Source: Pseudarthrobacter enclensis (lineage in GTDB: Bacteria > Actinomycetota > Actinomycetes > Actinomycetales > Micrococcaceae). Taken from it: a stretch of DNA of 64,000 nt. Of the stretch, positions 1 to 64,000 are shown in pieces. Location of the stretch: NCBI RefSeq assembly GCF_030811655.1, contig NZ_JAUSRE010000004.1:1-64000 (forward strand). The letters are read 5' to 3'. Every line of letters begins with the position of its first letter. The first letter of the stretch is position 1. The notes below the pieces were generated by a model. The model was not told the origin of the DNA and searched no databases. It saw only the letters and a program-made list of their open reading frames with translations. The translations under genes were made by a program, and so were the position numbers.

Positions 1-72
1 CTCTTCGCCATGCTCCGAGACGGAACCCTCTACCAGGAGCCGGAACCACGAAACCACCCCGCAGCGGCTTGA
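1..72 (+). CDS. C-terminal tail of a truncated ORF, possibly an IS110-type transposase
   Basis: Frame 1 is open from the first base of the window to a TGA at 70-72 and gives 23 residues that include AMLRDGTLYQEP. An (A/L)-(M/L)-R-D-G-T-x-Y string close to the stop is typical of the C-terminus of IS110-family transposases, which is the basis of the tentative call. The gene starts outside the window, so neither catalytic domain can be seen. It has the same orientation as the glycosyltransferase that follows. If correct, a mobile element borders the polysaccharide locus. The remaining 66-95 bp up to that glycosyltransferase show no strong ribosome binding site. Confidence 0.4.
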   Translation, partial: LFAMLRDGTLYQEPEPRNHPAAA

Positions 73-167
73 CGAAAACCATAGAGGCACCCCCCTTTCC
101 CGCGGCTTTCCTCAAGGTTGCCTAAAGCAACCGCTCCATGGGAAGTGTGATCCATTACACTCTTGCA

Positions 168-1361
168 ATGAGGCTCCTGTACGTGACGGAAAGCGTGCCC
201 AACCGGGATCCGGAACTTGGGGACGGAAGCTCGATGATTCCGTACGAGGTCATCCTGCACCTTCCGGCAGAAGTTGCCGTCACCCTGCTGACTTTTTCCG
301 GCCCGGTCCCCGTACCTGCAGAAATCAGGGATCGCTGCGACTCCGTCTACGAACTGGCCCCCCGGGAAGAACTTTCAGCCTTTGTCCGCTCCCTGGGGGG
401 CCTGGCGGGGCTGGGGAAGCACCGCCGTGACACCCCTTCCGCCCGCGCGGCAGCCGCACGTTTGTCGCAAGGCAGGGACGCCACCCTCATCCACGGCCCC
501 CACGCCCTTTTCCTGTCCCACCAGGTGTCCGGGCCCGTGGTGCTGCAAACAGTGGATCCCTGGTCCATCCGCGCCGGCATGGACACCGCCATTGCGCACA
601 CGCTCCGGCCCGCCTACCGGCTGCGTGAACAACTGGCGGCACGGGCTGAACGGCAACTGCCGGTGCGGGCACGCCTCCTGACCGTCGGGGCACAGGATGC
701 CGCCGTGTGGGCGGCAAAACTGGGCTGCCCGGTGAGGAGCATCCCCAACGGAACTGCGGTGGGGAGCCGCACCCGCCGTGAGCGTGGCACACCCGTCGTG
801 TGCTTTGCCGGCAGCCTGAATTACGCCCCGAACGTGGACAGCGCCACCGTTCTGGTAAAGACGATCGCGCCGCGGGTGTGGCAGGAAGTTCCGAACACCC
901 GGTTTGTCATCGCGGGGCGCCGGCCCACACCGGCGGTCCAGGCACTGGCCGGCCCGCGGGTGGACGTCCTGGCAAACGTTCCCTCCATCCTGGACGTCTT
1001 CCACGGGTCGGACGTGGCAGTCTTCCCCGACGAACATGGCGTGGGCATCCGCAACTCCGTGCTGGAAGCCCTCGCTGCAGGGCTGCCCGTGGTGGCCACC
1101 CCGGTGGCGGCCAGGGAACTGCCCGCGCACCCGCTGATGACCGTGGAAGGCAGCCGGGACCGGCTTGTCCGCAGGATAGTGGAACTTCTCACCGCGCCGG
1201 AACTGCCGCAGGGGACTCCTGCAGCCGTTCCGGCGAGAGGTCCGGCAGGAGAGGTCCGGTCATGGGACACCGTGGCCGGCGAATACCTGGCGGAAGTACG
1301 GGAGGCCGCGGCCTCCCCATCCCCGGCCGGCCGGCTTTCGCCGACGAACGGGCAACCGTGA
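168..1361 (+). CDS. glycosyltransferase, GT-B fold (GT4-like)
   Basis: Probable cytoplasmic glycosyltransferase of about 397 residues that adds a sugar from an activated donor during polysaccharide assembly. The C-terminal half has the GT4-type pattern: a FAGSLNYAPN segment opening the donor-binding domain, a conserved VIAGRRP strand, and near the end a stretch with EHGVGIRNSVLEALAAGLP, the acidic residue and glycine-rich turn that bind the nucleotide sugar in this family. I prefer the ATG at 168 because MRLLYVTES is a natural first beta strand. An in-frame ATG at 138 adds ten residues and neither start has a good ribosome binding site. The stop overlaps the GTG start of the flippase gene by four bases, so the two are probably translationally coupled. 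Donor and acceptor cannot be predicted. Confidence 0.82.
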   Translation: MRLLYVTESVPNRDPELGDGSSMIPYEVILHLPAEVAVTLLTFSGPVPVPAEIRDRCDSVYELAPREELSAFVRSLGGLAGLGKHRRDTPSARAAAARLSQGRDATLIHGPHALFLSHQVSGPVVLQTVDPWSIRAGMDTAIAHTLRPAYRLREQLAARAERQLPVRARLLTVGAQDAAVWAAKLGCPVRSIPNGTAVGSRTRRERGTPVVCFAGSLNYAPNVDSATVLVKTIAPRVWQEVPNTRFVIAGRRPTPAVQALAGPRVDVLANVPSILDVFHGSDVAVFPDEHGVGIRNSVLEALAAGLPVVATPVAARELPAHPLMTVEGSRDRLVRRIVELLTAPELPQGTPAAVPARGPAGEVRSWDTVAGEYLAEVREAAASPSPAGRLSPTNGQP

Positions 1362-2845
1362 CGTACGCGCCGGGGGAACTGGAACGCAAAGGGGTCCGGG
1401 GAGCCCTGTGGCAGGGGCTGGCCTTCGCCTCGGGCAGGGTGATCGTCCTGGTGACCACGGTGGTGCTCGCTCGGCTGCTGTCGCCCGCGGAATATGGCCT
1501 CGTCGCCCTTGCGCTGGTACTTATGGCATACGCGGAGACCATTGCCGACGCCGGCGTGGGCCAGGCCCTGGTCTACCTGCCCAGGACGCAGGTCATAGCG
1601 CGCTCGGCCCTCCTGCTGTCCGTCACCCTGGGGGCGGTCCTGGCCGTTGCGGCGGTGCTTGCGGCGGACACCGTGGAGGATCTCGTCGGGCTGGACGGTG
1701 TGGCTCCGCTGGTACAGGTCCTTGGAGTTTCCGTGCTGGCCACCGCTTGCGGAGCCGTCCCCGAGGCGATCATGCGCCGCGACCTCAAGTTCCGGCAGCT
1801 GACGGCCGCTCCGGTGCTGCGCGCCGCGACCATGGGAGCGGTGACCCTTTACCTGGCCTTCACCGGCCACGGGGCCTGGTCACTCGCGGTGGGAACAGCC
1901 GCAGGATCGGTGGCCTACGCCGCCACCTGCTGGTTCCTGGTCCGTCACGAGGCCCCCTGGCAGATCTGGCGCGTGAGCAGGAGCGCCATTGCCGAGAATG
2001 TCCGCTTCGGCGCTCCCGTCGCAGGCAGCACCATGCTGGCCAGGGCGATCTTCGACGTCGACTACCTGGTCATCGGCATCATGCTTGGCGCCAACGCGCT
2101 GGGCCTTTACACCCTTGCCTTCCGCCTGCCCGAAGCGCTGATCCTCAATGTGTTCTTTGTACTTTCCACCGTCCTGTTTCCCCTGTATACGCAGGTCCGC
2201 GGCGACCGGCAGCGGCTGCGCGACGGGTACTTGAAGAGCGTCACTGTCCAGGCGCTGTACGGCATTACGGCAGGAGTGGGACTCGCCGTGGTGGCACCGG
2301 TCCTGGTGCCGGTCCTGTTCGGGCAGCGGTGGGATGACTCGGTTACCCCGCTGGTCTTCCTCGCGCTGTACGCGGCGGCCCGGTCCCTGGGCGCGGGTGC
2401 CAATGATGTCTACAAAGCCCTTGGCAGGCCCGGGCTCTCCATCTGGATCTCCGTGGTCCGGCTTGCCGTCCTCCTCCCGGCGCTGGTCTTCGCCACCCGC
2501 TGGGGCATAGTGGGGGTCGCGTGCGCCCAGATGGTGGTCGCCGTGGTCTTTGCGTTCGGCATGCAGGCTGTGGCGGCCAAGGTGATGGGAACCAGGGTGC
2601 GGCGCTTGATGCGGGCCGCCGCCCCCGGCCTGCTGTGCGGCGCCGGAGTCGCCCTGGTGGGGCTTCTGAACCTGGCCCGGCATGCGCTGGGCCCTGTCCC
2701 CACCCTGATTGCCATGGTGGTTGCCGGCATAGCGGTGGCGTACGCTGTGCTGCGCTTCGGCTACCGGGACCTGCACGATGAGATACTCGGCCTTTTCAGG
2801 CACCACCCGAAAACGCCGGACGACGCAGAGGGCCGGTCATCCTGA
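1358..2845 (+). CDS. Wzx-like polysaccharide flippase (MOP superfamily)
   Basis: Polytopic membrane protein of about 495 residues, predicted to move lipid-linked oligosaccharide across the cytoplasmic membrane. After a short hydrophilic start the protein reads GALWQGLAFASGRVIVLV and then LLSPAEYGLVALALV, the usual first-helix signature of the O-antigen flippase branch (Wzx/RfbX) of the MOP superfamily. About a dozen hydrophobic segments follow. The reading frame is open much further upstream, but that part translates to low-complexity shadow of the previous gene. The GTG at 1358 overlaps the stop of the upstream glycosyltransferase (GTGA), which supports this start. The gene converges on the phosphotransferase gene with a 26-bp gap, so this pair and the leftward operon meet end to end. 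Confidence 0.85.
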   Translation: MTYAPGELERKGVRGALWQGLAFASGRVIVLVTTVVLARLLSPAEYGLVALALVLMAYAETIADAGVGQALVYLPRTQVIARSALLLSVTLGAVLAVAAVLAADTVEDLVGLDGVAPLVQVLGVSVLATACGAVPEAIMRRDLKFRQLTAAPVLRAATMGAVTLYLAFTGHGAWSLAVGTAAGSVAYAATCWFLVRHEAPWQIWRVSRSAIAENVRFGAPVAGSTMLARAIFDVDYLVIGIMLGANALGLYTLAFRLPEALILNVFFVLSTVLFPLYTQVRGDRQRLRDGYLKSVTVQALYGITAGVGLAVVAPVLVPVLFGQRWDDSVTPLVFLALYAAARSLGAGANDVYKALGRPGLSIWISVVRLAVLLPALVFATRWGIVGVACAQMVVAVVFAFGMQAVAAKVMGTRVRRLMRAAAPGLLCGAGVALVGLLNLARHALGPVPTLIAMVVAGIAVAYAVLRFGYRDLHDEILGLFRHHPKTPDDAEGRSS

Positions 2846-2871
2846 GGCTTCCCACGTCCTGCGGTTTTGCC

Positions 2872-3885
2872 CTAGGGGGCGTCCAGGGCATGCCGCCACA
2901 GCCAGAAGTCCCTGTCCGCCAGGAGGGTGGCGCGCACTTTCTCGTTGCCCTGTGAAAGCCCAGGTGCGGCTTCCTGCGCCAGGCGGTCAGCGAGCGTTGC
3001 CGTGGACCGGGCCCAGGTTGCGATGACCAGCAGGGGAAACAGTGATTCGTCCACTCCCCTCATTCCCAGGTGGAGTGACAGCGGCCCATGTGCCCAACCG
3101 CCGTGGCCAAACGCCTTGTCGAAGGCAGCAAGCTGGGCCTCCCTCACGAACGCCTGTTCACTGGACTCGCTTAAGTACTGCAGATAGAACACCAGGTCGT
3201 GCCCGGGGACACCGCCGGTAAGGGAACGTTCCCAATCCATGACCTGTAGGGGAGCGCCAGGCTTAACCAGCAGGTTGGGGTGGCTCAGGTCGCCGTGTTC
3301 GATCACCGCGGGCAGTTGCGCGCGCTGAAGGGGCCCGAGGACGGCGTGCGTGCGCTCAACCAGTTCACAGGTCTGCGCATCCTGCCCGGACAAGGCCTCG
3401 AGCGCCGCCAGCGGATCCCTGACCGTGCGCTGGTACCAGTCCACGTTGTCCGCGGCGGGACGGGTGCAGGGAAGTGCCCCGACGAACTCGGTTCCGGTGG
3501 CTACGGCGGAGGAAAGGTCCGCCGCCACTGCCCTGGGGTCGAGGGGCGTCCCGGTCAGGGCGGTTTCGACGAGGACCGTGTAGGCACCCATGTCCCGGAT
3601 CCCCACCAGCCGGGGAACACCGGCGCCCGGGCTGTCGACGACGGCAGAGAGTTGGGCCAGCATGGCAGCCTCACGGCGGACTCCGGTGTTGTCGCCGGGC
3701 TGGCGGGGCACCTTTACCACCAGGGCCGGCTCGGTGTGCCGGGCAGGGAAGATCAGGGCCACTACATGCCGTGAGGTCGCAAAGCGCGGCGTCAGGAGCA
3801 GCGTCTCCCAGCGCTTCCCCAGGCCGTACCCGTCAAGGGCCAACTCGTCATAGTGGTCTTGCAGGAACTGGTCCACGAAATTCAC
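2872..3885 (-). CDS. aminoglycoside-phosphotransferase-fold kinase
   Basis: Soluble protein of 337 residues with the APH/choline-kinase fold. It has VVKVP with a candidate ATP-binding lysine at residue 58, the catalytic loop HGDLSHPN at 197-204, and VMDWE with the metal-binding aspartate at 217. Family members phosphorylate small hydroxylated molecules, sugars or lipid head groups. In a polysaccharide operon a sugar or carrier substrate is more plausible than antibiotic resistance. It is the last gene of the leftward operon, and its ATG overlaps the stop of the upstream fusion gene by four bases (ATGA). The two proteins are probably made together, which makes a shared pathway likely. The substrate is not deducible from the sequence. 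Confidence 0.8.
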   Translation of the reverse strand: MNFVDQFLQDHYDELALDGYGLGKRWETLLLTPRFATSRHVVALIFPARHTEPALVVKVPRQPGDNTGVRREAAMLAQLSAVVDSPGAGVPRLVGIRDMGAYTVLVETALTGTPLDPRAVAADLSSAVATGTEFVGALPCTRPAADNVDWYQRTVRDPLAALEALSGQDAQTCELVERTHAVLGPLQRAQLPAVIEHGDLSHPNLLVKPGAPLQVMDWERSLTGGVPGHDLVFYLQYLSESSEQAFVREAQLAAFDKAFGHGGWAHGPLSLHLGMRGVDESLFPLLVIATWARSTATLADRLAQEAAPGLSQGNEKVRATLLADRDFWLWRHALDAP

Positions 3886-5855
3886 GGCTGCTCCTTCCCT
3901 TCGGGCCGGCGCCCGGTGATGGTGCCCTCCGGCACCAGGAGGTCGAAGACGCGCAGGGCCAGTGCAGTATGGACCGCCGCAGCTTTCAGCGCCCCGAAAC
4001 GCACATCTTTCCGCAAACCGAGGGTGTCGCGGATGGACACGCGGGACTGCACCGGTACCAGCCGTGCAGTGCGCTGGCGGTTGGGTGCGTTCCAGTAAAG
4101 GGCGATGTCCCGGTACCCCCGGCGTTCCAGCGTCCTCTTCCAGCCCCTCAGCGTGCGCGGACCCGAGCGCTGGAGAAGGGACCGGCTGGCTTCGACGCAG
4201 ATCCAGCCTCCGGGCTCCAATGCCAGTCCTGCACTGTCAAGCTGGCCACGGCCGGGCGAGGCGAGCAGCACCACGTCGCACGTCCTGCCGCCGGCTACGG
4301 TTTCCGGGTCCGCCAGGCGCACGGCTTCCGGGTCCAGCAGCCGCAGGGCCGCCTGCGCCTCGGGGCTGAGGCTCCCGCCGAAACCAAGCGCGCGCGGCTG
4401 CAGGACGGGAAGGAGGAACCGCCAGTCCAGGAACCGCCAAAGATGCAGGGCGAGGGCCTCCCCTGCGACGGCTTCCGGGGCGGGACCGGCCTGGGGCAGC
4501 CGGCTGGCAGCCGAGGCCGGCGGTGGAGGGGTGCCACCTGTTGCCTTTTGGGCGCCGCCTGCGAAGATTTCCCACACGATGCCGGTTGCGACGCGCTGCA
4601 CCACGTCCGCCGGCTGGGCTGCATCGACCACCCTGCTGGCGGGGAGCCGGCCGGCCAACTCGAGGTAGTCGTTCCGCCACGATTCCAGGACCTCCGGGCT
4701 GTGTTCGCCCTTCCGCTCAAACATGACGTCGCCGGGGACATCGAGCACCAGAAGGACATCAGGGGCGGGGATCACGGCCAGGGCGAGCGCATTGCTGATC
4801 GCCGCAAGCGGACCGCGGGAGGAGCCGCCGAGCAAGGCGTCATACGCCACGCGATCCATCAGCACCACCTTGCCCATGGCCCGGTAGAACCTGGCCAGGA
4901 GGCCGCCCCGCACCAGCCGGTAAACCTTCTTGGCCGTTCGTCCGCCCGGTATCCGGTTGAGCACGGCATCCCACGGCCCCGCCCCCCACAGGCCCATGTA
5001 CACGTACTTGGTGGGCAGGGGAACGTCGGCATGCAGGCCGTTCAACAGTGTGGTTTTACCGGCCCCGTCCGGAGCCATGACGCCCAACAAGGGAGTGTGC
5101 CCCTGCACCCGGGCACCGGCGTGCCTCAACGTTCCGTTGACTGCTGATATGAACCTGGAGCTGAAACTGCCACTCCAGGAAGCCCTCATCCGGGCCGCAA
5201 TGGCCGGCGCTTCCTCGAACCGTCCTGCCAGGACCAGGTTCAACATGTCGGTCGCCAGCCCCGCACCCACCCTGCGCCTGACCGACTCCGCCATCCGGCC
5301 GCCGTCGGCCGCCACCCTGGCAGCCGCCCGGGCGCCCTCCTGACGCTCCTGCGCGACGCCGCCCTTGTCCATGAAAAGGTGCAGCAGCAGCAGCCACGCC
5401 TGGTCTGACGGGTCCGGCACCCAGCAGGAGCCATGGCGGACCCGGCGCCGAAGGCACCGGGGTGCCCAGGACGTACGCCACTGCTGGCGGGGGCCGAACG
5501 CCAGGGCCGAGACAATGTCGAGCTTGATCCACGCGCCTGCGTCCGCGGAGTAGCAGAAGTAGAATCTGTGGCTGCCATGGCCCCAGGCCACGACGCGGCA
5601 GAACCCCGCGTCCGCCATCAAGGCGTCCAGCCGGGGAAGGAGCCGGCTGTCCACGAGGATGTCCACGTCTCCCCGGGGCAGGGCCAGATCGTCCCAGCCC
5701 CGGACCAGGAGCCATGGCAGCCCTGCCGCGTCGAGGACCCGGAACGCTTTAGCCACCACGGGATGGATCTGGTCGCTTCCCGGCGCCGCGTCCCCGACTG
5801 TACGGGAGGCGTTCCCCGGCTCCCGGGGAACGGGCAGGTCACTTGCCGTATCCAT
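3882..5855 (-). CDS. nucleotidyltransferase / thymidylate-kinase-like / methyltransferase-like fusion protein
   Basis: A protein of about 657 residues with three visible parts. Residues 35-160 carry RGDVDILVDS near 61-70, a nucleotidyltransferase-type acidic pair as in MNT-like proteins. A P-loop at about 258-269 (GVMAPDGAGKTT) opens a thymidylate-kinase-like domain that also contains LVLDVPGDVMFERKGEHSPE. The last 190 residues contain LLASPGRGQLDSAGLALEPGGW, which resembles the late strands of a SAM-dependent methyltransferase, but no clear SAM-binding glycine motif is visible. The frame is open to 5936, yet the ATG at 5855 is preferred: it follows a GGGGGA ribosome binding site and avoids overlap with the GH16 gene. 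The domain assignments are inference from motifs and the function of the fusion is unknown. Confidence 0.72.
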   Translation of the reverse strand: MDTASDLPVPREPGNASRTVGDAAPGSDQIHPVVAKAFRVLDAAGLPWLLVRGWDDLALPRGDVDILVDSRLLPRLDALMADAGFCRVVAWGHGSHRFYFCYSADAGAWIKLDIVSALAFGPRQQWRTSWAPRCLRRRVRHGSCWVPDPSDQAWLLLLHLFMDKGGVAQERQEGARAAARVAADGGRMAESVRRRVGAGLATDMLNLVLAGRFEEAPAIAARMRASWSGSFSSRFISAVNGTLRHAGARVQGHTPLLGVMAPDGAGKTTLLNGLHADVPLPTKYVYMGLWGAGPWDAVLNRIPGGRTAKKVYRLVRGGLLARFYRAMGKVVLMDRVAYDALLGGSSRGPLAAISNALALAVIPAPDVLLVLDVPGDVMFERKGEHSPEVLESWRNDYLELAGRLPASRVVDAAQPADVVQRVATGIVWEIFAGGAQKATGGTPPPPASAASRLPQAGPAPEAVAGEALALHLWRFLDWRFLLPVLQPRALGFGGSLSPEAQAALRLLDPEAVRLADPETVAGGRTCDVVLLASPGRGQLDSAGLALEPGGWICVEASRSLLQRSGPRTLRGWKRTLERRGYRDIALYWNAPNRQRTARLVPVQSRVSIRDTLGLRKDVRFGALKAAAVHTALALRVFDLLVPEGTITGRRPEGKEQP

Positions 5856-5905
5856 GGTGCAATCCCCCGAACCGGTTCCAGCCGCAGCGGCGGCCACAGC
5901 CTTGT

Positions 5906-6736
5906 TTACCGTGTGTACGCATACTGCACCACCCAATCGACCTGTATGTGCCCGGCAACGTCCGTCGCGGGAAAAGTACTGGTGGCGTCGTCGGCCGTTT
6001 CCACCTGGAGAGTCCAGCGCATTGGCGTATGGGGTACGCCTTTGGGTTTGGTTGTCTGGTCCACCAGTTGGTCATCCAGGAACCACTGCACCAGGCCGGG
6101 CTTCCATTCGATGGTGGCTACATGCCACTGGCCCGGGCTGGACGAAGAGTATTTCCGGTCCCCGGGATCAAACTGCATGCCGTTGGACGTCCGGGTCCCC
6201 CTGATCGCGGAGTTCCCGTAGAGGGATCCGTCCAGGCCCCCTTCCGGCCAATCGATTTCCCCCTCGTTCCAGTTGTCGCTGGCAGGCCACAGGAGGAACG
6301 CGATCTTGTAGCCCGGGATGGAGTCATAGCGGAACCGCACAGAGTATCTTCCATAGGTCTGGCCGGTGTAACCGAACGGTATGGCGCTGGCCACCCGGGG
6401 CCTGTTGTTCGAATAGTGGAGGTAGAAGTCCAGGTAGCCGTCGTGTACCGAAAGGACATCGTCGGGGGTATACGTGCCATAGCCCGAGGAATCGGAAAAC
6501 CCGGCATAACCTCTCATGTCGGGGCCGTACACCTGGCCCACGGCTCCCAAAGGAGCAGGTACATCGAAGTCCTGGACCATCGTCTGGCGCCACGAGGGCA
6601 GGTTCCCCCTGGGCGCTTCGGTCACCCTGGAGGAGTCCCCCTGAAGCGCCAGCAGGACAGCCCCGACGATGGACAACGACGTCACGGTGATCAGCGACAG
6701 CTGGTACACCCGTCCCCTATTTTCCCCAGTCAGCAC
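5906..6736 (-). CDS. membrane-anchored GH16-type glycan hydrolase
   Basis: A 276-residue protein with an N-terminal hydrophobic segment (residues 12-32, TVTSLSIVGAVLLALQ) that should act as a signal anchor, followed by a jelly-roll domain. The motif EIDWPE at residues 160-165 fits the GH16 active-site pattern E-x-D-x-x-E (nucleophile, assisting aspartate, acid/base). GH16 enzymes cleave or transglycosylate beta-glucans and galactans. In an exopolysaccharide operon such enzymes usually trim or release the polymer outside the cell. The start overlaps the end of the upstream membrane-protein gene by 20 bp. Substrate specificity is not readable. A catalytically different relative in the concanavalin-like superfamily is possible but less likely given the complete motif. 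Confidence 0.82.
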   Translation of the reverse strand: MLTGENRGRVYQLSLITVTSLSIVGAVLLALQGDSSRVTEAPRGNLPSWRQTMVQDFDVPAPLGAVGQVYGPDMRGYAGFSDSSGYGTYTPDDVLSVHDGYLDFYLHYSNNRPRVASAIPFGYTGQTYGRYSVRFRYDSIPGYKIAFLLWPASDNWNEGEIDWPEGGLDGSLYGNSAIRGTRTSNGMQFDPGDRKYSSSSPGQWHVATIEWKPGLVQWFLDDQLVDQTTKPKGVPHTPMRWTLQVETADDATSTFPATDVAGHIQVDWVVQYAYTR

Positions 6737-8930
6737 GGGTAACCTCGTAAATCCTCACGGACTTGTTTTCAAAAACCAGCTCGGTGCCCCGTGCGACGTT
6801 CAGGTCATGCTCAAGCGGGACGAGGACATCCGTGGGGAACTTCCGGAGAACGCCGGTGGACGTGCGCTGCTGCAGGTCGGAGACCACCACGAAGATGCGG
6901 TCCGAGGGCCTCAGCTTGGCGGCGGCCCGGGTCTTGTCAACGTAGGCAAGCATGTCGTCACCCGTAAACGGCGGGCCCGCGCTGTGCAGCTTCGGTGCAA
7001 CGGAAACCATTTGGCCGCTGCGGAGGAAGAAGGAGTAGTGCGAGCCGATGAGCAGCGGCAGGTGGTAGTTGGTCTCCACCACGGCGTCACCGCGCTGGAC
7101 GTTCGAATCCAGCCAGCGGCTGGCAGCCACGTCTGCCGCCGGTACCCGTACGTTGGCCTCGTTCTGGAAATACACGGTGGTAAAGAGCACCGCCATTACC
7201 GAGATCGCGGACGCTGCCCCCACAACCGCCTTCCTGCCGGGGCGCTTGCCGGACCAGAAGAGCCAGGCTGCGCCGATGGAGAGCCACGGAAGGGCAAACA
7301 TGAAGACCCGAAGCCTGCCTTCCCCGCCGTAGGACGTTCCGAACAGCCCAATGATGGGTGTTGCCGCGAGCGTCCCCACGAGGAGGGTGGTGCGGACGTG
7401 GCCGCGAAGGAAGTTGCGGAGGAAGCCCAACCCGGCAAGCAGGGCAGTAAACAGGGACAGGGCCAGCGCCTCCCTGGCCAGCCACCGGCCGGACAGGAGG
7501 GACGGTCCGGGTCCGCCGGCCACGCTCTTGTAGCCGGCGTTCGCCAGGAAATCGAAGCCGCTCAGCAGGCCGTACTTTTCCTTCACGAACTCCGCGTTGG
7601 GAAGGAGGTAGAGCAAGGCCATCAACAGGAGCGCCGGGGCGAGCCACGCGGGCTTAAAGTAGCGGGCGATGAAGAGCGGGAACAACCCCAGGATGGCCAG
7701 GTAGGGCGTCAACTGGTGGCTCATGACGATCATCGCCTGCAGGACCAGGACGGCAGCCACTGCCAGTGCCTGCTGGCGGCCGCTGAAGGACCTGGTCTCT
7801 TCAGGTTCCGGCGCGGATTTGGAGAACCGGGTTGCCAGCCTCTGCTCGAGCGACACCACCCAGGCGGCCGGGCTTCCGCGAAGGAAGGTGAGAATCACCA
7901 GGCACATGGTCAGGTGCAGGGTGTAGGCAAAGGCCTGCGGCGAAAAGTAGTTCTGGTTCAGCCAGTTTGAAAGTGCAAAGACCAGCGCACTGGTCCAGGA
8001 GATGCGGCGGTTCTTCGTCAGGGTCCTGGCAATTGCGAGGACCAGTGCCACGTTCATCAGCGCAAACACCGGCTCCGCCCATCCCGCGTAGGACAGGGCA
8101 TCCTTGTAGCCGCCGGATTCGCCAACGAACGCACTGAACAGGAAGAACCCGGGCCAGCGGTTGTAGATGTCAATATTCGGGTCGAACTGGCCGGTGCTCT
8201 GGATCAGGTCTGTCACGGCGATGTGCTTGTACGTCCAGGGCAGCCGCGGGACGCTGGTCAGCAGGCCGGCAGATGAATAGAGGATGACCACCAGCCCGGT
8301 GAGCGAGGCTCCCGGAAGCCATCCGGAATGCCGGCCGGGACGGGCGGTGCTCCAGATGCACAACGCGACAACCAGCGCCAGCGAAACGTACCAGGTGACC
8401 GGGAACGCGGCCAGGAGCCCGAGATCACCCAAGTGCGGGTTCGTCAATCCCAGCGTCGCCGCCCACATGACCATGGCACCCACGAAAACCAGCCAGGGCA
8501 CATAGGTGCCGGGCTGCGGGCGTTGCAGCCGGACAACGGAGGGCAACGGGGTGCGTGGGCCTGGTACCAGCAGGGCAGCCACAGCTGCAATCAGGATGCC
8601 GACGGCGGCGGGCCGGGGATTCCAGAGCTGGAGCCACCCCATAACGGCAGCGGTCAGGGCGAAGGCAGTTGCACCGGCAACGATCGTGAAGACCAGGCGT
8701 GCAACAGGATCCACGTGGCGGACCCAGCGCACCAGGGCCCAGCCCGGGATGGCGAGGCACACCAGGATTTTGGCGCCCGCGATGGACTCACCGCCGACGT
8801 CGAACAGGATCAGAAACGCCGTCACGGCAGCGAGCAGGGCCAGGACGTATTCGGCATAGCCTGGCCCGTGCCACCGTGAAGTGCGGGAGTTCATCGGGCC
8901 GGACACGTCACCCCTGATGAGAAGCGCCAT
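6717..8930 (-). CDS. large polytopic membrane protein of polysaccharide biosynthesis (GT-C-like or polymerase-like)
   Basis: A 737-residue integral membrane protein with many hydrophobic helices, starting at YVLALLAAVTAFLILF near residue 27. A large extracytoplasmic C-terminal part begins around residue 590 and has sequences such as WLDSNVQRGDAVVE and LLIGSHYSFFLRSGQ. This layout (membrane channel-like half plus exported soluble tail) is seen in GT-C glycosyltransferases that use polyprenyl-phosphate sugars, and in some polysaccharide polymerases. No decisive catalytic motif was identified. The ATG at 8930 has AGGAG eleven bases upstream. It lies 76 bp downstream of the GT2 gene and overlaps the GH16 gene, so it belongs to the same leftward operon. 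The role in polymerisation or sugar transfer is inference. Confidence 0.65.
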   Translation of the reverse strand: MALLIRGDVSGPMNSRTSRWHGPGYAEYVLALLAAVTAFLILFDVGGESIAGAKILVCLAIPGWALVRWVRHVDPVARLVFTIVAGATAFALTAAVMGWLQLWNPRPAAVGILIAAVAALLVPGPRTPLPSVVRLQRPQPGTYVPWLVFVGAMVMWAATLGLTNPHLGDLGLLAAFPVTWYVSLALVVALCIWSTARPGRHSGWLPGASLTGLVVILYSSAGLLTSVPRLPWTYKHIAVTDLIQSTGQFDPNIDIYNRWPGFFLFSAFVGESGGYKDALSYAGWAEPVFALMNVALVLAIARTLTKNRRISWTSALVFALSNWLNQNYFSPQAFAYTLHLTMCLVILTFLRGSPAAWVVSLEQRLATRFSKSAPEPEETRSFSGRQQALAVAAVLVLQAMIVMSHQLTPYLAILGLFPLFIARYFKPAWLAPALLLMALLYLLPNAEFVKEKYGLLSGFDFLANAGYKSVAGGPGPSLLSGRWLAREALALSLFTALLAGLGFLRNFLRGHVRTTLLVGTLAATPIIGLFGTSYGGEGRLRVFMFALPWLSIGAAWLFWSGKRPGRKAVVGAASAISVMAVLFTTVYFQNEANVRVPAADVAASRWLDSNVQRGDAVVETNYHLPLLIGSHYSFFLRSGQMVSVAPKLHSAGPPFTGDDMLAYVDKTRAAAKLRPSDRIFVVVSDLQQRTSTGVLRKFPTDVLVPLEHDLNVARGTELVFENKSVRIYEVTRADWGK

Positions 8931-9006
8931 ACTGTTTCAACTCCTGGATAGTTCTTGCCGCTGACGGAGCGGGCCTCCGCGACCAGCACACATGCTGACT
9001 GTTGCC

Positions 9007-10305
9007 TTAGCTGCCCGCGGCCCTGCGCGCCTGCAGATATTTGTAGGGTCCGAACGCCACAGCCAGCAGCTGCAGCCAGACGAGCCTGGCGGCCTGCGCC
9101 TCAGGGGACCCATGGACCGGGGGGCCCTGGAGCGCGGGCTGGACGGCACGCGGGCGGTGGTTGAAGAACTCAAGGCCCACCCCCCAGCTCCTGGCCAGCG
9201 CCAGCCTTGCCGTCCGCGGGTCCATCATGACCTTGGTCATCCAGGCCCCCAGCCCGTTTCCGTAGCCGCGGGCCTGCACCCGGAGGTCTTCAAGCCCGTC
9301 CCTGTGGCGGTGCCAGACAATGGCCGCCGGCTGGACCACCAGGGCGTGTCCTTCGAGGATCACCCTGGTGAACATGTCAATGTCCTCGCCGCCTCCGGTT
9401 GGGGTTCCGACCCCCAGGGCGGGATCGAAGCCGCCAAGTCGGAGGGCTGCCTGGCGCCTCAGCGCGAAGTTGGCCCCCGTCCCGAAGGCTCCGGGACTGA
9501 AGGGAAATTTCGGAAGTCCGGCGGGCGGGTCTGCCAGCGAGTAGACCTGCGGAACCAGGCTCCGTGACCAGCTGACCTTGGAGTCGAAGTAGCCTTGGGC
9601 AGGTGTACGGAGTTCCCCCGCCGGAACCAGGCCCGTCACGCATGCCGCCCCCGGGACAGCATCGAACGCCGCCGCGATTTCCCGCAACCAGGACCTGTCC
9701 ACCACCACGTCATCGTCCGTAAAGGCCACGAGATCTCCCCGTGCGTGGCGGAGGCCGGTATTCCTGGCGTGGGAGAGGCCCGGAACGGGTTCCGTCACCA
9801 GCCGTACCCGCAGGTCCCGGAACTCCTGGCACACCAGTTCTTCCGTGGCGTGCGTTGCCGGCGCGTTGTCCACCACGACGACGTCAAAATGCGGGTAATC
9901 CAGTGCGAGGATTGTCATCAGCGCACCGCGCAGCTGCTCGGTGCGATCCCTCGTGCAGACCACCACCGTGATGTGCGGAGCGGCTACCGCCGCGGGAAAT
10001 GACGGAACTGAAGGCAGTGCCGCCAGGGCGTCCTCGAAGACAGCCCGGTCCACGATTCCCGCCGGCGACGGCACATCGACAAATCCCCGCACAGCCCCCG
10101 ACGCGCGCACCAGCAGCCGTGCCCGTTCGTATCCAGCATGGTTCTCCAGTTCAAAGCGGGAGCAGTCCGCAAGGTCCTCCAGGTCCACCGACCCGATCCA
10201 CCTTGCCCCCGGCCACGCCGGGGGCAGCCGGGACTCCATGGCGGGCACCAGGATCAGTGCCTCGCCCTGGAGCTCCTCGAGCACCTGGCTGGCGCCTTCG
10301 CTCAT
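9007..10305 (-). CDS. GT2 glycosyltransferase with N-terminal extension
   Basis: A glycosyltransferase of about 432 residues. The GT2 core starts near residue 115 with ITVVVCTRDRTEQLRGAL, followed by VVVVDNAPA and AFTDDDVVVD, whose DDD is the metal and nucleotide-sugar binding acidic motif. The HRDG and HRHRDG region near the end fits the acceptor side. The first 110 residues are an unrecognised extension. The frame is open to 10623, but that stretch is shadow of the next gene. The ATG at 10305 follows GGAGGGAAGTCC and overlaps the upstream stop by four bases. This is the third of three consecutive GT2 genes in the operon, which suggests sequential sugar additions. Donor sugar is unknown. Confidence 0.85.
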   Translation of the reverse strand: MSEGASQVLEELQGEALILVPAMESRLPPAWPGARWIGSVDLEDLADCSRFELENHAGYERARLLVRASGAVRGFVDVPSPAGIVDRAVFEDALAALPSVPSFPAAVAAPHITVVVCTRDRTEQLRGALMTILALDYPHFDVVVVDNAPATHATEELVCQEFRDLRVRLVTEPVPGLSHARNTGLRHARGDLVAFTDDDVVVDRSWLREIAAAFDAVPGAACVTGLVPAGELRTPAQGYFDSKVSWSRSLVPQVYSLADPPAGLPKFPFSPGAFGTGANFALRRQAALRLGGFDPALGVGTPTGGGEDIDMFTRVILEGHALVVQPAAIVWHRHRDGLEDLRVQARGYGNGLGAWMTKVMMDPRTARLALARSWGVGLEFFNHRPRAVQPALQGPPVHGSPEAQAARLVWLQLLAVAFGPYKYLQARRAAGS

Positions 10306-11306
10306 TGGACTTCCCTCCACTGGCCGCCGGCTGGGGCCAGGACCTGGCCCTCTTCTTCGGGGCCTGTCCAATGCTGGAGGCGGCGTCCCTGGAAGTATCC
10401 GGCGGCTGTGCAGGCCAGGACCGCGATTACCGCGCCGGCGCGGCCCAGCCCATCGGCGCTGCCCTCGCGCCCCCAGGATTTGAGGCCGGTGAACACCGCG
10501 CGGGGAAGCACGCTGCGGACATAGCGGCGTTCCGGTCCCAGCGCCCGTTTGTGGCCTACGAGCTGGCTGACCTGTGCTTTGGACAGTCCCTCCGACCACG
10601 ACCTGGACAGCATGTAGCGCCACGTTCCGCGGGAGGCGGGCACGTGGTGGTGGACCAGTGCCGCGGGTTCATAGACGATGCGGGATCCCGGCATTCCCAT
10701 CCGCGAGCGGATGCAGATTTCGGTCTCCTCGCATCCCAGCGGCAAGGTGCCTTTGCGGCCAAGGGACTGGTTGAAGCCACCCACCTGCCGCAGCACCTCA
10801 AGCCGGAAGGACATGTTGGCGCCGATGACGTTGCGGACCTCCGACGCCACCCGGGGCAGGCCGCGGTGGCTGCAGCCGACGATCCAGTCCAGTTCCTCGG
10901 CGAAGTAGCCCGGACGGCCGGATTCCCACAGGGGGACAACTTTCCCGCCCACGGCCAGGACGTCGGGGTCGTCGTACAGCGCAACCAGCCGTTCCAGCCA
11001 GTCCGGCGCGGCCTCGGCGTCGTCGTCAAGGAAGGCGACGATGTCCGATTCAGCGAGCCCGACGCCGGTGTTCCGGGCCCCGGACAAGCCCGGAAGGCCT
11101 GTGCTCTCGACTACGGCAACGTCGTCGACGATCTCGACGAGCCGCTCGTACAAATCTTCGTTGTGGTCGATGACAACCAGGACCTGGTCCGGGGACAACG
11201 TCTGGTTGCGGACGGATTCGATGACGTCCAGCAGCATGCCCCACCGCCCTGAGGTGTAGGCACAGATCACCACTGTCACGGACAGCGGCTTGGCGCGGTC
11301 AAGCAT
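10302..11306 (-). CDS. GT2 glycosyltransferase
   Basis: A 334-residue GT2 family glycosyltransferase. VTVVICAYTSGRWGML is the first strand and turn, VLVVIDHNEDLYE the second, GARNTG the ribose-contacting loop, and FLDDDAEAAPDWL carries the catalytic DDD. The conserved CEETEICIR segment matches the late acidic ED motif of GT2 enzymes. No signal peptide is present; a weak hydrophobic stretch near residue 295 may touch the membrane. The start overlaps the stop of the upstream GT2 gene by eight bases, and its own stop overlaps the next start by four, so all three GT2 genes are very probably co-translated. It should act at the cytoplasmic face on a lipid-linked acceptor. Confidence 0.87.
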   Translation of the reverse strand: MLDRAKPLSVTVVICAYTSGRWGMLLDVIESVRNQTLSPDQVLVVIDHNEDLYERLVEIVDDVAVVESTGLPGLSGARNTGVGLAESDIVAFLDDDAEAAPDWLERLVALYDDPDVLAVGGKVVPLWESGRPGYFAEELDWIVGCSHRGLPRVASEVRNVIGANMSFRLEVLRQVGGFNQSLGRKGTLPLGCEETEICIRSRMGMPGSRIVYEPAALVHHHVPASRGTWRYMLSRSWSEGLSKAQVSQLVGHKRALGPERRYVRSVLPRAVFTGLKSWGREGSADGLGRAGAVIAVLACTAAGYFQGRRLQHWTGPEEEGQVLAPAGGQWREVQ

Positions 11307-12309
11307 GCTGCGTCACCGCCGTCGCAATCCGGGTGTCCTGCGGTTTCACTGCCGGCGCGAGGACGCTGTGCGGATCCACGGGGAGCCTCGGGAACCGGAC
11401 GTTGGAGTAGGTGTACTTCACGCGGCGAAGCGCTTCGGGCCGGGCACCGGCCGTGGGCGCCTCCCAGAGCGTGCATTCCCGGGCCAGCGTATGCAGCACC
11501 CGCCACCCGTCGCGGAACGTCTGGAGGTTGGATGCCCCTGAGATGCGGTCCAGCTCAAGGCTGGGCACTTCGGCGATCCGCAGGCCCCCCCTTGCGGCGC
11601 GAACAATGAGCTCGGTTTCGATCTCAAAGCCGTCGGACTGCAGTTCAAGGACCTCCAGGCATTCACGCCGGAAGGCGATGTACCCGTAGCAGAGGTCGGA
11701 GTAGTTGCTGTGCAGAACAGCGTTCGCAAGTCCGGTCAACGCCCTGTTGCCGGCTTTCCGCAGCCGGGTCAGGTCCTCGGACCCGCCACCGGTTACGTGC
11801 CGGGAACCTTTGACGAAATCGAAATCGTGCTGGAGCGGGGCAACGAACCAGCCGATCTCCTGCGGGTCCATGCTTCCGTCCGCGTCCAGCATCACGATGA
11901 TGTCCCCGGTTGCGGCCGCAAAGCCGGCGCGGAGTGCCACACCTTTCCCTTTACGGGTTTCGTTAACCACCACCACGTCGGCACGCAGTGCTTTGGCCAC
12001 TTCTACGGTGTTGTCTTGAGAACGCCCGTCCACGATGATCACTTCATCGACATAGGAGGGCATCCGGCGAAGAACCCAGGGAAGGTTCTTTTCCTCGTTC
12101 AAGGTGGGGATGACCACGCTGATTGAGGCTTGTGGAGATAAGAGTCCCGGCTCCGAAAACAGAGCTGGAAGTTGGGGCGAAATCGACAATTGCCTCACCA
12201 CTTCATGACAGTTCGGATTCTTGACAATGCCCGCCGGCCATTTGGCCGCGGCATCAACGCTTAATCCGGTCATGGGTCTGGTCGCTGTCCCCCAGCAACC
12301 CACCGCCAA
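11299..12309 (-). CDS. GT2 glycosyltransferase, dolichyl/polyprenyl-phosphate mannosyltransferase-like
   Basis: A GT2 glycosyltransferase of up to 336 residues and the first gene of the leftward operon. SVVIPTLNEEKNLPWVL, IIVDGRSQDNTVEV and VMLDADGSMDPQEI are the three core motifs; their wording is closest to the DPM1/undecaprenyl-phosphate sugar transferase branch, which loads one sugar onto a polyprenyl phosphate carrier. The first 60 residues are unlike the family. An internal ATG at 12273 is an alternative start, and neither start shows a strong ribosome binding site. The upstream gap to 12635 is the shared promoter region with the divergent PKD gene. It could also be a plain polymerising GT2. 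Confidence 0.83.
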   Translation of the reverse strand: MAVGCWGTATRPMTGLSVDAAAKWPAGIVKNPNCHEVVRQLSISPQLPALFSEPGLLSPQASISVVIPTLNEEKNLPWVLRRMPSYVDEVIIVDGRSQDNTVEVAKALRADVVVVNETRKGKGVALRAGFAAATGDIIVMLDADGSMDPQEIGWFVAPLQHDFDFVKGSRHVTGGGSEDLTRLRKAGNRALTGLANAVLHSNYSDLCYGYIAFRRECLEVLELQSDGFEIETELIVRAARGGLRIAEVPSLELDRISGASNLQTFRDGWRVLHTLARECTLWEAPTAGARPEALRRVKYTYSNVRFPRLPVDPHSVLAPAVKPQDTRIATAVTQHA

Positions 12310-12634
12310 TCCTCTGGCCGTTCCGGAAGACTACCCCCTACCTAATGCGGGTATCACGAGTAGTAGGTACTCGCTTTTTACCTAGGGTTTACCCCTGTTG
12401 GGCAAGTAAAGGGCTCGGGGACGGTGGAATTCATTAGGTATAGGGGATTGCGGAAGACCCAAAAAGCGTTGGGTAGGGGATGCGGAAAACCCCTTTTTAG
12501 GTAAGTCACCTACATTGCCCCGACGGGGGACCGGGCATACGCTTCTCGGTACTTGGGGGCTGAAGGGCTGTTGTGGACTGGGCCAACGGGCGGACGTTCC
12601 CCCACTTTGTTTCCTATGCCCCAGGAGTTCCGTT
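12310..12634. promoter_or_regulatory. divergent intergenic region with repeated TAGGTA motifs
   Basis: This 325-bp gap separates the leftward polysaccharide operon from the rightward PKD gene. It holds five copies of TAGGTA or its complement TACCTA (12339-12344, 12364-12369, 12380-12385, 12435-12440, 12498-12503). Two imperfect direct repeats of about 22 bp share the core AGGGGAT(T)GCGGAA (12437-12460 and 12471-12492). CCCCTACCTAAT at 12335-12346 is inverted against ATTAGGTATAGGGG at 12433-12446. The whole is AT-richer than the flanking genes. Such dense repeats suggest an operator for a regulator of both transcription units; the LuxR-type gene at 15169 is a candidate. Regulation is inference; the repeats are directly visible. 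Confidence 0.5.
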
Positions 12635-14875
12635 ATGAAGCTCAGACGCACCCATCTTCTCAGAAGAACAGGCCAGGCCCTCGGCGTTGCCCTGGTCCTT
12701 GCAGCCTCCGTCCTCGGCCTGCCGGGCGCGGCCGTGGCCGACACCGTTTACGGCACCCAGAGCATTGCCTACTCAGGAGTGTCCAATCCGCCAACCTCGG
12801 ACAAGCCACAGAGCAAGCTGTGGTTCAATGACGGCTCCTGGTGGGCGGATATGTGGAAGTCCGGAACGGGCTGGAGCATTTTCCGGCTGGACCGGGCAAC
12901 CAAGACCTGGGTGGACACCGGAGTGGTCAACGACACCAGGGGCACCACCCTGGCGGACACGCTGTGGGACGGATCCCACCTCTACATCGCTTCGCACGTC
13001 GTGACCATCACCGGTGACGGGACTCCCAATCCATCCCTCTCCGGCTCGCCGGCGAAGCTCTACCGGTACAGCTATGCGGGCGGCAAGTACACGCTGGACA
13101 GCGGCTTCCCCACCACCATCACCAACAATTCCAGTGAGTCCATGACCATTGACAAGGACACCACCGGCAGGGTCTGGGCCACTTGGACACAAGTGGCGGG
13201 GAACTCAACGTCCGGATTTACCAACACGGTGTACATGAACGCCGCCACCAACAGCGGGGCCTCCTGGGGTACACCGTTTGTCCTTCCCGTCAGCAACCCG
13301 CACCCTGCTCCGGACGACATCTCGGCCGTGGTGGCCTTCGGCAACGGCCAGGTGGGCGTCATGTGGAGCGACCATCTGGCAAATACGGTCTGGTGGGCAA
13401 CGCACAAGGATTCGGATGCCGCGGCGTCGTCCTGGAAAGTCCAGCCCGCCCTGCGCGGGAACGGCCAGTCCGATGACCACCTGAACCTCAAGACCCTGCA
13501 GGCCGACACCAGCGGCCGGGTCTTTGCGGCGGTCAAGACGAGCCTGAACGACATCTCCAGTGACAAGACCCTGCCGCAGCTGATCCTCCTGGTCTTCAAG
13601 CCAGGCACGGGGGCGTTCACGCAGTCCACCATTGCCGCGACCGGCGACTGCGTATCTCGTCCGCAGATCGTGCTGGACACCCAGAACAACCTGGTGCGGG
13701 AGTTTCACACCGCACCGCCCACGTCTGTTTCGGGCTGTGCCTATTCCGGCGTAGCGGGCAGCATCTACGAGAAGACCGCGTCCATGGACAACCCTGTCTT
13801 TGGGTCCGGACGCGGAACACCGATCATGCAGGCTGCGTCGTCGTCGAACATCAATGACGTGACCACCAGCAAACAGAGCGTGAACAACACCACCGGTCTG
13901 GTAGCCATGGCCAGCGACAATGTGGCCAAGCGCTACTGGTTCTCGGACCGGCCGCTGGGCACCGCGCCCCCCGCGGGTCAGGCACCCGTTGCTTCGTTCA
14001 CCGCCAATCCCACTTCGGGCACCGCGCCACTGAACGTCACCTTCACTGACACCTCCACGAATGCGCCCACCTCCTGGGCATGGGATTTCGGCGACGGCGG
14101 AACATCCACCGCGCAGAATGCCACCCATTCGTACACGGCGGCGGGCACCTACACGGCCAAGCTGACGGCGACCAACAGCAGCGGCTCGTCCTCGGCAAGC
14201 ACCACGATTAGCGTAGGGACCACCCCTCCCCCGGCAACCGGGGGGATCACCGTGGTGAACTCCAGCACGGCAAACTCGGGAACCGCCGTGACGACCGCCG
14301 CTTTACCGGTTCCCACCGGCACCGCTGCAGGGGACGTCCTGGTCGCGGCCATCACCACGGACCTCAACCCGTCCTTGACCGCCCCGGCCGGCTGGACGGC
14401 AATCGTCAACGGCCAGTCGATCAACAGTTCGTCCACATCAGGGGCACGGTCGTTCGCGTACTACAAGGTGGTGGGTGCCTCGGATCCGTCAACGTACAAC
14501 TGGACCCTCAGCTCCGCGGCCAAGTGGGGCGGCGGCATCACAGCCTACCGCGGCGTCAACAACACCACACCACTGGACAGTTCAGTGGTTACTGCCGCCG
14601 ACACCAGCTACTCGGCCACCAGCATCACGGTGGGCAGCGTTACGACGGCAACCAACGGTGCCATGCTGATCGGCGGAGTGGCATGTGACTGCAGTTCACC
14701 GGTGGGGACCCCGCCTTCCGGCTGGACCGAGCGCTGGGAGGCTGCGGCAGGCCAAATTGCGGAGTTGGCGGACAAACCGCAGCCGACCGCGGGCGCCAGC
14801 GGAACAGCCACCTGGACCCTTAGTGCCGCGCGGGCTGTGGCGGCCTGGCGTACAGCGCTCAAGCCGGCCGCCTAA
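12635..14875 (+). CDS. secreted PKD-domain protein
   Basis: A protein of about 746 residues with a clear Sec signal peptide (basic start, hydrophobic ALGVALVLAASVLGL, cleavage around AVADT near residue 35). Residues 40-440 are a repetitive beta-rich region with features such as DGSWWADMW and VGVMWSDHL that suggests a beta-propeller. A PKD domain lies at about 447-527 (SFTANPTSGTAPLNV, then WDFGDGGTS, the PKD hallmark). Residues 537-746 form a separate beta-sandwich-like domain starting ITVVNSSTANSG. No membrane anchor or sortase signal follows. The ATG at 12635 has AGGAG eight bases upstream; the frame opens earlier but only with shadow sequence. Divergent from the polysaccharide operon, it may bind or process the secreted glycan. 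Enzymatic activity is not evident. Confidence 0.82.
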   Translation: MKLRRTHLLRRTGQALGVALVLAASVLGLPGAAVADTVYGTQSIAYSGVSNPPTSDKPQSKLWFNDGSWWADMWKSGTGWSIFRLDRATKTWVDTGVVNDTRGTTLADTLWDGSHLYIASHVVTITGDGTPNPSLSGSPAKLYRYSYAGGKYTLDSGFPTTITNNSSESMTIDKDTTGRVWATWTQVAGNSTSGFTNTVYMNAATNSGASWGTPFVLPVSNPHPAPDDISAVVAFGNGQVGVMWSDHLANTVWWATHKDSDAAASSWKVQPALRGNGQSDDHLNLKTLQADTSGRVFAAVKTSLNDISSDKTLPQLILLVFKPGTGAFTQSTIAATGDCVSRPQIVLDTQNNLVREFHTAPPTSVSGCAYSGVAGSIYEKTASMDNPVFGSGRGTPIMQAASSSNINDVTTSKQSVNNTTGLVAMASDNVAKRYWFSDRPLGTAPPAGQAPVASFTANPTSGTAPLNVTFTDTSTNAPTSWAWDFGDGGTSTAQNATHSYTAAGTYTAKLTATNSSGSSSASTTISVGTTPPPATGGITVVNSSTANSGTAVTTAALPVPTGTAAGDVLVAAITTDLNPSLTAPAGWTAIVNGQSINSSSTSGARSFAYYKVVGASDPSTYNWTLSSAAKWGGGITAYRGVNNTTPLDSSVVTAADTSYSATSITVGSVTTATNGAMLIGGVACDCSSPVGTPPSGWTERWEAAAGQIAELADKPQPTAGASGTATWTLSAARAVAAWRTALKPAA

Positions 14876-14910
14876 CGGGAACGCATAACTGAATATGGAA
14901 CAGGGAGGGG

Positions 14911-14950
14911 TTCCGGCCAGCCGTTACACGGCAGGCCGGAATTCCTTCCT
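14911..14950 (+). terminator. hairpin after the PKD gene
   Basis: TTCCGGCC at 14911-14918 pairs perfectly with GGCCGGAA at 14934-14941, with further pairing of GCCG and CGGC-like bases inside the loop, and a T-rich run (TTCCTTCCTTT) follows. It lies 35 bp after the PKD stop and fits a rho-independent terminator. A second hairpin follows at 14963-14980. Confidence 0.6.
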
Positions 14951-14962
14951 TTAAGGACGGAG

Positions 14963-14980
14963 AGCCGGCCCGAGCCGGCT
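14963..14980. repeat. second perfect inverted repeat in the same gap
   Basis: AGCCGGC and GCCGGCT (14963-14969 and 14974-14980) flank a four-base loop CCGA. It could back up the preceding terminator or form a structure in a longer transcript. The rest of the gap to 15169 contains TATATT at 15068-15073, a plausible -10 element for the LuxR-type gene, but no clear -35 partner. Confidence 0.45.
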
Positions 14981-15168
14981 GCCCCTGACAGGTCTTGATC
15001 AATCACGGGGGTCAATCTTGATGCAATCCAGCGGCACGGGGTGTGGTGCGTCCGCTGGTTGCCGGGCTATATTCGCATGTACCGGCAGAAGCGCTCTGGG
15101 GAGCGGGAGCCGGGACCTAACCGGCAGTGCAAGAATGCGGTCTCCTTCTTTGACGAATTGGGGACGCC

Positions 15169-17856
15169 ATGGCGCTTATCGGCCGAAGCAAAGATCTGGA
15201 CCGAATCCTTTCGGTCATCCGCGGCCCCAAGGAAAGCGCCCTGGCCGTGGTTGGCCGCAGGGGCATCGGTAAATCCGCTCTTCTTTCAGAGATTCCCACC
15301 CTTTCCGATTACCGGACCTTATTCTTGGCAGCCACTGCTGCTGAATCGGATTGGGCATTGTCCGGAATAACGGCGCTCCTCTACGACATGGATGATCCGG
15401 TCCTGAACCGGATTGCCGAAAGGCTCCTGCAGGACACCACCGGGGCAATGAGCGTACCCGCAGTCTCCAGCATGCTGATCAACGGACTGCACGAGCGCTC
15501 CACATCCCGAACCGTGATTGTCATAGACGATGCCGACCGATTGGACGCGTGCAGCCAGGCAGTCATTGGGTTCATGGCCCGGCGCCTGACCGGAACGGAC
15601 ATCGTCCTGGTTGCCGGCTTACGGGATGAGTCTCCGGAGAGCCAGTTCAGCGGCCTTCCGGTCCTCCGCCTTGGCCCCCTCAGCGACAGCGACACCGTTC
15701 GGATGCTGGAGGGCATCCCGGCCAAAAGGACCACGACGGCGGCAGCCCACGCAGTTGCCGCAGCCGCCGGTGGGAACCCCCGTGCCGCCGTCGACCTTTA
15801 CGGGCTGCTGCTGGACCGGCACACCGAAGGCCAGTACGCCCTGCCCGTCCCGCTGCCCTCCACGGGCAGCTTTGACGCAGAGTTCGCCACAGCTGTCGGC
15901 ACGTTATCCGCCGGCGCGCGCAGCGTCCTGGACCTGCTTGCGCTGTCATTCCGCAGCGACATTTCGACGGTCAGGGACATTGCTCCGCAAGTGTGGACGA
16001 GCGTCGACGAGTTACTGGCCGCCGGAATGGTGAACCGGTCCGGACCGCATCTGATGGTCGTGGACCAACTCCTGCGGGGATACGTATTCTCGGCCATGGC
16101 GCCGGCAGTCCGGACGGCCAACCACCAGGCCCTGGCGGAAGCAGCCAAAGCCACCGACCCGTACGCGGCCAGGTGGCACCTGAGTTACATCGCCCTGGAC
16201 CGGAACACCCCGTTTGAGTTGCTCGGCCATGCTGAGGACTTGATCCGGGATGGGGACGTGCGTTTCGCAGTCGAACACATCGAGCGCGCCCTCGCCATTA
16301 ATCCCGGGGAACCGGAAACCGCCGCGCCCCTTACCAGCATCGCCGAGCTGCTGTTCAACCACGGCGAATTCGTCTATGCGCAGCGCTATTTGGAATGGGC
16401 GAAGCGGGTTACCCGTGACCACGCACTGATCCTCCGGCTCAGCGGACTGTCCCTTAAGATCCAATTTGTCCAGGGGGCCTCGGTCCGGTCCAGCACCGTG
16501 CTTCGGCTTGTCAAGGACTTCGGACATCAGGACCCCTCCTATTCCGCCGGCCTTCTGGCCACCTGCGCCCTCTACTTCGCCGAACGGTGGGAACTTCAGG
16601 AAGCATCGGACCTCCTGCAGCAGGGCAGCACGTTCCAAGGTTCGGCTTCCACGCACTCCCTCGCCATGGCAGAGCATGCCAGGCTGCTGATCGACACCCT
16701 GAGCGGTGACACGACCGCCCTTGGGCGGAAGCACGAACAGACCAGGACGGCCGGGGTTGCCGGCCTCCTGGTGCGTGCGCGGGCCCTCACTTATGCAGAG
16801 CACTACGAAAGCGCCAACGAAGCCTTTGCCCTGCTGCGCAGTTCGACAGAACCGGACCACCGTAACTGTCGGGAAACGGCGGCCTTCATGGCTGTGGACA
16901 ACGAAGTCCGCGCAGGCAATGTTCGTGCGGCGGTCAGGCTGATCAACGAACTCGAAAGGTCGGAACCTGGGGCCGCCTACTACCGTGGACTGCTTCACCT
17001 CTTCAGGGTTTGGCGTGCGTACTCCCTGGGTGACGACGCACAGGCCCGCGTCTGCGCTGCGGAGGCGCTCCGGTGGGCTGCGGCTGACAGCCACCCCGGC
17101 CTCTTGGCGCAGATTGCGGCCTGCCAGGGCCACTTCGCACTGCTGAGGGGTGACCTGGCCGAATCCGTGGCCCAGTTGTCACGGGCTGCCGAGATCGGTA
17201 TGGAGTTTGGCAACCCAACCCTCCTGCGCTGTGAGGCGGACCTGGTGGAGGCACTGGTCCGCCTGGGACGGCACAACGAGGCAACCCAGGCATTGTTGCG
17301 CCTGGAAAGCCGCTCCGTGGGGCTGAAGTCGCCGTGGCTGATGATGGCGGTGGCGCGCAGCCGCGCGATGCTGGCGGACGGTGAGCAGTCGCTCCAGCTC
17401 TTCAGCCAGGCCGCCGAAACCAGGACCGCGAACAGGCTCGAACGCGCCAGGACGTTGATGTGCTACGCGGAACGCCTGCACGCTTTTGGCAGACTGCGCG
17501 ACTCCCGGGATGCGCTGCTGAGGGCAAAAGTCATGCTGGACGAGGCAGGGGCGGATGCGTGGACCCGGCACCTGGATGCCCTGCTCCTGGACGAACGCAT
17601 GGAGCCTGTCCGCCCACAGGGCAATCCGGCCATGCTGATGCTCAGCGACGACGAGCGCGCCTTGGCCAAGATGGTGGCGAGAGGGATGCGCAACAAGGAA
17701 ATTGCCGCCACGTTGTACGTATCCGTGCGCACTGTGGAGGTACGCCTCACCACCATCTACCGGAAACTCGGAGTCGAGTCCCGGGCGCAACTGACTGCCC
17801 TCGCCGCGGATAAGGGGACCACCGCCGCGCAGCCCTATGTCCTGCCCGTTCTGTAG
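15169..17856 (+). CDS. large ATP-binding LuxR-family regulator (LAL/MalT type)
   Basis: An 895-residue transcription factor of the LAL class. The N-terminus has an AAA-type ATPase: Walker A GRRGIGKS at 29-36 and a Walker B-like VIVIDDADRL near 120. The middle, roughly residues 330-800, is helical and reads like tetratricopeptide-type repeats. The last 65 residues form a LuxR helix-turn-helix: LSDDERALAKMVARG, then NKEIAATLYVSVRTVEVRL, and IYRKLGVESR. LAL proteins act as ATP-gated activators that respond to an inducer bound to the repeat domain. The start at 15169 follows TTGGGGACG. Its position between the secreted PKD protein and the NeuD-like enzyme makes control of the polysaccharide locus plausible, but the target is inference. 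Confidence 0.9.
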   Translation: MALIGRSKDLDRILSVIRGPKESALAVVGRRGIGKSALLSEIPTLSDYRTLFLAATAAESDWALSGITALLYDMDDPVLNRIAERLLQDTTGAMSVPAVSSMLINGLHERSTSRTVIVIDDADRLDACSQAVIGFMARRLTGTDIVLVAGLRDESPESQFSGLPVLRLGPLSDSDTVRMLEGIPAKRTTTAAAHAVAAAAGGNPRAAVDLYGLLLDRHTEGQYALPVPLPSTGSFDAEFATAVGTLSAGARSVLDLLALSFRSDISTVRDIAPQVWTSVDELLAAGMVNRSGPHLMVVDQLLRGYVFSAMAPAVRTANHQALAEAAKATDPYAARWHLSYIALDRNTPFELLGHAEDLIRDGDVRFAVEHIERALAINPGEPETAAPLTSIAELLFNHGEFVYAQRYLEWAKRVTRDHALILRLSGLSLKIQFVQGASVRSSTVLRLVKDFGHQDPSYSAGLLATCALYFAERWELQEASDLLQQGSTFQGSASTHSLAMAEHARLLIDTLSGDTTALGRKHEQTRTAGVAGLLVRARALTYAEHYESANEAFALLRSSTEPDHRNCRETAAFMAVDNEVRAGNVRAAVRLINELERSEPGAAYYRGLLHLFRVWRAYSLGDDAQARVCAAEALRWAAADSHPGLLAQIAACQGHFALLRGDLAESVAQLSRAAEIGMEFGNPTLLRCEADLVEALVRLGRHNEATQALLRLESRSVGLKSPWLMMAVARSRAMLADGEQSLQLFSQAAETRTANRLERARTLMCYAERLHAFGRLRDSRDALLRAKVMLDEAGADAWTRHLDALLLDERMEPVRPQGNPAMLMLSDDERALAKMVARGMRNKEIAATLYVSVRTVEVRLTTIYRKLGVESRAQLTALAADKGTTAAQPYVLPVL

Positions 17857-17994
17857 GGAAGCCACAAGGACAAAACCCGCAGTTTCCGCACTGTGGCCCT
17901 CCCAACCACACAAAAACCCAAAGCTTCGCCGTCGGGGCTCCCGGTGTGGCTACCTTGGCACTCACCGGTGAAACCGGGACGGGAAGGAACGACC

Positions 17995-18030
17995 ATGAGA
18001 GCGCTGCCAGCAGGCAAGGCCGGTGTATGA
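17995..18030 (+). CDS. 11-codon leader ORF overlapping the NeuD-like gene
   Basis: An ATG at 17995 preceded by GGGAAGGAACGACC, the best ribosome binding site in the area, opens an ORF encoding MRALPAGKAGV and ending in TGA at 18028-18030. The stop overlaps the ATG of the acyltransferase gene (ATGA), whereas that ATG itself has only a weak site. The arrangement points to translation of the acyltransferase by reinitiation after this leader. Whether the peptide itself does anything is unknown. Confidence 0.5.
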   Translation: MRALPAGKAGV

Positions 18031-18686
18031 GCGAACTGATTCTGGTGGGCGCCAGCGGCCTTGCCCGGGAGGTACTGGCGATGGTCCGAAGCAGCGGGCA
18101 ATACGACGTTGTCGGCATGCTCGACGACGACAGGGAAATGGCCGGGGTTTCCGTGGACGGTGCTCCCGTGCTGGGCACGGTAGAGGACGCCGGCAGGTAC
18201 ACCCACGCCTTCATGCTGGTGTGCATGGAATTCGGGCGGCAAAGGGAATCGGTGGTGGACCGCCTGGAACTGCTGGGCATCCGGGAGACGCGCTATGCCA
18301 CTGCAGTCGACCCAACCGTGCAATATCCGGAGGGCTGCTCGGTGGGGAGGGGCAGCATCCTGCTCCGGAACGTCACGCTCACTGCCTCCGTCACCTTGGG
18401 GTGCCACGTGGTTGCGATGCCGTCGGTGACATTCCTGCACGACGACGATGTGGCGGACTTCGCCACTTTCGCTGCGGGAGTGTCGCTTGGCGGCGGAGTC
18501 CGGATCGGCCGGGCCGCCTACCTTGGGATGAATTCGAGTGTCCGTGAGCGAACCTCGGTGGGGGCCTACGCGACCGTGGGAATGGGGGCCGCGGTGTTGA
18601 GCAACGTGCCGGAGGGAGAAACCTGGATTGGTGTCCCGGCGCACGAGATCGACCACGACGGATACGGATGGGGAGGCTTGCGATGA
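18027..18686 (+). CDS. NeuD/PglB-type sugar O- or N-acyltransferase
   Basis: A 219-residue protein with the two-part NeuD layout. An N-terminal Rossmann-like domain (ELILVGASGLAREVLAMV, then VVGMLDDDRE) is followed by a left-handed beta-helix built from hexapeptide repeats, visible as V-x-x-G steps (VTLGCHVVAMPSV, VSLGGGVRIGRAAYLG, SVGAYATVGMGAAVL). Such enzymes acetylate nucleotide-linked amino sugars or sialic-acid-like sugars using acetyl-CoA, usually as trimers. A catalytic histidine is probably the one in FLHDDD, as in relatives. The ATG at 18027 is chosen because the upstream frame is not NeuD-like. It probably modifies a sugar for the polysaccharide made by the upstream genes. Confidence 0.8.
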   Translation: MSELILVGASGLAREVLAMVRSSGQYDVVGMLDDDREMAGVSVDGAPVLGTVEDAGRYTHAFMLVCMEFGRQRESVVDRLELLGIRETRYATAVDPTVQYPEGCSVGRGSILLRNVTLTASVTLGCHVVAMPSVTFLHDDDVADFATFAAGVSLGGGVRIGRAAYLGMNSSVRERTSVGAYATVGMGAAVLSNVPEGETWIGVPAHEIDHDGYGWGGLR

Positions 18687-18736
18687 GGTCCTGAAGCAGG
18701 CACGGTCCACCAGCCCCGCTATCACCGCGCGGTCGT

Positions 18737-20041
18737 CTACCTGGCCGGGGTCCGGAAGAACAGCTCGGTCACGGCGGCCAGGCGGAGGGGATCCTCCACC
18801 CCACAGAGCTCACGGGCAGAGTGCATGGACAGCAGCGGCACACCTACGTCCACGGTCTGGATCCCCAGCCGCGTAGCGGTGAGCGGGCCGATGGTGGAGC
18901 CGCAGGGCACCACGTTGTTGGACACGAACTCCTGGTAGGGAACCTCCGCTTCGCCGCAGAGACGGGCCCAGAACGCCGCTCCGAACGCGTCAGTGGCGTA
19001 GCGCTGGTTGGCGTTGATTTTCAGGAGCGGACCCCCGTTCAGCACTGGGTGGTTGGCGGGGTCGTGCCGTTCGGGGTAGTTCGGGTGGACGGCGTGCCCG
19101 GCGTCGGCAGAGAGGCAGAACGACGCCGCCAGGGCCTGCCGCCGCTGGCTCACCGTGGCGCCCAGCCCATCGGAGATGCGCACCAGCACATCTTCAAGGA
19201 TTGGTCCGCACGCGCCGGAGCGGGAGTTGGAGCCGATTTCCTCGTGGTCGAAGGCGGCCAGGACAGCAACCGGCCCACCGGCGGCGCCGGAGGCGGCATG
19301 GGCAATCAACGCGGCCAGCCCGGCGTGCGTGGCCGAAAGGTTGTCCAACCGCCCTGATGCGAAGAACTCCCCCTTGCCCCCGAAAACCGTGGGCGCCTGC
19401 GTGTCCGCGATGACGACGTCGTATCCGCCAATCTGGCCCGGATCGACGGAGGCTCCGGCAACCGAGGCCGCCAGGACGCCCAGCAGGTCTGAATCGGAAG
19501 GATTCCCCAGCCCCCACACCGGGTTCATGTGGCGCTGCTTGTCCAGGGTGAGGCCCTCGTTCACCGCGCGGTCCAAGTGGATGGCCAGCTGCGGGAAGCG
19601 GAGCAGGGGTCCGGTGGCAGCCAGGTGCTCCGTGCCGTCAAGCAGGACCAGCCGGCCCGCGAGCCGCAGTTCGCGGTCCAGCCAGGAGTTCAGCAGGGGG
19701 CCGCCGTAGATTTCCACCCCCGCCTGGAGCCAGCCGTGCGCACCGGTGGTGGGCCTGGGCTTGAGCTTGAAGGACGGCGAATCCGTGTGCGCGCCGAGGA
19801 TGTTGAACCCGGTGGCAGCGCCGGCACCCTCGGGGACGACCCATGCGATCAGGGCGCCGTCGCGGATGATGAAGAAGGAGCCCGGGCCCCCCTCCCACGG
19901 CTGCAGTTCGTCCAGGCGGGTGAACCCGGCTTCCTCCAGCCGCCTGCCCCCCTCATGCGCAGCGTGGAAGCTCGACGGCGACGCGCTGACGTAGGCGCCA
20001 AGGTCCTGGATGTGGTCTGCAGCAGAGGGGGGCAAAGGCAT
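18737..20041 (-). CDS. M18-family aspartyl aminopeptidase
   Basis: A metallo-aminopeptidase of about 434 residues that removes N-terminal acidic residues from peptides in the cytoplasm. NILGAHTDSPSFKL places the first metal-binding histidine and catalytic aspartate at about residues 85 and 87. AAFDHEEIGSNSRSGA contains the glutamate pair of M18 enzymes, and SMHSARELCG near the end supplies the last histidine ligand. The ATG at 20041 gives the standard family N-terminus (HIQDLGAYVSASPSSFHA); 27 further open codons upstream overlap the permease gene and are not convincing. It is 22 bp downstream of the APC permease and in the same direction, so uptake and peptide or amino-acid use may be linked. 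Confidence 0.92.
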   Translation of the reverse strand: MPLPPSAADHIQDLGAYVSASPSSFHAAHEGGRRLEEAGFTRLDELQPWEGGPGSFFIIRDGALIAWVVPEGAGAATGFNILGAHTDSPSFKLKPRPTTGAHGWLQAGVEIYGGPLLNSWLDRELRLAGRLVLLDGTEHLAATGPLLRFPQLAIHLDRAVNEGLTLDKQRHMNPVWGLGNPSDSDLLGVLAASVAGASVDPGQIGGYDVVIADTQAPTVFGGKGEFFASGRLDNLSATHAGLAALIAHAASGAAGGPVAVLAAFDHEEIGSNSRSGACGPILEDVLVRISDGLGATVSQRRQALAASFCLSADAGHAVHPNYPERHDPANHPVLNGGPLLKINANQRYATDAFGAAFWARLCGEAEVPYQEFVSNNVVPCGSTIGPLTATRLGIQTVDVGVPLLSMHSARELCGVEDPLRLAAVTELFFRTPAR

Positions 20042-20063
20042 GCTCCCGAGTCTAGCGCCGCAC

Positions 20064-21467
20064 CTACTCGGCGGGTGCCGGCGCAGGTTCAGTGGCCACC
20101 ACCGGGCTTCCGGCGGCTGCACCCTTGCCCCGGTAGCGGAGCACGCCCACGGCCACCACCACGGCGGCCAGCGCCAGGGAGAGCAGCAGCGATTCGCGGG
20201 TGGATTCCTCGATCACCATGCCGATGAGCAGGGCCACGATGCTGATGATCGCTGCCCAGGTGAGGTACGGGAAGAGCCACATCTTCAGCTGCAGGTCCTG
20301 GGCTGCGGCACCCATCCGGCGGCGGAGGACCAGCTGGGATGCGGAGATGACCAGCCACACGAACAGTGCAATGGCGCCTGAGGTGTTGACCAGGAAGAGG
20401 AACACGGTGTCCGGGGCAATGTAGTTCAGCCCGACCGTCACGAAGCCCACCACGGTGGAGGCGAGGACGGCGGCGGCGGGAACGCCGCGGCGGGAGATGC
20501 GGGTCCAGGAGCGCGGCGCGTCACCGCGGGTGGAGAGGGAGAACAGCATGCGGCTGGCCGTGTAGAGGCCGGAGTTGAGGCAGGAGAGCACCGAGGTGAG
20601 GACAACGACGTCCATGATGGTGCCGGCGCCGGGGATGCCGAACAGTTCGATGACGGCCACGTAGGGGCTCTTGGCCACGGAGGCGGAGTTCCAGGGGAGC
20701 AGGGTGACCACAATGGCAATGGAGCCGATGTAGAAGACCAGGATGCGCCAGACGGTGGACTTGACGGCCTTCTTGACGGCGTCCACGGGGTTTTCCGATT
20801 CGCCGGCCGCGATGGTGGCGATTTCTGCCCCGAAGAAGGAGAAGACCACCACCAGGATGCCGGCCAGGACCGCTCCCGGACCGTTGGGCATGAAGCCGCC
20901 GTTGTTGACCAGGTTGCTCAGGCCGGGTGCGGGGACGCCGGGGATGAGGCCGAGGATGGCGGCAACGCCAAAGATGAGGAAGAGGACGATGGCCGCTACC
21001 TTGATGGAGGCGAACCAGAACTCGAACTCGCCGTAGGACTTTACGGAACCGAGGTTGGTGAGGGTCAGCAGCACCATGAGGGCAAGGGCCCACACCCACT
21101 GGTCGATGCCCGGCACCCAGCGGTGCATGATGGCAGCACCGGCTGTGGCTTCGATGCCGAGGACGATGATCCAGAACCAGGCGTAGAGCCAGCCGATGCT
21201 GAACCCTGCCCAGCGGCCCAGTGCCTTGTCCGCGTAGGTGGAGAAGGATCCCGTTTCGGGGTTTGCTGCGGCCATCTCGCCCAGCATGCGCATCACCAGG
21301 ATGACCACCAGTCCGGCGGCCGCATAGGCGACGAGGATGCCGGGTCCGGCCTGCTGGATCGCCGCCCCCGAGCCGACGAAGAGTCCTGCGCCAATGACGC
21401 CGGCGATGGCGATCATGGACAGGTGCCTGGGTTTCAGGGACTTTGAGAGTTGCTGGTCAGCATGCAT
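20064..21467 (-). CDS. APC-superfamily amino acid permease (AAT/GABA permease-like)
   Basis: A 467-residue transporter with twelve predicted membrane helices. HLSMIAIAGVIGAGLFVGSG is the signature first helix of the amino-acid transporter family, and GEMAAANPETGSFSTYADKALG is the conserved loop after helix two. Closest in style to GABA, proline or aromatic amino acid permeases; the exact substrate cannot be read. The start at 21467 has AAGGAC ten bases upstream; earlier open codons lie in the intergenic region. The gap 21468-21744 to the next gene holds its promoter but no clearly recognisable -35/-10 pair. Likely co-transcribed with the M18 aminopeptidase downstream. Confidence 0.88.
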   Translation of the reverse strand: MHADQQLSKSLKPRHLSMIAIAGVIGAGLFVGSGAAIQQAGPGILVAYAAAGLVVILVMRMLGEMAAANPETGSFSTYADKALGRWAGFSIGWLYAWFWIIVLGIEATAGAAIMHRWVPGIDQWVWALALMVLLTLTNLGSVKSYGEFEFWFASIKVAAIVLFLIFGVAAILGLIPGVPAPGLSNLVNNGGFMPNGPGAVLAGILVVVFSFFGAEIATIAAGESENPVDAVKKAVKSTVWRILVFYIGSIAIVVTLLPWNSASVAKSPYVAVIELFGIPGAGTIMDVVVLTSVLSCLNSGLYTASRMLFSLSTRGDAPRSWTRISRRGVPAAAVLASTVVGFVTVGLNYIAPDTVFLFLVNTSGAIALFVWLVISASQLVLRRRMGAAAQDLQLKMWLFPYLTWAAIISIVALLIGMVIEESTRESLLLSLALAAVVVAVGVLRYRGKGAAAGSPVVATEPAPAPAE

Positions 21468-21744
21468 GGAAGCGCCGTCCTTGTTGGGGAAATAGCATTG
21501 GTTGAGCGACGTGCCGTGGCGGCCACGGGGAGACCGTGTGTTGCACCACATCGTCGTTTCACCCTAGGTCCGCCATTATGCGCCGTGCTTTGTGCAGTCC
21601 AACAGATCTGGTTGGCGCCAACAGGACGTGCCTCCAAGCTGGAACCACCACGGGCAACGGACGTTTTCCCACAGGAAAATTTGTAATGTGCCCGAAACCA
21701 CGCGCCGGGCTGCTCGTTGGGCCCGGGAAGCCGGGCGCAACCTC

Positions 21745-22638
21745 CTAGACGTCCCGTCTTTTGAGCAGGACCGCAGCGAGCAGGACAGGAATGACCACCC
21801 ATGCGCCGAGGACCAGCCCCGCCTGCCAGGCCTCGAGGGTGTCCGGGACGTGCTGGGCGGCAGCCACGGGATCCACCGTGTTTCCGGGGAGGTACTTCCG
21901 GGCCTCCTTGAAAAAGTCGCCCGGGATGAGCTGGAAGGCGATGGGTGCCACAAAGAAGATGCCCACCAGGCTCATGATGCCTCCTGCGGAGTTCCGCAGC
22001 AGCGTGCCCAGGGCCATGCCGATGGCGGCGACGGCTGCCACGTAGATGCTGTTGACCAGGAGGAGCTTCGCTGACTGTGAACTGCCCAGGTCCAGCTTCA
22101 GGCCGTAGTTGTCCAGGATTGGCACCGCCACCATTCCCGCAACCCAGATGGATACTGCGGTAACGGCGAACGACGTCACCATTACCACCACCAGTTTGGC
22201 CGCGAAGGCGGGAAGCCGTTTGGGCACTGCCGCGAAGGTGGAACGGGCCATGCCGGTGGTGAATTCCGAACTCATGAGGAGTACCCCGAGGGACCCCAGG
22301 ATCAGCTGGGCAAAGGCGATACCCGAGGTGGGGGCGCTCACGGCGAGGTCACCGCCCTGGGCTGCCATCCGCCCCCCGGCCTGGGGGTCGCGCGTGGCCG
22401 CGTCCGTGAACTGGCCCGTCCCCCAGGCGGACAGTGCCCCGAAGCCGACCATGACCACGGCCGTGGAGGCGAGCAGGATCAGCGTTGAGAGGAGGCTGCG
22501 GAATTTGATGATTTCCGAATTAAGGACCCGGAAGAAGGTGGGGCCGGGCTGCGACCGCCTCCCACCAAAGTGGACTGGCGCGGAGAAGGAGGGTGCGGGT
22601 TCGTGAGGGGAAGTGGATTCAGCGGTCGGGGAGCTCAT
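21745..22638 (-). CDS. ABC-2 type transporter permease
   Basis: A 297-residue membrane subunit of an ABC exporter. A cytoplasmic N-terminus of about 45 residues leads to six hydrophobic segments (for example STLILLASTAVVMVGFGALS, ILGSLGVLLMSSEF and LVLGAWVVIPVLLAAVLL). EFTTGMARSTFAAVP is the conserved coupling-helix region of the NatB/ABC-2 family. Its ATG overlaps the TGA of the ATPase gene by one base (TGATG), so the two are made as a pair. Such two-gene exporters handle drugs, peptides, bacteriocins or sodium ions; the cargo is not deducible. Confidence 0.88.
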   Translation of the reverse strand: MSSPTAESTSPHEPAPSFSAPVHFGGRRSQPGPTFFRVLNSEIIKFRSLLSTLILLASTAVVMVGFGALSAWGTGQFTDAATRDPQAGGRMAAQGGDLAVSAPTSGIAFAQLILGSLGVLLMSSEFTTGMARSTFAAVPKRLPAFAAKLVVVMVTSFAVTAVSIWVAGMVAVPILDNYGLKLDLGSSQSAKLLLVNSIYVAAVAAIGMALGTLLRNSAGGIMSLVGIFFVAPIAFQLIPGDFFKEARKYLPGNTVDPVAAAQHVPDTLEAWQAGLVLGAWVVIPVLLAAVLLKRRDV

Positions 22639-23561
22639 CAGTTACCTGCCTCCGCAGCGGACAGGGAGTGGTATTCGACGTCGTCCTTGGTCAGCTCCAT
22701 GTAGGCCTCCTCAAGGCTGGCAACCAGGGGTGTGAGTTCGTAGATCAGGACCTGGTTTTCCAAGGCCAAAGCGGCGATCGTCTTGGCCTGCAGGCCGGTT
22801 ACTTCCAGCATCTCAGGTTCGGGAACTTCAATGGACGCACCGCGTGCGGCGAGCAGCTGGCGGAGCGTGTCCGGCTGGTCGGTCCGGACCCGCACCCGGG
22901 ACTGTCCGCTGCCGGTAATGATGTCGCGGATAGGGGCATCGGCTATCACCCTTCCGCGCCCGATCACGATGAGGTGGTCGGCTGTCTGGGCCATCTCACT
23001 CATCAGGTGGCTGGAAAGGAATACTGTCCGCCCCTGGCCTGCCAGGTACCGCACCAGGTTCCGGACCCAGACCACCCCCTCCGGATCGAGGCCGTTGACC
23101 GGCTCGTCCAGAATGAGGGTTTGCGGGTCGCCCAACAGGGCGGCAGCGATACCCAGCCGTTGCCCCATGCCAAGCGAAAATCCGCCGGCCTTCTTGCGCG
23201 CCACCGCGTCCAGCCCCGTCATGCCGATCACCTCGTGCACCCTCGCTTTGGGAATGCCGTGCGTGGCCGCCATGGCCAGCAGGTGGTTGTAGGCGCTGCG
23301 GCTGGTGTGGACGGCTTTGGCATCAAGGAGGGCGCCCACCTCACGCAGGGGTGCCTTGTGCTGCGCGTACCGCAGGCCGTTCACAGTGACGGATCCCGAT
23401 GTGGGGCGGTCCAATCCCATAATCATCCGCATGGTGGTGGACTTCCCTGCCCCATTGGGTCCCAGGAAGCCCGTAACCTGTCCTGCCCTGACGGTGAAGC
23501 TCACGCCGGCTACGGCGGTCTTGGCGCCGTAGATCTTGGTCAGTCCGTTTGCCTCGATCAT
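22638..23561 (-). CDS. ABC exporter ATP-binding protein
   Basis: A 307-residue ATPase that powers the neighbouring ABC-2 permease. Walker A GPNGAGKST sits near residue 35, the Q-loop region includes DRPTSG, the signature is FSLGMGQRLGIA (a DrrA-like variant of LSGGQ), and Walker B is TLILDEPVNGLDP. The C-terminal 80 residues form the regulatory extension common to DrrA/CcmA-like exporters. The ATG at 23561 is chosen because AAAGGA lies eight bases upstream and MIEANGLTKIYG is the usual start; a longer frame upstream is not homologous in style. Transcription probably begins in 23562-23702. Confidence 0.9.
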   Translation of the reverse strand: MIEANGLTKIYGAKTAVAGVSFTVRAGQVTGFLGPNGAGKSTTMRMIMGLDRPTSGSVTVNGLRYAQHKAPLREVGALLDAKAVHTSRSAYNHLLAMAATHGIPKARVHEVIGMTGLDAVARKKAGGFSLGMGQRLGIAAALLGDPQTLILDEPVNGLDPEGVVWVRNLVRYLAGQGRTVFLSSHLMSEMAQTADHLIVIGRGRVIADAPIRDIITGSGQSRVRVRTDQPDTLRQLLAARGASIEVPEPEMLEVTGLQAKTIAALALENQVLIYELTPLVASLEEAYMELTKDDVEYHSLSAAEAGN

Positions 23562-23702
23562 CAAAAGTCCTTTGAACGGCAGCACCGGGCTGCTGGACGG
23601 CGGTGGGTGGTGTGCATTCCCCACGCTACCGACGCCAGTCCTGCTTTTGACCCTTCCCAGGGATGATTCAGGGGTGAATCAGGGTCATTTGCCGGACAAA
23701 GG

Positions 23703-25205
23703 TTAACGATTCGGATGCGGGGAGTAGTACGTAAGTGCCCGGGGACGGACGCGGTAGGTCACGCTGCGGACCCCTGCCAATGCCTCGCCGTCAACTGCCA
23801 GCGCCATCGGTGCGCCGCCGGCATCGATCCTGGCCTCTGTTGCCTCCCTCAGGTGCGTAATCCTGGAACTTGCCACGGTCCCCGTCAGGACGGACCACAG
23901 CAGCCGGAGCCTGGCGAAGGTTTCGTCGGCGGTAATCATCCGGACATCCAAAACCCCGTCATCCATCACCGGCCGGATCAGGGGAGCGTGGTCACGGGGG
24001 TAGTAGCGCCCACGCCCCAGGTAGGCGATCCACACTTTGTGCTCCACTCCGTCCACGGTCAGCGTCGTCGGTGTCCCGGCCGTGAAGGTCCTGAACATTG
24101 CCACGACGCCCGCCAATGGCTTACCAAGCGCCGGCTGCAGGTGCTCCCGGCGGCGCACGAAGTTGGGGTAGAGGCCGACGCTGGACGTGTTGAGCATAAC
24201 CAGCTCGGAAACTTCGGGGTTCCCGGGCAGTCCGCGTTCGGCGGTGACCACGCCAATGTCTGCCAGTGCGGCCTCACCCTTGCTGGCTGCTTCCTCCGCG
24301 TCTTTCAGGCTGCCTGTGCCCGCGTCGCGGGCAAAGTGGTTGAGGGTCCCGCCGGGCAGGACCAGCAGGGGCAAAGAGCGTTCGACGGCGGCAGCCGCCG
24401 CAGCGCCGACAGTTCCGTCCCCGCCCCACACACCCAGGGCGAGGGTCCCCGGGAAGTCCGCCGTAGCATTGATCCGCTGGACCAGGTCTTCATCCGGTTG
24501 AACGGTATTTATATGCGCTTTGGGAAATACTTCCTGGAGCGCGGCCGCGGTTTCTTCCTTGAAGGAACCGCCCAGCGTGTTGACCACGATGCTCAGGCCC
24601 GCACCGTCCGGCAGTTGCGGAGCGCTGGTCCAGGAGCGGGTGGTTTGCGGGATGGGCGGCCGGACCGGCCACCAATGGCGGGTCACCAGGGCGGCACCTG
24701 CACCCAGGGCTGATCCGAAAAGGACATCGGATGGCCAGTGGGCGCCGGTGTGGACCCTCGAGTAGGCGACGCCCAAGGCAGCAGGTGCCAACGCAACTCC
24801 CAGAGCGGGACGGACAAGCCCTGCTCCGACTGCGAACGCAACCGCCGACGCTGAATGCCCGGACGGCATCGAAGAGCTGGTGGGCTGCGGATGCACGAAG
24901 CGGAAGACGGGCAGGTGCTCCGGCAAGGGCCGGGCGCGGGGAAGCAGGGTCTTGAACACCACGTTGGTGACGGTGGAGGCCACCCCCTGGGCCAGCAGCC
25001 CGTGCAGCGCCGCCCTGCGCGTCTTGCCCGGAAACAGGGCCAGCACTGCCGCTGTTCCTATCCACAGCTTTCCCTGGTTGGCCGAGGCGGACAGGCGCCG
25101 GAAGAAGACATCATGGTCTCCACCGGGCAGTCTTGAAACATGCGCCAAGAGGTATCTATCGATGCGGCTGATCCAGGTCCGGCCCCGTGGCCTGCTGCTG
25201 TGCAT
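23703..25205 (-). CDS. bifunctional PAP2 phosphatase / diacylglycerol-kinase-like fusion
   Basis: A 500-residue protein combining two lipid enzymes. Residues 1-185 are a PAP2 phosphatase with all three motifs: K85 to R92P, PSGHS at 114-118, and SRVHTGAHWPSD around 149-160. Residues 200-500 are a diacylglycerol/sphingosine kinase-like domain with GGDGT at 261-265 and the following LVLPGGTLNHFARD. One half removes phosphate from lipid or polyprenyl phosphates and the other adds phosphate to diacylglycerol-like lipids, so the fusion may recycle phosphatidic acid or a carrier lipid at the membrane. Fusions of this kind are known in Actinobacteria. It lies 22 bp after the MFS gene and is probably in an operon with it and the DeoR gene. 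Confidence 0.88.
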   Translation of the reverse strand: MHSSRPRGRTWISRIDRYLLAHVSRLPGGDHDVFFRRLSASANQGKLWIGTAAVLALFPGKTRRAALHGLLAQGVASTVTNVVFKTLLPRARPLPEHLPVFRFVHPQPTSSSMPSGHSASAVAFAVGAGLVRPALGVALAPAALGVAYSRVHTGAHWPSDVLFGSALGAGAALVTRHWWPVRPPIPQTTRSWTSAPQLPDGAGLSIVVNTLGGSFKEETAAALQEVFPKAHINTVQPDEDLVQRINATADFPGTLALGVWGGDGTVGAAAAAAVERSLPLLVLPGGTLNHFARDAGTGSLKDAEEAASKGEAALADIGVVTAERGLPGNPEVSELVMLNTSSVGLYPNFVRRREHLQPALGKPLAGVVAMFRTFTAGTPTTLTVDGVEHKVWIAYLGRGRYYPRDHAPLIRPVMDDGVLDVRMITADETFARLRLLWSVLTGTVASSRITHLREATEARIDAGGAPMALAVDGEALAGVRSVTYRVRPRALTYYSPHPNR

Positions 25206-25227
25206 GTGATCACCCTAACCCCAACCG

Positions 25228-26457
25228 TTACTCCCGTTGAGTGGACTCTTGAACGGAGGACTCCTGACCGGCCTGGAGCGGCTTCGCCGCCCCTGCAAGC
25301 AGCAGTGCCACCAGGATTGGCAGCATGATGGCCAGGAGCGCGGTATGGATCCCGGTGAGGTCACCGAGGTAGCCAAGCACCGGCGGCCCGGCAAGGAAAG
25401 ATATATACCCCAAAGTGGATACTACGGACACCCGAGCGGCTGACTGCCGCGGATCGTCGGAAGCAGCGGACATCCCCATCGGAAAGGCGAGGGCGGCACC
25501 CACACCCCACAGGGCTGCCCCAACCCCGGCCAGCCAGATACTGGATGCCAGCACAAAGAGGCCCAGTCCGGCGGCTACGGCCGCCATGCTGGCGCGGAGT
25601 ACCGCAACGCGCCCGTACTTGTCGATGACGCGGCCGCCGAGGAACCGCATTGCCGTCATGGCAAGGACGAACAGGGCGAACATCAGGGCGCCGGTGGATT
25701 CCGAGGTGGCAAGGCCGTCAACGGACGCCTTGGCGATCCAGTCATTGCCGGCGCCTTCGGTCAAGGTGGCACCCAGGACCACCACTCCGATGAGCAGCGT
25801 CCGGCCGTCCCGCCACGCGGACGGTCCCTTGGCTGGTTTCAGCTCCCCGGCAACGGGAGCCGACGATACGTGGGGAAGGAAGTAGCGGGGCACGGTCAAG
25901 GCCACCAGCACCACAACGGCTGCGATCACCAGGAGGTGCAGCGGCAGGTCGACTCCCAGCGTGGACAGCCCTGCCCCGACAAGGGCCCCTACGAAGGCAC
26001 CACCGCTGAAGGCAGCATGGAACTGGGGCATGATGGTCCGCCGGAGCTTGTGCTCCACATCCGCGCCTTCGATGTTCTGCGCCACGTCCCACAGTCCGAT
26101 GCCGATGCCGAAGAAGAACAGTGACACCGCCGTCCCGGCAATGGACGTGGCCGAAAGCGACAGTGCGATGCCCACGCCTGCGGCCGCAGCCAGGAGGCCG
26201 GCGAAGCGCACGGTGTTGGCGGTACCGATCCTGCCAACCACCAGCCCGGCGGTGGGAAGCGCAAGCAGGGAGCCGATGGCCGTGCAGAGCAGGAGCGTGC
26301 CCATTTGGCCGGAGGTGATGTGCAGCGTCTGGGTGACGGCAGGGATCCTGGCCGCCCAACTGGCGAACACCAGCCCATTGATACCGAAGACCACGAAAGT
26401 GGCTGCGCCGGCGGCTTTCAATCCTGCGTGCTGCTCCATACCGGTATTGGTGCTCAT
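25228..26457 (-). CDS. MFS transporter
   Basis: A 409-residue major facilitator superfamily permease with twelve hydrophobic segments and the typical central cytoplasmic loop (after about residue 205). FVVFGINGLVFASWAARIP and GRIGTANTVRFAG (a variant of the conserved loop 2-3 motif) place it near the FucP/ YbjJ-like branch of sugar or small-solute transporters. The last 20 residues are hydrophilic. The ATG at 26457 overlaps the stop of the DeoR gene by four bases (ATGA), so synthesis is coupled to the regulator. A DeoR partner suggests a sugar or nucleoside substrate, which is an inference from the family of the regulator. Confidence 0.87.
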   Translation of the reverse strand: MSTNTGMEQHAGLKAAGAATFVVFGINGLVFASWAARIPAVTQTLHITSGQMGTLLLCTAIGSLLALPTAGLVVGRIGTANTVRFAGLLAAAAGVGIALSLSATSIAGTAVSLFFFGIGIGLWDVAQNIEGADVEHKLRRTIMPQFHAAFSGGAFVGALVGAGLSTLGVDLPLHLLVIAAVVVLVALTVPRYFLPHVSSAPVAGELKPAKGPSAWRDGRTLLIGVVVLGATLTEGAGNDWIAKASVDGLATSESTGALMFALFVLAMTAMRFLGGRVIDKYGRVAVLRASMAAVAAGLGLFVLASSIWLAGVGAALWGVGAALAFPMGMSAASDDPRQSAARVSVVSTLGYISFLAGPPVLGYLGDLTGIHTALLAIMLPILVALLLAGAAKPLQAGQESSVQESTQRE

Positions 26458-27227
26458 ACGCTCACTACTTCCACGGAGTACTTATCGAATTCGGCTTTGT
26501 CCTGCGTGCTGAACTTCCGGTCCGTGACGATGACGTCCACCCGATCCAGGCCTGCCACGAGGACCCGGGCGCTGGCCTCCCACTTCGATGCTGAGGCGGC
26601 CAGCACCACCCGTGCCGCGGATTCAAGGCCGGCTCTCTTGATGGCCGCGTCCTCCAGGTCATGTGCCAGCAGCCCGTCCCTGAAATCCACCGCACAGGGG
26701 GTGACCACGGCAGTATCGAAACGGAGTGACCTGATATTGGATTCGGCCAGCGGCCCGCGGAAACAGAGTTCCCCGGGCACCACACTGCCGCCCGGCAGCA
26801 GCAAGGCAGGCCGCGGGCCTGCACCGCCGTCGCCCTCTGCTGCCGCATTGAGCGCCTGCAGGGACATGGGCATCAGCGTCACATCGCGTCCCGCCAGGGC
26901 CCGCGCCACAGCGGTAGCTGTGCTTCCGCTGTCCAGCCAGACGTGTTCGCGGTCAGCCAGCAGGCGGGCGACCGCCACAGCTATGCGGCCCTTCGCTTCA
27001 CGGTCTTCCAGTTCACGCTGCCCGTAGCCGGGATTCACCCCGTGGCCAATGAGGCTTCTGGCGCCGCCGTGGACCCTCCGGAGGACGCCGTGGCCTGCGA
27101 GCACCTCCAGGTCGCGGCGGATGGTTGCTCCTGAAGCAGCACAGGCCTGCATGAGCTCTTCCACGCTTGCCTCGGGCTGCCGCCGGAGGATGTCGGCGAT
27201 GGTCCGATGCCGCTCATCCGTCTTCAT
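26454..27227 (-). CDS. DeoR-family transcriptional regulator
   Basis: A 257-residue repressor. RHRTIADILRRQPEASVEEL and SGATIRRDLEVLAGHGVLRRVHGGA form the DeoR winged helix-turn-helix in the first 60 residues. The rest is the sugar-phosphate-binding sensor domain with VWLDSGSTATAVARAL, the phosphate-binding DSGSTA motif. DeoR proteins usually repress neighbouring sugar catabolic or transport genes and are released by a phosphorylated sugar. The likely start is the ATG at 27227; two codons upstream a TTG is also in frame. No ribosome binding site is visible before either, so the message may be leaderless. It is the first gene of the operon with the MFS transporter and PAP2/DAGK fusion. Confidence 0.88.
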   Translation of the reverse strand: MKTDERHRTIADILRRQPEASVEELMQACAASGATIRRDLEVLAGHGVLRRVHGGARSLIGHGVNPGYGQRELEDREAKGRIAVAVARLLADREHVWLDSGSTATAVARALAGRDVTLMPMSLQALNAAAEGDGGAGPRPALLLPGGSVVPGELCFRGPLAESNIRSLRFDTAVVTPCAVDFRDGLLAHDLEDAAIKRAGLESAARVVLAASASKWEASARVLVAGLDRVDVIVTDRKFSTQDKAEFDKYSVEVVSV

Positions 27228-27282
27228 GATCAAATGCTAGCAATTTGTGATCATTCGCTCAGAGCAAGAAGGGCACATTTGT

Positions 27283-28974
27283 TCAGCGGGCGCGTTCAAC
27301 CCTCTGCTCGTCCCACACCGGCTCCGCGGATTCGTACACCTTCCCGTCGGAGCCGAATACGAGAAACCGGTCGAATGTCCGCGCGAACCAGCGGTCGTGG
27401 GTCACCGCGAGGACAGTTCCTTCGAAGTGGTCGATGGCCCGCTCCAGGGCTTCCGCCGAGTGCAGGTCCAGGTTGTCGGTGGGCTCATCCAGGAGCAGCA
27501 GCGTGGCCCCGCTGAGCTGCAGGAGCAGGATCTGGAAGCGGGCCTGCTGGCCGCCGGAGAGGGACTCGTACTTCTGCTCGGACTGCCCCGCCAGGCCGTA
27601 TCCATCCAGGGCACCCGCGGCCGCCTCACGACCCAGGCCGGACCGGTGTTCGTCGCCCCGGTGCAGAATGTCCAGCAGGGTCTTGCCCAGGAGATCGGGT
27701 CGGACGTGGGTCTGGGCAAAGAACCCGGGCCGGATCCGTGCACCGAGCTTCACGGTGCCGTCGTGCGGTACTTCTGCGATCACCACATCCGAGACCGGCA
27801 GGTGCTCGCGTTCAGGGTCTGTGCCGCCGGTGGCAAGCAGGCGCAGGAAGTGGGACTTGCCGGAGCCGTTAGAGCCCAGCACGCCCACGCGGTCACCGAA
27901 CCACACCTCCGTGGAGAACGGTTTCATCAGGCCAGTCAGCTCCAGCCGCTCCGCCACGATGGCCCGTTTAGCGGTCCGCCCGCCCTTGAGCCGCATCTGG
28001 ACGTTCTGCTCGATGGGCAGCGCCTCGGGCGGACCGGCCTCGAGGAACTTGGCCAGCCTGGTCTGGGCCGCGTGGTACCGGTTGGCCATATCCGAGCGGA
28101 AGGCAGCCTTGTTCTTGTACATGTTGACGAGTTCCTTGAGCTTGACGTGCTCCTCGTCCCAGCGCTTGCGCAGCTCTTCGAAGCGGGCGTTCCGGTCCGC
28201 GCGGGCCTCCACATAGGATTCGAATCCGCCGCCGTGGATCCAGGCGGATGCGCCGTTGATCCCGGGCTCCAGCGTGACGATCCGTCCCGCGGCATTGTTC
28301 AGCAGCTCGCGGTCGTGGCTGATGAAGAAAACGGTCTTCTTTGACTCGTTGAGCATTTCCTCGAGCCAGCGCTTGCCCGGCACGTCCAGGTAGTTGTCCG
28401 GTTCGTCCAGCAGCAGCAGATCGTCCGGCCCGGCGAACAGTGCCTCAAGTACCAGGCGTTTCTGCTCACCGCCGGAAAGGCTCGACGCCGGGCGGTGCTG
28501 TGCGCGGTCGAACGGCAGTCCCAGCGCGGCCATGCAGACCTCGTCCCAGACAGTTTCCACGTCGTAGCCGCCGGCATCCCCCCAGTCCGCGATCGCCTGG
28601 GCGTACCGCATCTGGGTGGGTTCGTCGTCGTGCTCCATCATGGCCAGCTCCGCATCGTCAACCTCGCGGGCAGCGGCGGCGAGGGCCGGGGGAGCGGCGG
28701 TCACCAGGAGGTCCCTGACGGTGGAGCCGTCGCGGACCTGGCCCACGAACTGCCGCATGATGCCCATGTTTCCGGACCGTCCAATGACGCCCTCGTCCGG
28801 CACCAGGTCCCCCGCGATGATCCTGAACAGTGTGGTCTTGCCCGTCCCATTAGGCCCGATCAGCGCGGTCTTGGTGCCGTCCGGCACCTTGAAGGTGACC
28901 CCGTTCAGGAGTTGGGTGCCATCGGAGAGGAAGTAGTCAATGCCGGAAACGTCAATATGGGCCACGCCGTCCAT
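27283..28974 (-). CDS. ABC-F family ATPase
   Basis: A 563-residue soluble protein with two ABC ATPase domains and no membrane segments. Walker A motifs are GPNGTGKT (about 40-47) and GSNGSGKS (about 368-375), signatures LSGGE and LSGGQ, and both Walker B motifs end in LLLDEP. The linker between the domains (about 250-320, with KRWDEEHVKLKELV) is the helical P-site tRNA interaction motif of ABC-F proteins. Members act on stalled ribosomes as translation factors or antibiotic-resistance proteins. GGGAGG touches the annotated ATG at 28974, which is too close; the GTG at 28965 lies nine bases from it and may be the true start. Only 16 bp separate it from the penicillin-binding-protein gene upstream. 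Confidence 0.9.
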   Translation of the reverse strand: MDGVAHIDVSGIDYFLSDGTQLLNGVTFKVPDGTKTALIGPNGTGKTTLFRIIAGDLVPDEGVIGRSGNMGIMRQFVGQVRDGSTVRDLLVTAAPPALAAAAREVDDAELAMMEHDDEPTQMRYAQAIADWGDAGGYDVETVWDEVCMAALGLPFDRAQHRPASSLSGGEQKRLVLEALFAGPDDLLLLDEPDNYLDVPGKRWLEEMLNESKKTVFFISHDRELLNNAAGRIVTLEPGINGASAWIHGGGFESYVEARADRNARFEELRKRWDEEHVKLKELVNMYKNKAAFRSDMANRYHAAQTRLAKFLEAGPPEALPIEQNVQMRLKGGRTAKRAIVAERLELTGLMKPFSTEVWFGDRVGVLGSNGSGKSHFLRLLATGGTDPEREHLPVSDVVIAEVPHDGTVKLGARIRPGFFAQTHVRPDLLGKTLLDILHRGDEHRSGLGREAAAGALDGYGLAGQSEQKYESLSGGQQARFQILLLQLSGATLLLLDEPTDNLDLHSAEALERAIDHFEGTVLAVTHDRWFARTFDRFLVFGSDGKVYESAEPVWDEQRVERAR

Positions 28975-28990
28975 CCTCCCATGCCTGTTC

Positions 28991-30979
28991 CTAACCGGCG
29001 CCGGTGAGGAACTGCTTCAGCAGCGGACCGGAGGTGGTGGCACCCAGGCCGCCGTCCTCCACGAATACGGCAACCGCCAGGTCCCCGTGGGTGGCAACGA
29101 TCCAGGCGTGGGTCTTGGGGGGATTGTCGGTGCCGAACTCCGCCGTTCCGGTCTTGGCACCCACAGGTGCGCCGGGAACGCTGGCGAGGAAGCCCGCGTG
29201 GCCGGAGGTGACCACGGCACGCATCATGTCAGCCAGCGATGCCGCCTCTGCTGCCGTGATGGGCTTGTCCGACGCCGTGGAGGGTGCTTCCGCGGTGGCG
29301 GTCGCTGACGCTTCGGCAGCCGGAGCGGTGGACCCGGCCGTTGTCCCGGCGGCGGGAGCACCGGCGTCGGGGTTCAGGACCAGCTGCACCGACACCGGGG
29401 CACCCTTGGCCACGGACCCGGCCATGATCGCTGCAGCCAGCGGGGAGAGCAGCACCTTGCCCTGGCCGATCATCGACGCGGCGTGTTCGGTCCCCTGCGC
29501 CTCGCCCGGGACGGATCCCAGGAAGGCTTCCGCGCCGAGCTTAGGCGCCTCCACTGCCACGCCCATGGACGTGGCGGCAGCCTCAAGCTGACCCTGGGAC
29601 ACGCTGTCCCGCTGGGAAATGAAGGCCGTGTTGCAGGAGTGCGCAAAGGCATCGCGCAGCGTCACGGCACCCAACGAGCTCGCGGGGTAGCCCTCGGAGT
29701 TTTTGAAGGTCCGCCCGTCCACGGTGAGCGTGGGCGTGCATTGGACCGTGGAGTCGGGCGTCATGCCGTTGCGGAACATGGCCAGCGAATCCACCATCTT
29801 GAAGATGGAACCCGGCGCATACTGTCCCAGCATGGCGGTGTTGTAGCCGTTGCTGCCCGGGCCGGATGCTGCCGCGAGCAGAGCGCCGGTGGAGGGACGA
29901 AGGGCCACGATGGCTGACGCAGGCCCCACCCCTTCCAGGGTGCTTTCCGCCAGCGTCTGCAGCCGCGGATCCAGCGTGGTCTTCAAGGGGGTGCCGGGTT
30001 TGGGCTCCACCTGGAAAAGCACGCGCCGGGGATCCGTGCCTGCGGACTGGATCTGTTCGCGGGTCAGGTCGGCGCGCTGGGCGCGGATCACCACGGCGTC
30101 TGATCCGCGGAGCTGCTCATCGTACTGCTGCTGGAGACCGCCGGTACCGGTGACGTCGCCCGGGGTCAGGGCGCCGTTTGATGCCTGGATCTGCTCCGCG
30201 GAGGCTTCGCCCACGGAGCCAAGGACAGCGCGGGCGAACGTCCGGCTGGGGGCCAGCGGGATGGAGTCGGGTATGCCTCGGGCACCCGGGATGGCCTGGA
30301 TCTGCTGGTCGCTAATGGTGCGGCCTTCTTCCCGCAAAGTAATGGCGGAAACGAAGGCCTGTGCCCCGGCTGCCTTGACCTGCTGCGCGTACGCGGCCGG
30401 ATCCACCCCCACCAGCGCGGCGAGCTTGCCGGCGGAATCGGCTGGATCCGCCCCGCCCAGCAGCGGTTTGTCGATGCCCACGTTCACCACGGGGCGATAG
30501 GTCACCAGCGGCACATCGCCGGCGCCCAGGATGTCGGCGCGTTTGGGGGACTGGGAGCCCTTGGTCACGATCTCGCCGTCCGCGAGGCCGGGGGCCAGCA
30601 TGGCCGGGGTCCAGGCGGTGAGCCACTTGTCGCCGGACTTCCTGAAGTTCGCCGCGATGGTGTACTTCCACTCGGCGTCGCCGAACTTCCAGGTGTAGTC
30701 CAGGGGAGCGGATGCTTTGTCCCCGTCCAGCGTGAGTCCGCCTGCCCGGACGGTCGGCTTTTGCGGGTCCAGGGCTGCGAAAACCTGGTGGAGCTGGTCG
30801 TTGGCGGCGGCGGCGTCCTTGCCGTCGAAAGCAACGGATCCTACATCCAGCGCTGAGACCGCACCGGCCAATTGCTGTGCGGCGGCTTCGGCACCGGATT
30901 TTCCGTCATCGCAGGCCACCAGTGTGGTTCCAAGAATGAGCGCAGCTATGGCAAGCGAAAGTTTTGTTGAGTTCCCCAT
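28991..30979 (-). CDS. penicillin-binding transpeptidase lipoprotein with MecA-like N-terminal domain
   Basis: A 662-residue class B penicillin-binding protein that cross-links peptidoglycan outside the membrane. The N-terminus has a lipoprotein signal ending LVAC, so the mature protein is probably anchored by a lipidated cysteine at about residue 23. Residues 30-140 resemble the NTF2-like MecA_N domain, followed by a dimerisation-type region. The transpeptidase domain has S391-x-x-K394 (GSIFKM), SCN at 448-450 and KTGT at 609-612. A serine/alanine/threonine-rich insert lies at about 545-570. GGGGGA ten bases upstream supports the start at 30979. Co-transcription with the ABC-F gene is likely. 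Low-affinity beta-lactam resistance is possible but not shown. Confidence 0.9.
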   Translation of the reverse strand: MGNSTKLSLAIAALILGTTLVACDDGKSGAEAAAQQLAGAVSALDVGSVAFDGKDAAAANDQLHQVFAALDPQKPTVRAGGLTLDGDKASAPLDYTWKFGDAEWKYTIAANFRKSGDKWLTAWTPAMLAPGLADGEIVTKGSQSPKRADILGAGDVPLVTYRPVVNVGIDKPLLGGADPADSAGKLAALVGVDPAAYAQQVKAAGAQAFVSAITLREEGRTISDQQIQAIPGARGIPDSIPLAPSRTFARAVLGSVGEASAEQIQASNGALTPGDVTGTGGLQQQYDEQLRGSDAVVIRAQRADLTREQIQSAGTDPRRVLFQVEPKPGTPLKTTLDPRLQTLAESTLEGVGPASAIVALRPSTGALLAAASGPGSNGYNTAMLGQYAPGSIFKMVDSLAMFRNGMTPDSTVQCTPTLTVDGRTFKNSEGYPASSLGAVTLRDAFAHSCNTAFISQRDSVSQGQLEAAATSMGVAVEAPKLGAEAFLGSVPGEAQGTEHAASMIGQGKVLLSPLAAAIMAGSVAKGAPVSVQLVLNPDAGAPAAGTTAGSTAPAAEASATATAEAPSTASDKPITAAEAASLADMMRAVVTSGHAGFLASVPGAPVGAKTGTAEFGTDNPPKTHAWIVATHGDLAVAVFVEDGGLGATTSGPLLKQFLTGAG

Positions 30980-31045
30980 CGCGCCATTATCCCCCGGACC
31001 GCCGACATGACAGGACAGCCGGTCATAAGCCCTGGCCCTCGAGGC

Positions 31046-32488
31046 CTAGGAGGGACCCAGGTCCGGAACGGGCAGTTTGAACACATCACGCAGGGCGTGC
31101 CGTGCAGCATGCATTCCCGGCATGCCCGTGACCCCTGGGCCGGGCGGCGTTGAAGACGAGCACAGGTATACCCCCAGCAGCGGTGTCCGCCAGGGGACAG
31201 GAGAGACCACCGGCTTCTGGATAAGCCCCCGCACATCCATGATGCCGGCGCTGAAGTCACCGCCGATGTAGTTGCGGTTGTACTCGGCCAGTTCCGCCGC
31301 GGTGATGACGTGTGATTCAACCACCAGGTCGCGGAAACCGGGTGCGAAGCGCTCCAGCTGGGCCACCACCTGGCTGGTCATGTCCCGCGTGGAGCCGGAG
31401 GGGACATGGCAGTACGTCCAGAGTGTGTGCCTGCCCGCCGGGGCACGGCTGGGGTCGAAGCTGGACGGCTGGGCCACGAGCACATAGGGCCGGTCGGGGT
31501 GGCGTCCGGCACTGACTTCGTTCTCCGATCGCGCCAGTTCGGCCCGCGTGCCGCCCACATGGACCGTGCCTGCGTCGGAAAGTCCGGGAGCCTGCCAAGG
31601 CACCGGCCCGGAGAGGATGAAGTCCACCTTGCAGGACCCGTTACCGTACCGGAAGCGCTCCAGCGCCCTACGGTAGTGAACGGGAAGCGAATCCCGCGCC
31701 ATGTCCAGGAGCCCCTTGGGCGCAACGTCCAGCAGGGTGGCCCGCGCGGCAGGAAGCTGTTCAAGCCGGTCTATCGGGGCTTCAGTATGGATGATGCCGC
31801 CGTGGGCACGGATGTCATCCGCCAGTGCTGTCGAAATGGCCGCGGAGCCGCCGCGGGGGATGGGCCAGCCACCTGCGTGCCCCAGGGCACCGAGCATGAG
31901 TCCGGCTCCGGCTGCGGCCAGGGAGGGCAGATGGGAGATGGCATGGGCTGCCACCCCGCTGAGGAGGGCCGGCGCAAGCTCTTCCCGGAACCTGAGGTTC
32001 CACAGCCCCGTTCCCTGTTCCAGCGTCCGCAGGCCGTAAATGCCGGCCACCAGCGGATTCCGCGGAATCCGGAGGAGCTGGTTCTGGGTGAAGTCCATGA
32101 CGTCGTCGATGTTGTGGACCAGCGGTTCCATGAGCCGCCGGTAGGCAGGTCCGTCCTGGCCAAGTCCCTCTGCGGTGGCGTCCAGGGACTTGTAGGCCAG
32201 GGCTGCCTTGCCGCCCTCCAGCGGCGAGCCAAACGACACCTCGGGGGTGATCAGTTCCACCCTGCGCGGCAGTTCGAAGGCGCGGAAGAAAGGGGAGGCC
32301 ACGGCCATGGGATGCACGGCGGAACAGACGTCGTGGAAGTGCCCCGGCTGCATTAACTCGGTGGTCCGCGTTCCGCCGCCGATTTTTGTTGCGGCCTCGA
32401 AAACCTCCACTGACAGCCCGGCCCGCGCCATCACCGCTGCCGCAGAGAGTCCGTTGGGGCCGGCACCTACTACCGTCACATCAGGCAT
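31046..32488 (-). CDS. FAD-dependent oxidoreductase, phytoene-desaturase-like
   Basis: A 480-residue flavoprotein. The N-terminal dinucleotide-binding loop VTVVGAGPNGLSAAAVMARAG is complete and followed by VEVFEAATKIGGGTRT, the ribose-binding glutamate and the GG-doublet region of amine-oxidase and carotenoid desaturase families. The C-terminal GDFSAGIMDVRGL and YLCSSSTPPGPGVTGMPG segments match the second FAD-binding motif of phytoene desaturase-like proteins. Lone relatives of this type are common in actinobacteria and are often called NAD(P)/FAD-dependent oxidoreductases; there is no carotenoid cluster here, so carotenoid desaturation is not claimed. The start overlaps the end of the GT87-like gene by eight bases, so it is second in a two-gene leftward operon. 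Confidence 0.85.
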   Translation of the reverse strand: MPDVTVVGAGPNGLSAAAVMARAGLSVEVFEAATKIGGGTRTTELMQPGHFHDVCSAVHPMAVASPFFRAFELPRRVELITPEVSFGSPLEGGKAALAYKSLDATAEGLGQDGPAYRRLMEPLVHNIDDVMDFTQNQLLRIPRNPLVAGIYGLRTLEQGTGLWNLRFREELAPALLSGVAAHAISHLPSLAAAGAGLMLGALGHAGGWPIPRGGSAAISTALADDIRAHGGIIHTEAPIDRLEQLPAARATLLDVAPKGLLDMARDSLPVHYRRALERFRYGNGSCKVDFILSGPVPWQAPGLSDAGTVHVGGTRAELARSENEVSAGRHPDRPYVLVAQPSSFDPSRAPAGRHTLWTYCHVPSGSTRDMTSQVVAQLERFAPGFRDLVVESHVITAAELAEYNRNYIGGDFSAGIMDVRGLIQKPVVSPVPWRTPLLGVYLCSSSTPPGPGVTGMPGMHAARHALRDVFKLPVPDLGPS

Positions 32489-33944
32489 GGGACCCTGCTT
32501 TCAAGGGAAGGGCGGGAACGGCGCGCCGCCGTAAACGCAGGCGGACCCGGTCAGGTGCGCCCGCGAAGAAGCCTCCGTGGGGATCGTCCACGTGGTGGCG
32601 CCGGATGGGATCGTGCGCGGGGTCGAAGATGTCCCAGACGACGCGTGCCATCAAATAGGCCACCGCGACCATGTGGGCGGCGACGGCCAGCACGTAGTAG
32701 GGCATGTCCAGGTTGTGCTGGGAGGGGCCGGCGCTGGTCACCTGTCCAAGGTACAACCAGATCGCAGCCCAATGCAGGGCTTCGACGCCCTGCCACACGA
32801 GGAAGTCGCGCCACCGCGGCCTGGCAAGGGCCAGCAGCGGAACCAGCCACACCACGTACTGGGGCGAATAGACCTTGCCGGTAAGGATGAACGCGGCCAC
32901 GACCAGGAACGCAAGCTGCGCCAGGCGGGGTCGGCGGGGCGCCGTCAGGGCAACGCCGGCAATGCCCGCACACGCCAGGACAAACAGCCCCACGGACAGG
33001 ACGCTGACGCCGTCGGCAGAAAGCCCGGCCCAGCCCACCCGGCCCGCCACCAGGTTGTAGGCAAACCAGGCTGAGCTGTATCCCGCACCCCGCTCCGCGC
33101 TGTATTGGAAGAAGTAGGCCCAGCCTGAAGGATTGACTGCCACGAACGGCACGTTGACCACCAGCCACGCTGCAGCAGCAGCACCGCCTGTGACCAGCAG
33201 CGGCCGCCACCGTCCCGTTCGCAGCGCAAGCAGGAGTATGGGTCCCAGCACCAGCACCGGGTACAACTTCACAGCAGTGGCCAGGCCGATCAAAATGCCG
33301 GCAGCCACCAGGCGCCCCCGCGCGAAAAAATACATCCCCACAGCCAGCAGGCACGCAGCCCAGAGGTCCCAGTTGATGGTTCCTGCCAGGACAATCCCCG
33401 GAGCCAGGGCCACCATGGCCGCGTCCCAGGGCCGTCGGCCGGGCATCCGCGCAATCACCAGGACCATGGCCATGAACACCGCCCCCAGCAGCACGGCGTT
33501 GATGTCGAAGTAGGCCAGGGACCGGGCATTGGCGTCTCCGCCGGGGACCAGCCAGGCAGTGACTCCGGCAATCAATGCGATCAGCACCGGATATTCGAAC
33601 TGGCTGCCGCTGCCCAGGATGGGAAAGACTCCCGACGCCATTCCGCGGTTCCGGAACAGCTCCGGGAAATCCGAGTAGCAGGTGGCATAGAACTGCGTGG
33701 GCGTCTCCCAGCCGTTAACCCGGCAGTAGCCCTTCAGTAGGAGCCCGACCAAGGCCGCCAGCGCGGTGAGGACAATGAGTACCCGCTCCACCGTGTAGAT
33801 GCCGGGGGAGACCAGCCCGGGGGCCGCCCTGGTCCCAAGGGGCCCACCGATTAACTCAGTGAAGTTCCGCAGGAATGCATCACTGCGGCTGGGCACCACG
33901 ATGCGGGACCGTGGTCCATCCTCCGGCGGCAGGGTCTCGTGCAT
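32481..33944 (-). CDS. GT87-like membrane mannosyltransferase family protein (DUF2029)
   Basis: A 487-residue polytopic membrane protein with about eleven hydrophobic segments. The pattern DINAVLLGAVFMAMVLVIARM, TINWDLWAACLLAVGMYFFARGR and GLATAVKLYPVLVLGPILL is typical of the GT87 (PimE-like) GT-C glycosyltransferases, which use polyprenyl-phosphate-mannose outside the membrane. A conserved acidic residue in the first extracytoplasmic loop is present in the region before ITGVTAWLV. The C-terminus is Arg-rich and cytoplasmic. The start at 33944 has no strong ribosome binding site. Its downstream partner is the FAD oxidoreductase. The acceptor is unknown. Confidence 0.78.
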   Translation of the reverse strand: MHETLPPEDGPRSRIVVPSRSDAFLRNFTELIGGPLGTRAAPGLVSPGIYTVERVLIVLTALAALVGLLLKGYCRVNGWETPTQFYATCYSDFPELFRNRGMASGVFPILGSGSQFEYPVLIALIAGVTAWLVPGGDANARSLAYFDINAVLLGAVFMAMVLVIARMPGRRPWDAAMVALAPGIVLAGTINWDLWAACLLAVGMYFFARGRLVAAGILIGLATAVKLYPVLVLGPILLLALRTGRWRPLLVTGGAAAAAWLVVNVPFVAVNPSGWAYFFQYSAERGAGYSSAWFAYNLVAGRVGWAGLSADGVSVLSVGLFVLACAGIAGVALTAPRRPRLAQLAFLVVAAFILTGKVYSPQYVVWLVPLLALARPRWRDFLVWQGVEALHWAAIWLYLGQVTSAGPSQHNLDMPYYVLAVAAHMVAVAYLMARVVWDIFDPAHDPIRRHHVDDPHGGFFAGAPDRVRLRLRRRAVPALPLKAGSHA

Positions 33945-34008
33945 GGGTTCGAGCTTACCGCCGGCCCCGTCCCCCGGGATCGGTGTCCCGCAGGATCAGG
34001 GCCGGCTG

Positions 34009-34140
34009 TCAACGCAGGCCACCTAACTGCTGGTGCATGAGAACGAACACGTCGTTCCGATGCTGCTCCAGCTGGGCGCTGTTAAATGAACTTCGGCGCT
34101 GCAGGGGACGGGACAGGAGTCCCAGGAGTTTTCGTATCAA
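34009..34140 (-). CDS. short unrecognised ORF with TTG start and structured ribosome binding site
   Basis: A leftward ORF of 43 codons from a TTG at 34140 to TGA at 34009-34011. Its product starts MIRKLLGLLSRPLQRRSS and ends FVLMHQQLGGLR, a basic amphipathic peptide. AGGAGG lies eight bases upstream and belongs to AGGAGG-CA-CCTCCT (34141-34154), a perfect inverted repeat that could hide the ribosome binding site in a hairpin. I do not recognise the protein. An alternative is that the frame is chance and the hairpin is part of something else. Confidence 0.35.
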   Translation of the reverse strand: MIRKLLGLLSRPLQRRSSFNSAQLEQHRNDVFVLMHQQLGGLR

Positions 34141-34487
34141 AGGAGGCACCTCCTCTCCTAAATAGCAGGCGCGAAAAAGGGCGCGGCAAATAAGCCCATT
34201 TTTGCTGCGAAAAAAGCGCGACAATACGGGCATGCGAATTTCAGCGAGGGAATTGGCGGAAATTGCATATAAGCACAATCACGAAGCGTCCGACCGTCGC
34301 GGTAAGCCATGGGCGGCATTACAGGGACGCCACACCGGGCCCTTCGAAAGAAAGGACTATCCGGAGACGGGGCGCGGGCTATGCCAACAGCTGTGCCGTG
34401 GAGCCGGCGATGAAACCGCAATTTACTGCCATCAGGGCAGCCGAAGGGGCAGCCCCTTGGCGTGTCCTGGCCGGGAAGCTGGTCCGG

Positions 34488-34622
34488 TCAGCGGCGCCAG
34501 AGTACGTCCGGATGGACGGCTGTACGGCAGGACACGGAATCCATCCTGGCTGCGCGTGCGGAATCAGCAAAGGCCGGGAACGCATTGATGACGGCATTCC
34601 ATTCGCCAGTCAAAGTCATCAT
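34488..34622 (-). CDS. short unrecognised ORF with strong ribosome binding site
   Basis: A leftward ORF of 44 codons from ATG at 34622 to TGA at 34488-34490. It has AAAGGAGG eight bases before the ATG, as good a site as any in the window. The peptide begins MMTLTGEWNAVINAFPAF and ends VHPDVLWRR. No family is recognised. It could be a real small protein or the 5' remnant of a decayed gene. The context is downstream of the histidine phosphatase gene and in the same direction. Confidence 0.35.
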   Translation of the reverse strand: MMTLTGEWNAVINAFPAFADSARAARMDSVSCRTAVHPDVLWRR

Positions 34623-34776
34623 TATCCCAACCTCCTTTTCTGCTGTCCGCCGCGTTCGTTGCCAAGCGGTTCGGGACCCAGGCAGATCACCTTGGGGTCA
34701 GGAATAAAGGTACCCCAGGAATGCAGGGAAAGCCAGCAATTCCCGGAAAACAATTAAAGGAGTTTAAAAAGAAGGT

Positions 34777-35361
34777 TTAGAGCCCCCACCGCACAATGGC
34801 CGGGGTCTTTTTGTCCCATCCCAAAGTGCAGACCTTGGCCGTCCCCAGGACAAAGTGCCGGCCTTCCGTGGGCGGCAATTCCAGCCAGCGTGCCGTGAGG
34901 ATGCGGGAGAAATGTCCATGCGCCACGATCAGCACATTGTCCATGCCGGATTCCAGGACCCGGCCGATGATCTTGTCTGCCCTCGCAGCCACCTCATCCA
35001 GCGTCTCGCCGTTGGGCACGCCGTGTGTCCAGATCAGGTAGTCGGGATTGTCCTTGCGGATCAGGTCCGAACTGATCCCCTCATAATCGCCATAGTTCCA
35101 TTCGACGGCGAGCGGCTCGTGCCGGGCATCGGGGAAGCCGGCGAGTTCCGCCGTCCGCCGTGCCCGCCGAAGGGGGGACGTGAGCACCAGGTCGAAGTCC
35201 ACGCCGTCCAGCACCTTGCGGGCCTCCACGGCCTGCTGTTCGCCTTCCACGGTCAGGGGCAGGTCCGTCAGGCCGGTGTACTGCCCGCTCTTGGACCATT
35301 CGGTTTCCCCGTGGCGGAGGATCCAGAGCTGGGGGCGCGGGGCAAAGGCGGAATTGGTCAC
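34777..35361 (-). CDS. histidine phosphatase family protein
   Basis: A 194-residue enzyme of the phosphoglycerate-mutase-like superfamily. The catalytic RHGETEW motif is at residues 16-22 and the second histidine is in LIVAHGHFSRIL near 147-150, with a glutamate in EWNYGDYEG. Members hydrolyse phosphate esters such as 2,3-bisphosphoglycerate, adenosylcobalamin precursors or sugar phosphates; the substrate is not predictable. The start is a GTG at 35361 whose GTGA overlaps the stop of the CCA-adding enzyme gene, so the two are co-translated. Actinobacterial genomes often place such phosphatases near tRNA or RNA enzymes, without known reason. Confidence 0.88.
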   Translation of the reverse strand: MTNSAFAPRPQLWILRHGETEWSKSGQYTGLTDLPLTVEGEQQAVEARKVLDGVDFDLVLTSPLRRARRTAELAGFPDARHEPLAVEWNYGDYEGISSDLIRKDNPDYLIWTHGVPNGETLDEVAARADKIIGRVLESGMDNVLIVAHGHFSRILTARWLELPPTEGRHFVLGTAKVCTLGWDKKTPAIVRWGL

Positions 35362-36866
35362 TTGGACTCCTCAACAGGTGAAGGTTCGACGACGGCGGGA
35401 GAAGCTTCGGCGGCGGGTCCGGCAGGTGCCGATTCAGGCTGTTCTGCCCACCAGCGGAGCAGGCGCGCCTCTGCTTCCTCCGTGGGCAACGGTCCGTGTT
35501 CCATCCGCTCGTTGAGGAGGAACTTGTAGGCGCGCCCCACGACCGGCCCGGGCTTCAGATCCAGCAGGGCCATGATCCTGGCGCCGTCCAGGTCCGGGCG
35601 CACCGCGTCCAGAGATTCCTGTTCGCGCAGTGCCGCGATTCGCGATTCCAGGTCGTCGTAAGCAAAAGCCAGGCGTTCCGCCTTGCGCTGGTTGCGGGTG
35701 GTGACATCTGAGCGGGTGAGCCGATGCAGGCGTTCCAGCAGGGGACCGGCGTCGGTGACGTAGCGACGCACGGCGGAGTCGCTCCAGCCGGCGTCGCCGT
35801 AGCCATAGAAGCGCATGTGGAGTTCCACCAGCCGCGCCACGGCCTTAGTGGTGTCATTGTCGAACCGCAGCGCCTTCATCCTCTTCGTGGTGAGCTTGGC
35901 GCCCACCATGTCGTGGTGGCGGAAGCTCACGGCGCCGCCCGGTTCGAATCGGCGCGTCGCCGGTTTCCCGACGTCGTGCATTAACGCCGCAAAACGGAGA
36001 ACGAAGTCTGGCCCGGGCACGGGGCCTTCGGCGTCCGTTTCCAGTTCAGCCGCCTGTTCCAGGACCTGGAGGGAATGCTGGTAGACGTCCTTGTGCCGGT
36101 GGTGCTCGTCGGATTCAAGGCGGAGGGCTGATACTTCCGGCAGCACGTGCTCTGCCAGCCCCGTCTCGACCAGCAGGTCGATTCCTGTCCGCGGCCGGGC
36201 GCCGCACACCAGCTTGACCAGTTCGTCCCGCACCCGCTCCGCGGAAATGATCCTGATGCGGTCCGCCATGCCCGTCATGGCATCCCGGACGTCGTCGCGG
36301 ACTGAAACCCCCAACTGTGCAGCGAAGCGGGCGGCCCGCATCATGCGCAGCGGGTCATCGGAGAAGGATGCCTCCGGCGCGCCGGGCGTGGCCAGCACTG
36401 ACGCGTGGAGATCCCGCACGCCCCCGAAAGGGTCCACCAACTCCATGGAGGGCAGCCTCAGCGCCATGGCATTGATGGTGAAGTCGCGGCGCTGCAGGTC
36501 ATCCGTCAGGGAGGAACCGAATGCCACCACCGGTTTGCGGGAATCGGGATCGTAGGCTTCGGCCCGGTAGGTGGTGATCTCGATCTGGAAGCCGGCCTTG
36601 CGCATGCCGATGGTGCCGAACGCCCGGCCGATCTCCCAGAAGTTGTCCGCCCACTTCTTGATCAGTGCAACGGTCTGGTCAGGGGTGGCGTCGGTGGTGA
36701 AGTCCAGGTCCGGGGACGTCCGGCCCAGGAACAGGTCGCGCACGGGACCGCCCACCAAAGACAGCTCGTGGCCGGCGTCCACGAAGCGCTGTCCGAGCTC
36801 GAGGACCACGGGATCCACGGTGAAATCGACAGTGTGGGTATCAATCTTGCGTTGTGCGTGCGACAT
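35358..36866 (-). CDS. cca: CCA-adding enzyme / tRNA nucleotidyltransferase (PcnB family)
   Basis: A 502-residue class II tRNA nucleotidyltransferase that adds or repairs the 3' CCA end. LVGGPVRDLFLGRTSPDLDFTT is the classic head: GGxVRD plus the catalytic DxD. RRDFTINAMAL is the flexible loop motif that follows, and the ADRIRIISAERVRDEL region lies in the neck. An HD domain (LMHDVGKPATR, then FRHHDMVGA) follows, as in many actinobacterial members, and may remove phosphates. The C-terminal 30 residues are proline- and alanine-rich. AAGGAAC precedes the ATG at 36866. It is divergent from the Nudix gene, and the 160 bp between them hold both promoters. Confidence 0.92.
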   Translation of the reverse strand: MSHAQRKIDTHTVDFTVDPVVLELGQRFVDAGHELSLVGGPVRDLFLGRTSPDLDFTTDATPDQTVALIKKWADNFWEIGRAFGTIGMRKAGFQIEITTYRAEAYDPDSRKPVVAFGSSLTDDLQRRDFTINAMALRLPSMELVDPFGGVRDLHASVLATPGAPEASFSDDPLRMMRAARFAAQLGVSVRDDVRDAMTGMADRIRIISAERVRDELVKLVCGARPRTGIDLLVETGLAEHVLPEVSALRLESDEHHRHKDVYQHSLQVLEQAAELETDAEGPVPGPDFVLRFAALMHDVGKPATRRFEPGGAVSFRHHDMVGAKLTTKRMKALRFDNDTTKAVARLVELHMRFYGYGDAGWSDSAVRRYVTDAGPLLERLHRLTRSDVTTRNQRKAERLAFAYDDLESRIAALREQESLDAVRPDLDGARIMALLDLKPGPVVGRAYKFLLNERMEHGPLPTEEAEARLLRWWAEQPESAPAGPAAEASPAVVEPSPVEESK

Positions 36867-37026
36867 AGTTCCTTAAGCTTGGCAGAAACCTGCGCCCTGG
36901 CAGTCCAAAAAGGCGTCACGATCCGCGCTGATTGGCCTTCCCTTCCGGAAAGTACGTCATATCCCGTCCATGTTGGTGTCATGTTCCGGTCATCACGGGA
37001 GGGCAACAGTCGTTAGAGTGGACCTC

Positions 37027-37575
37027 ATGGCCCATCCAGTACCGAGCGCTCCAGGCAGGAGGACAAACGCACCATTGCCGTCGGCAATCGGGGCGCACGT
37101 TGCCCCTGCCCAGCAATCGGCGCCGGCGTCGCTGCCCACAGTGGAGGAAGTCTCCGCCGGCGGCGTTGTGGTGGACACATCCGACGCCGAACTGAGGGTG
37201 GCGATCATCGCCCGCCTTAACAGGGGCGGACGCCTCGAGTGGTGCCTTCCCAAGGGCCACCCGGAGGGCGAGGAAAACAACGAACAGGCCGCGGTCCGGG
37301 AAGTTGCCGAGGAAACGGGCATCGAGGGCGTCATCCTGGCGCCACTGGGCAGCATCGACTACTGGTTCACGGTAAGCGGCCACCGGGTCCACAAGACAGT
37401 GCACCATTACCTCCTGCGGGCCACGGGCGGCGAACTCACCATTGAGAACGACCCCGACCAGGAAGCCGTGGATGTGGCCTGGGTGCCCATCCAGGAGCTG
37501 GCGCGGAAGCTGTCCTTCCCCAACGAACGCCGCATCGCGGACCTGGCCCGCGAAGTCCTGCCCGGGCACCTTTAA
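37027..37575 (+). CDS. Nudix hydrolase
   Basis: A 182-residue hydrolase of nucleoside diphosphate-linked compounds. The Nudix box is GHPEGEENNEQAAVREVAEE plus TGI, matching G-x5-E-x7-R-E-U-x-E-E-x-G-U, near residues 78-100. The first 45 residues are Pro/Ala-rich and probably disordered. The ATG at 37027 is preferred over open codons upstream because it begins the natural N-terminus. Next to cca and murJ in actinobacteria, this gene is often the MutT-like member of the conserved cluster; its substrate is not known. It is 51 bp upstream of murJ and in the same direction. Confidence 0.88.
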   Translation: MAHPVPSAPGRRTNAPLPSAIGAHVAPAQQSAPASLPTVEEVSAGGVVVDTSDAELRVAIIARLNRGGRLEWCLPKGHPEGEENNEQAAVREVAEETGIEGVILAPLGSIDYWFTVSGHRVHKTVHHYLLRATGGELTIENDPDQEAVDVAWVPIQELARKLSFPNERRIADLAREVLPGHL

Positions 37576-37626
37576 GCCCGGACGCCGCCGTCGTCATTGC
37601 GGTGTTATGTGCGCACGGGTGAGACG

Positions 37627-39777
37627 ATGAAGTCGATGTCAGCTACCAACTTTCCTTCCGACCGGTCCAGCCGACCCGATGACGCGGCGCCCGACGGCGT
37701 GCCCCCGGAGCCGGCGGCTCCGGACGTTTCCCAGCCCGCCGCCACAGGCGTGAGCGAGACGCGGTCCAGCGCCATCATGGCTGCCGGCACGCTGGTTTCG
37801 CGCTTCCTGGGCTTCGGCAAGACATGGATGCTCGGCACCGCCCTGGGCCTTGGCTCCACGGTCAATGACACGTTCATCAACGCCAACAACCTGCCAAACC
37901 TGATCTTCCTCCTGGTGGCGGGCGGCGTGTTCAACGCCGTGCTGGTCCCGCAGATCATCAAGGCGAGCAAGGCTCCAGACAGGGGAGCGGACTACATCAG
38001 CCGGCTGCTGACGCTGGCTGTCCTGCTCCTGTTCGGCCTGACGGCGCTGGTCACCCTGGCGGCACCAGGGGTCATCGAACTGACAACCCAGGGCTACTCA
38101 CCGCAACAGAAGGCCCTGGCCGTCACCTTCGCGTTCTGGTGCCTGCCACAGATCTTCTTCTACGGCCTCTACGCGTTGCTGACGCAGGTGCTGAACGCCA
38201 ACGGTGCCTTCGGCCCCGCCATGTGGGCGCCCATCCTGAACAACGTGGTCGCCATCGCAGGGCTGGGCATGTTCATCTGGATCTTCGGCACAAACGAGGC
38301 CAACGCCCACACAATCGATAACTGGGGATCGAGCCAGACACTGCTGGTGGCCGGGTTCTCCACCATCGGCGTACTGTCCCAGACCGCCATCCTGCTGGTC
38401 CCGGTCTTCCGGCTGAAGCTCGGACTACGGCCCAGGTTCGGCTGGCGCGGCGTGGGACTGGGCCACGCTGCCCGGCTGAGCGTGTGGACGCTCCTGACGG
38501 CCGCCGTCGGGCAACTGGCCTTCCTGTACGTCATGCGCATCGCCACCATTCCAGGCGCCGAACGCATCCGGCTGCAGGAGGCGGGGGACCCCTCCGCCTA
38601 CGCCCTTCCGGGCAACGCGGTCCTTGAGGTGGCCAGCCAGCTGTACCTGCTGCCGCACTCTATTATTGCCCTGTCCCTGGCCACCGTGCTGTTCAACCGG
38701 ATGACCCGTGCCTCGCAGGAAGGCAACCGTGCCGAACTGCGCGACGCCCTGTCGCACGGACTGCGGACCATGGCCGTAGCCACCGTGTTCGGCGCCCTGG
38801 CCCTGTTTGCCCTGGCCGGTCCGCTGGGCATGTTCTTCTCTGGCGGCAGCAGGCAGGACGGGGTCATGCTCGCCCAGACGCTCACCATCCTGGCCCTCAG
38901 CACGCCCTTCATGAGCGCCAACTTCATGATGTCCCGGGTGTTCTATGCCAACGAGGACGCCCGCACCCCCTTCTATGTGCAGCTGCTGCTCGCGGTGGTC
39001 TACGTAGTCGGTGCCTTCGCCATCCAGTTCCTGCCTGTAGGCCAGATCATCTACGCCATCGCCATCCTCTATATGGTGGGCAACATCCTCTCCGTGGTCA
39101 TCAGCGCGTTCTTCCTGCGGCGAATGCTGGGCCACCTGGACGGCGCGCGGATTGCCAACTCATACATCCGGATGGGCTACGCGGCACTGGGATCTGCGAT
39201 TGCCGGGGCGGGCGCGCTCTGGCTGATGGGCAGCTACAACCCGAACGGCTTCGCGTGGCAGAACCGCATTACTGCGCTCGTGACGCTCGTCGTGGTCGGG
39301 CCCGTCATGCTGGCCGTCTACTTTGTCCTCCTCAGGCTTTTCCGCGTCTCCGAGCTCAGCGACATGCTCCGGCCCCTGCTGGGCAGGCTTGGCCGCGGCG
39401 GAGGGGCGCCTGCACCGGAAGCCGGGGACGCGCTGTCGTCCGCTCCTGCCAACGGAGCGGACGGGGACCGCGGGCAGCGTCCTGAACGTGCCACAACGTC
39501 CGTGGACACTGGCCTGATTCCCCGGATCTCCGGGGAATTTGATGCCGTTTCCTTCCGTGCGGGGCCGGATCCGGAGCGTGGTGCCCGCCGTCCGGAAGCG
39601 TACGACGCCGGCGCGCAGCACGGTGACGATGGCGCCTACCTGCCGGGTGAGGACCAGCCCAGCACTGCACGTGGGGGCTTGCTCAGCGAACAAATTCCGC
39701 TTCCTGGGCGCCGCACGTACCAGGGGAAGGCCGGGGAAAACCCGTATTTCAAGTCCCGGAGCCAGCGCAAAAAGTGA
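37627..39777 (+). CDS. murJ: lipid II flippase MurJ (MviN)
   Basis: A 716-residue polytopic protein of the MOP superfamily that flips lipid II during peptidoglycan synthesis. After a 50-residue hydrophilic tail, SSAIMAAGTLVSRFLGFGKTWML and NDTFINANNLPNLIFLLVAGGVFNAVLVP are the conserved first helices of MurJ. About fourteen helices run to residue 565. The last 150 residues are hydrophilic and low in complexity. In mycobacteria the same position holds a pseudokinase domain, but here the next gene supplies that part. The start at 37627 is chosen for the GGTGAG upstream; TTG/ATG codons before it extend the frame slightly. Confidence 0.93.
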   Translation: MKSMSATNFPSDRSSRPDDAAPDGVPPEPAAPDVSQPAATGVSETRSSAIMAAGTLVSRFLGFGKTWMLGTALGLGSTVNDTFINANNLPNLIFLLVAGGVFNAVLVPQIIKASKAPDRGADYISRLLTLAVLLLFGLTALVTLAAPGVIELTTQGYSPQQKALAVTFAFWCLPQIFFYGLYALLTQVLNANGAFGPAMWAPILNNVVAIAGLGMFIWIFGTNEANAHTIDNWGSSQTLLVAGFSTIGVLSQTAILLVPVFRLKLGLRPRFGWRGVGLGHAARLSVWTLLTAAVGQLAFLYVMRIATIPGAERIRLQEAGDPSAYALPGNAVLEVASQLYLLPHSIIALSLATVLFNRMTRASQEGNRAELRDALSHGLRTMAVATVFGALALFALAGPLGMFFSGGSRQDGVMLAQTLTILALSTPFMSANFMMSRVFYANEDARTPFYVQLLLAVVYVVGAFAIQFLPVGQIIYAIAILYMVGNILSVVISAFFLRRMLGHLDGARIANSYIRMGYAALGSAIAGAGALWLMGSYNPNGFAWQNRITALVTLVVVGPVMLAVYFVLLRLFRVSELSDMLRPLLGRLGRGGGAPAPEAGDALSSAPANGADGDRGQRPERATTSVDTGLIPRISGEFDAVSFRAGPDPERGARRPEAYDAGAQHGDDGAYLPGEDQPSTARGGLLSEQIPLPGRRTYQGKAGENPYFKSRSQRKK

Positions 39778-39930
39778 CTCCGGTGCCCGTCTTCTCCACA
39801 GCCGCGCGGGGCGGATCGGCTAGGATCGAACAGGTACAGGGGTAGTTGCATTCAGGGTGGGCCGTCCGCGGCGCCTGAACGGCGGTTGCATCATCGAGGC
39901 CGGCAATCCCGGACAGTCTAGGAGGAACAC
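39778..39930 (+). promoter_or_regulatory. gap with putative -10 before the pseudokinase-like gene
   Basis: TAGGAT at 39821-39826 resembles a -10 hexamer, but no convincing -35 element is at the expected distance. The gene that follows has a very good ribosome binding site (AGGAGG). A separate promoter is therefore plausible but not certain. Confidence 0.35.
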
Positions 39931-41643
39931 GTGTCCAACCCGATCGATGTCGGATCAGTACTGGGCGGCCGCTACAAGGTCACCGCCACAGTGTTGACCT
40001 CGCATGACCACGATCTGGTGCTGGACGGTGTGGACCAGGTCCTCAACCGCCCGGTCAGCATCCTGGTTGCCGGACCGGAGAACACTGAACAGGTTGCCCA
40101 GAGCGCCCGCGAGGTTGCCACCGGCGAACGCCGCGGGACTGTGCAGGTCCTGGACCTCGGCGTTACTGAGGATGCCACCTACCTCATCACCAACCACACA
40201 TCCGCAGCGGATCTGCTGGACCTGGTGGTCGCACCCAATCCGCCTTACGTGGAGCCCTTCTTCACGGACACCCTGGGCAGTGAAATTTTTGGGCAGCCGC
40301 GGTCGCACGAGCCTGAGCCCTACGACGAGGAAGACCACGTCGAGGCTGGTTACATCAACTACGCCGATTCACACCCCAGCCAGGTTGATCCTTACCCTTC
40401 CGCTCCGCCCCTGCCGCCCGGGGCCGCCCATCGTCCCGCTGCCCGGCAGCCGGCTCCGCAGGTTTCCACGCAGGGCCGTACCGGTTCCGCGGCTGCGGCG
40501 GCTGCCGGTGCTGCCGCCGTTGGCGGTGCTGCGGCCTCAGTTGGTTCGGCTACCGGCCTTTCTGCTGGTGCCAAGGCAGGATCCGGTGCGTCCCGGGTTG
40601 ATCCCGACGCAACCGCCGCCCAGCCCATAGCGGAGGGCGCTGCATCGCCCTCCCCGCGGGGAGGCTCCGCAGACGTGGACACGGGGCCCAACGACACGGC
40701 TGCTGCTGCCACCCAGGCCCAGCCGGCCGTTCAGTCGGACCCGTCCACCCAGGCCCAGCCGTCCGCGCAACCGTCCGCGCACGAACAGAAGCCGAAGGTT
40801 TCCCTGTGGTCCGAGGACGACTACGCGCAGACCGTGGACCAGGACCACTACGGGGACAATGAGGACGCCCCGCAGGAGGTACGCCCGGTCCAGGGTAAAT
40901 CCGCTCTCTTCGCCCGTGCGGCAGCACCCGCCGCAGCAGGGGTCTCCTTCGCAGACCGCGATGATTACGACGACGACCACGACGAGCCCGAAGGGCAGCC
41001 CCGGTCCATGCGGTGGCTGGTAGGCGGACTTCTGGCTGTAGTTCTGATCGCTGGCCTGATCTTCGCCGTCACCAACCTGGGCAGCCTCTTCAAATCAGAA
41101 CCCCAGGCCAACCCTCCGGCTGCTCCGGCCACCACCAACGGTGCGCAGGCTTCTGCACCGGCAACGCAGGCAGCTCCGTCAAAACCGCCCGTAGTTCCGC
41201 CCGTCATCGAGAGCGTGACCCGGCAAGGTAACTTCGATTTCGCAGCCACCTTTGATGGCGACCTGGTCAAGGCGTACGACGGCAATGCGGCCAGCTACTG
41301 GTCCGACATGGAGTTTGCCACGGAGAACTGGGGTGGCTTGGCCCCGCAGGGCGTCCCGCTCGTGGTGAAGCTGAAGAGCCCGTCCACTATTTCGTCCATC
41401 ACACTTTCACAGCTGGGGGGATCCGGCGGCAACATCACGGTTTACACCAATGACAAGCCTTCCACCGACGGTGCCAAGGTTGTGGGCTCCAACAGCTTCA
41501 CCTCCACGGACCTCAATATGCCCCTGGCAGAACCCGTGCAGGCACAGTATGTAATTATCTCGATCAACTCCCTCCCCAAGCTGGCGGCTCCGAAAACCCG
41601 TTACGGCTACGGAATCCGCTTGGCTGAGATCAAGGTCCAGTAG
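39931..41643 (+). CDS. pseudokinase-like membrane protein with C-terminal discoidin-like domain
   Basis: A 570-residue single-pass protein. Residues 1-105 (VGSVLGGRYKVTATVLTS) look like the N-lobe of a Ser/Thr kinase fold, yet no HRD or DFG motif follows. A Pro/Ala/Ser-rich linker covers about 130-345. A membrane helix at about 357-378 (LVGGLLAVVLIAGLIFAV) leads to an external region and a C-terminal beta-sandwich (about 425-570, starting IESVTRQGNFDFAATFDGD and ending RLAEIKV) of the discoidin/F5-8C style. In mycobacteria MviN carries a fused pseudokinase and carbohydrate-binding domain with this layout; here the part is encoded separately after murJ. The GTG start at 39931 has AGGAGG six bases upstream. 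Function in murein control is inference. Confidence 0.75.
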   Translation: MSNPIDVGSVLGGRYKVTATVLTSHDHDLVLDGVDQVLNRPVSILVAGPENTEQVAQSAREVATGERRGTVQVLDLGVTEDATYLITNHTSAADLLDLVVAPNPPYVEPFFTDTLGSEIFGQPRSHEPEPYDEEDHVEAGYINYADSHPSQVDPYPSAPPLPPGAAHRPAARQPAPQVSTQGRTGSAAAAAAGAAAVGGAAASVGSATGLSAGAKAGSGASRVDPDATAAQPIAEGAASPSPRGGSADVDTGPNDTAAAATQAQPAVQSDPSTQAQPSAQPSAHEQKPKVSLWSEDDYAQTVDQDHYGDNEDAPQEVRPVQGKSALFARAAAPAAAGVSFADRDDYDDDHDEPEGQPRSMRWLVGGLLAVVLIAGLIFAVTNLGSLFKSEPQANPPAAPATTNGAQASAPATQAAPSKPPVVPPVIESVTRQGNFDFAATFDGDLVKAYDGNAASYWSDMEFATENWGGLAPQGVPLVVKLKSPSTISSITLSQLGGSGGNITVYTNDKPSTDGAKVVGSNSFTSTDLNMPLAEPVQAQYVIISINSLPKLAAPKTRYGYGIRLAEIKVQ

Positions 41644-41783
41644 CCCCTCCTTTCCCCAGCACATGTGACTGCAGCAGATCACTGTTGCCGTGAGTTCATA
41701 CGCAGCAGGTATGTACTCTGGAAAGTGCGTCCCGCGGCGGCCGGTCCTCGGCCTTGCCCAGTGGTGCACCGTGCCCGGGCGTT

Positions 41784-41809
41784 GGAATATTCAGCATACG
41801 GACATAGTT
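41784..41809 (+). promoter_or_regulatory. SigH/SigR-type promoter of trxB-trxA
   Basis: GGAAT at 41784-41788 and GTT at 41807-41809 are separated by 18 bases. This is the consensus for SigR of Streptomyces and SigH of mycobacteria, which drive thioredoxin genes under thiol-oxidative stress. The element lies 60 bp before the GTG of trxB. It predicts induction by disulfide stress. Confidence 0.75.
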
Positions 41810-41868
41810 GTCACATGTGCCCGGCCTCCACGGTGGGGCGAGTCGGATAAGGAAGAGGTTCACGGTCA

Positions 41869-42825
41869 GTGACCATCGAAGAAAAGACGGCGTCAGACGT
41901 TCGAGACGTCATCATTGTGGGCTCAGGCCCGGCGGGCTACACAGCAGCTGTCTACACCGCCAGGGCAAACCTCAAGCCTCTACTGTTGGCTGGGTCTGTG
42001 ACCGCCGGCGGCGAGCTGATGAATACCACGGACGTGGAGAACTATCCGGGGTTCCCGGAGGGAATCATGGGTCCGGACCTCATGGAAAACTTCGAGAAGC
42101 AGGCCGCACGCTTTGGCACTGAAATCCAGTTCGAAGATGTAACCGGCGTCGATTTGGAGGGCCCGGTCAAGACTGTCACGATCGCCACGGGGGAGAGCTT
42201 CAGGACCAAGGCAGTCATCCTGTCCACGGGCTCGGCGTACAGGGAGCTGGGCCTGCCCAATGAGAAGCGGCTTTCGGGACACGGCGTCAGCTGGTGCGCA
42301 ACCTGTGACGGTTTCTTTTTCAAAGACCAGGACATTGCAGTCATCGGCGGCGGTGACTCCGCCATGGAAGAGGCCCTCTTCCTCACCAAGTTTGCCAAGT
42401 CTGTCACGGTAGTCCACCGTCGCGCTTCGCTCAAGGCCTCCAAGATCATGGCGGACAGGGCACTGGCGCATGACAAGATCAAGTTCATCTGGAACAGTAC
42501 CGTGGACGATGTATTGGGGACCGACAAGGTAACCGGTCTCCGTTTGAAGAACCTCCTGGACGGCTCCTTGTCCGACCTTGCAGTGACGGGTGTTTTCGTC
42601 GCCATCGGCAACGATCCACGTACCGACCTCGTCAAAGACGTGCTCGAACTGACTGAAGCGGGGACCATCGCGGTGGAGGGCCGAAGTTCCAGGACCAGCC
42701 TCCCCGGTGTTTTCGCTGCCGGCGATGTGGTCGATCCAACCTACCGCCAGGCAATCACGGCCTCAGGCTCTGGTTGTGTGGCCGCCATTGATGTTGAGCA
42801 CTACTTGGCAGACCTGCAGTCCTGA
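41869..42825 (+). CDS. trxB: thioredoxin reductase
   Basis: A 318-residue flavoenzyme that passes electrons from NADPH to thioredoxin. [19 protein letters not shown] binds [12 protein letters not shown] has the redox pair C143 and C146, [15 protein letters not shown] is the NADPH-binding GGGxxA loop, and [15 protein letters not shown] is the C-terminal FAD motif. The start is the GTG at 41869 with GGAAGAGG upstream. It is followed by trxA 40 bp downstream, so the pair is one operon. The 225-bp gap before it contains the SigH/SigR-type promoter. Confidence 0.96.
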
Positions 42826-42865
42826 CCAGACTGTGCCGCTATTATCCGAAGAGAAAGATAAGGTT

Positions 42866-43192
42866 ATGAGCAACGCTAAAGATGTAACTGACGCCAGTTT
42901 CAACACGGATGTACTTTCTTCCGAGAAGCCCGTTATTGTTGACTTCTGGGCAGAGTGGTGCGGTCCCTGCCGTAAACTTGGCCCTATCTTGGACGAAATT
43001 TCCGTCGAGTACAGCGAAAAAGTGGACGTCGTCAAGGTCAATGTAGACGATAACCCTGCCATCGCTGCCGAGTATGGGATTACCTCCATCCCTGCCGTTT
43101 ATCTTTTCCAGGGTGGAGAAGTGAAGAACACGGTGATTGGCGCCAAGCCGAAGCAGTTCTTCGAGAAGGAATTCTCTGACGTCCTGTCCTGA
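42866..43192 (+). CDS. trxA: thioredoxin
   Basis: A 108-residue thioredoxin with the canonical WCGPC motif at residues 31-35 (C32 and C35), the cis-proline loop TSIPAVYLF and the start VTDASFNTDVL typical of the family. It reduces disulfides in cytoplasmic proteins using electrons from TrxB. The ATG at 42866 is the standard family start; the longer open frame upstream overlaps trxB. It follows trxB by 40 bp and ends before a strong terminator. Induction together with trxB through the SigH/SigR-type promoter is expected. Confidence 0.96.
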   Translation: MSNAKDVTDASFNTDVLSSEKPVIVDFWAEWCGPCRKLGPILDEISVEYSEKVDVVKVNVDDNPAIAAEYGITSIPAVYLFQGGEVKNTVIGAKPKQFFEKEFSDVLS

Positions 43193-43231
43193 TCAACGTC
43201 CCCCCGCAGGGGAGCAGCGGTCTGCAGCAGT

Positions 43232-43275
43232 AAAGAGGCGGTCATTTCCCCCAGGGATGTGGCCGCCTCTTTGCT
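43232..43275 (+). terminator. rho-independent terminator after trxA
   Basis: AAAGAGGCGG (43232-43241) pairs perfectly with CCGCCTCTTT (43263-43272), a ten-base stem with a 21-base loop. It ends the trxB-trxA operon. The parS-rich non-coding region begins immediately after it. Confidence 0.8.
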
Positions 43276-43360
43276 ATGTCTGTACGTGCCCTTCCTTGGA
43301 CAACTCGCGCCGGCCCGATATGGGGAGGGGTGCCGTGCGCGTCACGCGATGTTCAGATCT

Positions 43361-43374
43361 GTTTCACGTGAAAC
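43361..43374. other. parS site 1
   Basis: A perfect GTTTCACGTGAAAC palindrome, the ParB nucleation site. It lies 86 bp after the trxA terminator and 256 bp before the next site. Confidence 0.95.
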
Positions 43375-43616
43375 AGAGGTTGGGCGCGTCTGGCCAAACT
43401 GCTGTCCAGCTGAGATCTGGAGACGACGATCATCCGGCGCAACCCCTGTGGATCAATAAAGGACCGATCCACGACATCTCCCGCGCAGCCCCAGTCAAAC
43501 GTTGGTCGCACAAACCTCCAACGCGTAGAACCGCGAAGTGAGAGACCATGGATTCGCCCCGCTTCGCACGAAGTATCGAGGACTCTGGTAATCCCAACGT
43601 TCACTCGGGTGATCCT

Positions 43617-43630
43617 GTTTCACGTGAAAC
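43617..43630. other. parS site 2
   Basis: A perfect GTTTCACGTGAAAC palindrome with a T before it and an A after it, the 16-base consensus that also includes the flanks. The next site is 795 bp away. Confidence 0.95.
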
Positions 43631-44411
43631 AGCTACAATTTGAGCCGAGTTCTGCAGCCTGCGCTAAGCAGCAGAACACCCAACTGCCAAGGCGGCATTT
43701 TGCATGGATTGGGCCCCTTCTTGAAGTGAACAGTGTGAAACATCACCTAAAGAGCTTAAGTAGACGCTAGACAATGCAGCTGTACCCCGCTGTGGTCATC
43801 CGCGAAACTCCCGGTACCGCACGGTTTACCGTCTTCTACATACTCGATGAAAGTCCTTTCTCTGGGATTATCCCGGCGAGGAAGCTGCCCTTGAAATACC
43901 CGCCCACATCAGGGGGCCGCGGAACACCAGACCTCTGCAGATAAGTGGGCTGTCTCCTGCGATCTTCAACAACTGCATTGGTGAAAATGGCATAGTGTCC
44001 GCGGGTGCAGCAGTGCCGCCGCCTGTGCCCATGGCTCCAGGATAAGCCAGTAGGTAGCACCGGCCGTCAGGTTTGTTGCATCGAATGTAAGGAAGCCGGC
44101 GACAAATGAGGGCGGCCACGTTGCCCTCATCAAAACCTACGCACTCTCAGCCCCGAATGTAGGCAATGCCGGATAGCACCGTAAACCAAACAGGTACACA
44201 AGCAGATGCTCACCAGGACTTGGTCCTGACATAGCTCGAAGATCTACTATCGGGCGGCCGTCACTAGGGGAAGGGCGGCTGCTGAATTTAGTGACCGCCT
44301 GCTGCTACGTACCCACGGCGAACCCCATCCGTTTGCATGTGGGCCGGTCTATCCCGGGCGATGACCAACTGGCAAATTATCGAGTGCGCACTGTCCCCGA
44401 GAGAAGATCAT

Positions 44412-44425
44412 GTTTCACGTGAAAC
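44412..44425. other. parS site 3
   Basis: A perfect GTTTCACGTGAAAC palindrome. It is 795 bp from site 2 and 810 bp from site 4. Confidence 0.95.
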
Positions 44426-44949
44426 ATTCGCGGTGTGTCTGGACCCCGGACAAAGGGGCATCGGGGGAGCCGGCCCTATCCAACATCTCCTGGGGTTCTG
44501 GGAGCGAGTGCCCGTCATATCCAACTTGGACCAAAATCGGGACCGCGGGACCATAGTTGCTGTGGCAGCCACTAAAGCATTGTCCGACCTTGCATCAAGC
44601 TGCGCTGCGACGTCATTAACGATCGCCATACCTTTCGCGGTACAGCGTGGAAGGGGTGCGCCACCGCGCTGCGACGGCAAGGGGCAAGACATGGGAATGG
44701 TGGGCATTGGCGCTGCCACCCAGCGATCGAACCGACGCACTTGGCTCCCACTTTGTTGGCCGCCAAGCCGGCCACCCGGTCGCGCCCAAGCGAACGCAGC
44801 ACACCCGAAGAGGACACAGCTCCGGGGAAGGCGGGGCAGGGAGCGCAATCGCCGGAGGAACTCGCAGCCACAGTGGGACCCGAGGTTTCTTTGAAATCCA
44901 GGCGATAACGCCAACCGACCTCAATTTGGCCATCCAATCCGGGCGACTT

Positions 44950-45004
44950 CTATCCACACTTTTATCCACAGATGCTTACCGAGATATCCACACCGTTATC
45001 CACA
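44950..45004 (+). other. DnaA-box cluster A
   Basis: Four boxes in the same orientation within 55 bp: CTATCCACA at 44950 (one mismatch), TTATCCACA at 44962, ATATCCACA at 44984 (one mismatch), and TTATCCACA at 44996. Start-to-start spacings are 12, 22 and 12 bp. The two perfect copies match the strong DnaA consensus. A 12-bp pair spacing also occurs in oriC at 54951/54963. There is no AT-rich unwinding-like stretch beside it. Confidence 0.8.
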
Positions 45005-45221
45005 AGCCTTCGCGCCGCCAAACCCCCTAACATGCAGAGCGGCCTGCGTCGCGAAAGCATACTGACCAGTTCAAGTTACACCTCGCTACGCTCCTCCTGC
45101 GCGCGCCTATGTCGTCCGCGTGCTCGTTTGAGCACCAAATTAGCGGGCGTTCATCCATTTACAGGTGACAACCGCGCCAGAGCCAGCCGTATCTGACAGC
45201 GCCGGCCGACTAGGGGCGAAT

Positions 45222-45235
45222 GTTTCACGTGAAAC
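45222..45235. other. parS site 4
   Basis: A perfect GTTTCACGTGAAAC palindrome placed between DnaA-box clusters A and B (about 217 bp and 105 bp away). Confidence 0.95.
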
Positions 45236-45340
45236 CCAGCAGCCGAAGCTGCAAGCACAGGGCGACTGCGAAAGGCAAACGCCGAACAGCGTCGGCCCCT
45301 GATGCCCGGCGGGCGGAAAATCCACAGACGCTCCACCTGA

Positions 45341-45373
45341 ATATCCACAGGGTTATCCACAGGGTTATCCACC
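45341..45373 (+). other. DnaA-box cluster B
   Basis: Three boxes in direct repeat at exact 12-bp steps: ATATCCACA at 45341, TTATCCACA at 45353, TTATCCACC at 45365 (last one mismatch). A weaker AAATCCACA begins at 45318. Orientation is the same as in cluster A, so about seven boxes lie within 424 bp around parS site 4. Confidence 0.8.
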
Positions 45374-46050
45374 TCATGTTCAGCCCTCCAATGGGGGGCG
45401 CCGGGCTTGCATGTCGCTGAGGCTCCTGCAGGCACGCCCACGGATCAACACGGGCGCTGCAGCGTAATCCACCATCGCGTGGTCGGTCGTCCCTTCCGTA
45501 TGCGAGCTCGCGTCGGCCTTATTGCACGTGGGAGTAGTGCCGCGAAAGGCAGGCGATCGTTCCTCGACGAATCGATGACGTCCGTCGCCAGAGTGGCTGT
45601 TCCGGGCCCAGGGCCATAAAGTTCATTTGTGATCAGGAGCGCCCGGGGGAGCAGCCTCTGCGCCCGGATCACCCACTCCCGCCGCCGTACGTGCTCGACT
45701 CTACATCGAGAATTCTGGCCTCCATTGCGAAGACTGCCGTACTACGGCCGCTTGGGAATTCCCATCGCACAATCCCAAACAGGGGGAGTCACGGGCATCT
45801 CACTTCAGGTGCACACGTGGCTACCACATGCGGCGCTGCCGTTTGCCTCTGCGAGTATTGTCTTTCCCCACCTCAGACATTCGTCCCCGCCAACTACCAA
45901 AGAGCTTGGCTACGTCGCGGCGGAATTTAGGGGTCGAACGTGCCCGGAAGTCACGGTCCAACGGGAATTACCAGAACCAAGACTAAGGGGAGTCTCACAG
46001 TCGCCTCAACTTTCATCGCACCTGGCCCGGGGCGATCGGCCGGATAGCCT

Positions 46051-46064
46051 GTTTCACGCGAAAC
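46051..46064. other. near-match parS site
   Basis: GTTTCACGCGAAAC has one change (T to C) from the parS consensus, which breaks the palindrome centre. Its position, 829 bp after site 4 and 807 bp before site 6, fits the regular spacing. It may be a weakened site or a decaying copy. Confidence 0.6.
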
Positions 46065-46164
46065 CGCGGAGCATCGTCGCTGTCTGCGGCATGACCCGCT
46101 GAGAAGCCGGCGGAGGAGTCTGCCCGTGAAAGGAGCTCCCCTGGTACCCCCATCGCGAGCTAAC

Positions 46165-46178
46165 GTTTCACGTGAAAC
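46165..46178. other. parS site 5
   Basis: A perfect GTTTCACGTGAAAC palindrome 114 bp after the near-match site. Confidence 0.95.
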
Positions 46179-46857
46179 ACTCCACTTTCAGGGCTGCGAA
46201 TCCGGCATGCCCCTCAGGAGGATAAACCCCACCGCAAATATCCCGCCCACGGGATAGGCAGGGGATAACTGTTATCAGGATGACGAAACCCTACACCGCG
46301 AGGACCCACCATGCTTTATGTGGACGGCTGCGCGGTAGCCGCACACGGTGTGTGGCGGATTTCCGGAGTAGACTCGACCACCGCGCGGCAAGACATCGGC
46401 ACCGGTACCATTCAAACACTGTTGACACGCACTAATCGACCCACAACTTGGCGCTAGCCGCAACGTCCCGTCCGGAATCACATGCCCCCAAACGGGGAAG
46501 CTCCACGATCGATCTCTTCTGATGTGGTTGAAGGGCAATAGGCATAAGGAAGCCCTTGGCGACTACTCACCTCACCACCGGTTGGAGGCGGCGGCCCATA
46601 ATATGGCCAAACCATCGTCCTAGTATTCGATCCGGGAGGTACAGCAGATCGCCAGGTATCGCAGGCAGGCCCTCAATTAGTTCCGCTTTGGCTGCTGAAG
46701 GGATCTATCCCCGTCGAAAGCCAGAATTTGCCTAGGAGGGCCATAAAACGCAGCAGCAGCAGCCGAAGGAGTGAGAATCGCGTAGGAAGTGTGACTCGAT
46801 GGGCTGCGCCGCCCTACCCAGGGCAAAACCTCTTTGTTGTACCGCGGCTCACGAAGC

Positions 46858-46871
46858 GTTTCACGTGAAAC
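46858..46871. other. parS site 6
   Basis: A perfect GTTTCACGTGAAAC palindrome, 693 bp after site 5 and about 390 bp before the parB terminator. Confidence 0.95.
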
Positions 46872-47252
46872 GTACCTGGACGGGACGGGGACAGTCAGTT
46901 GCACATTTCACCCGCACCGGAATGCGGCCGAGCCCGACTGAGCCTCCACGTGCGAAAAACCGCAGTGCGACACTCGCTACTAGTGATATTCAAGCAGAAA
47001 AACACTCGCTTTCCCACGAAAGCTGTCTCAGGAGTGAGGGGAGCGGCAAGTCCCCGCCAATCGTGTCGGCGCTCTAAAGTGCAGACAAAAACATGCGCAC
47101 CATCTCGCGACGTCGATTCGACAGCATTCGCAGGAAGACGCCCATAAAGCATGCATCAGCAAAGCCGACGTGACTGCCACAGACAACCCAGCCACAAGTC
47201 TGTGGCCACTCGAACCCATGAACGGGAAACTCTGAGAATGGCAGCAGAAACA

Positions 47253-47287
47253 CCTGAGGCCCCGCTCGTCGTGAACGGGGCCTCAGG
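47253..47287 (-). terminator. terminator after parB
   Basis: CCTGAGGCCCCG (47253-47264) and CGGGGCCTCAGG (47276-47287) form a perfect 12-base stem with an 11-base loop. On the minus strand it is followed by TGTTTCTGCTG. It ends the leftward operon, eight bases past the parB stop. Confidence 0.8.
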
Positions 47288-47294
47288 AGAGGTA

Positions 47295-48596
47295 CTAGTT
47301 TGTAGAACCAGGCGCTAGAACGTCCATGATGCGGTTAAGGTCCTCTACGCTGGCAAATTCAATGCTGACCTTGCCCTTACGGACTCCGAGCGAGATCTTC
47401 ACGTTGGTATCAAGCCGGTCTGACAGCGAGGACGCGAGGTAGTCCAGGCGTTCGTGCCGCGCACCCGGACGTGGGATGTTGTTCTTGGCCGGCTTGGCGG
47501 GATCCTGGTAAAGCGTCACGGCTTCCTCGGTGGCACGCACGGACATGCCTTCCGCCACAATCCGTTGGGCCAGTCGCTCCATTGCGGCGGCATCAGGGAG
47601 CGAAAGAAGTGAACGGGCGTGGCCCGCGGACAACACTCCCGCTGCAACCCGCCGCTGCACAAGCGGGGGAAGTTTCAAGAGACGCAGTGTGTTGGACACC
47701 TGCGGCCGTGAACGGCCGATACGGTCCGCCAGTTGTTCGTGGGTTGTACCGAAGTCCTCGAGGAGCTGCTGGTACGCTGCAGCCTCTTCCAGGGGATTCA
47801 GCTGGCTGCGGTGGAGGTTCTCCAGCAGCGCGTCGCGGAGGAGGTCGTCATCGGTGGTGTCACGGATAATCGCCGGGATGGTGTCGAGCCCTGCAGCCTG
47901 GACAGCGCGCCACCGGCGTTCACCCATGACAAGTTCATAGGATTCACTACCGGATTCGGTTGAAGTGCGGACAACAATTGGCTGCAGCACCCCAATTTCG
48001 CGGACCGAGTGCACCAACTCAGCCATGTCATCCTCATCGAAGACATTCCGGGGCTGTTTCCGGTTCGGGTGGATGTCGGCCACGGGGATCTCAGCGAACC
48101 GTGCACCGGGAACTTCAACAAGCTCAACGCCCGAGTCACCGGACCTCCCTTCCTCAACGATCGGCTCGGAAGGGCTCGGAACATCCGAAGGCTGCGCAAC
48201 AGCGGAAACCTCTGTGGCCGGGTCCGCTTCAACAGGTGATTTGGGGCCGACCGGGCTGGCCGGCGAGGACTCTCGCGCAGCTGTCTTCTTCACCGGAGCA
48301 GTGGAAGCGGGCTTCTTCTCGTCACTGCCCTTTCCTGGGACTGACTTTGAGTCGGCAGACTTGGCTGAAGACGAACGGGCAGCGGGAACGTCCGCTTCCC
48401 TGTCCGGCGCCTTTACTGCTGCATCCTCAGTGTCTGCCGGCACCTGCTCTGACGGGTCCGTCTTTCGACGGCCTTCCGGGAAGAACAAATCCACAGGCCG
48501 CGATACCGCCCCACTGTTCCCGGAACCATTGGACGCGGCGGAACTTGGAATCAGTGCGCCAAGACCGCGGCCTAGGCCCCGTCGCTTTTCGCTCAT
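47295..48596 (-). CDS. parB: chromosome partitioning protein ParB
   Basis: A 433-residue CTP-dependent DNA clamp that loads at parS and organises the origin. The start [13 protein letters not shown] is the ParA-activating N-terminus. Residues 45-160 are an unusually long Ala/Ser/Pro/Lys-rich linker. The CTP-binding core has GERRWRA at 225-231 and [10 protein letters not shown] at 259-268. The helix-turn-helix with [18 protein letters not shown] contacts parS, and the C-terminus from about 380 dimerises. GGAGG nine bases before the ATG at 48596 supports the start. It is the last gene of the leftward operon and adjoins the parS array. Confidence 0.96.
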
Positions 48597-48662
48597 GGGT
48601 AAATCCCTCCAGTGGTAGAGCCGGGTACAGCCCGGCTCCGATGCGTTGCGGTATTGAAGATT

Positions 48663-49745
48663 CTAGCGTTCCGCTATTTCAGCGGCGGCTTCCAAATAGG
48701 ACAGGGCCCCACTCGACGAGGGGTCGTAAGTCATGACCGTCTGTTGGTAGCTCGGAGCTTCGGAAATCCGCACAGACCGCGGGACGACGGCCGACAGCAC
48801 CTGATCGGGGAAATGCTGGCGTACTTCCGCCGCGACCTGGGCAGCTAGATTGGTGCGCCCGTCATACATGGTGAGCAGGATGGTCGAAACGACAAGGTCA
48901 GCGTTGAGGTGCTTCTGGATCATCTCGATGTTCTTGAGGAGCTGGCTAAGACCCTCAAGAGCGTAGTACTCGCACTGAATGGGGATCAGCACTTCACTTG
49001 CCGCGCAGAAAGCGTTGACCGTCAACAGGCCCAGGCTGGGGGGACAGTCGATGAAGACGTAGTCCAGACGCTCCTCACCGTTCTTCTCCCGCGTCTTCGC
49101 ATAGACGTCAATGGCGCGGCGCAGGCGCTGCTCGCGGGCCACCAGGGACACGAGCTCAATCTCCGCACCCGCAAGGTGGATCGTAGCGGGCGCGCAAATC
49201 AGCTTGCCGATATCGGGGCATGGAGCCACCACATCAGCAAGGGGGACGTCGTTGATCAAAACATCATAGATGCTGTCAACGTCCGCATGGTGTTCGATAC
49301 CCAAAGCGGTGGAGGCGTTGCCCTGGGGATCAATGTCAATAACCATGACGTTCAAGCCCGCGGCTGCCAGGGCGGCCGCGATGTTTACGGTGGTGGTGGT
49401 TTTCCCAACCCCGCCCTTTTGGTTTGACACCGTGAAGATGCGGGTTTCCTCAGGGCGAGGGAGCTGGCGTCCCATCAGCCGCTCACGGCGCTTGGTCTCG
49501 TGCGCAAGCTCCCTGGCAATCGGGCTGGAATCGTCGATCGCGTCGATGACATTGGATCGACCAGCAGAGGTTGTTTCACGTGAAACTGCGTTACTTGGGG
49601 AGGAGGAAGAAACCGCTTTAGGGTGATTCCCACCCCTGCCAGGGGCCATACCGGTCCCTGCGAGGCCGGACCCAGCGACAGAACGTGCCGACCCCAAGGA
49701 CACAAACGGCGGGATCCGTTGTGCGGAGGCTTCACTACTGGTCAC
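48663..49745 (-). CDS. parA: chromosome partitioning ATPase ParA (Soj)
   Basis: A 360-residue deviant Walker ATPase that positions ParB-parS complexes. KGGVGKTT at 110-117 is the deviant Walker A, IDIDPQGNASTALG the switch I region and YVFIDCPPSLG the Walker B-like strand. The first 95 residues are a variable N-terminal extension; residues 54-58 read VSRET because a parS palindrome (49573-49586) lies inside the coding sequence. The start is a GTG at 49745; an ATG at 49649 is an alternative. ParA, ParB and the parS array are therefore adjacent. It is 66 bp upstream of parB in the same operon. Confidence 0.95.
   Translation of the reverse strand: MTSSEASAQRIPPFVSLGSARSVAGSGLAGTGMAPGRGGNHPKAVSSSSPSNAVSRETTSAGRSNVIDAIDDSSPIARELAHETKRRERLMGRQLPRPEETRIFTVSNQKGGVGKTTTTVNIAAALAAAGLNVMVIDIDPQGNASTALGIEHHADVDSIYDVLINDVPLADVVAPCPDIGKLICAPATIHLAGAEIELVSLVAREQRLRRAIDVYAKTREKNGEERLDYVFIDCPPSLGLLTVNAFCAASEVLIPIQCEYYALEGLSQLLKNIEMIQKHLNADLVVSTILLTMYDGRTNLAAQVAAEVRQHFPDQVLSAVVPRSVRISEAPSYQQTVMTYDPSSSGALSYLEAAAEIAER
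49573..49586. other. parS site 7, inside parA
   Basis: A perfect GTTTCACGTGAAAC palindrome within the 5' part of parA, read through as VSRET. It is the seventh perfect site, 2.7 kb from site 6. Confidence 0.95.
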
Positions 49746-49834
49746 TGGGGCACACTCACTCTCGTTCAGCCAATTTTGCTGCCGTTATCTAGCCTAACTG
49801 CTCCAGCCTGCTGACAGCCGTCAGCAGGCCCGCA

Positions 49835-50485
49835 TCAGGACTTCTTTTGCGGCTTGTCCACCACGATGCGGACCACTGTGGTGGGTTCCTCCAGGAGGTT
49901 GTCGCCTACAGTGAGCACGGACGTCTCCACGCCACCCAGTTTGCGGATGGTTTTGGCTGCCTTTTCGATTTCCTCACCGGCGCTGCGACCCTTGATGGCC
50001 ACGACTTCGCCGCGGCCACCGAGCAGCGGAATGGTGAGGCCGGCAAGGTTGGTCAGGGCCGAGACGGCCCTGGCCGTCACCACGTCAGCGTCCACGTGGC
50101 CCACAGCAAGCTCTGCGCGCGTACGCATCACCGTGACGTTGTCCAGGCCAAGATCGTCCACTACTTCCTGAAGCCAGATCACCCTGCGCTCCAGCGGCTC
50201 GATAAGGGTGAGTTCAAGATCGGGCCGTGCGATGGCCAGGCAAAGGCCCGGCAGTCCAGCGCCGCTTCCGACATCGGCAACGTGGCTTCCCTGCGGGATC
50301 TCACTTTCGATGACTGCACAGTTGAGCACGTGGCGGCTCCACAATCTGGGCACCTCGCGCGGGCCAATCAGGCCCCGTTCAGTCCCCGACGTGGCCAAAT
50401 GCTCGACGTAGCGCTTTGCCAGGTCCAGGCGGTCGCCGAAGATTTTCTCGGCGGCGCGCAGCTCTGCTGCCGTGATGTCAACCAT
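49835..50485 (-). CDS. rsmG: 16S rRNA m7G527 methyltransferase RsmG
   Basis: A 216-residue methyltransferase (GidB) that methylates G527 of 16S rRNA. VADVGSGAGLPGLCLAIARP is the SAM-binding loop, and the first part (RYVEHLATSGTERGLIGPREV, then SRHVLNCAV) is the rRNA-facing N-terminus of the family. The ATG at 50485 is preferred over the open frame to 50554, which overlaps the khpB gene. Its loss in relatives gives low-level streptomycin resistance. It lies 89 bp upstream of parA, in the usual rsmG-parA-parB order. Confidence 0.92.
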   Translation of the reverse strand: MVDITAAELRAAEKIFGDRLDLAKRYVEHLATSGTERGLIGPREVPRLWSRHVLNCAVIESEIPQGSHVADVGSGAGLPGLCLAIARPDLELTLIEPLERRVIWLQEVVDDLGLDNVTVMRTRAELAVGHVDADVVTARAVSALTNLAGLTIPLLGGRGEVVAIKGRSAGEEIEKAAKTIRKLGGVETSVLTVGDNLLEEPTTVVRIVVDKPQKKS

Positions 50486-50501
50486 TATGGGCAAGCATTC
50501 C

Positions 50502-51065
50502 CTAGTCTGCGGAAACAACAATATGGCGTCCGGCGCCTTCGCCCTCGGACTCACTCACCAGTCCGAGATCGGCAATGGCGTCATGCACAATCTTGCGTTC
50601 GTAGGCACTCATCGGTTCCAGCGCGACGGACTTGCCGGTTTCCTTGACGGAGGCTGCGGCGTCCTCGGCGATCTTTTGCAGATGCCCGGTACGCTCCTGC
50701 CGGTAGCCGTTGATGTCCAGGACCAGGCGGGATCGGTTCTCTGTAGCAGACAGGACTGCAAGCCGCGTCAGTTCCTGGAGGGCTTCAAGGACCTCACCGT
50801 CCTCTCCAACCAAACCTTCCAGTCCTTCCGCTTCCTCGTCGGCGACGATGGAAATATACGTGCGGCCGTTGCGGACCTCGATGTCGATGTCACCATCGAT
50901 ATCGGCAATGTCCAGCAGTTCTTCCAGGTAGTCGGCAGCAACGTCCCCCTCTTCCTCGAGGCGGCTGACGGCGGAAACTTTGGCGGCGGAAGCGTCCTGG
51001 TTCACGGAAGCATCCTGATCTTCGATCTCTTCAGAAAGGGCGTGCTCGGTGCTCTCGGCAGACAT
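50502..51065 (-). CDS. khpB: KH/R3H RNA-binding protein KhpB (Jag)
   Basis: A 187-residue RNA-binding protein. An acidic N-terminus of about 35 residues precedes a KH-type domain with LVGEDGEVLEALQELTRL. The C-terminal R3H domain has ERKIVHDAIADLGLVSES and ends in GRHIVV. It lacks the N-terminal Jag_N domain of firmicute homologues. Jag/KhpB partners are linked to cell division and elongation control. The start overlaps the yidC stop by one base (TAATG), so translation is coupled to yidC. Confidence 0.85.
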   Translation of the reverse strand: MSAESTEHALSEEIEDQDASVNQDASAAKVSAVSRLEEEGDVAADYLEELLDIADIDGDIDIEVRNGRTYISIVADEEAEGLEGLVGEDGEVLEALQELTRLAVLSATENRSRLVLDINGYRQERTGHLQKIAEDAAASVKETGKSVALEPMSAYERKIVHDAIADLGLVSESEGEGAGRHIVVSAD

Positions 51066-52030
51066 TACTTCTTCTTCCTGTTCTTGCGCTGGGGCTGGAC
51101 GCGCTGTCCCTTGATCTCAACTGCGGCAGCCGCGGCGGCGTCGGATGCCTCATCCCGCTTGCCGCTCAGGACGGACAGCGCCGGCAGGCCCTTGGCGGCA
51201 CGGCGTTCGGCGAGGGCCCTGGCTGCCGGGGAACCAGGCGTCGGCATGCGGCGGATGACGAAGAACTGCTGGCCCATGGTCCAGAGGTTGGTGGTGGTCC
51301 AGTAGATCAGGACGCCGATAGGGAAGTTGATGCCGCCGACACCGAACACTAGGGGCAGGATGTAGAGCATCATCTTCTGCTGCCGCATGAAGGGGCTGGC
51401 CATGGCTTCTTCAGACATGTTCTTCGCCATGATCTGCTTCTGGGTGATGAACTGGGAGGCCGTCATGGCCAGGATCATCACGATCGAGAGCACCACGACG
51501 GCAACGTTGCCGGCGCCGCCGTGCAGCAGGGCTGCGGACAGCGGGGCCCCGAAGATGCTTGACGCGTCGAACTCGACAACCTGCTCGTGGCTCATGGCCC
51601 CGATGCCGGCACCCTGGTCCTTGGCCTGCGAGATGCCCGAGAGCACCTGGAACAGTGCGAAGAAGAAGGGCATCTGGATCAGCATGGGCAGGCAGGCGGA
51701 GAACGGGTTGGTCCCGTGCTTCTTGTACATTGCCATCTGTTCCTGGGCCATGGCCTGGCGGGACAGCTGGTCGGTCTTGCCCTTGTACTTTTCCTGAAGC
51801 TTCTTCAGGTCCGGCTGCAGCAGTTGCATGCCGCGCTGGGCCTTGATCTGCTTGACGAATACCGGAATCAGCGCGGCACGGATAACCAACACCAGCCCGA
51901 TGATGGCCAGCGTCCAGGTCCAGCCGTTCGCAGCGGGCATGCCAATGCTGCTAAGCCCGTCGTGGAACGCCACCATGATGAACGAAACCAGCCACTTGAA
52001 CGGGGCGATTATTGTCCCAAAGATGTCCAT
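51065..52030 (-). CDS. yidC: membrane protein insertase YidC
   Basis: A 321-residue insertase for inner-membrane proteins. The conserved region begins at residue 6 with TIIAPFKWLVSFIMVAFHDG, and the hydrophilic cytoplasmic loop is FVKQIKAQRGMQLLQPDLKKLQEKYKGKTDQLSRQ. A short helical hairpin (CLPMLIQMPFFFALFQVLSG) precedes the last helices, including PIGVLIYWTTTNLWTMGQQF. The C-terminal tail is rich in Lys, Arg and Pro (QPQRKNRKKK), as in other actinobacterial YidC, and may touch the ribosome. GGGATAAG precedes the ATG. Confidence 0.95.
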   Translation of the reverse strand: MDIFGTIIAPFKWLVSFIMVAFHDGLSSIGMPAANGWTWTLAIIGLVLVIRAALIPVFVKQIKAQRGMQLLQPDLKKLQEKYKGKTDQLSRQAMAQEQMAMYKKHGTNPFSACLPMLIQMPFFFALFQVLSGISQAKDQGAGIGAMSHEQVVEFDASSIFGAPLSAALLHGGAGNVAVVVLSIVMILAMTASQFITQKQIMAKNMSEEAMASPFMRQQKMMLYILPLVFGVGGINFPIGVLIYWTTTNLWTMGQQFFVIRRMPTPGSPAARALAERRAAKGLPALSVLSGKRDEASDAAAAAAVEIKGQRVQPQRKNRKKK

Positions 52031-52045
52031 ACTTATCCCTATTCG

Positions 52046-52438
52046 TCAGGCCGCACTGCGGCCTTCTTCATCAGTCCGAACAACCAGGTACCTGTCCGGA
52101 TTGTTCAGCACAACAATTGTGGGGGTCCGGCCCTCGGGCCATTCCCGGTGCCCGGCGGGGACGTGGTCCACTCCGCCGGGATTCCATGGGTGGCAGTGGC
52201 CAAGGCGCCGGACTGCCAGCCAGCTTCCCTTGACGGCACCATGGACGGTGACCGCTTCAAGGGCGTACGCCGAGCATGAAGGGAAAAACCGGCAAACCGG
52301 GCCATACAAGGGAGAAACCACCTTGCGGTAGGCCATCAGCAGAAGAATGAGGATATTCCGGGGCAGGTTCCAGAGGAATCTTCCGACGGCGGCCAGCACC
52401 TTTCGGAAACGGGCGACGACGGCGGTGGCGTTAGGCAC
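52046..52438 (-). CDS. yidD: membrane insertion factor YidD
   Basis: A 130-residue member of the YidD family, which helps membrane-protein insertion with YidC. The core SPLYGPVCRFFPSCSAYALEAV with its conserved cysteines and GSWLAVRRLGHCHPWNPGG is complete. The start is a GTG at 52438 that overlaps the rnpA stop by eight bases. A C-terminal extension of about 35 residues (after GGVDHVP) is longer than in E. coli. The gene is 15 bp upstream of yidC. Confidence 0.9.
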   Translation of the reverse strand: MPNATAVVARFRKVLAAVGRFLWNLPRNILILLLMAYRKVVSPLYGPVCRFFPSCSAYALEAVTVHGAVKGSWLAVRRLGHCHPWNPGGVDHVPAGHREWPEGRTPTIVVLNNPDRYLVVRTDEEGRSAA

Positions 52439-52841
52439 GCGTTGTCCCCTCCTGTGTTGTACCGGCCGAACCTGTGGCGGCAGCCCGTGAAGGGCGGCCG
52501 GCCAGCCGGGTCAGCGTAGAGCCCAGTGCAGCGTTGTAGTCCGACAGCAGCTGGTCCCAGCTGGCATTGGCGGACGCAGGAAGTGCCCGCACCACGACAG
52601 CGAGTCCCGTGCCGTGCTCGCTCAGCGAGGCGGCAGCTGCTTCCCTCAGTCTCCTCTTAACGAGGTTCCTGACAACAGCGTTCCCTACACTCTTGGAAAC
52701 AATGAATCCGATCCGGCTCGGTTCGTCGGCAGCAATGGCTGCCGCATATAACACTACGTTCCGGCGCCCATTGCGGACACCGGAACGTACAGTTGTTGAA
52801 AAATCGGTTGAGGTCCTCAAGCGGTTGCGGGCGGCCAGCAC
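52431..52841 (-). CDS. rnpA: ribonuclease P protein component
   Basis: A 136-residue protein subunit of RNase P, which with M1 RNA matures tRNA 5' ends. NRLRTSTDFSTTVRSG opens the family and GFIVSKSVGNAVVRNLVKRRLREAA is the RNR signature that binds the RNA. The last 25 residues are a low-complexity extension. The GTG at 52841 has only a weak ribosome binding site. It lies 40 bp downstream of rpmH and overlaps yidD by eight bases. Confidence 0.93.
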   Translation of the reverse strand: MLAARNRLRTSTDFSTTVRSGVRNGRRNVVLYAAAIAADEPSRIGFIVSKSVGNAVVRNLVKRRLREAAAASLSEHGTGLAVVVRALPASANASWDQLLSDYNAALGSTLTRLAGRPSRAAATGSAGTTQEGTTRA

Positions 52842-52881
52842 CTTAAACTCGCAATGGGATGTCTACCGACAAGCCAGTTAT

Positions 52882-53019
52882 TTAGGCCGACAGTTCGGTG
52901 CGGCCCTTGCCACGACGGGCTGCCAGGATGGCGCGGCCGGCACGGGTACGCATACGAAGGCGGAAGCCGTGCTTCTTGGCTCGACGGCGGTTATTCGGCT
53001 GAAAAGTCCGCTTGCTCAC
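52882..53019 (-). CDS. rpmH: 50S ribosomal protein L34
   Basis: A 45-residue basic ribosomal protein read directly from the minus strand: it begins [20 protein letters not shown] and ends [13 protein letters not shown]. The start is a GTG at 53019. It is shorter than the usual gene-calling limit. The first gene of the leftward operon, it shares the 467-bp gap with dnaA in the classical rpmH-dnaA arrangement. Confidence 0.96.
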
Positions 53020-53486
53020 GTTAGTTACTCCAGTGGATCAAAGGTGCGCCCACCCGATCAGTATGGGGAAGAACTGGCCGACGCTAAGTTTTGTATGTGC
53101 ACGCTTACCCCGGCTCCCCAGGCGCACTGCACTTGGAAAGTTCAAATGGGGCCGAAAAGCGGACACAAAGGACTTCACAACGTTAGGGCAATCCGATAGG
53201 CGGAGTCAAACCGGAGAAGCCGCGGCCGGATGTCCCCAGCTGTGCCTAAGTATCCCCAACAGCCTGTGGATGAAGTGGCTCACAAGGCTGTCTTACGAAC
53301 CACACCCGTGTAATTATCCACAGCCGGATAGCCAGCTATCTTCTAGGCTTTTCATCACCTAGAGTGTCCCAGTAGCCGATTATCCACGGGCTGTGCATAA
53401 CCCTGTGGATGAAGTTGGGCCAGGACCTGGTTCCGGACTTGGGCTGCAAACAACGCAGGCACGGCAAGTTTTGAGGGAACCGATTG
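53020..53486. promoter_or_regulatory. rpmH-dnaA divergent regulatory region with DnaA boxes
   Basis: This 467-bp gap carries the divergent promoters of rpmH and dnaA. DnaA-box-like elements are TTATCCACA at 53314-53322 (perfect), TTATCCACG at 53380-53388, and TGTGGATGA at 53265-53273 and 53404-53412. Their position upstream of dnaA fits autoregulation. No convincing -35/-10 pair was fixed. Confidence 0.75.
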
Positions 53487-54908
53487 ATGACAGTAGACGA
53501 AGCCAACCACGCCAATACTGTCGGAAGTTCCTGGCGTCGGGTTGTCAGCCTGCTGGAACAGGACCACCGCGTTTCCCCACGTCAGCGGGGCTTTGTCATT
53601 CTTGCCCAAGCGCAGGGGCTCATTGGCTCAACCCTCCTGGTGGCTGTCCCCAACGAGCTGACGCGTGAAGTGCTGCAGACCCAGGTCAAGGATGCGCTCG
53701 ATGATGCCCTGCACAACGTGTTCTCCGAGGACATCCGCTGTGCCATCGATGTCGACACGGATCTGGTTCCCGTCCACGAGGAGCCGGAGCCCGTCGTTGA
53801 ACCGGCGTACGCGCCTGACCAGTTGATCGAGCAGAAGCCGCAGCCCATGCTGCCCAGCACTTCGCACGAATTCGGCCGGCTGAACCCCAAGTACGTCTTC
53901 GATACTTTCGTGATCGGTTCCTCCAACCGGTTTGCCCACGCCGCTGCAGTCGCCGTTGCTGAAGCTCCGGCCAAGGCATACAACCCGCTGTTCATTTACG
54001 GAGACTCCGGGCTGGGCAAGACCCACCTCCTGCACGCCATTGGGCATTACGCCCGGCGCCTCTATAGCGGCATCCGGGTGCGGTACGTCAACTCAGAGGA
54101 ATTCACCAACGACTTCATCAACTCCATCCGGGACGATGAGGGCGCCAGCTTCAAGACCACGTACCGCAATGTCGATGTCCTGCTGATCGATGACATCCAG
54201 TTCCTGGCCGGCAAGGACCGGACGCTGGAGGAGTTCTTCCACACGTTCAATTCCCTGCACAACAACAACAAGCAGGTGGTCATCACCTCGGACCAGCCGC
54301 CCAAGCTGTTGGCAGGGTTCGAGGACCGCATGAAGTCCCGCTTCGAGTGGGGCCTGCTGACCGACATCCAGCCGCCGGAGCTTGAAACCCGGATCGCCAT
54401 CCTCCGGAAGAAGGCACTGAGCGAGGGCCTCTCGGCACCGGATGACGCCCTGGAATACATCGCGTCCAAAATCTCCAGCAACATCCGTGAACTCGAGGGC
54501 GCACTGATCCGGGTCACCGCTTTCGCCAGCCTGAACCGCCAGCCCGTGGACGTGGCCTTGGCCGAGATGGTGTTGAAGGACCTGATCACCGACGACGGTG
54601 CGCAGGAGATCACGTCGGCCCAGATCCTCCAGCAGACGGCTGACTACTTCAAGCTCAGCATGGAAGAGCTTTGCAGCAAGTCCCGTACCCGCACCCTGGT
54701 CACGGCGCGTCAGATCGCAATGTACCTCTGCCGGGAGCTCACTGACATGTCGCTTCCCAAGATCGGCCAGGAGCTCGGTGGCCGTGACCACACCACCGTG
54801 ATCCACGCCGACCGGAAGATCCGGGAACTCATGGCGGAGCGCCGTGTGATTTACAACCAGGTTACGGAACTGACCAACCGGATCAAACAGCAGCAGCGGG
54901 ACTCCTGA
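53487..54908 (+). CDS. dnaA: chromosomal replication initiator DnaA
   Basis: A 473-residue AAA+ protein that opens oriC. Residues 1-85 are domain I for helicase and DnaA contacts, and 85-130 a linker. Walker [10 protein letters not shown] is near residue 172 and Walker B is [13 protein letters not shown]. Domain IV ends with [20 protein letters not shown], followed by [11 protein letters not shown], the DnaA-box recognition helix. The ATG at 53487 is used because GAGGGA lies upstream; a TTG at 53484 is a non-preferred start. Its targets lie on both sides, in 53265-53412 and in oriC. Confidence 0.97.
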
Positions 54909-55445
54909 TCCACAGCGGGCCCGGCACTCTATACCTTATTAACAGGGGTATGTGGATAAGCCTGTGGATACTTAAGGGGACAAGCGCGGTTAATGGGCTT
55001 AAAACCCTTAAGCCGTCTGTGGATCGTTAAAAATGCCGTTTTGCGTTGTCCCCATCCACACCCTGTTTAAAACCCAGGTAACGCACACACCGTGAACAGG
55101 GCTTAACCGCGGATCCGTGGGGCAGGATCGGGTTATCCACAGTTTCCACAGCAGTTATTAACACTACGAATCCCAAAAAATTGAAATCCCTCAAACAACA
55201 AGATCGATCCGCACGTTCGTCGAGGGGGCCTGCCGGCCCCAGGAAGGGACGGGCCTGTTCCTGGGGGATGGGTTAATCCCCGTTCTTCCGGCTAAGCTGT
55301 CAGCAGCGCTCCCATCCCTGGGTTTTCGTGTGGTTTCCGTCTTCATGGACCATGCACCAGCCGGGGTGCGCCCAACTTCTTCCGGAGTTTCCCCGCGAAA
55401 TTCCCGGGTTTACATGGCAGCAGCAATGAAAGGCGGCACCCTTCC
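54909..55445. other. chromosomal origin oriC
   Basis: The 537-bp dnaA-dnaN gap contains DnaA boxes TGTGGATAA at 54951-54959 and TGTGGATAC at 54963-54971 (12-bp spacing), TGTGGATCG at 55018, and TTATCCACA at 55133-55141, with weaker copies around 55053 and 55142. An AT-rich stretch at about 55154-55205 is the likely unwinding element. Location and content match the known actinobacterial oriC position. Confidence 0.88.
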
Positions 55446-56570
55446 GTGAAGTTCAGAGTTGATCGGGACGTCCTGGCAGAAGCCGTTACCTGGACAGCCC
55501 GGTCCTTGTCTCCGCGGCCGCCGGTACCCGTTCTCTCCGGCCTTCTCCTGAAGGCCGAAGCTGGAACCGTGAGCCTCTCCAGCTTTGACTACGAGACCTC
55601 GGCGCGACTTGAGATCACCGCCGACATCAGGGACGAGGGCACCATCCTGGTCTCGGGCCGCTTGCTTGCCGACATCTGCCGCAGCCTGCCTTCCGCGCCG
55701 GTTGACGTTGAAACCGATGGCAACAAGGTCACCCTCACCTGCCGCCGAAGCAGCTTCCACCTGGCCACCATGCCGGAAGCTGAATATCCTCCCTTGCCGG
55801 CGTTGCCGGCCATCAGTGGAACTGTCCCAGGAGACGCTTTCGCCCAGGCTGTCTCCCAGGTCATCATCGCCGCCAGCAAGGACGACACGTTGCCCATCCT
55901 TACCGGCGTGCGCATGGAGATCGAAGACGACCTGATCACGCTCCTGGCTACGGACCGCTACCGGCTTGCCATGCGCGAAGTGCCGTGGAAGCCGGTCGCC
56001 CCGGGCATCTCCACCAGTGCCCTGGTCAAGGCCAAAACCCTCAACGAGGTAGCAAAAACCCTGGGCAACAGCGGGGACATCAACCTGGCTTTGTCGGACG
56101 ACGACAGCAGGCTCATTGGTTTCGAAAGCGGGGGGCGCACCACCACCTCCCTGCTGGTGGATGGCGATTACCCCAAGATCCGCTCGCTGTTCCCCGAATC
56201 AACCCCCATCCACGCCACAGTCCAGACACAGGAACTGGTCGAGGCCGTGCGGCGTGTTTCACTGGTGGCCGAGCGCAACACACCCGTCCGCCTTGCCTTC
56301 ACTGCTGGCCTGCTCAACCTGGACGCGGGTACCGGTGAGGATGCGCAGGCGTCAGAGGAGCTGGAGGCGCAGCTTTCAGGCGACGACATCACGGTCGCAT
56401 TCAACCCGCATTACCTCATCGAGGGGCTGAGCGTCATCGAGACCAAATTTGTCCGGTTTTCCTTCACCACGGCACCCAAGCCCGCCATGATCACCGCGCA
56501 GGCAGACGCCGACGGCGAGGACCAGGACGACTACCGCTACCTGGTCATGCCGGTCCGCCTTCCCAACTAG
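55446..56570 (+). CDS. dnaN: DNA polymerase III sliding clamp (beta subunit)
   Basis: A 374-residue sliding clamp. MKFRVDRDVLAEAVTWTARS is a standard family start, and three repeated clamp subdomains follow (boundaries near 125 and 250). ITLLATDRYRLAMREV in the second subdomain and the C-terminal YRYLVMPVRLPN with its conserved MP(V/I)R motif, part of the partner-binding pocket, are typical. The start is a GTG at 55446 with a GAAAGG site upstream. It is 537 bp after dnaA, across oriC. Confidence 0.97.
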   Translation: MKFRVDRDVLAEAVTWTARSLSPRPPVPVLSGLLLKAEAGTVSLSSFDYETSARLEITADIRDEGTILVSGRLLADICRSLPSAPVDVETDGNKVTLTCRRSSFHLATMPEAEYPPLPALPAISGTVPGDAFAQAVSQVIIAASKDDTLPILTGVRMEIEDDLITLLATDRYRLAMREVPWKPVAPGISTSALVKAKTLNEVAKTLGNSGDINLALSDDDSRLIGFESGGRTTTSLLVDGDYPKIRSLFPESTPIHATVQTQELVEAVRRVSLVAERNTPVRLAFTAGLLNLDAGTGEDAQASEELEAQLSGDDITVAFNPHYLIEGLSVIETKFVRFSFTTAPKPAMITAQADADGEDQDDYRYLVMPVRLPN

Positions 56571-56687
56571 TCCCCGCCGCCTCCCTTGCCTCGCAAGCTC
56601 GGCCAGGGAACCCGGGCGGCGTGGGCCCACCCATCGGCTCCCACCGCCAACCCCGTTCCTCCCTCTAGCGCAGAAAAGAGTTCCACC

Positions 56688-57572
56688 ATGCACATTGGAC
56701 TGATCGGCCTCGGCAAAATGGGATTCAACATGCGTGAGCGGCTGCGCAAGGGAGGCCTGGAGGTTACCGGGTACGACCGCAATCCTGATGTCACCGACGT
56801 CACCACGGTGGATGACCTTATCGCCGCCGTCCCCGTCCCGAGGATCATCTGGGTGATGGTTCCCTCCGGACCCATCACGGACGCCGTGATCACTGACCTG
56901 AGCGAAAAGCTGCAGCCAGGAGACCTTGTCATCGACGGCGGCAACTCCCGCTTCACGGAAGACCAGAAACATGGCGAACTGCTCGCCGCCAAGGGCATCC
57001 GCTTCGCTGACTGCGGCGTGTCCGGTGGAGTCTGGGGGCTGCAGAACGGTTACGGACTGATGGCCGGCGGCGATGCCGCAGATATCGAGCGGGCACTGCC
57101 CGTCTTTGATGCGCTGCGGCCGGAAGGCGAAAGGGCGGATAGCTTTGTCCACGTTGGCGGCATTGGCGCCGGCCATTACGCCAAGATGGTGCACAACGGA
57201 ATCGAATACGGCCTGATGCAGGCGTACGCCGAGGGTTACGAACTACTCGCCGCCAAGGACATTGTCACCGACCTGCCGGGTACGTTCCGGGCTTGGCAGA
57301 AGGGGACAGTGGTCCGTTCCTGGCTCCTTGACCTCATGGTCAAGGCGCTCGACGAGGATCCCGGCCTGGCTTCGATCGATGATTACGTGGAGGACTCCGG
57401 CGAGGGCCGGTGGACCGTGGAAGAGGCCATTGCCAACGCCGTGCCCGCACCGGCCATCACGGCTGCACTGTTCGCCCGCTTTGCATCGAGGGAAGACACG
57501 TCGCCTGCCATGAAAATGGTTTCCGCGCTGCGCCACCAGTTCGGTGGCCACGCAACCCGCCCTTCCAAGTAG
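56688..57572 (+). CDS. gnd: 6-phosphogluconate dehydrogenase, decarboxylating (short form)
   Basis: A 294-residue NAD(P)-dependent dehydrogenase of the pentose phosphate pathway that turns 6-phosphogluconate into ribulose 5-phosphate and CO2. IGLIGLGKMGFNMRERLRKG is the Rossmann loop, DGGNSRFTED the substrate loop, and GAGHYAKMVHNGIEYG holds the catalytic lysine. The length fits the short bacterial form (about 300 residues). The ATG at 56688 is chosen because the frame opened earlier only by chance. Its position between dnaN and recF is the common actinobacterial order. Confidence 0.94.
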   Translation: MHIGLIGLGKMGFNMRERLRKGGLEVTGYDRNPDVTDVTTVDDLIAAVPVPRIIWVMVPSGPITDAVITDLSEKLQPGDLVIDGGNSRFTEDQKHGELLAAKGIRFADCGVSGGVWGLQNGYGLMAGGDAADIERALPVFDALRPEGERADSFVHVGGIGAGHYAKMVHNGIEYGLMQAYAEGYELLAAKDIVTDLPGTFRAWQKGTVVRSWLLDLMVKALDEDPGLASIDDYVEDSGEGRWTVEEAIANAVPAPAITAALFARFASREDTSPAMKMVSALRHQFGGHATRPSK

Positions 57573-57617
57573 CACCCACAGGGAACCGGCAGCGTTCCCG
57601 GAATTGCCGAAAACCGC

Positions 57618-58823
57618 GTGTATCTGGAACACCTTTCACTGACCGACTTCCGCAGTTACGCCCAGGTCGACCTCACCCTGGGCCCCGGAGTCACCGTTTT
57701 GGTTGGTTCCAACGGCATCGGCAAAACCAACCTGATGGAAGCCATTGGTTACCTGGCCACTTTGAGCTCACACAGGGTCAGTTCCGATGCTCCGCTGCTG
57801 AGGTTCGGAACTGAGCGGGCTTTGGTCCGCGCCCGGCTGGTCCGCGGCAGCCAAACCACGGTACTTGAACTGGAGATCAACGCCGGCCGTGCAAACCGTG
57901 GACGTATCAACCGCAGCAACCCCGTCCGTGCCCGTGACCTGCTCGGCATCTGCCAGACGGTGCTGTTCGCTCCGGAGGACCTGGCCCTGGTCAAGGGAGA
58001 CCCGTCCAACCGGCGCCGTTTCCTGGATGAGCTGTTGGCCAGCCTTATCCCGCGCCATGCAGCCACCCGCAGCGACTACGACCGCGTCCTGAAACAGCGC
58101 AACGCCCTGCTCAAATCGGCACGCGCCGGCCGGTTTACGGCCGCCCATGAATCCACGCTCGACGTGTGGGACCAGCACATGGCCAGGGCCGGGGCGGAAC
58201 TGCTGCATGCACGGCTGGAACTGGTGGACCGGCTTCGCCCCCACCTGACCCGCGCCTACGCTGAGCTTACGGATGCGTCCAAACCCGCTGACGCCACGTA
58301 CCGTTCAACGCTGCAGAACCAGATGGACGACGACGGCGTCCCGGCCGGCAGCGTGCAGCCCGCCCCAGGCGGCGGTTCTTCGGGAGAGCAGGATGACCTG
58401 CGCCGTCTTTCGGTGGACCAACTCACAGAGCGGTACGTGCAGGCATTCGCCGAGTCCCGCAGGAAGGAACTGGAACGGGGCATCTCCCTGGTTGGCCCCC
58501 ACCGCGACGAACTGGAACTGATGCTCGGGCAGGCACCTGCCAAGGGGTACGCCTCGCACGGCGAAACCTGGTCCATGTGCCTGTCGCTCCGGTTGGCCTC
58601 CTACTACGTCATGCTGGACGACGCCCGGACCGGAGGCTCGGCCCCCATCCTCATCCTGGACGATGTGTTCGCCGAACTTGACGTGCAGCGGCGGCGTAAA
58701 CTGGCGGCAATAGTCTCCGGCGCGGAACAGGTCCTGGTGACCGCCGCCGTCGACGCCGATATCCCGGAAGAACTTTCCGGGCGGCGGGTGAAGGTCATTC
58801 CGGGAGGTATTGATGAGCAGTGA
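57618..58823 (+). CDS. recF: DNA replication and repair protein RecF
   Basis: A 401-residue SMC-like ATPase that loads RecA at gaps. MYLEHLSLTDFRSYAQVDL is the standard start, Walker A GSNGIGKT is at residues 30-37, and the C-terminal ILDDVFAELDVQRRRKL is Walker B. An insertion around residues 225-265 (DDDGVPAGSVQPAPGGG) is disordered and longer than in E. coli. The start is a GTG at 57618 without a strong ribosome binding site. The stop overlaps the start of the DUF721 gene by 11 bases. Confidence 0.94.
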   Translation: MYLEHLSLTDFRSYAQVDLTLGPGVTVLVGSNGIGKTNLMEAIGYLATLSSHRVSSDAPLLRFGTERALVRARLVRGSQTTVLELEINAGRANRGRINRSNPVRARDLLGICQTVLFAPEDLALVKGDPSNRRRFLDELLASLIPRHAATRSDYDRVLKQRNALLKSARAGRFTAAHESTLDVWDQHMARAGAELLHARLELVDRLRPHLTRAYAELTDASKPADATYRSTLQNQMDDDGVPAGSVQPAPGGGSSGEQDDLRRLSVDQLTERYVQAFAESRRKELERGISLVGPHRDELELMLGQAPAKGYASHGETWSMCLSLRLASYYVMLDDARTGGSAPILILDDVFAELDVQRRRKLAAIVSGAEQVLVTAAVDADIPEELSGRRVKVIPGGIDEQ

Positions 58824-59367
58824 CCAGGGCGGCGGCCCCCGGCCCGGCCGCGAGCCAGACAACATCGATGCCCCGCAGGCCGCACTGAACCGGATGCGCG
58901 AAGCCGCGGCTGCCCGCGGCGAAGTCCGGCGGAAAGTGGCGCGGCCCGGCTCAGCAAAGTCCAAAGGCAGCATCCGGGACACCCGTGGCTTCAGCCAGTT
59001 CCATGCCACGGGCCGCGATCCGCTGGGCCTTGGAAAAGTTGTGGGCCGGCTCGTGGCCGAGCGGGGCTGGACCTCGCCCGTGGCCGTCGGCTCAGTGATG
59101 GCGGAGTGGGCCACCTTGGTGGGGCCGGAAATCTCGGCCCATTGCACGCCCGAGAGCTTCACCGACACCACCCTGCACGTGAGGTGCGATTCCACGGCAT
59201 GGGCCACCCAGCTGAGGCTTTTGAGCAGCAGCCTGCTTGAGAAATTCCGCCGTGAGCTTGGGGACGGCGTGGTGACCAGCATCCAGGTTCTGGGCCCTTC
59301 GGCACCCAGCTGGCGCAAGGGAGGCCGCAGCGTCAATGGCCGCGGCCCCCGGGACACTTACGGATAG
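58813..59367 (+). CDS. DUF721 family protein
   Basis: A 184-residue protein of the DUF721/DciA-like family. The C-terminal two thirds contain GLGKVVGRLVAERGW and WATLVGPEISAHCTPESF, then LHVRCDSTAWATQLRLL, the domain signature that in relatives recruits the replicative helicase. The first 50 residues are low in complexity. The ATG at 58813 has GGGAGG five bases upstream; a TTG one codon earlier is less likely. It overlaps recF and precedes gyrB, the usual order. DciA is the presumed bacterial helicase loader in most non-DnaC organisms, so this gene is a candidate for that job by inference. Confidence 0.88.
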   Translation: MSSDQGGGPRPGREPDNIDAPQAALNRMREAAAARGEVRRKVARPGSAKSKGSIRDTRGFSQFHATGRDPLGLGKVVGRLVAERGWTSPVAVGSVMAEWATLVGPEISAHCTPESFTDTTLHVRCDSTAWATQLRLLSSSLLEKFRRELGDGVVTSIQVLGPSAPSWRKGGRSVNGRGPRDTYG

Positions 59368-59741
59368 ACGAAAACCCGGGTCTTGAAACTGGGCCCACGG
59401 GCGTGTAGGGCGCTGCGGGGGCCGATGCGTGTATAGGCACCCGGAGGCCGCACCGCTGGGCCGCCCTAGGCCGGGCGCAGCGCCTCACACAGCCATATTC
59501 GCTGGCAGCGAAGGCCCTGGAATGCAAGGATCTGTGGCTGTTCGCGGTAGAATAGCAGCAGATAACTGGGCGCGGATGAAACGTTGACTTCAGTCCGTTC
59601 TCCGCGCGCTTCCCGTGTGCGGAGAACGGATCACCATCAGCACGTCACCGGCGCCATAAGTTTGTGCCTTTTGGCGGGTGGCTTTTCCCTGGGAAGAGAA
59701 ACCGGCCGGCCGTCATCGAGAACAGAGGAGTCGCAGCGCCT
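59368..59741. promoter_or_regulatory. gyrB promoter and leader region with hairpin
   Basis: This 374-bp gap carries the gyrB promoter: TAGAAT at 59548-59553 is a plausible -10. A perfect 12-bp inverted repeat with arms 59594-59605 and 59619-59630 (TCCGTTCTCCGC and its complement) lies downstream of it, in the presumed leader. GGCGCTGCG near 59409 and CGCAGCGCC near 59477 are complementary over nine bases. No gene is present. Confidence 0.55.
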
Positions 59742-61826
59742 GTGGCTAACGACAATACAGATATTCTGGCAGCAGATACAGCAGTCGAGGATGGCCGCGC
59801 CCCTGATACCCCCCCTGCGGCGGCCACACCGCGGGAATACGGCGCCAGCGACATCACCGTCCTCGAAGGCCTTGAGGCTGTGCGCAAGCGCCCCGGCATG
59901 TACATCGGCTCCACCGGCCCCCGCGGTCTCCACCATCTTGTTTACGAGGTGGTGGACAACTCGGTGGATGAGGCACTTGCAGGCTACTGCAGCCACATTG
60001 AAGTAGTCCTGCAGGCCGACGGCGGAGTCAAGGTTGTCGATGACGGCCGCGGCATTCCCGTGGACATGCACCCTACCGAACACAAACCCACCGTCGAAGT
60101 GGTCATGACCATCCTGCACGCCGGGGGCAAGTTCGGCGGCGGCGGATACGCGGTTTCCGGCGGCCTGCACGGCGTAGGTATTTCCGTTGTCAACGCCCTG
60201 TCCAGCCGCGTGGATACCGAGGTGCGGCGCCAGGGACACGTATGGCGCATGTCGTTCGCCGACGGCGGCAAGCCCCAGGGCAGCCTGGTCAAGGGTGAAG
60301 AGACGGACACCACCGGTACCACGCAGACCTTCTACCCCGATCCTGCGATCTTCGAAACCACCGAATTCGACTTCGAGACACTGCGCGCCCGCTTCCAGCA
60401 GATGGCCTTCCTGAACAAGGGCCTCCGCATCACGTTGACGGATGAGCGCGCGGCGGCCGAGGATACCGACGGGGACCTGGACCTCGACGACCTCAGCACC
60501 GAGGGTGAGGTCAGCGCCGAACACCGCACGGTGGTGTACCAGTACGACGAAGGCCTGCTGGACTACGTCAAGCACCTGAACTCGGGCAAGAAGGTGGAGG
60601 TGGTCCACGAGGACGTCATCGCCTTCGAAACCGAGGACACCGAACGCAAGATTGCCCTGGAAATGGCCATGCAGTGGACCAGCGCCTACTCCGAGAGCGT
60701 CCACACCTACGCCAACACCATCAACACCCACGAAGGCGGCACCCACGAAGAAGGTTTCCGTGCTGCGCTGACATCCCTCATCAACCGGTACGCCAGGGAG
60801 AAGGGGATCATCAAGGACAAGGATGACAACCTCACGGGTGATGACATCCGCGAGGGCCTTACCGCCGTCATCTCCGTCAAACTGGCCGAACCGCAGTTCG
60901 AGGGCCAGACCAAGACCAAGCTGGGCAACTCGGAAGTGAAGGGCTTTGTCCAGCGGGTGGTCACCGACGGCCTTGGCGACTGGCTGGAACGCAATCCGGG
61001 GCCTGCCCGCGATGTCATCCGCAAGGCGATCTCGGCCGCGCAGGCCAGGATGGCGGCGAGGAAGGCCCGGGACAATGCCCGGCGAAAGAGCCCGCTGGAG
61101 TCCTTCGGCATGCCCGGGAAGCTTTCCGACTGTTCCTCCAAGGATCCGGAAAAATGCGAGGTCTACATCGTCGAGGGCGACTCGGCCGGCGGTTCCGCCA
61201 AGCGCGGCCGGAATCCCGAAACCCAGGCCATCCTGCCCCTCCGTGGCAAGATCCTGAACGTGGAGCGTGCCCGGCTGGACAAGGCCCTGGGGAACGCCGA
61301 GGTCCAGTCCATGATCACTGCCTTCGGCACGGGCATCGGCGAGGACTTCGACCTTGCCAAGCTGAGGTACCACAAGATCGTGCTCATGGCCGACGCCGAC
61401 GTGGATGGCCAGCACATCACCACCCTGCTGATGACCCTGCTGTTCCGCTACATGCGGCCGCTGATCGAGAACGGCTACGTGTACCTCGCCCAGCCTCCGC
61501 TGTACCGGATCAAGTGGTCCAACGCGCCGCACGACTACGTCTACAGCGACCGTGAACGTGACGCCAAGCTAGTGGCAGGCCAGGCGGCCGGCCGCCGTAT
61601 TCCCAAGGACAACGGTATCCAGCGCTACAAGGGCCTTGGCGAGATGGACTACACCGAACTGTGGGACACCACTATGGACCCGGACCACCGCACCCTGTTG
61701 CAGGTGACCATGGACGACGCTCTTGCCGCCGACCAGATCTTCTCCGTCCTCATGGGCGAAGACGTGGAATCACGCCGCAACTTCATCCAGCAGAACGCCA
61801 AGGACGTCAGGTTCCTGGATATCTAA
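59742..61826 (+). CDS. gyrB: DNA gyrase subunit B
   Basis: A 694-residue ATPase subunit of gyrase. [19 protein letters not shown] is the GHKL start, and [14 protein letters not shown] and [15 protein letters not shown] complete ATP binding. The TOPRIM part has [19 protein letters not shown], then [11 protein letters not shown] with metal-binding aspartates. RYKGLGEMD is near the C-terminus. The GTG at 59742 is chosen because AGAGGAG lies about eleven bases upstream; a GTG at 59664 is 26 codons earlier but lacks a binding site. The stop at 61826 is followed 56 bp later by gyrA. Confidence 0.96.
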
Positions 61827-61882
61827 GGATCCGCTCCCAAAGTATTCGGAACCAGACATATACCTGAAACGGAAAATAAAGA

Positions 61883-64000
61883 ATGAGCGACGAAACACCC
61901 GAGATTCCCGCCCCTGAGGCCGGAGAACCGGACACCGTTCTTGAAGGCGATGTGCTGATCGACCGCGTTGAGCAGGTTGACCTGCAGACGGAAATGCAGC
62001 GTTCCTACCTGGACTACGCCATGGCCGTCATCGTGGGCCGCGCCCTCCCCGACGTCCGGGACGGGCTCAAGCCCGTGCACCGGCGCGTCCTGTACGCGAT
62101 GTTCGACGGCGGCTACCGTCCCGACCGTTCCTTCAACAAGTGCGCCCGCGTGGTGGGCGAGGTCATGGGTCAGTACCACCCCCACGGTGACACTGCCATC
62201 TACGACGCCCTGGTGCGCCTGATCCAGGACTGGACCATGCGCTACCCGCTGGCGCTGGGACAGGGCAACTTCGGTTCCCCAGGCAACGACGGTGCCGCCG
62301 CACCACGGTACACCGAAACCAAGATGGCTCCGCTGGCCATGGAGATGGTCCGCGACATCGACGAGGAAACGGTCGACTTCCAGGACAACTACGACGGCAA
62401 GAACCAGGAACCCACCATCCTGCCGGCCAGGTTCCCCAACTTGCTCGTCAACGGTTCCTCCGGCATCGCCGTGGGCATGGCCACGAACATCCCGCCGCAC
62501 AACCTCAGGGAAGTCGCCGACGGCGTGCAGTGGTACCTGGCCAACCCCGGTGCCACCCGCGAGGAACTCCTCGAGGAACTGCTGGTTCGGGTCAAGGGCC
62601 CGGACTTCCCAACCGGTGCCACCATCCTGGGACACAAGGGCATCGAGGATGCCTACCGCACCGGCCGCGGTTCGGTGACCATGCGCGCCGTGGTTGCGGT
62701 GGAGGAACTGCAGGGCCGCACCTGCCTGGTGGTCACGGAACTTCCGTACCAGGCCAACCCCGACAACCTGGCCATCAAGATCGCTGAACTGGTCAAGGAC
62801 GGCAAGATCCAGGGCATCGCCGACCTCCGCGACGAAACGTCGGGCCGCACCGGCCAGCGCCTGGTGATCGTGCTGAAGCGTGACGCCGTGCCCAAGGTGG
62901 TGCTGAACAACCTCTACAAGCACACCGAACTGCAGAGCAACTTCTCCGCCAACATGCTGGCCATCGTAGACGGCGTGCCGCGCACCCTGAGCCTTGACGC
63001 CTTCATCCGCCACTGGGTGACGCACCAGATGGACGTCATTGCGCGCCGCACCCGGTACCGGCTGCGCAAGGCCGAAGAAGAAGCCCACATCCTGCGGGCG
63101 CTCCTGAAGGCGCTGGACATGCTGGATGAGGTCATCGCCCTGATCCGTGCATCCAGCACCACCGAAGCCGCGCGGGACGGGCTCATGGAGTTGCTGGACA
63201 TCGACGAGCTCCAGGCCCGGGCCATCCTGGACATGCAGCTGCGCCGACTGGCCGCCCTGGAACGCCAGCGAATCCAGGAAAAGCATGCCGAACTCGAAGC
63301 GCTGATCACCGAATACAAGGAGATCCTGGGCTCCGAGCAGCGCCAGCGCGAAATCATCAGCACCGAGCTGGGCGAAATCGTGGACAAGCACGGCGACGAC
63401 CGGCGCACCAGGATCCTGATGGGCTACGACGGCGACATGTCCATGGAGGACCTGATCCCCGAAGAGGAGATGGTGGTCACCATCACCCGCGGCGGATACG
63501 TCAAGCGCACCCGCAGTGACAACTACCGGTCACAGCAGCGCGGCGGCAAGGGCATCAAGGGCGCCCAGCTGCGCGGCGACGACGTCGTGGAGCATTTCTT
63601 CGTCACCACCACCCACCACTGGCTCTTGTTTTTCACCAACCTGGGCCGCGTATACCGCGCCAAGGCATACGAATTGATGGAAGCCGGAAGGGACGCCAAG
63701 GGCCAGCACGTGGCCAACCTGCTGGCCTTCCAACCCGATGAACACATCGCCCAGGTGCTGGACCTGAAGGATTACCAGCAGGCGCCGTACCTGGTGCTGG
63801 CCACCAAGAGGGGGCTGGTGAAGAAGACCAGGCTTGAGGACTACGACACCAACCGTTCCGCCGGCGTGATCGCCATTAACCTGCGTGACGGCGATGAACT
63901 GGTCTCCGCCCAGCTCGTTTCGGAAACCGACGACCTCTTCCTGGTCTCCCGCAAGGGCCAGTCAATCCGGTTCACGGCTACGGACGACGCGCTGCGCCCC
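61883..64000 (+). CDS. gyrA: DNA gyrase subunit A, 3' end outside the window
   Basis: The window contains 706 codons of gyrA with no stop, so it is cut at the right edge. Gyrase A introduces negative supercoils with Gyr[24 protein letters not shown] is the classic N-terminus. [15 protein letters not shown] is the quinolone-resistance region with a threonine at residue 104 (equivalent to E. coli Ser83). RYTE holds the catalytic Tyr143. The GyrA box is [10 protein letters not shown] near residue 551. The ATG at 61883 has only a GGA-rich stretch upstream. The N-terminus has an extra, acidic, 25-residue extension. Confidence 0.96.

Follow-up and report, generated by a model that had tools for sequence, protein, structure and literature searches.

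A DnaA-box module conserved across a clade within the gene-free parS interval beside parB, a likely centromere

The parS sites of other species are generally scattered through genes, and datA is built of separated DnaA-box groups that make up a looped DnaA-regulating site. Few cis-acting examples are available to show how bacteria tie segregation to the onset of replication, a question still open. As described where PMC6399470 deals with centromere-binding initiators, DnaA of Caulobacter and RctB of V. cholerae bind centromeres; in Caulobacter crescentus, DnaA binds the parS/Cori centromere (Mera et al. 2014, via PMC6399470), and DnaA levels below those at which replication starts still move parS (PMC6399470). 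The locus presented here belongs to a chromosome that appears to gather nearly its whole centromere into a single gene-free stretch. No report of DnaA boxes at an Arthrobacter centromere was found among open-licence papers.

The window is the whole 64-kb stretch of DNA that was analysed. The interval, its borders and the parS sites, which come from a motif scan of the window and the genome, are as follows.

42866..43192, + strand: trxA (thioredoxin), the left border; an ORF with homologs 89–98% identical in the genus loci where found
43229..43275, + strand: imperfect 22-bp hairpin after trxA, a likely terminator; inverted repeat, 82% complementary
43276..47252, no strand: gene-free parS/DnaA-box interval, likely a centromere; based on codon scores, shuffled ORFs and searches of Pfam, proteins and Rfam
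43361..43374, no strand: perfect parS
43617..43630, no strand: perfect parS
44412..44425, no strand: perfect parS
46051..46064, no strand: parS near-match, one mismatch
46165..46178, no strand: perfect parS
46858..46871, no strand: perfect parS
47253..47287, − strand: predicted intrinsic terminator of parB; 15-bp stem and T-rich tail
47295..48596, − strand: parB (ParB_N, HTH_ParB and ParB_C by Pfam)
48663..49745, − strand: parA, by position and homologs
49573..49586, no strand: perfect parS inside parA, the sole copy outside the interval

Cognate parA and parB are both present, parB next to the interval and parA next to parB; ParB is identified by Pfam, and the ORF that we take to be parA is supported by its position and homologs. 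Perfect parS (GTTTCACGTGAAAC) starts at 43361, 43617, 44412, 45222, 46165 and 46858, with a further copy at 49573 in parA, and the near-match (GTTTCACGCGAAAC) starts at 46051, which bears out the original prediction of six perfect sites and one near-match between 43276 and 47252. At up to two mismatches, the window holds eight matches where 0.15 are expected. The 4.74-Mb genome has eight sites in total at up to one mismatch, all less than 12 kb from oriC, with seven in the interval and the eighth in parA. Over 11 genus genomes, 91 of 102 sites at this threshold fall between trxA and parB, and in all nine genomes for which an outside site was listed, of the 11 searched, it lay in parA. The gene-free arrays hold 6–12 parS and are mostly 4–7 kb long; many other genera of the family have parS in the trxA–parB interval without a called DnaA module. 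Derivation of the interval from a plasmid was rejected, as no match was found among 72,556 plasmid records.

Relatives were drawn from three sets: 57 of 58 regions (G050 left out), 40 of 149 genomes, and 79 loci from the best 80 among the matches listed. With the window, 178 entries were assembled; 2 with too little alignment and 13 near-duplicates were removed, leaving 163 in the tree, where all genomes bearing the DnaA-box module described below fall in one clade (support 1.0). Sixteen of the 163 lack a readable trxA–parB interval (L055, L064, L144 and L158 of the clade and 12 outside it), which leaves 61 intervals inside the clade and 86 outside.

The interval shows no sign of coding. No ORF of at least 60 aa within it has a positive codon score, the 20 window genes that trained the codon model scoring 0.21–0.74 bits per codon, and its longest stop-to-stop stretch (199 codons) is reached by 13 of 20 shuffles. 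Ten of ten interval ORFs tested lacked a Pfam match up to E = 0.1. Against 5.8 billion proteins, the first of the two longest ORFs had no match and the second matched just one relative, encoded on a contig of 1.9 kb, and Rfam gave no match up to E = 1 within 42000–49000. A hidden gene or RNA was rejected for want of Pfam, protein-family or Rfam support, and the earlier statement that no frame here looks coding is upheld by the codon scores, the shuffles and the Pfam, protein and Rfam searches alike. Across the clade, no ORF passes the coding threshold in 57 of 61 intervals; the other four have coding ORFs, three with transposase domains and one with a weak transposase match below the curated cut-off. 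Six clade intervals (L059, L060, L061, L124, L132 and L143) have a longest open stretch exceeding that of 20 out of 20 shuffles, which counts against a clean gene-free picture; L124 alone among them passes the codon threshold, and it carries a transposase. The proposal of a dedicated gene-free centromere is supported both by these 57 intervals and by the concentration of parS sites in the 11 genomes (91/102).

Two further parts of the original prediction stood only in part. Insulation by two convergent terminators fits this genome, clearly on the parB side and imperfectly on the trxA side, where the hairpin at 43229–43275 is absent from the list produced by a terminator scan. The pattern does not hold throughout the clade: of its 61 intervals, 36 have a strong hairpin no more than 150 bp from trxA and 11 have one equally close to parB, compared with 4 of 300 internal segments. 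It had also been stated that relatives usually hold an amidase gene and an acetyltransferase gene here, both absent from this genome. A tblastn scan with four amidase queries and matches above 60 bits, by which remote amidases may be missed, placed a CwlM-type amidase in the interval of 14 of the 86 genomes beyond the clade and in none of the 61 within it, and a GNAT gene occupies the interval of some outside genomes; the statement is thus partly right. None of the 25 genus genomes searched, this one included, yielded a full-length CwlM, so that its absence is the state of the genus rather than an oddity of this genome.

The central part of the interval has seven DnaA-box-like 9-mers, arranged as two groups, which the original prediction did not mention; they were called by comparison with a DnaA-box consensus, from which many boxes differ at one position. 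The module and the replication origin comprise the following features.

44950..45004, + strand: DnaA-box cluster 1, boxes at 44950, 44962 (perfect), 44984 and 44996 (perfect); 12-bp steps within pairs, clade-conserved
45100..45174, no strand: A+T bump of the clade mean between the clusters (A+T 0.47–0.49 vs 0.41 over the intervals); possible DNA-bending site, weak
45222..45235, no strand: module parS, perfect, flanked by both DnaA-box clusters; motif scan and clade comparison
45341..45373, + strand: DnaA-box cluster 2, boxes at 45341, 45353 (perfect) and 45365; 12-bp steps, motif scan and clade comparison
53265..53412, no strand: DnaA boxes upstream of dnaA; motif scan and genus comparison
54909..55445, + strand: canonical oriC, dnaA–dnaN, with conserved boxes and an A+T-rich 50-mer (30% G+C); genus comparison

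The parS at 45222 therefore stands between the clusters at 44950–45004 and 45341–45373. Lying about 1.7 kb from trxA and about 1.9 kb from parB, the module serves neither gene as a promoter. It was called in 58 of the 61 readable clade intervals, in 0 of 86 outside the clade and in 0 of 870 shuffles, the conservation counts here and below not being independent because the genomes are related. L066 and L070, both uncalled, retain perfect boxes on both sides, 331–332 bp apart, and the uncalled L139 has transposase-type ORFs between its two boxes. Among words enriched in 34 genus intervals of Arthrobacter-type relatives, parS and DnaA boxes rank on top; TGTGGATAA occurs in 34 of 34 intervals with 79 copies, where 0.6 intervals are expected. 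A separate 9-mer, GCGGTGGCC, likewise exceeds expectation, being present in 19 of the 34 (4.2 expected).

The gap between the clusters is 337 ± 21 bp in 52 genus genomes, compared with SDs of 773 and 389 bp for the distances to the interval ends, and the length of the interval ranges from 3.9 to 9.4 kb across the clade. Spacing is kept in a spacer whose median identity is 0.515 vs 0.495 when shuffled (41 genomes), and little beyond parS and DnaA boxes is conserved when 46 cores are aligned. Across the clade, then, the boxes retain place, strand and spacing while nearly all other DNA has turned over. Gap lengths are quantised (circular R 0.61 at a period of 11.55 bp, a value that none of 2000 jittered sets attained). 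Helical phasing is not claimed, since gain and loss of boxes on a 12-bp grid at a fixed distance yield the same pattern; the gap would thus represent a fixed distance, not a phase. Within the A+T bump lies a weak CCAAATT-like motif (45133–45144 in this genome), with an EM log-likelihood of 42.3 vs 29.8–34.2 in six shuffles run with 60 seeds each as against 120 for the real set; on bump and motif, a site for a bending protein between the clusters is no more than possible.

Of the 52 genus genomes in which the module was called, 51 have a parS beside cluster 2, where 17.4 are expected; L130 alone has none nearby. The distance from this parS to cluster 2 has an SD of 11.5 bp (44 genomes), whereas those of the neighbouring parS sites have SDs of 320 bp on one side and 422 bp on the other, and the linker has a median identity of 0.32 vs 0.31 shuffled (20 genomes of equal linker length). 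Of eight genus genomes without an internal parS, seven carry one 65–91 bp away on the other side of cluster 2. Among 101 other loci with parS, outside the 61, five have at least two boxes within 150 bp of a parS; L144 and L158 belong to the clade, and the remaining three look like chance. Four Sinomonas-type genomes all lack a parS between the clusters, and the three with listed surroundings have none from about 60 bp before to 560 bp after the first box, which indicates that DnaA–ParB coupling is not universal to the module.

The module lies about 9.5 kb from an intact dnaA–dnaN origin. This A+T-rich origin is found in 35 of 35 readable genus loci, at a conserved place and with 50-mers of 26–32% G+C, and the module is therefore not a substitute oriC. 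No A+T-rich unwinding stretch was found in the module, where mean A+T peaks at about 0.5; a displaced or second oriC was rejected on this composition and on the intact origin. DnaA boxes also cluster elsewhere, upstream of a dnaB-like ORF and some 15 kb to the right of oriC, and the module may be one of several origin-near sites sharing a parS-independent role.

We give roughly even credence to a reading of the interval as a dedicated centromere that incorporates a docking site for DnaA, through which initiator and ParB would each affect what the other does. Its basis, at the level of sequence, is the lack of coding signal, the near-exclusive placement of parS, the clade-conserved clusters, their fixed spacing despite lost identity, the parS by cluster 2 and the intact origin. 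ParB would load on the parS sites and spread across silent DNA, while DnaA, probably ATP-DnaA, would build short oligomers on the boxes in 12-bp steps. Looping would hold two such oligomers face to face, with ParB-bound parS within or adjoining the loop. Copied very soon after initiation, the module would sense or alter the state of DnaA and prevent re-initiation in a datA-like manner, and it would also gate the onset of partition, like DnaA at the Caulobacter centromere. A bolder version is put forward only tentatively: a new centromere element acting as a rigid DnaA–ParB switch, with two DnaA oligomers on phased boxes looped about a parS or next to it, in which the nucleotide state of the initiator would time both ParB loading on the new centromere and its release, and ParB would shut off further initiation. 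Such an element would have arisen once, in an Arthrobacter–Sinomonas ancestor, in DNA left by all genes and re-entered by transposases alone.

A possible but less favoured explanation is that the module titrates or inactivates DnaA, like datA or similar clusters, and concerns initiation only, silent origin-near DNA being a safe place for it without any link to ParB. A pair of clusters set a fixed distance apart, the middle being richer in A+T, does resemble a looped DnaA-regulating site, the Sinomonas-type modules have no parS between their clusters, other clusters exist by the dnaB-like ORF and to the right of oriC, and DnaA-box clusters of Streptomyces and B. subtilis are called datA-analogous in the relevant part of PMC10950094. 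Such a role does not account for the parS that 51 of 52 genus genomes have beside cluster 2 (17.4 expected), and that lies on the other side of the cluster in seven of the eight genomes without an internal one. Moreover, in the portions of PMC5295017 on B. subtilis, early initiation is strong only when six clusters are removed, and the same review states elsewhere that no cluster of significant role had been identified.

The other explanations fare worse. Same-strand boxes in 12-bp steps near dnaA, together with the bipartite origins described in PMC5295017, could suggest an auxiliary or former origin or half of a bipartite oriC, which is unlikely given that the module peaks at about 0.5 A+T and has no unwinding stretch, as against the 26–32% G+C 50-mers of dnaA–dnaN in 35 of 35 loci. 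The layout had originally been explained as a zone kept free of transcription for ParB spreading. The dedicated gene-free centromere in that account holds, and the genus-wide parS array and lack of genes agree with it, as do the many other genera of the family with parS here and no called module; the conserved DnaA-box module was missed, and a spreading zone does not explain it. That spreading is all there is, with the boxes incidental, is quite improbable, as they are conserved in place, strand and spacing while nearly all else turned over, and was already disfavoured. Least credible, and very improbable, is a relic of lost cwlM and acetyltransferase genes that awaits deletion, with the motifs as leftovers. 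Although cwlM is present here in some relatives and lost from the genus, 61 of 61 clade intervals lack a tblastn CwlM match above 60 bits, and the motifs keep their place and spacing in intervals of 3.9–9.4 kb despite a randomised spacer.

The interval thus offers a compact, natural, clade-wide element in culturable soil bacteria, with initiator and centromere motifs at fixed distances and the DNA between them free to vary. Because parS and DnaA boxes can be mutated separately without touching genes, the proposed coupling is directly testable. Like E. coli datA/DARS and the clusters of B. subtilis and Streptomyces, the module consists of non-origin DnaA boxes, which in those systems are thought to restrain initiation (PMC10950094, PMC5295017), in separated groups with a possible bend between them; it occupies a fixed locus in 58 of 61 readable clade intervals. 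In contrast, none of the datA-type clusters covered in the relevant parts of PMC10950094 and PMC5295017 is described with parS or inside a centromere, and no IHF site is shown here. The locus shares with V. cholerae chromosome II rctA/parS2 a partition site within initiator-binding regulatory DNA, but in that case the role of initiator falls to RctB, a protein with two DNA-binding domains, rather than to DnaA acting on DnaA boxes (as treated in PMC6399470). Another parallel is parS/Cori of Caulobacter crescentus, where initiator recognition sites lie within an origin-near parS region (PMC6399470, in its treatment of that locus), as DnaA boxes adjoin parS in 51 of 52 genus genomes here (17.4 expected). 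The putative element here differs in that same-strand clusters with 12-bp steps flank or adjoin parS at a fixed distance, within a gene-free array and in an actinobacterium. Multiple parS near oriC and parAB are common to the chromosomal ParABS centromeres described in the pertinent sections of PMC7022226 and PMC5461407; unlike in other such centromeres, nearly all parS sites here lie in one gene-free interval beside parB.

The trxA and parB genes of Pseudarthrobacter enclensis lie about 4.1 kb apart on C4, one of the 59 contigs that make up the 4.74-Mb genome, and a motif scan recovered six perfect parS sites and one near-match between them, in agreement with the original prediction. A whole-genome scan allowing at most one mismatch added a single parS, in parA. 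The borders of the interval and this outlying site are:

42866-43192, plus strand, trxA, left border of the interval
47295-48596, minus strand, parB, right border of the interval
49573-49586, parS outside the interval, within the parA coding sequence

Eleven genus genomes searched in full carry 8–10 parS each, with 91 of the 102 sites falling in the trxA–parB interval; among the matches listed, nine genomes show the remaining site, and in all nine it is within parA. Close ParB proteins among the named relatives listed belong to Arthrobacter, Pseudarthrobacter, and Paenarthrobacter, with Sinomonas further out.

The interval had been predicted to be gene-free and bounded by two inward-pointing terminators. 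The absence of a coding frame was borne out: a codon model trained on 20 genes of the window gave no ORF of at least 60 amino acids a positive score in the interval, and searches of Pfam (10 ORFs), of 5.8 billion proteins (the two longest ORFs), and of Rfam returned no conserved product there. Across 61 intervals of the clade described below, 2038 ORFs were scored, and ORFs above the 20-bit coding threshold occurred in four intervals. Pfam assigned integrase-core and IS110 transposase domains to ORFs of locus L070 (the former we take to be IS3-like), an integrase core to L139, DDE_Tnp_1 to L124, and a DDE_Tnp_1 match under the curated cut-off to L149. The longest open stretch exceeded 20 of 20 shuffles in 6 of the 61 intervals, of which L124 alone reached the codon threshold. 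The terminator pair held in part, being clear at the parB side in P. enclensis but not at the trxA side; across the 61 intervals, end hairpins were found at the trxA end in 36 and at the parB end in 11.

Near the middle of the interval lie seven plus-strand 9-mers, putative DnaA boxes by their match to the consensus, in two groups (cluster 1: 44950, 44962, 44984, and 44996; cluster 2: 45341, 45353, and 45365) with a parS between them at 45222. One further 9-mer, with one mismatch, stands alone on the minus strand at 43447. Among words enriched in 34 genus intervals, parS, DnaA-box words, and overlaps of these ranked highest; the sole other 9-mer listed, GCGGTGGCC, occurred in 19 of 34 intervals, compared to 4.2 expected. 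A module was defined as three or more boxes within 520 bp, each with no more than one mismatch and one or more of them perfect, with a gap of at least 240 bp. Within one clade this rule called a module in 58 of the 61 intervals that could be read; it called none in 86 intervals outside the clade and none in 870 first-order shuffles. The clade (65 tips, four without a readable interval; support 1.0 in a midpoint-rooted FastTree phylogeny of eight proteins) takes in 59 tips of the own genus (support 0.81), four of Sinomonas type, and two of a further genus. Two uncalled loci, L066 and L070, retain a perfect box on each side, 331–332 bp apart. In the third, L139:13437-14884, transposase-type ORFs separate the two remaining boxes, so that the module has probably been disrupted naturally there.

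Spacing within the module is preserved while its sequence is not. In 52 own-genus modules the clusters are 337 ± 21 bp apart, with standard deviations of 773 bp for the trxA–module distance and 389 bp for the module–parB distance; median identity of the spacer among 41 genomes is 0.515, compared to 0.495 when shuffled. Helical phasing would fit the periodicity seen in this gap, which falls short of proving it. An internal parS is present in 46 of 58 modules (24.7 expected from random placement), and in the own genus it stands at a fixed distance from cluster 2 (SD 11.5 bp in 44 modules; 119–123 bp in 22 of them). The nearest outside parS on either side of these 44 modules vary by 320 and 422 bp, and the linker from parS to cluster 2 has a median identity of 0.32 in 20 equal-length cases, barely above the 0.31 of shuffled sequence. 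Seven of the eight own-genus modules lacking an internal parS have one 65–91 bp past cluster 2, so that a parS flanks cluster 2 in 51 of 52 (17.4 expected). Both genomes of the further genus instead have their parS near cluster 1, at a distance of 37 bp, and the four Sinomonas-type modules have no internal parS. The simplest reading would be selection on placement; the genomes are related, so the counts given here do not represent independent events. The clade-mean module also has an A+T bump, at 45100-45174 in the window, with a weak CCAAATT-like motif at 45133-45144; this could be a bending site.

The module is unlikely to be an origin: the dnaA–dnaN interval combines DnaA boxes with an A+T-rich 50-mer (26–32% G+C) in all 35 genus loci read, P. 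enclensis included, whereas the module has no A+T-rich stretch of this type (mean A+T peak near 0.5). A promoter of trxA or parB was rejected, because these nearest genes lie about 1.7 and 1.9 kb away and both point inward. Two other box clusters lie near the origin. One, at L217:4720-5162 (contig C14; also at L222–L225), recurs in five genus genomes with a pair of perfect boxes separated by about 300 bp. In the four of these genomes that are complete it maps 45–48 kb to the left of the parS array, and it lies upstream of a DnaB-helicase-like ORF; through it DnaA may control expression of the replicative helicase. The other, a dense mixed-strand cluster just right of the window (L216:6306-7421, contig C4 70306-71421; also L218–L221), numbers 12 boxes in P. 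enclensis, none with more than one mismatch, about 15 kb beyond oriC, and recurs in five genus genomes.

Outside the clade the interval is variable, holding an amidase, an acetyltransferase, other ORFs, or almost nothing. Amidase and acetyltransferase genes had been expected as the usual state in relatives; both occur in some genomes outside the clade (CwlM-type amidase in 14 of 86 intervals). CwlM is essential for cell-wall control in mycobacteria; a search of 25 genus genomes found a full-length CwlM in none. In several genera of the family the interval contains parS but no module was called, and Arthrobacter koreensis and gandavensis retain the amidase alongside 8 and 7 parS, respectively. 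A plausible order of events is that parS sites gathered, the interval lost its genes, and the clade ancestor acquired the DnaA module in a single event.

The reading to which we give an even chance is a dedicated centromere with a built-in DnaA-docking site. ParB would load at parS and slide over the presumably silent DNA, and DnaA would form short oligomers on the boxes, which follow one another head to tail in 12-bp steps. The constant cluster distance suggests that looping would bring the two oligomers together, and the unvarying position of a parS suggests that ParB would take part. Because it is copied very soon after initiation, the module could act both on DnaA activity and on centromere release.

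Each possibility has a counterpart in a known system. The module could lower DnaA activity in the manner of datA (PMC10950094) and serve as a gate on release of the centromere, a role that DnaA has in Caulobacter (PMC6399470). Direct ParB–DnaA interactions are reported in Deinococcus radiodurans and V. cholerae (PMC7022226).
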